36,708 bases of DNA from Desulfococcaceae bacterium HSG8 (GTDB lineage: Bacteria > Desulfobacterota > Desulfobacteria > Desulfobacterales > 4be13), in the NCBI GenBank assembly GCA_030378015.1, contig JAUCGG010000029.1, positions 1 through 36,708 of the forward strand, given 5' to 3'. The position numbers were made by a program, and so were the translations under genes. The notes under the pieces were generated by a model that was given only the letters and a program-made list of their open reading frames with translations, was not told the DNA's origin and did no database searches. This document shows, piece by piece, positions 1 through 36,708 of this stretch (position 1 is its first letter; the number at the start of each line of letters is the position of its first letter).

Positions 1-696
1 AATAATTTCAAATCATTAAAGATAGAATTCGATAAATATCTTTCCAGTCGCGGGCCTTATGAATTCCAACCCTTCAGCGACATAAAAATTTTCGAGACTC
101 ATGTCAGAGATAAGATAAAGTGCCTTTTGCTGATATCCAGTTGGCATTACAATAATATATACAGAGATTATTCTCTCAAACCGGTTCTGGTCGGGGGGCG
201 TGACGGTAAGTTCTGGCAAAAGAGAATATTGGTAGGCGGGAACAACGCCAGATCCTTAAAAAAAGGGCGCCTCGCTTCTGCCAGCAGTATTCAACATACA
301 AAAAATGTACTCAGAGAGATGCTCAAGGAAAAAGAAAAGGCGGAAACCGCCAATATACTCACGGTTCCCAAGGATATTGATGCCCTGATGTCCGTGGGAT
401 TCGGAATGTCACAGTTTGCACTGACCACAGGGAACACCCTGAAGAAGCTGAAGGCTTTGAATCCTTACCTCTATAAAGATATTAAAGTTTTGGCAGAAAG
501 CAAAAAATCCCTGTTGCTGATACTGGCCGTACCCGAAAATTTTGTGAAGGATTCCGGAAAATTAATTAAAATCATACAGTCTATGTCCAAAGATCCGGAC
601 GGAAAAGACAAACTGAGAATGCTCGGATTGGATGATTGGCGGAAATTTGACCTCTCAGATGTCCTGATACTGGAAAAGGGTAGTCCTGGACAATAA
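1..696 (+). CDS. PhnD-like periplasmic substrate-binding protein, 3' part
   Basis: The reading frame is open from the first base, so the gene begins upstream of the window and about 231 C-terminal residues are visible. The TTG at 127 lies inside the frame and is not taken as the start. Features of the PhnD/phosphonate-type periplasmic binding fold (PF12974-like) are visible: a SSWHYNN segment, a VGGRDGKFWQKRILVGG stretch resembling the inter-lobe region, and a C-terminal VPENFVKDSGKLIKIIQSMSKDPDGK segment of the kind where these proteins describe a half-life of release and end with a short helix (the order is as seen, the assignment is by resemblance). The frame ends at TAA 694-696. No permease or ATPase gene follows; the next gene is a TonB receptor 228 bp downstream. 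A sensory rather than transport role is inference. The family call is moderate because the N-terminus and signal peptide are missing. Confidence 0.6.
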   Translation, partial: NNFKSLKIEFDKYLSSRGPYEFQPFSDIKIFETHVRDKIKCLLLISSWHYNNIYRDYSLKPVLVGGRDGKFWQKRILVGGNNARSLKKGRLASASSIQHTKNVLREMLKEKEKAETANILTVPKDIDALMSVGFGMSQFALTTGNTLKKLKALNPYLYKDIKVLAESKKSLLLILAVPENFVKDSGKLIKIIQSMSKDPDGKDKLRMLGLDDWRKFDLSDVLILEKGSPGQ

Positions 697-804
697 TAGA
701 ATTGCCCTGATTAACCGCATCTTTATTACGGATCCGGCAGGAGCGAATTTTCCATCTGCTTATATTCATATTCAGCAGATCAAAAATGTCTGAAAATCGG
801 GTCA

Positions 805-824
805 GGCGGATTGGCAAATCCGCC
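805..824. repeat. Short GC-rich hairpin in the gap before the TonB receptor
   Basis: An 8-bp stem (GGCGGATT / AATCCGCC) with a 4-nt loop, framed by GTCAG and CTGAC. There is no U-tract after it, so it is more like a REP-type hairpin than a classical terminator, although it may stabilise the 3' end of the upstream transcript. The same GGATTGGCAAATCC core recurs in repeats near 16815, 16945 and 21770. The rest of 697-924 shows nothing else. Confidence 0.5.
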
Positions 825-924
825 TTAACTGACCGGGATTTAAAAATTCTGTACGAACATTCATGAGTACGCCGGGGGCGTAACCTTTCAGATGTGCTGA
901 TTTTCAAAATTGAAAGGATAAATA

Positions 925-3078
925 ATGAAGATATTTATCATTATCATGTTCGTTTTAATTATTTTTAATGCAGTTTCCACATTTGCACAGGAAACTGCTG
1001 ATCATGAAATTGATCAGGAATTCAAATGGCTCCAGGAAGAAGCCGCTGTGGTTATGACAGCGATTGCCACCAAGACAGAAATGGATGCGGATCTTGTTCC
1101 CGGCATGGTAACAGTGCTTTTGGGAAAGGATCTGGAAGATCGGGGGGTACGAACGGTTTATGAAGCTTTGTCCCTGGTTCCGGGACTGAATACCTACCTG
1201 AATTCGCCGGGAGACGAGAATGTTTCCGTGAGAGGCATAGGCGGAAGCTTCTTCTCGGGTAATCTGAAACTTATGATGGACGGGGTTGCTCTGAACGACA
1301 GCATGAGCGCTGCGGGTTACGGATTATACATCATCCCTGTTGAGCAGGTTGAAAGAATAGAGATCATCCGGGGACCCGGATCGGTGATTTATGGCGACTA
1401 TGCTTATGCAGGTGTGATAAATGTGAGAACCCGCAAAGCAGGCAATCGGATTCATGGCAGTTGCGTATGGGAGCAATGGCTCCCTTACAGCTATGGCGGG
1501 GGCGGAACATTGACATATAAAGTTCCGGAAAAAGACCTGACCCTGAATTTAAATCTTTTCGCCCGGGAATCCGACGGCCCTGATATCGAAGCAGGTCAAG
1601 ACCGGCTTTATGAAGGATTTTTCGGTATGAAATTCGGCGAATTTTCGTATTCACCAGGCCCCACAAACGAAGTTCATGAAGACCGCATGATGAACCTTTC
1701 ATTAGAATACAAGGGTTTTTCACTTTCAGGCCAATATCTTTTAAATAGCAGAGGCGATTATTTCGGTATAATCCACGTCCTGCCCCCGGAGGATGACAGG
1801 GTTGTGGTATCCCATGAGCACGGGGCTTTGGAAGCCGGACAAACCCTTAATATTTCCGATACACTCAAGATGGATATCAAAGCAGGGTACCGACGATACG
1901 AATTTGATATCGATGATACCATAGGGCTTCCGCATGTAATGATGACTTTACCGGACGGATCAGCTATCCCTATCGCTCCTGCTGAGGGATCTGTTGCAGG
2001 GCCTCATTATGAAGAAAGAGAAGTTTATTTCGGAGCGGAGATGGTCTGGAGAAAAGCAGACCGACATACAATCCTGATGGGAACAAGGTACTCGGATATA
2101 GAAATGGGGGATGTATGGGTAGATTCCAATACCACTGACGACGAATACTGGGGAGTGATGAAACGGTATGACGGAGAACTGAACTGGTTGATCGAGGATC
2201 AGAAAAAAAGAATTTACAGTGCGTATTTCCAATGGATGTCTGATATAACAGATCATTTCACTCTTACGGGAGGTCTGCGATACGATCACTATAATGATAT
2301 GAAAGAGAGTCTGACCCCGAGAGCATCCGCAGTATGGCGTCTTACAGATCATCATATCTTAAAAGCCCAGTATTCGGAGGCTGTCCGCCCCCCATCTTTC
2401 ACCGAACTGTATAGCAGGGGGAATTCATTAATTCAAGGCAATCCCGATCTTGATTCGGAGCACATCAGAAGCTATGAACTGGGCTATATTTACAGACGCC
2501 CGCACACTACCGGCCGCATCACCCTGTTTTATTCAGAGCTGAGGGACAATATCGAATACCCCGAGTATGCGAATACGATAGGAGGGGTGGGGATACAGTA
2601 TAGGAATGCAGAGGACATCATCAGAACAAAGGGATTTGAACTGGAATCCGAGTATAAGATAGGGAAAACTCTCAAGCTGGATGCAAATCTCTCATATTCA
2701 GATACTGATGACGGAGAGACAGGGGAGCCTGTTGAGGGAGGATCTGACTGGATGGGAAATTTAGGGTTGTTATATCATCCGGTTCATGATGTCGCTCTTG
2801 CGCTGCAATATCATTATGTTGGGAATCGCCATCGGGCCCCCGATGATGACAGGGATGATGCAGATGCATACAATACTTGGAATCTGACTGCCAATGTTTA
2901 TAATCTGTTCACAAAGGGCCTGACATTACGCGCAGGGGTCAGGAATCTGTCTGATGAGGAAATCGTGCATCCTGCCCCTGTATTCAAAGATGAGGAAGGG
3001 AATATCGGCTACTATTACCGAGATGACTTTCCCCGCCCGGGACGTGAATGGTGGGTACAGTTTTCTTATGATTTCTGA
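925..3078 (+). CDS. TonB-dependent outer-membrane receptor
   Basis: A 717-residue outer-membrane receptor. Residues 1-22 form a signal peptide ending in TFAQ. The plug domain spans roughly residues 45-160 and shows the usual path: a LEDRGVRTVYEALSLVPGL segment, a VSVRGIGG strand, a LMMDGVALND segment and VEQVERIEIIRGPGSVIYG followed by AGVINVRT. The rest is barrel strands, with the late-barrel motif EAVRPPSFTELYSRGN followed by GNPDLDSEHIRSYELGY. The protein ends in a Phe after alternating hydrophobic residues (WVQFSYDF), a typical outer-membrane insertion signal. A purine-rich ribosome site (AAAGGAT) precedes the ATG. TonB/ExbBD genes are not in the window. The substrate cannot be read from sequence. 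The neighbouring periplasmic proteins and sensor kinase suggest uptake or sensing of a common ligand, which is inference. Confidence 0.93.
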   Translation: MKIFIIIMFVLIIFNAVSTFAQETADHEIDQEFKWLQEEAAVVMTAIATKTEMDADLVPGMVTVLLGKDLEDRGVRTVYEALSLVPGLNTYLNSPGDENVSVRGIGGSFFSGNLKLMMDGVALNDSMSAAGYGLYIIPVEQVERIEIIRGPGSVIYGDYAYAGVINVRTRKAGNRIHGSCVWEQWLPYSYGGGGTLTYKVPEKDLTLNLNLFARESDGPDIEAGQDRLYEGFFGMKFGEFSYSPGPTNEVHEDRMMNLSLEYKGFSLSGQYLLNSRGDYFGIIHVLPPEDDRVVVSHEHGALEAGQTLNISDTLKMDIKAGYRRYEFDIDDTIGLPHVMMTLPDGSAIPIAPAEGSVAGPHYEEREVYFGAEMVWRKADRHTILMGTRYSDIEMGDVWVDSNTTDDEYWGVMKRYDGELNWLIEDQKKRIYSAYFQWMSDITDHFTLTGGLRYDHYNDMKESLTPRASAVWRLTDHHILKAQYSEAVRPPSFTELYSRGNSLIQGNPDLDSEHIRSYELGYIYRRPHTTGRITLFYSELRDNIEYPEYANTIGGVGIQYRNAEDIIRTKGFELESEYKIGKTLKLDANLSYSDTDDGETGEPVEGGSDWMGNLGLLYHPVHDVALALQYHYVGNRHRAPDDDRDDADAYNTWNLTANVYNLFTKGLTLRAGVRNLSDEEIVHPAPVFKDEEGNIGYYYRDDFPRPGREWWVQFSYDF

Positions 3079-3085
3079 ACTGTGG

Positions 3086-3166
3086 TCGGTTGCCAGTTGC
3101 CAGTTGTCCGTTGTCAGTTGTAACAGGCAACGGACCACAGGCAACGGACCACGGACAACTGACAGG
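3086..3166. repeat. CAGTTGCCAGT-type short repeats, inverted pair
   Basis: The whole gap between the TonB receptor and the kinase is built of short units: first GGTTGCCAGTTGCCAGTTG-like copies, then their rough inverse (CAACGGACCACAGGCAACGG). The halves can pair. The CACGGACAACTGAC end recurs just before the regulator gene at about 28503, and the related CAGTC/GGCAACTGCC units form the array at 11429-11685. It lies in the leader of the kinase gene, 12 bp before its TTG. Confidence 0.7.
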
Positions 3167-3177
3167 AACTTCCTAAA

Positions 3178-6100
3178 TTGAAAAATAATACTCCAGAAAG
3201 CAAAATCACTGGCATTCGGAGTATCAAATGGCGCCTTATGATCGTCATGGCGAGCCTCATGGCGATCCTGGTGATCATACTGACATACACCCAGATTTCA
3301 TCGCAAAAAGAAATGCTGGAGAACGAACTGAATAAGAGAATCAGACTTTTAAAGGAAAACCTGATCGAACGGGGAAAAAGCCTGATCAGGGATCTTTCGC
3401 TTCAGGTGGAAAATGATATCGCTTCCTTTAATTTCTCCGGGGCTATGGAGGCGGTCAGGAACAGGGTCGGAAATAATGAGGAAATAAAATATGCGATCCT
3501 GATGGATTCTTCCGGCATCGTGCTTACGGATACCCTGAGATCCGAGCCTTTTGCCAAACTGACTGAAAGAGACACAAAGGCATTGAATCAGAAAAAGATC
3601 GCGGTAATGGAATATAAAGAAGGAAATGAATCCTTAATTGAAATCATAAACCCTGTGCAGGTCGGCACCGAACCCTGGGGGGTTTTAAGAGTGATTTATA
3701 CATTAAAACAACTGGACAGGGAAATCGAAAACTCCGAACTGCAGATCCGGGAGGAAATCAGGCGGCTATTTTACAAATCCGTAGCGACATCAATCGGATT
3801 TATAGGAGTATGTTTTGTCATTGTTTTCATCCTGTCGGCAAGACTTTTAAAGCCTCTTATCCTGCTCACAGGGCTGGCCAGGAAGCTTTCAAAAGGGGAT
3901 TTTTCCGTGTCTTCAACTATCCGTATTCGCTCAAAAGATGAGGTCGGTGTGCTTGCAGCGGCTTTTATTGAGATGAGCATGGAATTGAAATCGTCTTATG
4001 AAAAACTGGAGGAATATAACAAAACCCTTGAGCAGAGAGTCAGGAAAAGGACTGAAGAGATCCGCAAAAAGAATATCCGGTTAGGTAATGCGATATGGGA
4101 AGTTGAAACAGCAAAAAAAGAAGCTGAAAAAGCTGACCAGGCCAAAGGTGACTTCCTTGCTAACATGAGCCATGAAATCAGAACCCCTATGAACGCCATC
4201 ACCAACATGACCTATCTGGCTTTGAACCAGAACCTGCCTCCCAAGGCAATGAATTATCTGAATACTGTTCAGACATCTGCCCAGTCTCTTCTGCTACTGA
4301 TAGATGATATCCTGGATTTCTCCAAAATCGAAGCAGGGAAATTGTATTTGGAATTTTCTGATTTTCAACTACATGATACTATGGATAACATATCTGATAT
4401 GTTCGGAGGGAAAATCAGTGAAAAAGGGCTGGAACTGGTTATTTCAGTCAGCGAAGATGTGCCCGGCGCCCTGGTCGGAGATCCGCTCCGCCTCGGGCAG
4501 GTTCTCATCAATCTGGTAAATAATGCGATTAAGTTTACGGACAGGGGGGAGGTCATTGTCATGGTGGAAATGATAGAAAAATATCCGGATCGAACCCTGC
4601 TCAGATTCTCTGTCAGGGATACCGGAATCGGAATATCTCCTGAAAAACTGTCCCTGTTGTTTACACCTTTTACCCAGGCTGACAGCTCCACAACCCGGAA
4701 ATTCGGCGGCACCGGCCTTGGTCTTGCCATATCCAAACAACTGGTAATAATGATGAACGGAGAAATCCGGGCAGAAAGCACGCCGGATATGGGAAGCACA
4801 TTCCGGTTTACAGCAGCTTTTGGCCGACAGGCAGGGGATAAAGAACGAAAACAGATGGTTCCTCCTGACCTGCGGAAAGCAGGAATACTGGTGGCAGATG
4901 ATAATAAGGCTTCGAGGGACGCTTTGCAGGCGATTTTGGAGAAGCTTGAATTTGAGGTCACAACAGCCGCATCCGGAGAGGAAGCCTTGGAAAAACTGGC
5001 CTGTGAAAATCAATATGCACTGGCGATTATTGATCAGAGAATGCCAGGCACAGACGGGATCAGGGTTTCAGAAATTATCAGGGAGAATCCGAAACTTGAA
5101 CAACTGCCTATTATTATGATGGTTGAATTCGGAAAAGAGGAAATAATGCAGCGGGCCGAGGCAGCAGGTGTAAATGTTTTTCTCCCCAAACCAGTGAAAC
5201 AGAGTTTGCTTTTTCACGCCGTCATGGAAGCTTTCGGCCTGGAAAATAAAGAAGCATATGTAAATGAAGAAACAGCAGTCAGAAGAAACGGATCAGTTAA
5301 TAAAATTAAAGGGGTACGGGTACTTCTGGTTGAAGATAATTTTATCAATCAGGAAGTGGCAACAGAGATACTAAGCGTTGCCGGCGTGACGGTTGACATC
5401 GCTAATAACGGAAGAGAAGCTGTTGATATCTTACTCAGCCCGGCAGTACGCGACTACCATGCTGTGATGATGGATATCCAGATGCCGGAAATGGACGGAT
5501 TTGAAGCCACCCGTATTATCCGGGATGCCGGATGCGAAATCCCTGTTATAGCCATGACTGCCCACGCCATAAAGGGAGATCGCGAGAAATGTTTTGATGC
5601 GGGAATGGATGACTATGTGCCCAAGCCTGTAGAACCGAATCGTTTATATTCTGCTTTGGAGCGATGGACAAATATGGAAATACGAAACCCGGAACCGGAA
5701 ATACGAACTGGAAACGGAAATCCGGAAACCGAACTCCCGAACCTTCCCGGAATCGATATCGAATCCGTTCTGGAAAGACTCCAGGGAAATGTGAAACTTT
5801 TCAAAAACCTGTTAATTTCATTTCAAAAAGATTATATCGACGCGTCCCGGGAAATCAGGGACTCACTGGAAAAAGGTGATACTGCGTCCGCTATGCACCT
5901 GGCTCATACTATTAAGGGACTGGCGGGTAATCTTTCAGCAAATGAACTGCAAAAGGCAGCGCTGGCAATTGAGTCAGGAATTGAGCATGGACATACAGAA
6001 AACATTCTGAAACAACTGGAAGATTTTGATGATGCTCTGAATCTGGTTCTGGAATCAGCAAAACATCTGGAACAAAGAGAGAGGGGAGTGATATCCGGAA

Positions 6101-6369
6101 CATCGGATAAAAAAACTGAAATCGGACATACGCAACTGAATTCCCTGCTTGTCGGGCTTGCCGATCTTCTTATGGATAATAATCCGAAAGCAGAGGCATA
6201 TTTTGATTCGCTGAAACCTCTTTTAAGCGGCATCAGTGCTCAGGAAGATATAATAAATCTGGAGGATCAGATAGGCAGGTATGACTTTAAAAGTGCATGG
6301 AATACCCTTAGCGGAATAGCAGGCATGTCGGGAATTTCATTAGAAGGAGAAAGTCAGAATGAAGAATGA
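3178..6369 (+). CDS. Membrane hybrid histidine kinase, REC-REC-HPt
   Basis: A 1063-residue multi-step phosphorelay kinase. TM1 is near residues 17-39, a periplasmic ligand-binding region (Cache-like, about 160 residues) follows, TM2 is near 202-222, then a HAMP domain and a coiled coil. The HisKA H-box MSHEIRTPMN carries the phospho-acceptor His332. The HATPase domain has the N box (NLVNNAIKFTD), DTGIGI and GGTGLGLAI motifs. Receiver 1 has Asp619 (IIDQRMPGTDG), receiver 2 has Asp766 (MMDIQMPEMDG) and the HPt domain has His910 (HTIKGLAGN). A C-terminal 70-residue helical segment resembles the tail of the kinase at 7669-9201. The start is TTG at 3178; an ATG at 3238 would lose 20 residues before TM1. 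No DNA-binding response regulator is adjacent, so the final output is unknown. The next gene, 46 bp downstream, encodes a periplasmic binding protein that may feed its sensor domain (inference). Confidence 0.93.
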   Translation: MKNNTPESKITGIRSIKWRLMIVMASLMAILVIILTYTQISSQKEMLENELNKRIRLLKENLIERGKSLIRDLSLQVENDIASFNFSGAMEAVRNRVGNNEEIKYAILMDSSGIVLTDTLRSEPFAKLTERDTKALNQKKIAVMEYKEGNESLIEIINPVQVGTEPWGVLRVIYTLKQLDREIENSELQIREEIRRLFYKSVATSIGFIGVCFVIVFILSARLLKPLILLTGLARKLSKGDFSVSSTIRIRSKDEVGVLAAAFIEMSMELKSSYEKLEEYNKTLEQRVRKRTEEIRKKNIRLGNAIWEVETAKKEAEKADQAKGDFLANMSHEIRTPMNAITNMTYLALNQNLPPKAMNYLNTVQTSAQSLLLLIDDILDFSKIEAGKLYLEFSDFQLHDTMDNISDMFGGKISEKGLELVISVSEDVPGALVGDPLRLGQVLINLVNNAIKFTDRGEVIVMVEMIEKYPDRTLLRFSVRDTGIGISPEKLSLLFTPFTQADSSTTRKFGGTGLGLAISKQLVIMMNGEIRAESTPDMGSTFRFTAAFGRQAGDKERKQMVPPDLRKAGILVADDNKASRDALQAILEKLEFEVTTAASGEEALEKLACENQYALAIIDQRMPGTDGIRVSEIIRENPKLEQLPIIMMVEFGKEEIMQRAEAAGVNVFLPKPVKQSLLFHAVMEAFGLENKEAYVNEETAVRRNGSVNKIKGVRVLLVEDNFINQEVATEILSVAGVTVDIANNGREAVDILLSPAVRDYHAVMMDIQMPEMDGFEATRIIRDAGCEIPVIAMTAHAIKGDREKCFDAGMDDYVPKPVEPNRLYSALERWTNMEIRNPEPEIRTGNGNPETELPNLPGIDIESVLERLQGNVKLFKNLLISFQKDYIDASREIRDSLEKGDTASAMHLAHTIKGLAGNLSANELQKAALAIESGIEHGHTENILKQLEDFDDALNLVLESAKHLEQRERGVISGTSDKKTEIGHTQLNSLLVGLADLLMDNNPKAEAYFDSLKPLLSGISAQEDIINLEDQIGRYDFKSAWNTLSGIAGMSGISLEGESQNEE

Positions 6370-6415
6370 ACGGATACCTGTTGATTCATCTGATAAACGG
6401 AAAACGGAGGATTAA

Positions 6416-7336
6416 ATGAGAATTTTGAAACAAATCTGTTTTTTGGGGGTTGTTTTCCTTTTTCCGGGCATACTCTTCTCGGATGATAATAAGAAAATAC
6501 TGGTGATAAATTCCGATGTCTCAGTAGAAAGGTACGTTATGGTACATGAGGAGTTCAGGAAAAAGATTCCTTATCCGATTGCGGAAGTGAATCTGGAGGA
6601 TAGCAAATGGAAAAAACCCAATAATATCAAAGCTATGATAAATAATGAGAACCCCGATCTTGTATATTGTATCGGAACTAAAGCGTATGTTATTGCAAGC
6701 AAGTATGCTCCTGAAAAGAATCTTGTCTTTTCTTCAATTCTCAATTGGCGGCGACTGCCTCTTACCAAAAAGACTTACGGCATATCCAACGAACTTCACA
6801 CCGGAATGCAGATCATGCTGTTCCGCTATATGTTTCCCCATATTAAGAAAATCGGTGTATTGTACGGCAAACAATATAACAGGCAATGGGTAGCAGAAGC
6901 TACGGAAGCGGCAAAAAAGACATGTATAGAACTCGTGTGCGAGGCGATTTCAGACAGTAAGGAAACGATTCCCGCTCTGGAAAAATTACTTCTAAGAACA
7001 GATTCTTTCTGGCTCATAGCTGACCCTGTGATTATGTCTGAAAAAAAGATCCTGGGCCAAGTATTAAAAACGTGCAACGCCCGGAAAAAACCCATATTTT
7101 CTTATCACAGCGCATTTGCAAAATACGGAGCCATACTGATCGTTTCTGCGGATGATAAGACTATCGGGGGGCAGGCAGCAACTATTGCCGAGGAGGTACT
7201 CAGCCGCGTTGATATAGAGGAGAAAGTACAGTTCCCGGCAGGATCACAGATCACCTTGAACTTGAAAAAAGCAAAGGAATATGGTCTGAAATATAATGAG
7301 GATGCACTGGATTCTGTAAATAGCATTATTAAATAA
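6416..7336 (+). CDS. Periplasmic ABC-type substrate-binding protein (PF04392-like)
   Basis: A 306-residue secreted protein: signal peptide at residues 1-22 (hydrophobic run, then LFSDDNKK), then KILVINSDVSVERYVMVHEEF, a NPDLVYCIGTKAYVIASK segment, a KKIGVLYGKQYNRQWV segment opening the second lobe and KPIFSYHSAFAKYGAILIVSAD near the C-terminus. This pattern fits the ABC_sub_bind (PF04392) family, often found as single genes next to sensor kinases and TonB receptors. A strong ribosome site (GGAGG) precedes the ATG. No permease or ATPase gene is present. It probably forms an operon with the upstream kinase. Ligand unknown; members bind varied small molecules. Confidence 0.82.
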   Translation: MRILKQICFLGVVFLFPGILFSDDNKKILVINSDVSVERYVMVHEEFRKKIPYPIAEVNLEDSKWKKPNNIKAMINNENPDLVYCIGTKAYVIASKYAPEKNLVFSSILNWRRLPLTKKTYGISNELHTGMQIMLFRYMFPHIKKIGVLYGKQYNRQWVAEATEAAKKTCIELVCEAISDSKETIPALEKLLLRTDSFWLIADPVIMSEKKILGQVLKTCNARKKPIFSYHSAFAKYGAILIVSADDKTIGGQAATIAEEVLSRVDIEEKVQFPAGSQITLNLKKAKEYGLKYNEDALDSVNSIIK

Positions 7337-7483
7337 GGGGATTTCCAAGAAATAATAAAATACCCGCTGCTGCTCTCGGCTCGGGGTTGACAAATCTCTT
7401 GCCGCGGGGTTTATATGACCGTTTATATGAAAGGGTCATGTTCTTCCCCCTTCGGCAGGCTCAGGGAACGGGAACGAACTATT

Positions 7484-7625
7484 GTCCTTGTTCCCAAACT
7501 CCGTTTGGGAACACACCTGCCCGGCAAACTCTGTTTGCCATGCAAAACGGAGTTTTGCATGCAATTGCGTTCCCAAACGGAGTTTGGGAACGAGGATGGC
7601 TCACCTAACACTTTTAATTGCACCC
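7484..7625. mobile_element. MITE-like element, one terminus intact, flanked by 13-bp direct repeats
   Basis: The interval is bounded by identical 13-bp direct copies of GGAACGAACTATT (7471-7483 and 7626-7638; the boundary G may belong to the element). Its right end (7602-7625) matches the terminus of the element at 34134-34298: CACCTAACACTTTTAATTGC followed by ACCC. Its interior holds the palindrome GTTCCCAAACNCCGTTTGGG and the inverse copy CCCAAACGGAGTTTGGGAAC, also shared with the 34.1-34.3 kb copy. The matching left terminus is missing here, so this copy is partly degraded. The rest of the 332-bp gap (7337-7483 and 7639-7668) holds no gene. Confidence 0.6.
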
Positions 7626-7668
7626 GGAACGAACTATTCTGACTTTCATGGTTGTTGTACTAGGGAAC

Positions 7669-9201
7669 TCACGCTGAAGAGGGGTGCAGTTGCCTGGTAA
7701 TTTCCGCCAGGGTCTCCAGCGCTCCCTCAAAGTCATAATCATAAATATCCTTTTCAAGCTGACTGATCTGGTTTTCAAATCCGGAACCAGCCAGGTATTC
7801 CGCGAGTTCGTCCAAGCGTTCCAGGGCTTCGGTGTCGCCATATTTAAGAAGAGCAGATATTTCCTTCAGAAGCAAATCAATTTTTGAAGGAGGCGTCTGA
7901 TCATTTTCAGAGTCAGTGACTCGGACTTTCTTATGGCTGGAAAAAATTCGGACGGCTTTTCTTCCGGCTTCCACCATTTCACCCAGTTTCTGAAATCTCA
8001 GTGTGAGATAAAAAGTGCTTCCCTGGTTCGGTATGCTGTCCGCCCGGATATGTCCGCCCATCATCTCCGCAACCCGTTTACAGATCGCCAGGCCTAATCC
8101 TGTACCATCGAATTTTCTAGTAGATGAGCCGTCGCCCTGTGTGAAAAGCTCAAACAACTCCGATAGTCTCTCCCGAGGGATTCCGATACCGGTATCACTG
8201 ACGCAGAAGATCAGTTCTGCCTGATCTGGCGCTGTGTTCTCCGGTTCGGAAAGAATCACCCGGATCGAAATTTCTCCTGCTTCGGTGAATTTTACAGCAT
8301 TATCTGTCAAGTGACCGAGGATTTGCTCCAGACGTACAGGGTCGCCCACCAGGAAAATAGGAACACTTTCATCTATTTCAAACCTCAGTCGGATTCCCTT
8401 TTTTTCTGCATTCGGACTTATCCGGGTAAAAATATTTTCAAGGATACTATCCAGCCGGAAATCCAATGATTCAATATTTACCTTTCCGTTCTCTATCTTG
8501 GAAAAATCAAGAATATCAATGATCAGATTGGTAAGATTAAGAGATTCTGCCCGGGCCTCCTCCAAGTAGTCGCTCTGTTTCGGCGTCAGTTCCGTCTCCA
8601 AGGCAAGACAAATCATACCGTTGATTATATTCATGGGCGTCCTGAGTTCATGGCTCATCCTGGCCAGGAATTCGCTTTTGGCCTGGCTGGCTGCTTCCGC
8701 GGCTGTTTTGGCATTCTGAAGCTGCTCGTTGACTTTTTTCAGTTCATCAGTACGCAAGTCAACCAGCTCTTCAAGACGGTCCCGGTGTTTTCTAAGTTCT
8801 TCAAGAAGTGCATGGTTCTGTATGCGTAATCTTTTTTTTTCCAGTGCCTGATGAACGGTGTTGAGAAGCGCATCAATATTGTCCAGCGGCTTGGTCAGAA
8901 AATCAAATGCCCGGTCTTCTTTCAAAGCTTCTATGGCATTTTCAATTGTAGCAAAAGCAGTTAGAACAATAACTTCAACTTCTTTATCTATATTTCTGAC
9001 ATGATGAATGAATTCCAGACCATCCATCGCAGGCATACGGATATCGGTAATAATAAGGTCAAAGGACTCTGACTGAATGATATCCGTTGCTTCTATGCCG
9101 TTAAAAGCCTTTCTGACATAAAAGCCTCCCGCGTTTAATACCATTTCAAGCGCGTTCAGAATCTCAGGTTCGTTGTCAACAAGTAATATTTTTTCTTTCA
9201 T
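7669..9201 (-). CDS. Soluble receiver-histidine kinase
   Basis: A 510-residue cytoplasmic kinase without membrane segments. An N-terminal receiver has acidic residues near Asp9 and phospho-acceptor Asp53 ([13 protein letters not shown]) with FLTKPLD later. A coiled coil (about 125-170) leads to HisKA with His184 ([10 protein letters not shown]) and a HATPase domain with [16 protein letters not shown] and [12 protein letters not shown]. After it comes a roughly 70-residue helical tail (LLKEISALL ... [13 protein letters not shown]) like that of the hybrid kinase at 3178-6369. The receiver-first layout suggests it is itself driven by another kinase. It lies 174 bp downstream of the phosphatase gene, separated only by a heptamer array, and there is no clear ribosome site: the sequence before the ATG is the end of that array. 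Confidence 0.92.
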
Positions 9202-9205
9202 TAAT

Positions 9206-9376
9206 TTTCACGTTTCACGTTTCACGTTTCACGTTTCACGTTTCACGTTTCACGCATCACGCATCACGCATCACGCATCACGCATCACGCATCACGTTTC
9301 ACGTTTCACGTTTCACGCATCACGCATCACGCATCACGCATCACGCATCACGCATCACGCATCACGCATCACGCAT
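9206..9376. repeat. 7-bp tandem array (CACGTTT / CACGCAT), about 24 copies
   Basis: Uninterrupted heptamers in blocks: CACGTTT copies, then CACGCAT, then CACGTTT, then CACGCAT. On the right the array runs into the stop codon of the phosphatase gene (TCA at 9376-9378), followed by two CAGGTTT variants inside the coding end. On the left it ends a few bases before the start codon of the kinase. Plus-strand frames through it are open only because CACGCAT happens to lack stops in 21 bp; no protein is implied. In the direction of the flanking genes every frame has a stop every 21 bp in the CACGCAT blocks. Confidence 0.95.
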
Positions 9377-11421
9377 CAGGTTTCAGGTTTCAGGCTGAAG
9401 CCCACAACCGTCACATCATCCTGTCTTTCAATATTTCCCTTGTGTTTGTTAAACACTTCAACAAGGACAGCCTGCTGGTCTCTGAAAGGCAGATTACTGT
9501 TTTCCCTGAGCAATTCCTTGAAACGTTTGTTGCCGAAACTGCTTCTCCCGAAACGGCTGCGCTCATTTTTACCCATCTGATCATGAAATCCGTCGCTTGC
9601 CAGATAGAAACGCATCTCTTTTCGGATACTGATTGTGTGCTTGGTAAAATCAGCATCCAGATCGGATCTCCGATAACCTATACTTCTTTTATTTCCTTTG
9701 ATAACATTCAGTTTGCCATCATTAATATAAATCAGCGGTATCATAGCACCTGCAAAAGTCAGAATTTTCTCTTTCAGGTTAACAAAACATAAACCCGCGT
9801 CCAGCCCGTCATCTGATGAAGTTTCCTCTGTATCCTGGTGAAGCGTAGTTTTGACGATAAAATTCAATCGCTTCAATACCTCAGCAGGATCATGACAGGC
9901 TTCGTCTTTTATAACTCTTACCAGCGCGGAATAAGCAATCATGGTCAGGAAAGCACCGGGGACACCGTGGCCTGTGCAATCAATGACTGAGATCACAAAC
10001 CCGTCTTCAAAAGTATCTGTAAAGAAGATATCGCCGCCGACAATATCCCTGGGCATCCACAGGAAAAAGCTGTCCGGAAGATAGGTTTTTATAATCTCCG
10101 GATTCGGCAGCAGGGCTTTCTGTATCATCTGGGCATATTCGAGGCTATCCACGATCTTTTCATTGGCGGCTTCAGCAGCTTTCCGGGCGATTTCTGCCTT
10201 TTCCTTGGCTGCTATGATGTTCCGCTCGTGCCGGCTCAGAATACTGACCGTAAAATAGGCGATCAGAGCCGAGGAAAGCAGACACCCTCCGCATATCACG
10301 ATTAATATGAACCTGCTGGCTTTTGTATTTTCCGAGGTATCGGTATGCAGGCGGTTTAAATCAGCCTGAACCCCGGCAACGAGCCTGTTGATCTCCTTTG
10401 TCATATTTGTGGCGACCCGGTGTGCTCCTGAGAGTTCTTTACTGATATGCCTGTTGTTGGAAATCACTTCACGCTGTATTTCAAAGATACTGCTTTCCCC
10501 TTCGTCAAACGCGGCGATGCGTTTATCTATCTCATCCACATTGCCGGCAAGGATGGGATTCCGCTGGGCCAGGGCACCTTTCCGGAACACAGCGGCAGCA
10601 TGACGAAATGACGAAAAGGATTGCTTAAATCGGCTATGAAGATCCGTAAGTGTTTCCATCCTGTCCACGTCCGAAGCAGTGATGAGCAGGCTGACCAAGA
10701 GGTTCCCCTCTGCCTTGATATCCGAGGCATACCCCATCTCCTTCATAGCGCTGTCTGTCAGTTCGGATATGGATTTTCGTATAAGCTTGCTGGTTTCTTT
10801 GTAAGATGCGTCTTTGTCGTCTGATTTTAAAAGCTTTTTAACGGACGAAATGCTGCGCCGGGCAGCGCGCTTTCCGAACAGGCTGGTCAGCGATGAAGTT
10901 CCATATAAAAGCGGACTGACGGTATCTACAAGATCATTATGGAGTTTCCGGATTTCCGTCAGAAGGGAGCGAAGGCGTGCCTTCAGCACAAGCTGCCGGC
11001 GGGTATCCCTGTTCAGGTGATATAAATTCTCGGCAATTGCTTCACTGTTCATACTGATTCGGAAAATCAGTTCCTCATCTGTACCGCTGCCCTGTTTAGC
11101 GAGAAAATAGACGCCCTCATTAATGTCATCAATCAGTTCGGTAATTCGTTCCTCAGTTCGCAGGACTTCTTCCTCATTTTCGGAAGTTATAAGAACAGGT
11201 GCGGTGGCAGCCAAGAGCGCGCTGCGTTCGGACAAACGCATTGCCGCTATCATTTCAGGAACCGTTTTGCCTGTCGTATTATCGGTGACTTTTCCCAACT
11301 GATTGAAAGAGTACAGTGCAACACCGGTGGAGAAGAGAATCAGCAAGCTGATTACAAAGAATGCCATGTAAAGCCGGACTTTTAGTGTTTTCAGCCAGTT
11401 TAAAAGCATGATCCGCAACAT
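9376..11421 (-). CDS. Membrane SpoIIE-type phosphatase with TorS-like sensor region
   Basis: A 681-residue protein. TM1 is near residues 15-37. A long helical periplasmic region follows (about 38-365) with the MRLSERSALLAATAPVLITS pattern seen near the start of TorS-type sensors. TM2 is at 371-395, then a short coiled coil (EKAEIARKAAEAANEKI) and DSLEYAQMIQKALLP leading into the PP2C/SpoIIE catalytic domain. Likely metal-binding acids are Asp464 (VGGDIFF), Asp481 (VIDCTGHGVPG) and Asp610/Asp614 (DGFHDQMG). By family, such enzymes dephosphorylate a serine/threonine on an anti-sigma antagonist or similar partner; no such partner is in the window. The upstream co-directional gene encodes a ribose-type binding protein, echoing the TorT-TorS pairing. 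No clear ribosome site precedes the ATG at 11421. Confidence 0.88.
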   Translation of the reverse strand: MLRIMLLNWLKTLKVRLYMAFFVISLLILFSTGVALYSFNQLGKVTDNTTGKTVPEMIAAMRLSERSALLAATAPVLITSENEEEVLRTEERITELIDDINEGVYFLAKQGSGTDEELIFRISMNSEAIAENLYHLNRDTRRQLVLKARLRSLLTEIRKLHNDLVDTVSPLLYGTSSLTSLFGKRAARRSISSVKKLLKSDDKDASYKETSKLIRKSISELTDSAMKEMGYASDIKAEGNLLVSLLITASDVDRMETLTDLHSRFKQSFSSFRHAAAVFRKGALAQRNPILAGNVDEIDKRIAAFDEGESSIFEIQREVISNNRHISKELSGAHRVATNMTKEINRLVAGVQADLNRLHTDTSENTKASRFILIVICGGCLLSSALIAYFTVSILSRHERNIIAAKEKAEIARKAAEAANEKIVDSLEYAQMIQKALLPNPEIIKTYLPDSFFLWMPRDIVGGDIFFTDTFEDGFVISVIDCTGHGVPGAFLTMIAYSALVRVIKDEACHDPAEVLKRLNFIVKTTLHQDTEETSSDDGLDAGLCFVNLKEKILTFAGAMIPLIYINDGKLNVIKGNKRSIGYRRSDLDADFTKHTISIRKEMRFYLASDGFHDQMGKNERSRFGRSSFGNKRFKELLRENSNLPFRDQQAVLVEVFNKHKGNIERQDDVTVVGFSLKPET

Positions 11422-11428
11422 TTTATCT

Positions 11429-11685
11429 GTCAGTTTTCAGTTTTCAGTCGGCAGTCAGCAGTTGGCAGTCATCAGTCGCCAGTCAGCAGTCAGCAGTCGC
11501 CAGTCAGCAGTCGGCAGTCAGCAGTCGCCAGTCGCCAGTCAGCAGTCAGCAGTCAGCAGTCAGCAGTCGGTTGCAACTGGCAACTGCCGACTGGCAACTG
11601 CCGATTGGCAACTGCCGATTGGCAACTGCCGACTGCCGACTGGCAACTGCCGATTGGCAACTGCCGACTGCCGACTGGCAACTGC
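11429..11685. repeat. CAGTCAGCAGTCGCCAGT / GGCAACTGCC array
   Basis: About 150 bp of CAGTCGGCAGTCAGCAG-like units followed by about 110 bp of units of the form GCCGATTGGCAACT and GCCGACTGGCAACT. The second block is largely the inverse of the first, so a long imperfect hairpin is possible. It fills the space between the binding-protein stop codon (11691) and the phosphatase start (11421). Open frames through it are repeat artefacts. Confidence 0.9.
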
Positions 11686-11690
11686 CACAA

Positions 11691-12647
11691 CTACTTGATA
11701 AGCCCATTGGCGCGTAAAATGCTTTCCGCATTGGTCTTATCAATGGTTTTTGTGGGCAGTGTGACCCGCTTTTCGATGGTTTCGCCTTTCAGTAGTTTAA
11801 GGGCCTGGCGAACTCCCTCGTCACCCGGGGTTTTATATAGGAAGGTTGCAGTCAGAATCCCTTCATGTACCCATTTTACCCCTTCAGCCGGAATCCCGTC
11901 AATGCCGAGAAAAGCTGTACCCTTCTCGCGCTCCACATCTTTGGCAGCCATATATGCACCGTAAGCCATGGGATCATTGTGAGCATAGACCAGATCAATT
12001 TTGTCATGTGCATCCAGGGCCTCGGCCATGATCTCATAACCCATGTCCTGTTTCCAGTCCCCGTCATTTGGCTTGGTGATCATTTTAATCCCCGGTTCCT
12101 TGTCAATGATATCGTGAAACCCTGAATAGCGATCATGCGCCGGAGTGGAGGAACTGCCGCCCCATATTTCCACTACATTGCCCTTTGCCTTGCCAGTTCC
12201 CCCGAGAAACTTCACCGCGTATTTGCCGGCAGCCCGGCCAATCAGTTTATTATCGCCGCCGATGAACTGGGTATAGCGGTCATTCACCAAGTCACGATCC
12301 AAGACAAAAACCGGGATTCCGGAATCAAAAGCTTTATTAACCATCGGCGTCAGTTCCGCGGCCACCTTGGGCGAAATCAGGATGGCATTGACACGCATTT
12401 TGATAAATTCCTCAATATCCGCAGCCTGCTTGGCTGCATCATCCATTCCGTCACGGACAATCAGTTTTACTTCAGGATGTTTATCCGCCTCATCCCTAAG
12501 CTCTTTATTAAACAAGAGCCGCCACGGTTCGGTTGTTGTGGCCTGGGAAAATCCGATGACAATTTTTTTCTCATCTCCTGCAGAAGCCGGCACCAGGAGA
12601 GCCAGGCATAGTGCTGTCAGAAAAAAAATCCGTATCCATGTCTTCAT
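11691..12647 (-). CDS. Ribose/YtfQ-like periplasmic sugar-binding protein
   Basis: A 318-residue periplasmic binding protein of the Peripla_BP_4 type. Residues 1-23 form a signal peptide (LALLVPASAG). Next come KIVIGFSQATTTEPWRLLFN, the DDAAKQAADIEEFIKMRVNAILISP segment, IPVFVLDRDL, FIGGDNKLIGRAAGKYAVKFL and the DLVYAHNDPMAYGAYMAAKD loop, all in the order expected of YtfQ/RbsB-like proteins. A strong AAGGAGGA site precedes the ATG. No sugar-transport ATPase or permease is nearby. The next co-directional gene, 270 bp downstream, is the TorS-like phosphatase, so this protein may present a bound ligand to that sensor, as TorT does for TorS (inference). Confidence 0.88.
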   Translation of the reverse strand: MKTWIRIFFLTALCLALLVPASAGDEKKIVIGFSQATTTEPWRLLFNKELRDEADKHPEVKLIVRDGMDDAAKQAADIEEFIKMRVNAILISPKVAAELTPMVNKAFDSGIPVFVLDRDLVNDRYTQFIGGDNKLIGRAAGKYAVKFLGGTGKAKGNVVEIWGGSSSTPAHDRYSGFHDIIDKEPGIKMITKPNDGDWKQDMGYEIMAEALDAHDKIDLVYAHNDPMAYGAYMAAKDVEREKGTAFLGIDGIPAEGVKWVHEGILTATFLYKTPGDEGVRQALKLLKGETIEKRVTLPTKTIDKTNAESILRANGLIK

Positions 12648-12720
12648 AACACAATCCTCCTTATTTTTAAAATTAAAGCAAAGAAACCCGGTAGTTCACA
12701 ACTTCATGCTTCATGTCCGA

Positions 12721-13407
12721 GGAGTGCAAAGCTTGCTTTGTAAGTATCAGCAGATCGAAAAGTTTACGGTAAACCTTGTAATCAGTGGATTCCGGGTTAA
12801 AATTAAAAAACATCGGCATCCTTCACAGAAGATAAAAAGTAGTTTACACTTTTTCAGGTTGTAGAACAATTTTTCAAATTGTTTTAAACGGGCGCATTTA
12901 CAACCTGGGGGAGCAGTCCCGGAGGGACGACTGAAAATAGCCCGGCAATTCATTGCCGGGGCGGATGTCCCCCGTTTTTTCAGTCCCGGAGGGACGGCTG
13001 AAAGCTTTTCAGTCGTCCCTCCGGGACGTGATGATCCGGAATCTCACCCGGCAATGAATTGCCGGGCTATTTTCAATCGTCCCTCCGGGACTGAAAATCA
13101 GGGTGTGTCCCACCTCCACCTGCGAAACTGAAAAAACGGGATGTTTTCCTGTTCCGGTCGGGCGCGGTCAGAAGTGCCGCCGAGGCCGGTTCCGGAATGC
13201 AACTGTCCGAAATTATATGCGGCAGCTATCAGTCTCCGATACTTCTGTTCACACCCGGTCCGGGCCGGAAATCTCTGCCCGGAATGACATAATGGGGGAG
13301 GTGGGACACGGTGGGACACACCCGAAAATCACTCCCCTAACTTGTAAATACGCCCGTTTTAAACAATTTGAAAAATTGTTCTACAGACAAAGCAAGCTTT
13401 GCACTCC
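12721..13407. mobile_element. Composite inverted-repeat element, 687 bp, non-coding
   Basis: Outer 20-bp inverted ends GGAGTGCAAAGCTTGCTTTG (12721-12740) and its exact inverse (13388-13407). Just inside the left end is ATCAGCAGATCGAAAAG (12746-12762), the terminus of the element family also seen at 15.2, 27.6 and 36.5 kb, then GGATTCCGGGTTAAAAT as in those copies. An inner pair of 34-bp inverted arms (12861-12894 and 13351-13384, one mismatch) encloses further CCCGGAGGGACG and CCCGGCAATTCATTGCCGGG hairpins and a GGGGGAGGTGGGACAC stretch. No convincing gene is inside. The remainder of the 911-bp gap is the heptamer array at 13439. Confidence 0.7.
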
Positions 13408-13438
13408 GCAGGGTCAAAAATTCTGAGTCTCATCACGC

Positions 13439-13558
13439 ATCACGCATCACGCATCACGCATCACGCATCACGCATCACGCATCACGCATCACGCATCACG
13501 CATCACGCATCACGCATCACGCATCACGCATCACGCATCACGCATCACGCATCACGCA
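13439..13558. repeat. CACGCAT heptamer array, about 17 copies
   Basis: Perfect tandem CACGCAT units ending directly on the stop codon (TTA at 13559-13561 on the plus strand) of the family-1 binding protein. It is the same unit as the 9206-9376 array 4 kb away. No CACGTTT variants here. It is a strong candidate for length variation between strains. Confidence 0.95.
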
Positions 13559-15022
13559 TTACAACCCCATAGAAGAACGATAAATTGCCAACTGCTTATC
13601 CCGCCCGAGTTTGTCAGTAATCTTTTCCCATTCAGCAGCAACAATATCCAGCCCCTCCTGAACACCGATCTCATGATTCAGAATCCGAACCAACTGAACT
13701 TCCAACGCCTCTGTATAATTATGAAACCCGGGGATACGGAGATCCGGTGCAACATGCGGCGAATCAAGGCTGGCTCTCAGGACAGCAAGATATTCCGAGG
13801 CGGCTCGTCTTGAAAACGCGCGTGTCCACGCGTCAATGTTTGTAAAATGAGAAAAACGATAAGGATTGACGCCTGTACCGCTGGTGACAACATCATGAAG
13901 GCTGTTCTTCGGGCTTGCATACCACATGATGTAATCCCAGGCAGCCTGTTTCTTTTTGCTGTTTTGGGGTACGCTTCCCACCCATCCGCCGAATGCAAGG
14001 AAGGGTGCTTTGTGAGGGGAATCGGCCTTGTCCCATTTGCCTGTTTTGTAATTCCATATTTCGCGGGTTCCCGGGAGGACAAAATATCCGACTTTGCCGA
14101 CCACCGCAGATTGTTCGGAATCCGCTGTAATCTGTGCGGTATCACCCCATTCTGTCGTCATCACTGCCTGTCCGCTGGCAAAGGCTTTCCGCATTTTCTG
14201 AAGGTCATAGTTCTTTGAACCCGGGGGGCAGAATTTCAGAATAGCGGCATATTCCTGAACTGCCCGCACCCATCCGGAGTTGTTGACCTGGGCCTTCATG
14301 TTGTCCGGATTGAAAAACTGCGCCCCGGGATGATCCGGATGATTGGTATAAGCCGAGGCCCGGCTGAAAACATCCCAGAATGCCTGGCCTCCCCGGGCAA
14401 ATACTTCGGTTGCGCCGTAAAGTTTTTTGCCATCCGGGCCGGTTCGCCCTGTAAAAAATTCGGCAATATCCGCGTATTGCTTCCAGGTGTCGGGCGGGGT
14501 CAGATCATATCCGTATTTTGCTTTGAACTCCTGGCGGTTTAGCGTGCCTTCAAAAAGGTCTTTTCGATAATACCCGTTGAACAAGTCACCATCAATGGTA
14601 ACCGCGGCCCATTTGTCATCCCACTGCATCAGCCGCTCACGATAGGTATCGTGGATATCATCAAAGGATTCATCTTCCGTCAGTTCTTCGGGAAGTTCTG
14701 ACAAATACGGGAAAAAATCTCCTGCCCAGGCCGGTGCATAGAAAATTACGTCGTACTTTGCTTCTTTTGCTCCCAAACTACCCATAAATTTTCCGAAAAG
14801 TTCCCCGAAAGGGTATTTCATGATTCTGACCTTCCCTCCGGTTTCTTTTTCCCATGTCTTTGCATGAGCCGTTGCCGGGCTTCCGATAGCAGGTGCATCC
14901 ATCACGCCGACAATGATTTCCACCCCGTCGAAACGTTTGTTATCGGCAGCGCCCGCACCGGGTACCCGCAAGAATAAAAGCATTACAATAAAAAACATCG
15001 CCGTAACTTTCATAACTTTCAT
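13559..15022 (-). CDS. Family-1 extracellular solute-binding protein
   Basis: A 487-residue secreted binding protein. Residues 1-25 form a signal peptide (MLLFLRVPGAGAAD). Then come VEIIVGVMDAPAIGSPATAH, HAKTWEKETGGKVRIMKYPFGELFGKFM, YDVIFYAPAWAGDFFPYLSELPEELTED and the typical PPDTWKQYADIAEFFTGR segment. In the C-terminal lobe are AFASGQAVMTTEWGDTAQI and FLAFGGWVGSVPQNSKKKQAAWDYIMWYASPK. This is the SBP_bac_1 (PF01547/PF13416) pattern of sugar or polyol binding proteins. A strong AAGGAGGAGG ribosome site precedes the ATG. Two further Met codons follow closely but this start keeps the signal peptide. No permease genes (the usual two) are present. It opens the minus-strand sensory group. The downstream binding-protein gene lies 911 bp away, separated by the composite element, so co-transcription is uncertain. 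Confidence 0.88.
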   Translation of the reverse strand: MKVMKVTAMFFIVMLLFLRVPGAGAADNKRFDGVEIIVGVMDAPAIGSPATAHAKTWEKETGGKVRIMKYPFGELFGKFMGSLGAKEAKYDVIFYAPAWAGDFFPYLSELPEELTEDESFDDIHDTYRERLMQWDDKWAAVTIDGDLFNGYYRKDLFEGTLNRQEFKAKYGYDLTPPDTWKQYADIAEFFTGRTGPDGKKLYGATEVFARGGQAFWDVFSRASAYTNHPDHPGAQFFNPDNMKAQVNNSGWVRAVQEYAAILKFCPPGSKNYDLQKMRKAFASGQAVMTTEWGDTAQITADSEQSAVVGKVGYFVLPGTREIWNYKTGKWDKADSPHKAPFLAFGGWVGSVPQNSKKKQAAWDYIMWYASPKNSLHDVVTSGTGVNPYRFSHFTNIDAWTRAFSRRAASEYLAVLRASLDSPHVAPDLRIPGFHNYTEALEVQLVRILNHEIGVQEGLDIVAAEWEKITDKLGRDKQLAIYRSSMGL

Positions 15023-15152
15023 AGTGCCTCCTCCTTGGTTGATAATAATTTAACTTCATTAATATAATGAAAAACCCCCGGAATCTGATTTTCAAATTAC
15101 CCGCTCCTGCTGTATTTGTCAATATGAACCTGATTGACAGACTGACTTTTTC

Positions 15153-15352
15153 TGATTATCAGTAGATCGAAAACTTATGCGGAGGGTGGATTCCGGGTTA
15201 AAATCGGGAAAGATCCGTTTTCCGCTTTTCCCCGGAATGACAGTATGTTAAATTGTCATTCCGGGGAAAATTAAAAACGGATGTTTTTTAATTTTAACCC
15301 GGAATCCACTGTTTAACGGGGTTTACCGGAAACTTTTCGATCTACCGATTTT
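15153..15352. mobile_element. MITE-like hairpin element, copy A
   Basis: Inverted ends ATCAGTAGATCGAAAACT on the left and ACTTTTCGATCTACCGAT on the right. The interior is itself palindromic: GGATTCCGGGTTAAAAT near the left and ATTTTAACCCGGAATCC near the right, with TTTCCCCGGAATGACA in the middle. It is closely similar to the interior of copy B at 27597-27862. It lies upstream of the solute-binding protein gene and could affect its transcription. No coding content. Confidence 0.75.
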
Positions 15353-15413
15353 AGCTGGCTTCAGCCTGACTTCGGTGTGAGTTCAGTCGAACGCTTTCGC
15401 TTTCTGTCTCGGA

Positions 15414-15484
15414 AGGGCGTATTTATAAGTTGGGGGAGTCGCTTTTATTGTCCCGTAGGGACTGAAAATTACTCCCCCAACTTA
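15414..15484. repeat. Inverted repeat GGGGGAGT ... ACTCCCCC
   Basis: AAGTTGGGGGAGT (15427-15439) pairs with ACTCCCCCAACTT (15471-15483) around a GTCCCGTAGGGAC hairpin. The flank GGGCGTATTTATAAG resembles motifs inside the 12721-13407 element (GGGCGCATTTACAA and, inverted, TTGTAAATACGCCC), showing a shared dispersed repeat. Confidence 0.6.
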
Positions 15485-15586
15485 GGGTTGAGAAAAAAAT
15501 AAAATGTAATTCTTTTATTGGACTTTGGCAATTCGGCGAAGCATCGCATTTGGTAAGACCGGCTGTTTCCGAATCCGGGGCATAAA

Positions 15587-15693
15587 TTAAGTACCTGTGC
15601 AAAAGTTTTGTAACATTTTTCTGATATCTCATTCTGAATTTTCAGGTTTTCACAAGCTCGGAAATGTTACAAAATTATTGATCAGGTACTTAA
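15587..15693. mobile_element. 107-bp element with about 31-bp imperfect inverted ends
   Basis: TTAAGTACCTGTGCAAAAGT plus TTTGTAACATTT on the left is matched, inverted, by AAATGTTACAAAAT plus ATCAGGTACTTAA on the right. It is short and non-coding with long terminal inverted repeats, so MITE-like or a REP-type hairpin. Only one copy is visible in the window. Confidence 0.5.
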
Positions 15694-15720
15694 GCAGAGT
15701 CATACCTCGTAATGAGAAGC

Positions 15721-15920
15721 ATACGATTTTGCTTATTTCGGCTCAGCAGTTCCGAGTCCCTGTTTCAAAGGGATTGCATTCTTCTCCGAATTGCCAAAGT
15801 CCGGTAAAACCGGACTTTGGTAATTCGGAGAAGAATACGATTTTGCTTATTTCGGATCAGCAGTTCCCGATCCCCTGTTTCAAAGGGATTGCATTCTTCT
15901 CCGAATTGCCAAAGTCCGGT
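15721..15920. repeat. Two 85-bp direct repeats around an inverted segment
   Basis: Unit 1 (15721-15805) and unit 2 (15835-15920) are nearly identical, beginning ATACGATTTTGCTTATTTCG and ending in GAATTGCCAAAGTCCGG. The 28 bp between them are an inverted copy of the unit end. A degenerate inverse fragment (GGACTTTGGCAATTCGGCG) lies at 15521-15540. The array ends six bases before the transposase remnant. Confidence 0.8.
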
Positions 15921-15925
15921 TTCAG

Positions 15926-16567
15926 TCAATTTGGATAAAGAGTATAATTCCATGAAGGATTAATATCATGTCGTTCAATATTCAAATTTTCTAAATTCTC
16001 TTTCGAAGCTTTTAAACCTTTTTCATAATGTTTCTCAACTAAACTCGCATTGACTTTCAAACCGGTTTTTGTCTTTGTTCGCAAAGTATATTTAAGAACT
16101 GTTTCATAATCGGTTAACGGAGTTCCTCTCCAATTCTTACTAATCTCACTAAATAAACGATGTTCAATCGGATTCCGCTTTGAAGCTCCGGGCGGATAGT
16201 GACATACAGTTACATTCAGTCCGTATCTTTCGCATAATATTTCCTGAAGTTTTACCTTCCGCATATGCGGTCTGTAACCATTGCTTCCTCCCGCATCTGC
16301 AACAATTAATAAATCTTTTTTGTTACGATATGTTTTAATACCATCGTTTACCCACCATCTTTCAACAGATTCAACCGCAAATTCCGGTGTGTCTCAGGAT
16401 AGTATTTTATTGCCTTCCTTCAGGAACATACCTATTGAAACATAACCTTTGTTTTCCTGTCGGTCATAAACACCGTACAAAGCAGCTTTCCCTTTGGCAT
16501 ATGTTAAAAAATCATGATCATTTGTCAGATCTGCCTCACGCTTAAATCTTGTTCCGGGTTTTTTACC
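15926..16567 (-). pseudogene. ISAzo13-like transposase remnant, N-terminus lost, internal stop
   Basis: Read on the minus strand the frame gives, in order, KKPGTRFKREADLTNDHDF, GKAALYGVYDRQENKGYVS, then an in-frame TGA (16394-16396), then DTPEFAVESVERWWVNDG, LLIVADAGGSNGYR, VTVCHYPPGASKRNPIEHR and a tail ending PSWNYTLYPN. The ADAGGSNG and HYPPGASKxNPIEHRLFSEISKNW motifs and the SWNYT end are those of ISAzo13-family DDE transposases. The first half of a full-length enzyme is absent and the internal stop breaks the rest. The only intact piece, from 16264, is a 112-residue C-terminal fragment and is unlikely to be functional. Confidence 0.82.
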
Positions 16568-16668
16568 CGCTCCAGTTTTTCAATATACATGGTCTTGTCC
16601 ACAAAATACGCGTTTTCCCGGACAAGCTCCTCATAGCCTGCTATGCCGTATGGTATATTTCTTTTCAT
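16526..16668 (-). pseudogene. 5' end of an AAA-ATPase-like (PF09820) gene, truncated
   Basis: An ATG at 16668 starts a 47-residue frame: MKRNIPYGIAGYEELVREN, then AYFVDKTMYIEKLERVKNP, after which similarity stops and the frame soon ends at TGA 16526-16528. The YGIxxYEELVxENxYFVDKTxYIEKLE pattern is the start of the AAA-ATPase-like/PD-(D/E)XK family, whose members are normally several hundred residues long. The break (about 16565) coincides with the truncated start of the transposase remnant, which is read in another frame of the same strand. So this is a gene start cut by an insertion or deletion. Confidence 0.65.
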
Positions 16669-16714
16669 GCCTGTTATCCGTGCTTCACGACAATTCTTTT
16701 TTTAAGGTGATTTC

Positions 16715-16967
16715 CGCACATGCGGGGGATTTGTCAATCCCCCCGCGAGCATCATGGGGGCTTCTCCTGCGGGATTTGTCCCACGCAAGCATCGGGGGCC
16801 TTCTCCTGCTCGGTTCGGATTGGCAAATCCGAACCCCGCACATGCGGGGGATTTGTCAATCCCCCGCGAGCATCATGGGGCCTCCTGCGGGGATTTGTCA
16901 ATCCCCGCGAGCATCGGGGGATCCCTTCTCTTGCTTGGTTCGGATTGGCAAATCCGAACCCGAAGCA
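16715..16967. repeat. CACATGCGGGGGATTTG-type dispersed repeat cluster
   Basis: Repeated modules GCACATGCGGGGGATTTGTC, CCCCGCGAGCATCATGGGG and GGTTCGGATTGGCAAATCCG, in two to three copies. The same modules appear at 21710-21795 and 23053-23130, sometimes inverted. Frames through the region are repeat artefacts. From 16968 to 17092 is AT-rich sequence without a recognised feature. Confidence 0.75.
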
Positions 16968-17092
16968 TCTGCTGATGATATTATATATCACATTTATGTC
17001 AACCTGATTATACTAATTTCAATTCATATTTGATTTTTATTCTGATAAGGTGTAAACATGATAAAAAATCTGCAAAAAAATTCTGCCGGAAC

Positions 17093-17177
17093 TGTAGGGT
17101 GGGGTTTACCCCACCAATAGTTATTTGTCAATTATTTCAAGAAAATATTCATCGGTGAGGTAAACCCCGCCCTACAT
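17093..17177. repeat. GTAGGGTGGGGTTTACCCC hairpin
   Basis: TGTAGGGTGGGGTTTACCCC on the left and GGTAAACCCCGCCCTACA on the right form a long stem around an AT-rich loop. It is a divergent member of the GTAGGGTGGGG hairpin group seen four times at 21.8-23.5 kb and, in another version, at 28414. Confidence 0.7.
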
Positions 17178-17212
17178 GAAACGGGAATACAGGGATAAAA
17201 AAATATAAATAC

Positions 17213-17243
17213 TTTCCTTTTCTTATCCCTTTTTCCTGTAGTT
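17213..17243. repeat. 31-bp direct repeat, left copy, before the kinase gene
   Basis: TTTCCTTTTCTTATCCC followed by TTTTTCCTGTAGTT. The copy at 21187-21217, beyond the end of the kinase gene, matches at 30 of 31 positions. The upstream ACAGGGATAAAA at 17190 can pair with part of it. Confidence 0.75.
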
Positions 17244-17274
17244 CTGCAGAGGGCACAAAAGGAAAACCGACATA

Positions 17275-20200
17275 ATGACCAAACCCGACACTCCGATAAG
17301 CCTGGAAAAAGACACTTACGAAATCCTTGACCACCTGGGTGAAGGGGCCTACGGGGTTGTGTGGCGCGCGCGGCGTCTGTCTGACGGGGAAACTGTCGCG
17401 ATCAAGATCGTGCAGACCTGTAATCCCGGCAACAAGGCCCCTTATTCCACCCTGATCCTGCGCAAAATCATCAGCCTGCTGAAGTGGGAGATCAGATTCC
17501 TGCAGAACATCGGTGAGGAGCGGGCCCGGAAACAGCACATCCTGCCCCTGCTGGACAGCGGGGAACACGAGGGCCGGCCCGTGATGGTGATGCTCCTCTG
17601 CGACCACAGCCTGAACCATGTTTATGTGAAACGCAGGGATGATAATGTTTTCCCCTTTGACGGCCCCCTGCTACTGCGCTGGATCGGGCAGATGGCAGAT
17701 GCCCTGGCCGGGCTTCACAGTGCCCCGCAGGAAGAAGGAATCTTTATCCACCGGGATCTGAAGTTCGTCAATATCCTGATGCGGGATGATGACCTGTGGC
17801 TCTGTGATTTCGGCACGGTCAAGATTATCGAGCATGAATTCACCACCTCCCTGGCAGGAACCCTGGAATGGGGCGCGCCCGAGATGTTCATCCCTGCGGA
17901 AATCATAAATGACAAGCCGCAGTACGAGCTTACCCCCGCGGCCGATATGTATGCCCTGGGGCTGGTTGTCCACGCGCTGATTACCGGGAATATTCCCAAG
18001 GCCCAGGCCGTGATCGGGAATCAGACAAGGGCAAACGGGAAGCCCCTGCCCGGTGCGGAAAAATACTTCGGAACCATCGGGGGACTGGGCGACCAGGAGA
18101 GAACCATCCTGCAGCGGGATATCCGCCGCCTCATCGCACCGGGGGAAACCCTGGTTCAGCAGGAGTTCCTTGCCCTGCCCGATACAGAAGCTGTCATAAG
18201 GGGAATTGCCCGGCTCACGGAAAACCTCCTGGCTCCCCGTGCGGAAGACCGGCCCTCCGCGCAGGCTGTCACGGGACAGGCCCGGGAAATGAGAGATTTT
18301 CTCGCCCCGGTTCTGTCCGGTCTGGAAATACAGGTTCCCGGGAAAACAGCTTTGGGAAAAACCTGCACCGTCACCGTCACTGCTCATGGCCGGGGACTGC
18401 CGGGACACGGGAAATGGCTCCATTCCGATGTTTCGGGAAAACGGGCTGATGCTGTCATCCGCAAGGCCGGGAAGGACGCGTGGGAGCTGACCCTGCCCCG
18501 GTTTGAAAACACCGGGGAATATGACATCCGGGTTTTCGCATTTGTAAACCAGGAAGAGACCGAGGCGCGAGAAAAGGTAAAGGTCTCCGCAACCCCGGAT
18601 CAGTTGTGGGCGCGTAAGCTTTATGCCGAGGCCCTGACCCTGTCACCGGAGCGGACAGAATGGCTGGATTTTCTTGAAAAAAAGGCAAAAAGAAAATCCG
18701 GGCGCCGGGAATACCTGGGAATCCTGGAAAAGATCCGGGAGGCTCATAAGCACAGGAAGCCGTATCCGGATATTGAACGCCGCTACTGGCAGCAGATCAC
18801 TTTGCAGGAGGAAGAGCATAAGAAGCCCGGGAAAGGGATTCCCCTCCGGTGGCTGGCTGCTTTCCTGATGGTTATTCTGGTTGCGGCCGCGGGTGCGGGG
18901 ATATATAAAAAATTCATGGGGAGCAGGGGAAAAACCCCGTCCGTTACCACCACGACAACCGTTCCTGTGACCTCGCCCATAGAATCCCTGCTGGCAGAGG
19001 CACGGGAACAGATGGAAAAAAAACGCCTCACAAACCCCGAGGGCGATAATGCTTATGAAACCTGCCAGGAGATTCTTTCCGCTGACCCCGGGAATGAGAA
19101 AGCTTCGCAGATGATCCGGGACATCGCTGACCGGTATTCCGAATGGGGAGAATCGTCCCTGGACAAGTCCCGGTATGACAAGGCCCTGTCTTATGCGGAA
19201 AGCGCGCTGAAGGTGATCCCGGGGTATCCCCGTGCGCTTGCGGTGACTGAGGATGCCGCGGCAGCTTACATCCGCCTGGGAAAAGATGAACTGGCAGGGG
19301 GAAATATAAAGGATGCCCTCGCGTACAGGGAAAAGATACGGGAACTGTTCGCCCAATATGAACTCACGGATGAAACCGGGGAGTGGCAGGATTTTGATCA
19401 GCAGCTTACCGCTGAAACGGACAAAACAGGGAAAATCGCATCCCTGGTGACCAGGGCACGGAACCAGGTGAGGAAAAACCGCCTCACAAGGCCCGCGGGT
19501 GACAATGCTTATGAGACCTGCCGGGAAATTTTCGCCCTGGACAGCGGGAACAGGGATGCCGGGGAGGTGATGGAAGACATTATCGCCAGACTGGTATCAA
19601 AGGGACTTATTGAAAAAGCCCTTGATATCCTTGAAGCCAGCAGGGAACTCGCGGACAGGCAGCCCCGTACACGGGAAATGCAGGGTATCCTGCGCTCGGT
19701 TACGGAGCATTATGCCGCGCTCGGGAGAAAGGCTTCGGAATCCGGGGATGCGGGCAGGGCAGGGGATTACCTGGAAAAAGCCAGGGCCTTTGCGCGAAAA
19801 TATGATGTGGCCGGTTCCGAGGAACTGCTGCGGGAAACCGAGGAAAAGATAAACGCGGATGCCGGGAAAAAGGAGAGAGAGAAGAAGATTGCCAGGTTTG
19901 TAAAAAAAGGGAAAAGGGCCGTAAGGCAGAAAAGATACGATGATGCCGTGCCTTATGCAACAGAGGCACTGGAGTTGTCCCCGGGCCATCCCGATGCCGT
20001 AAAACTGCTCCGGGATGTTGTGAAATATTACATCAGGAAGGGAGACGCACAACTGGATAAGGGGAATGCGGAAAAGGCACGGGAATATAATGAGAAAATC
20101 TGGGAACTGTTCAGCCTGTATGATTTGGAGGATAAAACCGGGGCATGGAAGGATTTTGAGAAAAATATCGCGAAAACAGAGAAGAACAGGGATAATATCA

Positions 20201-21003
20201 GAACCCTGCTGAAGACTGCTGAGAAGCATCTGAATAACGGGCAGTTGGACAGAGCATATAAAGCCTGCCAAAAGGTGCTTTCTGCTGATCCCGGGAATAA
20301 AAAGGTGAAAAAGGTGATGGGGAAAATTGCCGGTGAATACCTGGCCCTGGCAAACGGGGCTGTCGGGGACAGGGAAAAGGCAAAGGAGTATGTTAAAAAG
20401 GGGCTGGGTGTTGACGGGGGGCATAAGAAACTGCTGGAGTTGAAGAAGGAACTGGGGGATATTAAAAAGGGGCCGAATGTTGACGGCGGTCATAAGAAGC
20501 TGCCGGGGAATATTATCAGGCTCAGAAGCCAGCCCCGGACGCTTTCAGATGAGGATGTTAAAAAGATGCTGGCAAAGCATAATTTCTTTGACAGCGATTG
20601 GAACAAATCCGGTGATTTTGAAAATGATTTTGTGAAAAGCAGTGACGGGAAAACTGTGACAGACAGGAGAACAGGGCTTATGTGGCAGCAGTCCGGGTCT
20701 GATGACTCTATGACATATAAAAATGCACAGGCTTATGTCAGAAAGCTTAACAGCAGGCAGTTTGCCGGATATTCTGACTGGCGGCTTCCCACCGTTGAAA
20801 AACTGGCATCCCTTCTGAAAAGCAAAGAGGTGAACGGTCTTTACATTGATCCTGTATTTGACAGAGAACAGTTTTGGTGCTGGAGTTCTGATAAAAGGTC
20901 GTCGGGGTCGGCGTGGGGCGTCAATTTCTACAGCGGCAACGTCAGTTGGGACTACCTGGAGTACAACTTCTATGTCCGAGGTGTTCGCTCCAGACAATAT
21001 TGA
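17275..21003 (+). CDS. Membrane Ser/Thr protein kinase with TPRs and C-terminal DUF1566 domain
   Basis: 1242 residues. The N-terminal Hanks-type kinase domain has the glycine loop GEGAYGVV, Lys44 (VAIKIV), HRDLKFVN with Asp161 and Asn166, and DFG Asp178, so it should be active. An Ig-like beta segment (about 350-440) follows, a single TM is at 526-546, then a Thr/Pro linker and several TPR-like repeats. Two longer blocks carry RLTxPxGDNAYETC and one AVPYATEALELSPGHPDAV. A VDGGHKKL duplication lies near 1045 and 1068. The C-terminal DUF1566/Lcl-type domain (about 1123-1242) has TDRRTGLMWQQ and YSDWRLPTVEKLASLL. The last 40 residues use codons unlike the rest (many NNC/NNG). With the TM, the TPR and DUF1566 parts would lie outside the cytoplasm. 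It is flanked by 31-bp direct repeats. The natural substrates are not shown. Confidence 0.93.
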   Translation: MTKPDTPISLEKDTYEILDHLGEGAYGVVWRARRLSDGETVAIKIVQTCNPGNKAPYSTLILRKIISLLKWEIRFLQNIGEERARKQHILPLLDSGEHEGRPVMVMLLCDHSLNHVYVKRRDDNVFPFDGPLLLRWIGQMADALAGLHSAPQEEGIFIHRDLKFVNILMRDDDLWLCDFGTVKIIEHEFTTSLAGTLEWGAPEMFIPAEIINDKPQYELTPAADMYALGLVVHALITGNIPKAQAVIGNQTRANGKPLPGAEKYFGTIGGLGDQERTILQRDIRRLIAPGETLVQQEFLALPDTEAVIRGIARLTENLLAPRAEDRPSAQAVTGQAREMRDFLAPVLSGLEIQVPGKTALGKTCTVTVTAHGRGLPGHGKWLHSDVSGKRADAVIRKAGKDAWELTLPRFENTGEYDIRVFAFVNQEETEAREKVKVSATPDQLWARKLYAEALTLSPERTEWLDFLEKKAKRKSGRREYLGILEKIREAHKHRKPYPDIERRYWQQITLQEEEHKKPGKGIPLRWLAAFLMVILVAAAGAGIYKKFMGSRGKTPSVTTTTTVPVTSPIESLLAEAREQMEKKRLTNPEGDNAYETCQEILSADPGNEKASQMIRDIADRYSEWGESSLDKSRYDKALSYAESALKVIPGYPRALAVTEDAAAAYIRLGKDELAGGNIKDALAYREKIRELFAQYELTDETGEWQDFDQQLTAETDKTGKIASLVTRARNQVRKNRLTRPAGDNAYETCREIFALDSGNRDAGEVMEDIIARLVSKGLIEKALDILEASRELADRQPRTREMQGILRSVTEHYAALGRKASESGDAGRAGDYLEKARAFARKYDVAGSEELLRETEEKINADAGKKEREKKIARFVKKGKRAVRQKRYDDAVPYATEALELSPGHPDAVKLLRDVVKYYIRKGDAQLDKGNAEKAREYNEKIWELFSLYDLEDKTGAWKDFEKNIAKTEKNRDNIRTLLKTAEKHLNNGQLDRAYKACQKVLSADPGNKKVKKVMGKIAGEYLALANGAVGDREKAKEYVKKGLGVDGGHKKLLELKKELGDIKKGPNVDGGHKKLPGNIIRLRSQPRTLSDEDVKKMLAKHNFFDSDWNKSGDFENDFVKSSDGKTVTDRRTGLMWQQSGSDDSMTYKNAQAYVRKLNSRQFAGYSDWRLPTVEKLASLLKSKEVNGLYIDPVFDREQFWCWSSDKRSSGSAWGVNFYSGNVSWDYLEYNFYVRGVRSRQY
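20881..21000 (+). other. Candidate diversity-generating variable region
   Basis: The 3' end of the kinase gene encodes residues 1203-1242, from WSSD to the end. It contains the DUF1566 pattern WSS ... AWGVNFYSGNVSW ... FYVRGVRS. Exposed positions use TAC, AGC, GGC, AAC, GAC and GAG codons, as expected if AAC or similar codons of a template were changed at adenines. The stretch is richer in G and C than the 250 bp before it. No reverse transcriptase or template repeat was seen in the window, so a template would have to be elsewhere. Confidence 0.4.
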
Positions 21004-21078
21004 CCATTTGACTATTTGAATTATTTGATGATTTGGATTATTTGATTCTTTGGTTCTTTGGTTCTTTAATTCTTTTGG
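21004..21078. repeat. T-rich degenerate short repeats after the kinase gene
   Basis: Imperfect 8-9-bp units such as TTTGATTC, TTATTTGA and TTCTTTGG from the stop codon onwards. There is no stable hairpin, so not a clear terminator. From 21079 to 21186 no feature was recognised beyond a GGGGCGTAGCCCCG hairpin at about 21077. Confidence 0.6.
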
Positions 21079-21186
21079 GGCGTAGCCCCGCGCGGCAAAA
21101 AATGGTTATGACGCAATGCGTTATATTGTTGTGGCTGGCATAACTACAAGGAAAAAGTATAAGAAAGGGAAGGAAAGGAAGAGAAT

Positions 21187-21217
21187 TTTCCTTTTCTTAT
21201 CCCTTTTCCCTGTAGTT
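21187..21217. repeat. 31-bp direct repeat, right copy, after the kinase gene
   Basis: TTTCCTTTTCTTATCCC followed by TTTTCCCTGTAGTT, one mismatch from the copy at 17213-17243. It is preceded by a purine-rich stretch (GGAAAAAGTATAAGAAAGGG) that can pair with it. Confidence 0.75.
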
Positions 21218-21226
21218 GTAATAACA

Positions 21227-21441
21227 TACCCCGAAGGGGTTAGATAATCTAGCCCAGGGTCAGCGAAGCGCCACCCTGGGGAAATGAATCCCTAATAACG
21301 TTTTTTCCCTGAAAGGGATACATAATTTGCGTGTATTATTATGTATCCCCTTCAGGGAAAAATATTTTTTGTTTCTCATTCCCCAGGGTGGCGCTTCGCT
21401 GACCCTGGGCTATATTATCCAACCCCTTCGGGGTATTGCAT
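21227..21441. mobile_element. 215-bp palindromic element, copy 1
   Basis: Starts TACCCCGAAGGGGTTA and ends TAACCCCTTCGGGGTA. Inside lie AGCCCAGGGTCAGCGAAGCG, CCACCCTGGGG and CCCTGAAAGGGATACATAAT, each matched by an inverted copy in the right half. It is a nearly full-length imperfect palindrome. Two further copies are at 21490 and 23595. Confidence 0.8.
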
Positions 21442-21489
21442 GCCGATTAATGATTAATGCCTTTAATTGCTTACAAATTAAACGGAAAA

Positions 21490-21703
21490 TACCCCGAAGG
21501 GGTTAAATAATATAGCCCAGGGTAAGCGAAGCGCCACCCTGGGGAAATAAACCCCTAATAATGTTTTTTCCCTGAAAGGGATACATAATTTGCGTGTATT
21601 ATTATGTATCCCCTTCAGGGAAAATATTTTTTGTTTCTCATTCCCCAGGGTGGCGCTTCGCTGACCCTGGGCTAGATTATCTAACCCCTTCGGGGTATTG
21701 CAT
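21490..21703. mobile_element. 215-bp palindromic element, copy 2
   Basis: Nearly identical to copies 1 and 3. It is preceded by ACAAATTAAACGGAAAA, like copy 3 (GCAAATTAAACGGAAAA), and followed by TTGCATG. No protein is implied. Confidence 0.8.
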
Positions 21704-21795
21704 GCGCGAGGTTCGGATTTGTCAATCCGAACCGAGCAGGAGAGGCACCCGTGATGCTCGCGGGGGATTGGCAAATCCCCCGCATGTGCGGGATT

Positions 21796-21897
21796 CTGTA
21801 GGGTGGGGCTTGCCCCACCGACTTTCATTAATGTTCATATCGGATATAACCGAAATGGCGATATACTGATAATGGCGGGGCAAGCCCCACCCTACAG
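21796..21897. repeat. GTAGGGTGGGGCTTGCCCC hairpin element, copy 1
   Basis: CTGTAGGGTGGGGCTTGCCC on the left and its inverse on the right enclose a conserved loop with GTTCATATCGGATATAACCG and AATGGCGATATACTGATAAT. The loop is as well conserved as the stem across the four copies (21796, 22054, 23270, 23434), so the whole unit has been duplicated. The preceding 21710-21795 is a copy of the dispersed cluster also seen at 16715. Confidence 0.8.
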
Positions 21898-21916
21898 AAC
21901 TGCTGAGTCGCCCCGG

Positions 21917-22250
21917 TAAGACCTCCGAGGTTTTCGAAATATCGCCTGGAGAAGAAGTGTGAAATAGGCGAAACCTCGGAGGTCTGGTTTCGCCCCGGAG
22001 CGGGCTCGGAAAAGACCTCCGAGGTTTTCGAAATATCGCCCGGAGAAGAGGTTCTGTAGGGTGGGGCTTGCCCCACCGACTTTAATTAATGTTCATATCG
22101 GATATAACCGAAATGGCGATATACTGATAATGGTGGGGCAAGCCACACCCTACTGAGTCGCCCCGGTAAGACCTCCGAGGTTTTCGAAATATCGCCCGGA
22201 GAAGAAGTGTGAGACAGCCGAAACCTCGGAGGTCTGGTTTCGTCTGCTGA
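21917..22250. repeat. AAGACCTCCGAGGTTTTCG repeats around hairpin copy 2
   Basis: The module AAGACCTCCGAGGTTTTCG followed by AAATATCGCC occurs at about 21919, 22012, 22169 and again at 23393. Inverse CGAAACCTCGGAGGTCTGG copies follow the first and third. Hairpin copy 2 (22054-22154) is embedded. The mosaic ends about 40 bp before the antitoxin-like gene. Confidence 0.75.
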
Positions 22251-22293
22251 GTTGCCCTGAAAGGGAGTTTTATACGCCGAAAGGAGGATATAA

Positions 22294-22566
22294 TTGCAGC
22301 CCATATTAATTGAAATCCCCGGGAATATCGCATGTCAGATAAAACTGCCGCCCGGACGCGCGAAAAAAATGATCATGGAAGAGCTGGCTATCCGCCTTTA
22401 TGAACGCGGGATCATTACATCTGCCCAGGCTTCCCGCCTTCTTGAGATGGACAGAATGGGTTTTGAGCATTTTCTGGCAGAAAACGAGATACCGATCCAC
22501 GGCGACCCCGGGGAATTGGATACGGAACTGGGACATCTGGAAGATATTTTATATGATTGTGAGTGA
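22294..22566 (+). CDS. UPF0175-family small protein, probable antitoxin
   Basis: 90 residues, starting at TTG 22294 because a strong AAGGAGG site sits 7 bp upstream and no ATG fits. The pattern IEIPGNIA, then MIMEELAIRLYERGIITSAQASRLLEMDRMGFEHFLAENEIPIH, is that of UPF0175 (PF03683), a small helix-turn-helix-like family found next to PIN-like toxins. It overlaps the next gene by 14 bp (ATG at 22553, this stop at 22564-22566), showing a coupled pair. By analogy it would neutralise, and possibly autoregulate, the toxin. The antitoxin role is inferred from pairing, not shown. Confidence 0.8.
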   Translation: MQPILIEIPGNIACQIKLPPGRAKKMIMEELAIRLYERGIITSAQASRLLEMDRMGFEHFLAENEIPIHGDPGELDTELGHLEDILYDCE

Positions 22567-23038
22567 TACCACACCCATCAGCAACTTTCTCCACCTGGAC
22601 AGAATTGAAATTTTGGAACAGATGTTTCCGGCAATCCATATTCCGGAAGCCGTCCGGCAGGAAATCGAAACTGCTTTTTCATATAATGTCAGATGGCAGC
22701 AACGCCTCAAAGACGGGTTTCTTGTCATCCGGAAAGTAAAAAATCCCCTGCTCGCAAGACAACTGCTTCTGAAGTTACATCCGGGAGAGGCGGAAGCATT
22801 GTGCATCTGCATAGAGAATAATGCAAAATTATGCCTTTTGGACGACAAAGATGCCAGAATTGCCGCCGCGCTGAACCATATTCCAGTAATCGGAACATTA
22901 GGGATACTGATACAGGCAAAGAAAAGGGGACTTATCGGATCAGTAAAAGAGATGATGGATATACTGAAAAACCAGCATCATTTCTGGATCAGCAAAGCCA
23001 TGTATGAGGAAGTATTACGCCTGTCCCATGAAAATTAA
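22553..23038 (+). CDS. DUF3368-family PIN-like protein, probable toxin
   Basis: 161 residues from ATG 22553; an upstream extension in the same frame would run inside the antitoxin gene and is not used. It begins MIVSDTTPISNFLHLDRIEI, with the SDTTPISN motif and first acidic residue of PIN-like nucleases. The conserved Glu is in LHPGEAEALCICIEN and the LLDDKDARIAA motif carries the later acids. VIGTLGILIQAKKRGLI follows. This is the DUF3368 (PF11848) layout, usually coupled to UPF0175. Likely a metal-dependent RNase of a VapBC-like pair. Flanked by repeats on both sides, so probably a mobile accessory pair. Confidence 0.8.
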   Translation: MIVSDTTPISNFLHLDRIEILEQMFPAIHIPEAVRQEIETAFSYNVRWQQRLKDGFLVIRKVKNPLLARQLLLKLHPGEAEALCICIENNAKLCLLDDKDARIAAALNHIPVIGTLGILIQAKKRGLIGSVKEMMDILKNQHHFWISKAMYEEVLRLSHEN

Positions 23039-23131
23039 AGCACAGATTTTTTTGCTGATGCTCGCGGGGGATTGACAAATCCCCCGCATGTGCAGGGGTT
23101 CGGATTTGGCAATCCGAACCGGGCAGATCAG

Positions 23132-23248
23132 TGCCGAGGGATAAATCCCCCCGGCTGAAAGCCGAAGCAGCCTGAAGGCAGCTATATTCATCTTTTCCAA
23201 GGTTGCTTCAGCACCCTTTCGCTGTCAGCCGGGGGATTTATCCCTCGG
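23132..23248. repeat. Long inverted repeat GCCGAGGGATAAATCC ... GGATTTATCCCTCGG
   Basis: GCCGAGGGATAAATCCCCCC at 23132 pairs with GGGGGATTTATCCCTCGG at 23231, and the inner arms GGCTGAAAGC and GCTGTCAGCC extend the stem. Upstream, 23053-23130 repeats the CATGCGGGGG and GGTTCGGATTTGGCAATCCG modules. Non-coding. Confidence 0.7.
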
Positions 23249-23269
23249 AGCGGGCCCGGAGAATCAGTT

Positions 23270-23535
23270 CTGTAGGGTGGGGCTTGCCCCACCGACTTTA
23301 ATTAATGTTCATATCGGATATAACCGAAATGGCGATATACTGATAATGGTGGGGCAAGCCCCACCCTACAGAACTGCTGAGTCGCCCCGGTAAGACCTCC
23401 GAGGTTTTCGAAATATCGCCTGGAGAATCAGTTCTGTAGGGTGGGGCTTGCCCCACCGACTTTAATTAATGTTCATATCGGATATAACCGAAATGGCGAT
23501 ATGCTGATAATGGTGGGGCAAGCCCCACCCTACAG
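23270..23535. repeat. GTAGGGTGGGGCTTGCCCC hairpin element, copies 3 and 4
   Basis: Copy 3 spans 23270-23371 and copy 4 spans 23434-23535, with one CCTCCGAGGTTTTCG module between. Both match copies 1 and 2 almost completely, including the loop. From 23536 the sequence continues with a CGGGGTATTGCATGCCG fragment and then palindrome copy 3. Confidence 0.8.
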
Positions 23536-23594
23536 AACCTCGGGGTATTGCATGCCGATTAATATTTTGAAATCGTTGCAAATTAAACGGAAAA

Positions 23595-23808
23595 TACCCC
23601 GAAGGGGTTAAATAATCTAGCCCAGGGTAAGCGAAGCGCCACCCTGGGAAACGAACCCCCAATAACGTTTTTTCCCTGAAAGGGATACATAATCTGCATG
23701 TATTATTATGTATCCCCTTCAGGGAAAATATTTTTTGTTTCTCATTCCCCAGGGTGGCGCTTCGCTGACCCTGGGCTAGATTATCTAACCCCTTCGGGGT
23801 ATTGCATG
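23595..23808. mobile_element. 215-bp palindromic element, copy 3
   Basis: Same structure as the copies at 21227 and 21490, with a few substitutions (for example CATAATCTGCATG in the loop). About 2.1 kb separates it from copy 2; the toxin-antitoxin pair lies between them. Confidence 0.8.
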
Positions 23809-23835
23809 TGCGGGGTTCTGTAGTAGGGTGGGGAT

Positions 23836-23894
23836 TGGATACTTTTTATCCACCAGATGTCGCTGCATTATACCGCTGGATACTTTTTATCCAC
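23836..23894. promoter_or_regulatory. Two 18-bp direct repeats, possible operators
   Basis: TGGATACTTTTTATCCAC occurs at 23836-23853 and 23877-23894, 41 bp apart start to start. Each copy has a partial dyad (GGATA ... TATCC). They lie about 140-195 bp upstream of the sigma-54 promoter of the efflux gene. An enhancer or operator role is possible; an unrelated repeat is equally possible. Confidence 0.35.
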
Positions 23895-23964
23895 ATAATT
23901 TCTCAATACCTACATGCCCCATATACTCGCTTGGGATTGACAAATTTCAAGCATTTCAGGTCAT

Positions 23965-23993
23965 TTTCCATCTGATGAGTATAAATATGGAAA
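23965..23993. promoter_or_regulatory. Dyad TTTCCAT-N15-ATGGAAA upstream of the sigma-54 promoter
   Basis: Inverted half-sites at 23965-23971 and 23987-23993, about 40-65 bp before the -24 box. The position is somewhat close for an upstream activator site, which usually lies 80-150 bp away. Low confidence. Confidence 0.25.
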
Positions 23994-24029
23994 TAAGAAC
24001 ACGTTAATTTCAGAATATTAAGCTGTTAT

Positions 24030-24044
24030 TGGCATAAAACTTGC
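24030..24044 (+). promoter_or_regulatory. Sigma-54 (-24/-12) promoter of the efflux gene
   Basis: TGGCATAAAACTTGC matches TGGCAC-N5-TTGC with one deviation and exact spacing. The predicted start is near 24056, giving a leader of about 26 nt before the ATG at 24082. A sigma-54 activator is encoded 4.4 kb downstream. Confidence 0.7.
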
Positions 24045-24081
24045 TTTAAAATTTGATATTCAAATTTCAGAGGCTCAGAAG

Positions 24082-27000
24082 ATGATCGAAAACATAATAG
24101 AATGGTCTGTACGCAACAAGTTCATGGTGATCCTGACAACGGTCTTCGTGATCCTCGGCGGTATCATGGCAATGCTGGAAACCCCCATTGACGCCATACC
24201 TGACCTTTCGGACGTTCAGGTGATCATTTATACGGAATATCCGGGTCAGGCTCCGGAGGTAGTGGAAGACCAGGTGACATATCCGCTGACCACGGCCATG
24301 TTGAGCGTTCCTTATGCCAAGACAGTCCGGGGTTACTCCTTTTTCGGAATTTCCTTTGTCTATATCATATTCGAAGACGGAACAGATCTCTACTGGGCCC
24401 GTTCCCGCGTGCTGGAATACCTGAACTTTGTTTCGGGCCGGCTTCCCGCAGGTGTTACCCCGAGTCTCGGGCCCGATGCCACGGGCGTGGGGTGGATTTA
24501 TGAGTACGTCCTGAAAGATACCAGCGGAAATCATGACCTTCAACAACTCAGGAGCATCCAGGACTGGTACCTCCGCTATGAAATCACAGCAGTGCCCGGG
24601 GTCTCCGAGGTAGCGAGCATCGGCGGCTTTGTGAAACAATACCAGGTGGAAGTTGATCCCAATAAACTCCTGGCTTATAATCTTCCCATCCAGAAAGTGA
24701 GACAGGCTATCCGGCGATCAAATAATGATGTCGGGGGAAAGCTTGTGGAGATGGGAGAGACCGAATTCATGGTCCGCGGACTCGGTTACATCCGGTCCCT
24801 GGAAGACCTGGAAAACATCTCAGTGGGAGTGGATTCCATGGGAACTCCCGTGCTTCTCAGGAACATCGCCAATATCCAGATCGGCCCCGAACTCCGCCGG
24901 GGAATCCTGGAATGGAACGGCGAAGGAGAAGTTGTGGGCGGCATTGTCGTCATGCGGTACGGTGAAAACGCCCTGGAGGTGATCCGCAAGGTAAAAGAAA
25001 AGCTGAAAAATCTTGAGAAAGGGCTTCCCGAAGGAGTGGTCATTGACATGGGGTATGACCGGGCCGGTCTGATTGAGAGAGGCGTTCACACACTCAGGAA
25101 AAAACTTATTGAGGAAATGAGCGTGGTCGCGGCTATATGCGTGATTTTTCTTCTCCATTTCCGATCCGCATTTGTGACCATATTCACGCTTCCCGTGGGC
25201 ATCCTGCTCTCTTTCCTCATCATGTATTTTTTAGGCATCAATGCAAATATCATGAGTCTCGGGGGAATTGCCATTGCCATCGGCGTCATGGTGGATGCTT
25301 CGGTGGTAATGGTGGAAAACGCGCACAAACATCTTGAGAAATACGGCGGAACCAAGTCCCATACGGAGATCATCCTGGCAGCATCCAAAGAGGTGGGCCC
25401 CGCCCTGTTTTACAGCCTGCTGATTATCACGGTTTCTTTTCTCCCGGTGTTCAGCCTCCAGGAGCAGTCAGGGCGTCTTTTCAAACCCTTGGCTTACACA
25501 AAGACTTTTGCAATGGCAGCCTCTTCAGTGCTGGCGATTACTATTGTCCCCGTACTCATGACCTTCTTTATCCGGGAGAGGCCCATTGATCCTGATACGC
25601 CCAAAGGGCGCAAGATAATGATCTGGATCGTTTCGATTGCGGGTCCTCCGCTTCTTGTGATAATCGCCGGCATCTCAGGGATCAGACTGCCGGACAGCAG
25701 CCTGCTGGCCGCGATGGGGCTTTCAGTATTCATTTTCCTGTGTCTTATTCCCCAGAGAATCATACCTGAAAAGAGAAATCCCCTGAGCCGTTTTTTTATA
25801 AGGATTTATATGCCGCTCATCAATGCTGCACTCCGGTGGCGGAAAAGTACCGTACTTCTGGCCGTGGTTGTGGTGGCGATATCATTCTATCCCGCATCCC
25901 GGCTCGGCAGCGAATTTATGCCGCCCCTGAACGAAGGCGATCTGCTTTATATGCCCACAACTCTCCCGGGCATCTCCGTCACCAAAGCCAAGGAATTACT
26001 CCAGCAGACAGACAAGATTATCCAGCGATTTCCGGAGGTGCTTCACACACTGGGTAAAATCGGCAGGGCAGAAACTCCCACTGATCCCGCACCGCTTTCA
26101 ATGATCGAAACGACGATTATGCTTCGTCCCGAGGTTGAATATGAGATGATCCCGGTGGACAGGTTCTTCTCGGGATGGCCCGGTTGGCTCAAAAATCCGC
26201 TTACGCTGATCTGGCCCGAAGTCAGGAAAGGGGAAATCATTCATGAATGGCGGAAAAAGAAGATCGCCCGTTTCTTCTCCCACTGGCCCGCGTGGCTGAA
26301 AAGCCCCCTGGCATGGCTCTGGCCCGAGGATCGTTATATCACCATTGAAGAACTTGCCGAAGACCTTGACCGGGCAATCCAGTTCCCGGGGCTGACAAAT
26401 GCATGGACCATGCCCATCAGAACCCGTATAGACATGCTTTCCACCGGCATAAAAACCCCGGTGGGTATCAAGCTCATGGGGCCTGACCTGGATGTTCTGT
26501 CAGACCTGGGTTCCCGGATCGAGGCTGTTGTTCAGGATATACCGGGCACACTTTCAGCCTATTCCGAGCGGGTTACAGGCGGAAATTACCTTGACTTTGA
26601 AATCAGGCGGGACCATATTGCACGTTACGGGCTTACGGTGGGAGATGTCCAGGATGTCATCATGACAGCCATCGGCGGAATGAATGTGACCTATACGGTT
26701 GAAGGACTGGAACGTTATCCTGTCAACCTGCGCTATAACCGGGAGCTTCGCGACAATATTGAGCAACTCCGCCGCGTTCTCGTGCCCACACCCGCGGGGG
26801 CCCAGGTTCCCCTGGCACAACTGGCTGACTTTTCTATCCACAAGGGTCCCGCAGGTATAAAGAGCGAAAATTCCCGCCGGACAGCCTGGGTTTATGTTGA
26901 TCTCAAGGGCGTGGATATAGGCTCCTACGTGAAACAGGCAAAGGTAGTTGTGGATCGGGAGATTGATCTTCCCACGGGCTACTCTGTTGTATGGTCAGGA

Positions 27001-27564
27001 CAGTACGAATATATGGAAAAGGCGCGCAGAACTCTGAACATCATCGTGCCGGTGACGCTGGCGGTGATTTTCATCCTTCTCTACATCCATTTCCAAAGCG
27101 TTGCCGAGGCTGCCGTGGTCATGGCAAGCCTTCCTTTTGCACTGGTGGGGGGGGTCTGGCTCCTGTATCTGCTGGACTATAATATTTCCGTAGCCGTGGT
27201 GGTAGGGTTCATCGCACTGGCAGGGCTTGCAGCAGAAACCGGGGTGGTGATGCTTGTTTACCTAGATGAAGCCTTTGAACGCCGGCTCGCCGATAATGCC
27301 TTGAAAACCAATGAAGACCTCCGTTCGGCAATTATCGAAGGAGCAGCGGAGAGGGTGCGTCCCAAGCTTATGACAGTTGCCACCACCCTCATCGGCCTTT
27401 TACCTGTGATGTGGGGTACGGAGACAGGTTCACAGGTTATGAAGCGAATCGCTTCGCCCATGGTGGGCGGACTGATATCTTCCACTATATTAACGCTGGT
27501 GATCATACCGGCAGTTTATGATATTTGGAAGAGATGGGAATTAAGGAAGAAATTCGGAATCTGA
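24082..27564 (+). CDS. cusA: CusA-type RND heavy-metal efflux pump, with extra insert
   Basis: 1160 residues, against about 1050 for CusA. It begins MIENIIEWSVRNKFMVIL, then the periplasmic EYPGQAPEVVEDQVTYPLT and GVGWIYEYVLKD motifs and the GIAIAIGVMVDASVVMVENAHK membrane motif with its relay Asp. The three Met residues that bind Cu(I)/Ag(I) in E. coli CusA appear conserved: Met624 (LYMPTTLPGIS), Met674 (PLSMIETTI) and Met785 (RIDMLSTGIK). Between the last two there are 111 residues rather than about 49. The extra part (about 690-750) holds two similar 20-residue segments starting RFFSGWPGWLK (694) and RFFSHWPAWLK (730). The C-terminal half has GFIALAGLAAETGVVMLVYLDEA. CusB- and CusC-like partner genes are absent. 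The sigma-54 promoter suggests inducible expression. Confidence 0.95.
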   Translation: MIENIIEWSVRNKFMVILTTVFVILGGIMAMLETPIDAIPDLSDVQVIIYTEYPGQAPEVVEDQVTYPLTTAMLSVPYAKTVRGYSFFGISFVYIIFEDGTDLYWARSRVLEYLNFVSGRLPAGVTPSLGPDATGVGWIYEYVLKDTSGNHDLQQLRSIQDWYLRYEITAVPGVSEVASIGGFVKQYQVEVDPNKLLAYNLPIQKVRQAIRRSNNDVGGKLVEMGETEFMVRGLGYIRSLEDLENISVGVDSMGTPVLLRNIANIQIGPELRRGILEWNGEGEVVGGIVVMRYGENALEVIRKVKEKLKNLEKGLPEGVVIDMGYDRAGLIERGVHTLRKKLIEEMSVVAAICVIFLLHFRSAFVTIFTLPVGILLSFLIMYFLGINANIMSLGGIAIAIGVMVDASVVMVENAHKHLEKYGGTKSHTEIILAASKEVGPALFYSLLIITVSFLPVFSLQEQSGRLFKPLAYTKTFAMAASSVLAITIVPVLMTFFIRERPIDPDTPKGRKIMIWIVSIAGPPLLVIIAGISGIRLPDSSLLAAMGLSVFIFLCLIPQRIIPEKRNPLSRFFIRIYMPLINAALRWRKSTVLLAVVVVAISFYPASRLGSEFMPPLNEGDLLYMPTTLPGISVTKAKELLQQTDKIIQRFPEVLHTLGKIGRAETPTDPAPLSMIETTIMLRPEVEYEMIPVDRFFSGWPGWLKNPLTLIWPEVRKGEIIHEWRKKKIARFFSHWPAWLKSPLAWLWPEDRYITIEELAEDLDRAIQFPGLTNAWTMPIRTRIDMLSTGIKTPVGIKLMGPDLDVLSDLGSRIEAVVQDIPGTLSAYSERVTGGNYLDFEIRRDHIARYGLTVGDVQDVIMTAIGGMNVTYTVEGLERYPVNLRYNRELRDNIEQLRRVLVPTPAGAQVPLAQLADFSIHKGPAGIKSENSRRTAWVYVDLKGVDIGSYVKQAKVVVDREIDLPTGYSVVWSGQYEYMEKARRTLNIIVPVTLAVIFILLYIHFQSVAEAAVVMASLPFALVGGVWLLYLLDYNISVAVVVGFIALAGLAAETGVVMLVYLDEAFERRLADNALKTNEDLRSAIIEGAAERVRPKLMTVATTLIGLLPVMWGTETGSQVMKRIASPMVGGLISSTILTLVIIPAVYDIWKRWELRKKFGI

Positions 27565-27596
27565 TGTAGATGTATGAGGCAGGACTTCCGAAGATA

Positions 27597-27862
27597 GGAG
27601 TGCAAAGCTTGCTTTGCGCCTGTTCTGATTATCAGTAGATCGAAAACTTTTGCAACCAGCGGATTCCGGGTTAAAATCGGAAAACATCCGTTTTCCGATT
27701 TTTCCCGGAATAACAGTATGTTATCCGAAATAAGCACCTGTCATTCCGGGGAAAATTAAAAAACGGATGTTTTTTAATTTTAATCCGGGATCCACTGTTC
27801 ACAGGCTTAACCGGAGACTTTTCGATCTACTGATTATAGCAAAGCAAGCTTTGCACTCCGCG
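27597..27862. mobile_element. MITE-like hairpin element, copy B, between efflux and His-rich genes
   Basis: Outer inverted ends GGAGTGCAAAGCTTGCTTTG (27597-27616) and CAAAGCAAGCTTTGCACTCC (27840-27859), as in the 12.7-13.4 kb composite. Inner inverted ends ATCAGTAGATCGAAAACT (27631) and ACTTTTCGATCTACTGAT (27817), as in copies A and C. The core GGATTCCGGGTTAAAATCGG and its rough inverse match copy A. It fills nearly all of the 340 bp between the efflux gene and the next, leaving about 40 bp for expression signals. Confidence 0.8.
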
Positions 27863-27904
27863 TTCGTATTTATTTTAACGGTAATTAAAAAAAGGAGAAA
27901 CATC

Positions 27905-28369
27905 ATGAGAAAATCGTTACCCACTATTGTACTGGCAGTTGTTTTCATTATTGCTTCTGCTCTTCCGGCTTTTGCCCAGGGGCATGACCACGGAAAAAAA
28001 GCTATGGACCATTCCGAACACAAAGGTGAAATGATCCATGAATCCTCGGTGGACGGTTACAAATTTGGCTACCATCTGATTGACATGAAGGAAAAGATGA
28101 AACACATGAAAAACATGCCGGAAATGAAGGCAACTCACCACCTCATGGTTTATGTGGAGTCCCCGGATGGTCATGAAGTTGAGAAAGCCAAAGTCGGCTA
28201 TCTTGTTGAAGGACCCGGTGATTCAAAACAGAAACTGATGGCAATGGGAATGGCCGGCGGCTTTGGTGCAGATGTGGATTTCAGTGCCAAAGGTGCTTAT
28301 GTAGTAAAGACCAAAATGGTTGCCGGAGATAAAAAGCTGGCGGATAAGTTCGAATATGAAGTGAAATAA
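27905..28369 (+). CDS. His/Met-rich periplasmic protein, possible metal-binding
   Basis: 154 residues from ATG 27905, chosen because an AAAGGAG site lies just upstream; longer frames run through the repeat element. A signal peptide (residues 1-24, ending PAFAQ) is followed by a GHDHGKKAMDHSEHKGEMIH stretch and a Met/His-rich KEKMKHMKNMPEMKATHHL segment. Then come beta-type strands (HLMVYVESPDGHEVEKAKVGYLVEGPGDSKQ and AKGAYVVKTKMV) resembling the Ig-like FixH/YtkA group. The gene follows a Cu/Ag-type efflux pump, so copper or silver chelation or delivery is a reasonable guess. I do not recognise a named family with certainty. Confidence 0.8.
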   Translation: MRKSLPTIVLAVVFIIASALPAFAQGHDHGKKAMDHSEHKGEMIHESSVDGYKFGYHLIDMKEKMKHMKNMPEMKATHHLMVYVESPDGHEVEKAKVGYLVEGPGDSKQKLMAMGMAGGFGADVDFSAKGAYVVKTKMVAGDKKLADKFEYEVK

Positions 28370-28413
28370 AAGGTCCGAACCGGTCCTCAAAGGAGTTGTG
28401 TTAAGGCCAGAAC

Positions 28414-28490
28414 TGTAGGGTGGGTGGAGCGAAGCGGAACCCACCGAAATTCCGTGAAGGTGGGTTCCGCTTCGCTCCACCCACCCTACA
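28414..28490. repeat. Nearly perfect hairpin TGTAGGGTGGGTGGAGCGAA
   Basis: TGTAGGGTGGGTGGAGCGAA, then GCGGAACCCACC, is followed by a short loop and the exact inverse. It is a variant of the GTAGGGTGGGG group with a different stem. It sits 32 bp before the regulator gene and 44 bp after the His-rich gene, so it may attenuate or insulate. There is no U-run, so not a classical terminator. Confidence 0.75.
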
Positions 28491-28522
28491 AAATGTAACC
28501 GCACGGACAACTGACTATACCA

Positions 28523-29890
28523 ATGAAAAACAACACCATACTTGTGGCTGATGATGATAAAGCCCATCGTACCATGCTTAAAACCCTCCTCGGGGGATGG
28601 GGCTATGTTGTTTCTGAAGCAGATGACGGCTCCACAGCTATTGAGAAAGTTCAGGAACAATCCTTTGATCTGGTTCTGATGGATATCCGGATGCTGAAAG
28701 TGTCCGGCATTGCCGCGCTGGATGAGATAAAATCCTTTAACCCCGCGATCCCGGTCATCATCATGACAGCTTATTCGTCCGTGGAAACAGCCATTGAAGC
28801 GATGAAAAAAGGGGCATACGATTATCTCACAAAGCCCTTTGACTTTGACAAACTGAAGCTGATCATTGCGCGGGCTATGGATCATACCCGGCTGAAAGAG
28901 GAAAACCGCATTCTGAAAGAAAGCCTCGGAAAGCATTTTGACAGGCAGAATATAATCGGTCAGAGCCGGGGGATGCTGAAACTCCTGGAAACCGCGGCCC
29001 AGGTCGCTCCGTCCGAGGCAACTGTTATGATTACCGGGGAATCCGGGACAGGCAAAGAACTTGTCGCAGGAGCGATTCATTTTAACAGTTCCAGGGCCGA
29101 TGGCCCTTTTGTCAAGATAAATTGCGCTGCTATCACAGAAACCCTTCTTGAATCAGAACTTTTCGGGCATGAAAAGGGTTCTTTCACAGGCGCGGAGCGG
29201 AGAAAAGAAGGGCGTTTTGTTCAGGCTCACAAGGGAACCCTGTTCCTTGATGAAGTCAGTGAAATGCCCCTCACCATGCAGGCCAAACTGTTGCGGGTGC
29301 TGCAGGAAAGGGAAGTCACCCGTGTCGGCGGAGAAAAAGTCATCCTGGTGGATGTCAGGGTTATTGTGGCCACGAATAAAAAACTTGCAGATATGATCCG
29401 TGAGGGATCGTTCCGAGAGGATCTGTATTACCGTCTGAACGTGGTAAATCTGGAGATTCCTCCGTTAAGAGAGAGAAGGAAAGACATACCTCTGCTTGCC
29501 CAGCATTTCCTGGGGATATTCTCAGAAAAAAATCGGAAAAAGATAAAGGGGTACACCCCTGATGCTATGGATCACCTGATCCGATACGAATGGCCGGGAA
29601 ATGTCAGGGAAATGATGAATGCGGTTGAAAGGGGCGTAATACTCGCCAGATCCGAATATCTTGACAAGGGAGATATTTCGATCATGCAGGAATCCCCGGG
29701 GGGAAATGACGAATTCTTTCCGATCTCCGGCGATATCCCCGGGGATATAACGCTTGAAGAAGTGGAAAAAGTTGCTGTATTGAAGACACTGGAATCAGCC
29801 GGCGGGAACAAAAGCGAAACAGCCAGGCGCCTTGGGATAACAAGAAGAACACTTCATAAAAAACTCAAGAAATATGGTGTGATGCCCTGA
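28523..29890 (+). CDS. NtrC-family sigma-54 dependent response regulator
   Basis: 455 residues. Receiver domain: acidic Asp10-12, phospho-acceptor Asp54 (LVLMDIRMLKVSG) and YLTKPFD. The AAA+ activator domain has Walker A GESGTGKE (Lys178), the sigma-54 contact loop as GSFTGA (219-224; the usual form is GAFTGA, and Ser at this place is known in other members), KGTLFLDEVSEM for Walker B and NVVNLEIPPLRERRKDIPLL. The C-terminal Fis-like HTH is NKSETARRLGITRRTLHKKL. It resembles ZraR/AtoC. No histidine kinase gene is adjacent. It is a good candidate to activate the sigma-54 promoter at 24030, which is inference. There is no obvious ribosome site before the ATG, and the leader contains the CACGGACAACTGAC repeat. 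Confidence 0.93.
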   Translation: MKNNTILVADDDKAHRTMLKTLLGGWGYVVSEADDGSTAIEKVQEQSFDLVLMDIRMLKVSGIAALDEIKSFNPAIPVIIMTAYSSVETAIEAMKKGAYDYLTKPFDFDKLKLIIARAMDHTRLKEENRILKESLGKHFDRQNIIGQSRGMLKLLETAAQVAPSEATVMITGESGTGKELVAGAIHFNSSRADGPFVKINCAAITETLLESELFGHEKGSFTGAERRKEGRFVQAHKGTLFLDEVSEMPLTMQAKLLRVLQEREVTRVGGEKVILVDVRVIVATNKKLADMIREGSFREDLYYRLNVVNLEIPPLRERRKDIPLLAQHFLGIFSEKNRKKIKGYTPDAMDHLIRYEWPGNVREMMNAVERGVILARSEYLDKGDISIMQESPGGNDEFFPISGDIPGDITLEEVEKVAVLKTLESAGGNKSETARRLGITRRTLHKKLKKYGVMP

Positions 29891-29897
29891 AGAATAA

Positions 29898-30140
29898 AAC
29901 ATTTGCGGACAAGCTTTTGCTCCTCTGAAAGGGAGTGAGTGGTATAAGACAGTCAGCTTCAAAGAGATAGCCATTGCTTACGGAGATACGGAATCTTCCT
30001 GCAGAAAAACAGGGAAACTGATAAACCGGATCAGGAGGAAGGAGGAACTCCCTTCCGGACGCCGTAAAGATTGGCACATCGTATCCATTTCAGAAGAAAA
30101 ATGCAATGGGGTAAAGAGAGTATTTCAGCATGTCAAAAGT
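29898..30140 (+). pseudogene. Possible transposase-like remnant
   Basis: A frame without a start codon reads WYKTVSFKEIAIAYGDTESS, then CRKTGKLINRIRRKEELPSG and RRKDWHIVSISEEK, and runs on to a stop at 30189 inside the 3' end of the opposite CoA-transferase gene. The spacing of SFKEIAxxYGDTESS and KTxxLINRIRR looks like a DNA-binding segment of a transposase-related protein, but I cannot name the family. The gap 29891-30141 holds nothing else. Confidence 0.25.
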
Positions 30141-30141
30141 A

Positions 30142-31119
30142 TCAGCTTCTATCCAAGCCAACCGCATATCCCGTTCTCTGATCCGCCCTGATTGCCTCTG
30201 TACGCTCCTTTCCTGCCAAATCAAGAAGTTCCTGATGATCATTCACAGCATAGACAAATTGGTCGAGATATGCCTGAAAAAGCGTATCATCCTTTGCTGA
30301 TTTTCGGTACGCATTGAGATAGACCGGGTCGTAATCATAGTACCGGTAACAGGCCGTGGGATAGGCTCCGAAAGGAACATGCACCACAGCGTCCACGCAG
30401 AAGAAGGGAATCTGGTTATGATCCGGATCGGTTCTGAGTTCATCAGGTTCAAGCAGTTCTTCGCAGGTCACGATGACATGTTTTGCTGACTTTGCCTGTT
30501 CTGTATCGGCAAATGTAAGCCCCTCCATCCTCACAGTGCCCTGATGGTCAGCTTTCTGCACATGAATAATTGTCACATCCGGATTGATAGCAGGAACCAG
30601 AACGACCTTCGGGGTATGAGCCCAGGAACCGAAAGGATTCTCCGTCACAATCAGCTTTTTGTCCGGGAGTCTCGGATCTGCTTTTCTCATAGCTTCAGGA
30701 AATCCCCATTTATCAACAATATCTGTTCCCAGGGAGGATCGGGTCGGGAGAAAAGGAACCCCCATTGCTCCGGCAAGAAAACGCAGGGTCATCTGATAAT
30801 TGGAGTAATCCTCCACCGTGATTGTCCGGTTTTCCACGGCCTGCCTGAAGCGTATGCATGTGGGGGCGAATCTCCCGCTGCCCGCGTATGCGATTTCCAG
30901 ATTTTCAACGCAGCCTGCTCCGATCAGTTCGTCAACCCCCTGTCCGTTGGAATGAGCGTAGAGGTGAAGTTTTTTTATCCCTTGGCGGATAATTTCATAA
31001 ACTGCTGCCATGGGATTCCTGTTGATTGTGAATCCGCCGATGGAAATATGGCAGCCATCAGTGACATGGCGTTTTATGGCCTCTCTCAGATTAGTTACTT
31101 TGTCAGATTCGGTATTCAT
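30142..31119 (-). CDS. CoA-transferase alpha subunit (glutaconate CoA-transferase A-like)
   Basis: 325 residues of the CoA_trans (PF01144) type I family, subunit A: LREAIKRHVTDGCHISIGGFTINRNPMAAVYEIIR at the start, then the DELIGAGCVENLEIAYAG and GRFAPTCIRFRQAVEN segments, LPTRSSLGTDI and PAINPDVTIIHVQKADHQGTV. This is the order seen in GctA. In the two-subunit enzymes the catalytic Glu is in subunit B, and no B gene is in the window, so this subunit is either an orphan or partnered elsewhere. It would move CoA between carboxylic acids, as in glutarate or aromatic degradation. The start ATG at 31117-31119 has no strong ribosome site. Confidence 0.85.
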   Translation of the reverse strand: MNTESDKVTNLREAIKRHVTDGCHISIGGFTINRNPMAAVYEIIRQGIKKLHLYAHSNGQGVDELIGAGCVENLEIAYAGSGRFAPTCIRFRQAVENRTITVEDYSNYQMTLRFLAGAMGVPFLPTRSSLGTDIVDKWGFPEAMRKADPRLPDKKLIVTENPFGSWAHTPKVVLVPAINPDVTIIHVQKADHQGTVRMEGLTFADTEQAKSAKHVIVTCEELLEPDELRTDPDHNQIPFFCVDAVVHVPFGAYPTACYRYYDYDPVYLNAYRKSAKDDTLFQAYLDQFVYAVNDHQELLDLAGKERTEAIRADQRTGYAVGLDRS

Positions 31120-31159
31120 AATTCATAAAATCTCTTTAGTTGTCAGCTATAACTGACAA

Positions 31160-31828
31160 TCATAATGTTCTCAGCCATACAGCAACAGAGAGTATCAAAG
31201 ATAAGGGGTTCGGGTTGCCAACAGAAATTCGCAAATCATCTATTGAATCACCGGCTCTCTTTATATATTCAATATTCTCTTTATAACTCTCGGAATTTAT
31301 ATGAAAGTGAGATGGCGGATGCGCGGGATTGAAGCCAATTTCATTTTTCCATGAACGTAGCCATTTCTCATAAGGCTCTTCAAAAGAATGATTTGTATCC
31401 CATTCCCATCTGAAATTACGGAGTTTATTTTTATTGTCCGGAATATCATATACATTTAAAAATGCATTTCGTATTCGTATCAGCGGAATATTTTTATTCG
31501 GTGCAAAAGGTGTGATCAGAAGAGATGACATGGAAATTGAATTCATATCACCATCAAAAGGTTTTACCACAAAAAGCATAGAAATTTTGCAGGATTTGTA
31601 TCTTAACGGAGCGGCTGATCTCTCAGCTCTTTTAGAATTTCCAGGGAAAAATTGCTTTGCTTCGGACTCATCCAGACCTGCCGCTATAACAATCCAGTCT
31701 GTTTTTTCTTTTCTGATAGAATCGGATTCGAAAAACCTCCCATCAGATTCAAATCGTTCTAATACAGCGATATCTCTTATGCACTCACAAAAAATATCCT
31801 GGATCAGTGACAGATCATTAATGCTCAC
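31160..31828 (-). CDS. Unrecognised 222-residue protein, third gene of the ATPase operon
   Basis: I do not recognise a family. It starts at GTG 31828, 10 bp after the stop of the preceding gene, so it is part of the same transcript. No signal peptide or TM segment is evident. Seen in it: an N-terminal acidic helix (LSLIQDIFCECIRDIAVLERF), a KTDWIVIAAGLDESEAKQFF segment, beta-like FVVKPFDGD and LLITPFAPNKNIPLIRIRN stretches, and a Trp/His-rich middle (RWEWDTNHSFEEPYEKWLRSW, then HPPSHFHINSE). The HPPSHFH motif is striking and could be a metal or catalytic site, which is speculation. The C-terminal end is a moderately hydrophobic helix (NPLSLILSVAVWLRTL). Its position after an ATPase gene suggests an effector or accessory role. 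Confidence 0.75.
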   Translation of the reverse strand: MSINDLSLIQDIFCECIRDIAVLERFESDGRFFESDSIRKEKTDWIVIAAGLDESEAKQFFPGNSKRAERSAAPLRYKSCKISMLFVVKPFDGDMNSISMSSLLITPFAPNKNIPLIRIRNAFLNVYDIPDNKNKLRNFRWEWDTNHSFEEPYEKWLRSWKNEIGFNPAHPPSHFHINSESYKENIEYIKRAGDSIDDLRISVGNPNPLSLILSVAVWLRTL

Positions 31829-31838
31829 AGTGCCAATC

Positions 31839-32417
31839 CTAATCGTTCTCTATCGGTGAATGTTGCAATATCCACTCCTGAATTTCTTCTTCGGGAGGAT
31901 TTTCTCCGGGCAACTTATCTATAATTGTTCGGATATCGTCAGGAATAAATAACTTCAGGTTATCTGCGGTTGTGTTGTTCCATATTGATAATATTTTAGA
32001 AGTATCCGCTATTTTGGGGCCTATATATCCTGAAAGATCAGGAGCATTGCGCTGGAAGTCAATAAAATCGGAACTTCTTATAACCAATAAAGAACCGGGT
32101 TCGTCAGCCAGGGGACTTCTCCAACCATTTAACCACGGACCGATTGTACGGCTTGCAGCTTGCTGTAAAAAAAGCGTGAGTATTCTATCTCTTGCTAATC
32201 TTTTTTCATCATGAAAAGGTTGAACATCAAAAAGTTTTCTTAAAATACTGACAGATTCGGCAGAAGATAATAATATCGGTTCAATCTGCTTTTTTCTGAT
32301 TACAGATAAAATGATTAACAAGGCACGAATAAGCTCACCCTTATCTTCCCATAGGATAACAAAAATTCCTTTTTTCTCTGATAAAATGGCATTCGCTAAA
32401 TATTCCGCTGTCTTCAT
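31839..32417 (-). CDS. Unrecognised 192-residue protein, middle gene of the ATPase operon
   Basis: No family recognised. The start codon overlaps the stop of the ATPase gene by 4 bp (ATGA), showing translational coupling. The N-terminal half looks alpha/beta (GIFVILWEDKGELIRALLIIL, then IEPILLSSAESVSILRKLF) but lacks a Walker A motif. A segment GSLLVIRSSDFIDFQRNAPDL could be an inter-domain strand-helix. The C-terminus is acidic and hydrophilic (GENPPEEEIQEWILQHSP), like an interaction tail. No signal peptide or TM. It may be a partner that links the ATPase to the third protein; this is inferred only from gene order. Confidence 0.75.
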   Translation of the reverse strand: MKTAEYLANAILSEKKGIFVILWEDKGELIRALLIILSVIRKKQIEPILLSSAESVSILRKLFDVQPFHDEKRLARDRILTLFLQQAASRTIGPWLNGWRSPLADEPGSLLVIRSSDFIDFQRNAPDLSGYIGPKIADTSKILSIWNNTTADNLKLFIPDDIRTIIDKLPGENPPEEEIQEWILQHSPIEND

Positions 32418-33742
32418 TTCCTGTCTTTCCCTTTCTTCGCACGATACCGGTCTAACAGAGATTCTGCTAAAGGATGTATTCTTATTTGCTGCTCTCCCGC
32501 TTTCGGAGACAGAACGAGCAAGCCTACAGGTGATCTTAAAAGGGTTGATGCCGAACCTAGTCCGATCTTATTATCGGATATATAATCAAGAAGTTCCAAC
32601 TCTTTTTCACCATAATCCTGATATGCTCTTTCAGCAGCGTAAATTACCGACTGAGCATCAGATATTTTAATACTTTCATGGCCGGCCAAATGTGCTTCAA
32701 GGCAAGCTTGTATTATAAATTGTACAAATGTTCTCGGTATTCCGCCACTATAATGAGCTATACGTTTTAAGCTATCTGAGTCTATAAGGTCCGAGAGACC
32801 GCAGCTATTAATGATGTCAATATATATTTCAGGTATATGGTTACTATCCGGCTCCGGGATATCCAAAGGATAAAGCATCAGGGGAGGCCCCCAGTAGGAT
32901 TCTACTGAATGTCTCATTTCACCCAGTGTATATTCATAAGGAGCGGTCATTATTACAGAGGAATTGATCCGTTGCCACTGAGGAACAACTTCCGTCAGAA
33001 CTTCTCTGGCAGATGGTTCATCACGAATTTTATCTACATGATCTATGATGATTAACGGCGGGTTACCATTATGAACTTTCTTTAGCCATCCGAGCAGCAT
33101 ATTCAACAGTTCGATTAACCTGTCAGGAACCAGTCCGAAACGTTCTGAACGATAAGAAACGGCTTCATGCTGAGCAGCTTTTACTAATATTAAGGCCAGG
33201 GCCTGATCTTTATTTCTGAAATATATAGGAAAATCCGTTCCACCGAATCTGAACATTACGGTATCGTCATCAGAACGTACCCCTTTCAACCAATCAATCA
33301 GGCGTTCCGATATTTCATCCCGAATTCTATGAAATTCGTCTCGGATGTTACCAGGTTTGTATCGCAATTTGCTTTCCAGGTTTTTTGCCGCATCCCAGCA
33401 ATCTCTCAAGATCGTAAGAAACACACCGGTTGCACCGCATCTTTCCGGATGTTCTTCTTTCTCAAGATCACAAACCACCCAGAATCCCGCACGTTTCTTC
33501 TGACGGACTCTTTGACGAAAAAAATTCCGAAGTTCGGAAGATTTACCCACTCCGATTTGTCCTGTTAATAAAATACGAGCCTTACCTTCCTGACTATATA
33601 CTTCCAGGTTTAACCTGCGTTGTAATTCTCCTTCCCGTTCCTGATATTCTGTTTCTCCCTCTCTGCCAATTCCGGCAGGTTTTTCAGCATTCAGTTTATT
33701 ACGAACTTTTTCTAAATATTTTATATCGGTTAATGAAGGCAT
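32414..33742 (-). CDS. STAND/Cdc6-like P-loop ATPase, first gene of a three-gene operon
   Basis: 442 residues. A helical N-terminus leads to Walker A GQIGVGKSS (61-69; Lys67) in a RILLTGQIGVGKSSELRNFF context. Walker B is LIIIDHVD (230-237), and SSVIMTAPYEYT follows at the sensor-1 position. A GGIPRTFVQFI segment fits the sensor-2/GxP region of the STAND/Orc1-Cdc6 group. The C-terminal part (after about 370) resembles a winged helix (EKELELLDYISDNKIGLGSASTLLRSPVGLLVLS). No TM segments. The gene is followed by two small coupled genes, and the DNA upstream is repeat-rich. The layout resembles conflict or signalling NTPase operons in complex bacteria. The function is not known. Confidence 0.85.
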   Translation of the reverse strand: MPSLTDIKYLEKVRNKLNAEKPAGIGREGETEYQEREGELQRRLNLEVYSQEGKARILLTGQIGVGKSSELRNFFRQRVRQKKRAGFWVVCDLEKEEHPERCGATGVFLTILRDCWDAAKNLESKLRYKPGNIRDEFHRIRDEISERLIDWLKGVRSDDDTVMFRFGGTDFPIYFRNKDQALALILVKAAQHEAVSYRSERFGLVPDRLIELLNMLLGWLKKVHNGNPPLIIIDHVDKIRDEPSAREVLTEVVPQWQRINSSVIMTAPYEYTLGEMRHSVESYWGPPLMLYPLDIPEPDSNHIPEIYIDIINSCGLSDLIDSDSLKRIAHYSGGIPRTFVQFIIQACLEAHLAGHESIKISDAQSVIYAAERAYQDYGEKELELLDYISDNKIGLGSASTLLRSPVGLLVLSPKAGEQQIRIHPLAESLLDRYRAKKGKDRK

Positions 33743-33951
33743 TTTTAAACCTGTCTGAAATTTCAGAATGTTAAATATCCGCAGTTCTCTTCAGATTTTT
33801 ATGATTCAGACTTACCGTCTTCGAATCCTGGTTCCCTTGCCTTTGCGTGAATTTTTCTGCCGAGAAGTCAGATATTTATATCACGCGATCCGAAATTCAT
33901 GTTCCCGTCGGATATCCGTGAAGCAAAGGCATGCGGATTAAATTAATCGTA

Positions 33952-34317
33952 ATACTGTACTCGTGAGTCGTAAGTTCTCATAAATGGCTGAAATGACTCA
34001 CCCGGGAACTCTCCCCTTTTGTAAAGGGGGGCCGGGGGGATTTTCCACAAGCTGCTGAAATTCCCCCTGAATCCCCCTTTAAAAAAGGGGGACTCCGAAC
34101 AGCGGCTTCAGAAAACTTATGACTGTCGAGTACGGGTGTAATTAAAAGTGTTAGGTACTCAGCCCTTGTTCCCAAACTCTGTTTGCAGATATCTGATATT
34201 TAATTCAAAACCGGAGTTTTGCTGGCAATAGCGTTCCCAAACGGAGTTTGGGAACGAGGACCGATGGCGAGCTTCACCTAACACTTTTAATTGCACCCGT
34301 CGAGTACTGTACAGTAT
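33952..34317. mobile_element. Outer inverted-repeat element containing a nested element
   Basis: ATACTGTACTCG at 33952 pairs with CGAGTACTGTACAGTAT at 34301, and GTCGTAAGTT (33967) pairs with AACTTATGAC (34115). Inside the left part is a CCCCTTTTGTAAAGGGG hairpin, and CCGGGGGGATTTTCC pairs with the AATTCCCCCTGAATCCCCC run (34012-34092). The element at 34134-34298 interrupts its right arm. The rest of the gap (33743-33951) shows only a short inverted repeat, TGCCTTTGCGTGAA and GTGAAGCAAAGGCA. Confidence 0.55.
34134..34298. mobile_element. 165-bp MITE-like element with 9-bp target duplication
   Basis: Left end GGGTGTAATTAAAAGTGTTA, right end TAACACTTTTAATTGCACCC (inverted, one mismatch), immediately flanked by the direct duplication GTCGAGTAC at 34125-34133 and 34299-34307. 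The interior holds GTTCCCAAACTCTGTTTG and CCCAAACGGAGTTTGGGAAC, as in the copy at 7484-7625. It cannot code for a protein, so a transposase elsewhere would be needed. Confidence 0.8.
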
Positions 34318-34357
34318 CATATCATGAATTTACGCCTTGCTGTACTATCAGCTTTTT

Positions 34358-35392
34358 TCAATCTATCCAACCCATCCAACCGTCTTTTTTTTCCTTATCA
34401 TCCCCCCCATTGTCATCCTCATCCTCCGTCTTTTTTTTGGGAAACATGAGTTCATCCAGTCTTATGTCTCCCAGGTTTGCTGCAAGGTCATCAGAATCTC
34501 CTGATATAACCTTCTTTATCACCCTGATCTCCGGTTCTTCTTCTGATTCCTTTTCCGGTTCTTCAGATTTTGTACTTCTCGGAGATATGAGTTCATCCAG
34601 TTCTTTAACACCCAGGTTTGCAACCAGATAATCTAAATCTGTATCTCCGGGGGAGATTTCAGTATCCTTCTTTTTAGGCGTGTAGGGAAGCACCTCCGCC
34701 ATTGCTTTTTTTTCCGGATTTGCTGCCGGTTCTCCGACAGCCAGCGGCTCGGCAGTGACAGGTTGCTCCTTTTCCCGGGTGTTACCAAACGACCGGATAA
34801 TCTTTTCTTCCATCTTCCGTGTATTATCTGGCTCTGCCTCTTCCCTGCTTTTTCTGAGATAATATCTATCTATTTCTTCACGAAGAAGAAAGAGGATGAT
34901 CTTTATCAGTTTCGGAATATCATCTTCCGATACTTCAGGATTCTCCCCGGCCTCTGCTGATGCGATTTTTTCAGCAACCTGGATGATAATGGCCCATTTA
35001 TTGTCTGCTTCTTTCCGTTTTTCTTTTTCCTCTAAGCATTTCTCTGTTTCCTCGCCTAAAAGAAAGAGGATGGTTTTTATTAATTTTGAAGCATTCGCAT
35101 CCGCAACCCTGTCATTTTCTGATTCCAGTCTTTTCAGTTCTTCCTTTGTTTCCGGGGATGCGGTCTCTTCAGCAATCTGGACGATTGCCGCTTTCAGCAT
35201 TTCAAAATTTTCGTATGTATGTCTGAAAGCAAAAATCTTTATCAATGCAGCATTGACAGTGGTATGCCGTCTGGCCCTGATTCTCCTCTCTTTGTGAAAA
35301 ACTGAATGGTCAATATCCCTCAGAAGCTGCCAGACAAATTCTTCAGACCGTTTTATTAAAACATCCTTTTCTAAATCCTTGTCTTTAGCCAT
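34358..35392 (-). CDS. Charged, internally duplicated protein of unknown function
   Basis: 344 residues, very rich in Glu and Lys, no signal peptide or TM. Two helical segments repeat: ASKLIKTILFLLGEETEKCL and IPKLIKIILFLLREEIDRYY. Near the end a second pair repeats: LVANLGVKELDELISP and LAANLGDIRLDELMFP, each followed by acidic linkers. The C-terminus is acidic with GWMGWID. Its start overlaps the preceding cyclic-nucleotide/PilZ gene by 22 bp, and a good ribosome site (AAAGGAGAG) lies within that gene's end. The repeated ANLGxxxLDEL motif may be a short docking peptide (inference). No family recognised. Confidence 0.75.
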   Translation of the reverse strand: MAKDKDLEKDVLIKRSEEFVWQLLRDIDHSVFHKERRIRARRHTTVNAALIKIFAFRHTYENFEMLKAAIVQIAEETASPETKEELKRLESENDRVADANASKLIKTILFLLGEETEKCLEEKEKRKEADNKWAIIIQVAEKIASAEAGENPEVSEDDIPKLIKIILFLLREEIDRYYLRKSREEAEPDNTRKMEEKIIRSFGNTREKEQPVTAEPLAVGEPAANPEKKAMAEVLPYTPKKKDTEISPGDTDLDYLVANLGVKELDELISPRSTKSEEPEKESEEEPEIRVIKKVISGDSDDLAANLGDIRLDELMFPKKKTEDEDDNGGDDKEKKDGWMGWID

Positions 35393-36417
35393 TCCGAACT
35401 CTCCTTTCCTGTTTTGCTCGGCATCTCTGTTTTGCTCGGCATCTCTGTTTTGTTCAGCATTCTGTCAAATTTCATATGAATTGTATAGTAACCTGGCCTG
35501 CTTTTTGTAATCCCGGTGATCTTCCCTTTTCGTTTAATTTCAAGGCGGGAAGATCCTTTTGGTATGGCGAAATTCACATCCAGGCTTCTGGCGAGCAGCA
35601 GGAGAGCGTTTTTTTTGCTCATTTTGATATAAAAGGACAGGCCTCCCATTGAGATATCCGAGAGATTTCCCTTGTAAGCCTTTCCTATAGAGTTTCCGGA
35701 AGCATTCAGAATCGTAAATCTGACACCTCCTGATATCTTAGCCCGCTTGTGAGACCTGCGGTCTATGCCCTCTTTTTTTATCAGATCGCGGATTTTTTCC
35801 AATCTCTGGCAGTATAGGCTCAGTTTTGACCAGAGAGACGGAAATTCATTCTGCCATTTTAACAATGTTTCTTTTTCCAAAAAGCTGAGTTTTACCCGGG
35901 AAAGCGTTATCAGGGTGGCTGTGCAGACAGTAATGGAAAAAAAAGTATCCTCTCCCGCAATGTTACCAGGGCCTAATGTCTTTAACAGAATTTCTCTCCC
36001 TCCCTGGCTGTAAAACATCTTCAGGTGTCCGCGATTGATAAACCAGAGTTTGTCATTCAGTTCGCCCTGTTTGAAAACAGGTTCATCCGTGTCATATACA
36101 CCGCTTTTCAGCGACAGATACAGGGTATGGGCTTCCTCAGTATCCATCGAATCATATATATCTGACCAGATATCAAGATGATACTGATCTATCGAACTGT
36201 TTTTCTCTTCTTCGATGATTTCAGCCGATTTTATGATTTCAGTCAGGGCCATGGGGTCAAGCTCAAAAAGTTTTTCCCTCAGGGCCTCTGCTTTTGCGAA
36301 ATCCTTTTTCCTGGCGTGTTTCGAAATCAGATCAAACAGCAGCCTGACAGCCTCTTCATTATTATCCTGTTCCACATACTGGTCAACCAATGCTTCATCT
36401 TTGGAAAGATTATCCAT
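35371..36417 (-). CDS. Cyclic-nucleotide-binding and PilZ domain protein
   Basis: 348 residues. An N-terminal helical part (1-80, LISKHARKKDFAKAEALREKLFELDP, TPR-like) is followed by a Crp/CNB-type domain (about 85-200) with FKQGELNDKLWFINRGHLKMF and LGPGNIAGEDTFFSI. A canonical phosphate-binding cassette (typically with RAA) is not evident. Then comes a PilZ domain with DRRSHKR (Arg221 and Arg225, the RxxxR half) and DISMGG (254-259, matching D/NxSxxG). So it probably binds c-di-GMP, while cyclic AMP/GMP binding is doubtful. The C-terminus has short KTEMPSKTEMPSK repeats encoded by an imperfect 18-bp repeat. It starts an operon with the duplicated charged protein. Confidence 0.88.
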   Translation of the reverse strand: MDNLSKDEALVDQYVEQDNNEEAVRLLFDLISKHARKKDFAKAEALREKLFELDPMALTEIIKSAEIIEEEKNSSIDQYHLDIWSDIYDSMDTEEAHTLYLSLKSGVYDTDEPVFKQGELNDKLWFINRGHLKMFYSQGGREILLKTLGPGNIAGEDTFFSITVCTATLITLSRVKLSFLEKETLLKWQNEFPSLWSKLSLYCQRLEKIRDLIKKEGIDRRSHKRAKISGGVRFTILNASGNSIGKAYKGNLSDISMGGLSFYIKMSKKNALLLLARSLDVNFAIPKGSSRLEIKRKGKITGITKSRPGYYTIHMKFDRMLNKTEMPSKTEMPSKTGKESSEWLKTRI

Positions 36418-36458
36418 AGCTTTTTTCCCTTTTCAGATACTAGCAGTTTCTGATATGG

Positions 36459-36602
36459 AATTATCAGTAGATCGAAAACTCTGAAAAACTCAGCAGGGTT
36501 TGTAGTATCGCCTTCAGGCGGTCTCTGTGAAATCAGGCTGTTAACCTGGCAAGAAGGCCGCCTGAAGGCGGTACTACGAACTTTTTCGATCTGCTGATTA
36601 TT
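36459..36602. mobile_element. MITE-like hairpin element, copy C
   Basis: Ends AATTATCAGTAGATCGAAAA on the left and TTTTTCGATCTGCTGATTAT on the right. The interior differs from copies A and B: it is a GTAGTATCGCCTTCAGGCGG ... CCGCCTGAAGGCGGTACTAC hairpin. So the termini are shared while the cargo is not. It is close upstream of the CNB/PilZ gene start. Nothing is recognised from 36603 to the window end. Confidence 0.75.
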
Positions 36603-36708
36603 GTCGCTGTCGCAGATATTCCGAAAAAGTATTTCGGATTCTTTATAATTTTTTACAGTTAAGAAAACTGATTCAACCTGCTCTGCCGCGTTCCATAACT
36701 TTCAGATA

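Follow-up and report, generated by a model that had tools for sequence, protein, structure and literature searches.

The window, a stretch of 36,708 nucleotides from Desulfococcaceae bacterium HSG8, is contig C203 of a 6.01-Mb assembly of 389 contigs that is 81.5% complete. On its forward strand lies a gene whose product joins a Ser/Thr kinase domain to a transmembrane segment, TPR repeats and a DUF1566 domain, and whose 3' end carries a candidate variable region (VR) of a diversity-generating retroelement (DGR). The features of this gene are as follows.

17275..21003, + strand: variable-protein gene (1242 aa), Ser/Thr kinase, transmembrane segment, TPR and DUF1566 (ORF and Pfam)
17317..18033, + strand: protein kinase domain, residues 15-253 (PF00069, E 7e-28)
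18850..18906, + strand: transmembrane segment WLAAFLMVILVAAAGAGIY, residues 526-544 (hydropathy maximum 2.17)
20491..21070, + strand: receptor cassette in common with a caspase gene on contig C223 (30-nt identity steps; homology ends on both sides)
20650..20988, + strand: Lcl_C/DUF1566 domain, PF07603, residues 1126-1238 (Pfam, E 4e-26)
20890..20916, + strand: conserved 5' flank of the variable region, GATAAAAGGTCGTCGGGGTCGGCGTGG (paralog comparison)
20917..20970, + strand: putative VR core, 54 nt, 18 codons, residues 1215-1232 (changes relative to the inferred template)
20971..21003, + strand: invariant 3' block TATGTCCGAGGTGTTCGCTCCAGACAATATTGA, candidate homing initiation site, IMH-like (paralog sites)

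The VAIK (41), HRDLKxxN (159) and DFG (178) motifs of the kinase are all intact. The initial annotation had called the product a sensor kinase; it is a kinase, and is better described as a Hanks-type Ser/Thr kinase with one transmembrane segment. The half of the protein beyond that segment is probably outside the cytoplasm, a topology predicted from sequence. Pfam places the TPR repeats between the segment and DUF1566, the last domain, and so confirms (PF07603, residues 1126-1238) the earlier placement of DUF1566 at the gene end. A single-sequence structure model was unusable (mean pLDDT 38). The variable codons that had been named are present as listed, and the G/C shift proposed for the last 40 codons holds at third positions only: overall GC is 52.5% against 54.3% for the gene, while third-position GC is 85% against 63%, since almost every variable codon is NNC or NNT.

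Neither a reverse transcriptase (RT) nor a template (TR) lies in the window, as had been stated. A full adenine-tolerant self-scan of the window for a template copy, on all strands, returned only tandem heptamers and imperfect inverted repeats. The heptamer arrays (TCACGCA, CAGTCAG, CATCACG) occupy positions 9250-9378, 11445-11568 and 13431-13559, with up to 18 copies that are 82-100% identical, and sit between genes or at gene edges; the arrays at 9250-9378 and 13431-13559 are one heptamer unit in different phase. At 15714-16264, a 115-bp unit is repeated 1.8 times beside a fragment of a Rhodopirellula-type DDE transposase. An AT-rich degenerate repeat of ATTTGATT units follows the stop codon of the kinase gene directly, at 21006-21075, and other DUF1566 VR genes, both here and in further genomes, are followed by similar ATTTG-rich stretches. 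The space separating the kinase gene from its downstream neighbour is densely set, at 21200-22250, with long repeated and inverted-repeat intergenic elements, for example CCCAGGGTGGCGCTTCGCTGACCCTGGG.

The end of the kinase gene is one member of a dispersed set. A query of positions 20851-21010 matched 11 further places in the same genome, and seven DUF1566 ends besides that of the window carry its 3' block. The core of this block, CCGAGGTGTTCGCTCC, occurs with 0-1 mismatch at eight genome sites, the window included (C203, the window; C223; C144, two in one protein; C128; C127; C293; C162), and the reversed control gave 0. The block is identical in C203, C223 and C162, the last of which could not otherwise be aligned here without gaps. 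Among the closest copies the codons follow the pattern TGG-xxC-GTC-xxT-TTC-xxC-xxC-GGC-xxC-GTC-xxT-TGG-xxC-xxC-CTG-GAx-xxC-xxC-xxC-TAT-GTC-CGA, with differences at the x positions. Two properties of DGR variable regions are thus found here: a target domain with a predicted C-type-lectin-like fold at the 3' end of the gene, DUF1566 being last, and a conserved 3' block, putatively IMH-like, that is common to the targets of one template and present at the eight sites. Two more groups of such ends, C253/C331 and C191 (twice), each have their own 3' block and so perhaps their own templates. The VRs of C127 (L061) and C293 (L063) are the same letter for letter, and C293 has a stop codon in the 3' block; the two may have arisen by gene duplication, or one may come from a variant strain within the bin.

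The tip is carried by proteins of diverse architecture, among them enzymes of cell-death and immune type. On C223 it belongs to a caspase-PEGA protein, as it does on C331, there with the second template type; on C144 to a TIR protein with two DUF1566 domains; on C162 to a GIY-YIG-type (T5orf172) protein; on C127 to a short protein with a hydrophobic N-terminal stretch; and on C128 to a protein of 1064 aa that includes an FGE domain and is encoded next to an AAA gene, read here as MoxR-like. G044, a genome from a different family of the order, also encodes a kinase-DUF1566 protein with a similar tip (on C141). C203 and C223 are homologous over only about 580 bp around the domain, and this stretch is therefore a movable receptor cassette.

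Elevated variation of the VR is present among paralogs within this one genome. The window and its nearest paralog, C223, differ at 13/54 positions in 20917-20970 as compared with 29/315 upstream in the DUF1566 domain (p = 0.004), and at 0/33 in the 3' block. Of the 13 VR differences, 12 fall at codon positions 1-2 and C is involved in none; upstream, by contrast, 13 of the 29 differences fall at codon position 3. The template inferred from the genome's own copies reads AAC GTC AAT TTC AAC AAC GGC AAC GTC AAT TGG AAC AAC CTG GAA AAC AAC AAC. All departures of the window VR from it are at adenines (11/24 adenines changed, 0/30 other bases), which supports the initial designation of 20881-21000 as a DGR variable region, and C223 behaves likewise (13/24 and 0/30). 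Older copies show 2-6 non-adenine changes, with 6/30 in each of C128, C127 and C144b.

This inferred template was built from the copies themselves and is partly circular, and therefore other genomes were used for tests. The VRs of two sister genera (G002 and G003) yielded a template by the same procedure, and 389 genomes of the order were searched with it. Its best match, 96% identical, is a TR on contig C414 of G086, in another family of the order, located between a bAvd gene and a DGR RT (GLPIGNLTSQFFANLYL...YVDD). A DUF1566 VR lies 0.8 kb upstream of that TR and differs from it at 13 positions, all adenines (13:0). Equivalent loci in G133 and G156 gave adenine to non-adenine changes of 18:0, 13:0, 18:0 and 16:0. 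The DUF1566-type DGR RTs of G086 (C414, L251) and G133 (C129, L252) match MutS domain I at their C-termini (E 1e-8 and 2e-7), which is to our knowledge unusual for a DGR RT.

The G086 TR, which is not the cognate TR of the window, reproduces the adenine pattern. Against its first 31 nt, with one synonymous base ahead of the VR left out, the window VR has 4/10 adenines changed and 0/20 other bases; for C203, C223 and C331 pooled the figures are 16/30 and 0/60 (p = 7e-10), and third positions of variable codons are changed in 0/15. Adenine-confined differences, a third property of DGR variable regions, are thus seen both with the inferred template and with a real TR of another genome.

The same motif recurs in viral sequences. 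A 36-nt TR pattern, GCNTGGAAYGTSAAYTTCAACAAYGGCAAYGWSAAY, had 47 exact matches in 2.9 million viral contigs, many of them close relatives of each other, so that the independent cases are fewer. An SQ-motif DGR RT lies 698-738 nt downstream in 39/47 of these matches and an adenine-mutated VR is present for 40/47; the two matches with neither RT motif nor VR are on stretches of 1.2-1.3 kb. The pattern is a real DGR TR in at least 45/47 of the viral contigs, and the template motif predicted for the window VR is likewise a real TR in complete cis DGRs of the same order. A viral contig from a phage (L255) carries two DUF1566 targets, an Avd-like ORF, a DGR RT and a TR reading FYVNMNNGNVNKNNANNQLRARPVRR. 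For the second half of the VR (GTC AAT TGG AAC AAC CTG GAA...), an exact template was not found in any genome, the exact 3' anchor had 0 matches in the viral and genome collections, and the inferred TR was not found in plasmid and phage records. Of the DGR loci scanned in genome contigs, 45 have FGE-type or other template pairs, none recognisably DUF1566.

A near-copy of 20881-21000 differing almost only at adenines and lying beside a DGR RT, which the initial annotation had named as the sign to look for in the genome, was not found in the 81.5%-complete assembly. BLAST with the inferred templates and an anchor search detected no TR, and no RT with the G..SQ motif of DGRs was detected; every RT motif that could be read is of the G..SP type. 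The RTs concerned are group-II-intron-like, except one adjoining two cas2-like genes (L010, G000:C20), an RVT_1 protein with a QGSVLSP motif and a repetitive N-terminus upstream. An RT fragment on C600 of G002 that is DGR-like by alignment was rejected as a candidate, since it closely resembles this Cas2-linked C20 RT. A complete DGR is present in a genome of the same family, Desulfobacterales bacterium HSG2 (G004), on C263 (L055 / L114), which means that the family can carry DGRs. That locus comprises an HRDC protein, bAvd, an RT and a TR, and caspase-type genes there carry at least three FGE-sulfatase VRs; its template belongs to the FGE-sulfatase genes and was rejected as the source for the window VR.

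We conclude, with a probability of about 0.88, that 20917-20970 is the VR of a DGR acting from elsewhere. The absence of a TR and of a DGR RT from the incomplete assembly is why the region is best read as a remote target, recently diversified; the initial proposal of a remote target gains support from the adenine-only variation, the paralog set and the real TRs of other genomes. That proposal was to fall if the genome held neither a template copy nor a DGR RT and if variation here were not elevated among relatives. The former is literally true of the assembly, and the latter is contradicted by the paralogs. Most simply, the TR and RT of the window VR are in the missing 18.5% of the genome; they may instead have been lost, or be on an element left out of the bin.

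A loss of this kind is the substance of the first alternative, in which the block was made by a DGR since lost from the lineage and the tips are frozen, drifting like ordinary sequence. The lack of an RT or TR in the assembly fits such a history, as do the non-adenine changes in several copies, the stop codon of C293, and the two relatives G002 (94% complete) and G001 (one contig), in which DUF1566 ends occur, some of them VR-like, and a DGR RT was not found. Drift is difficult to reconcile with the comparison of C203 and C223, which have 0/63 differences at the non-adenine sites of the VR and the 3' block as compared with 29/315 in the cassette (p = 0.0075). With 9% divergence between the cassettes, this implies that the VRs were probably re-copied from one source after the cassettes diverged, as mutagenic homing does. 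The pattern argues for recent, though not necessarily present, DGR activity, and the 18.5% of the genome that is unseen also weakens the case from absence. We consider a lost DGR unlikely.

It is far less probable that no DGR was involved and that a paralog family acquired hypervariable surface codons by positive selection and cassette shuffling. Such a reading would suit a cassette common to unrelated effectors and an assembly in which DGR machinery was not found, but selection on amino acids would not spare third positions (0/15), nor would it spare every non-adenine base (0/60) relative to a template known only from another genome, and the motif is a DGR TR wherever it is found with context. 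Diversification by another RT of the genome, group II intron or Cas-linked, can be practically dismissed: these are the sole RTs seen in the assembly, and among them the C20 RT comes nearest to a DGR RT (32% identity), but the motif is of the QG..SP type with G..SQ absent, the C20 RT adjoins two cas2-like genes, and a template copy was not found anywhere in the assembly.

Under the preferred reading of a remotely acting DGR, its RT would copy a template RNA with a coding sense of about SAW-NVNFNNGNVNWNNLENNN-YVRGVRS, misincorporating at adenines, and the cDNA would replace the 3' end of the DUF1566 gene in trans, starting at the conserved 3' block. In the resulting receptor tip, the scaffold would stay fixed and about a dozen residues would be randomised. 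These residues may bind a ligand outside the cytoplasm and binding may in turn regulate the kinase, possibly in an alarm or defence role. Since several effectors have this tip in common, a single DGR would supply variation to a group of putative alarm or conflict proteins. We advance more tentatively, at somewhat less than even odds, the fuller proposal that one trans-only DGR serves dispersed alarm proteins through the cassette of about 580 bp, whose copies a single template would keep interchangeable. If so, the effector set would be an innate-receptor repertoire sharing one hypermutation source.

What began as a hint in the raw letters is now a delimited variable region for which a template is predicted. 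Variable copies alone sufficed to infer a template that other genomes were then found to contain. The template motif can serve as bait for the missing retroelement in long-read assemblies, with TGGAAYGTSAAYTTCAACAAYGGCAAY and TATGTCCGAGGTGTTCGCTCC as search sequences. The kinase receptor, together with the caspase, TIR and nuclease-like proteins with the same tip, joins the conflict-type DGR targets. Kinases, caspases and TIR proteins are already known as DGR targets; in our partial coverage of the literature, we found no description of a DUF1566 version of this set in this bacterial group.

Few DGR target domains are as common as DUF1566 (PMC4159848, PMC6642488). The DUF1566 DGRs of microbiomes and prophages share with the window the target domain and the TR motif AWNVNFNNGNVNNN (PMC4159848, PMC6642488; L251-L253, L255, L256-L302), but they act in cis, with the RT beside the target, and no kinase is among the targets seen. 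In Treponema denticola, VR genes lie at a distance from the core module, and isolates lacking a complete DGR retain target genes (PMC4891356). The window resembles it in both respects, that is, in remote VR genes and in target genes without a complete DGR in the assembly, with the difference that several T. denticola isolates allowed each VR to be matched to a TR (PMC4891356). Multicellular bacteria such as Thiohalocapsa PB-PSB1 have DGR-diversified putative antigen sensors (PMC10907252), part of a wider set of systems (PMC7159879). Template match and read variation were shown for the PB-PSB1 type, in a paper without mention of DUF1566; as here, targets are fused to kinase, TIR and other conflict-system domains, and some are diversified in trans, with RT and TR elsewhere in the genome (PMC10907252). 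The DGR-diversified CLec proteins of cyanobacteria include Ser/Thr kinases, orthocaspases and TIR proteins with remote targets (PMC7517822). The window departs from this set in that its domain is Lcl_C/DUF1566, its host is of the Desulfobacterales type and its own RT and TR were not found in the assembly, and agrees with it in having a diversified C-terminal lectin-type domain on an N-terminal Ser/Thr kinase, caspase or TIR, with paralogs dispersed over the genome and VRs at gene 3' ends (PMC7517822).
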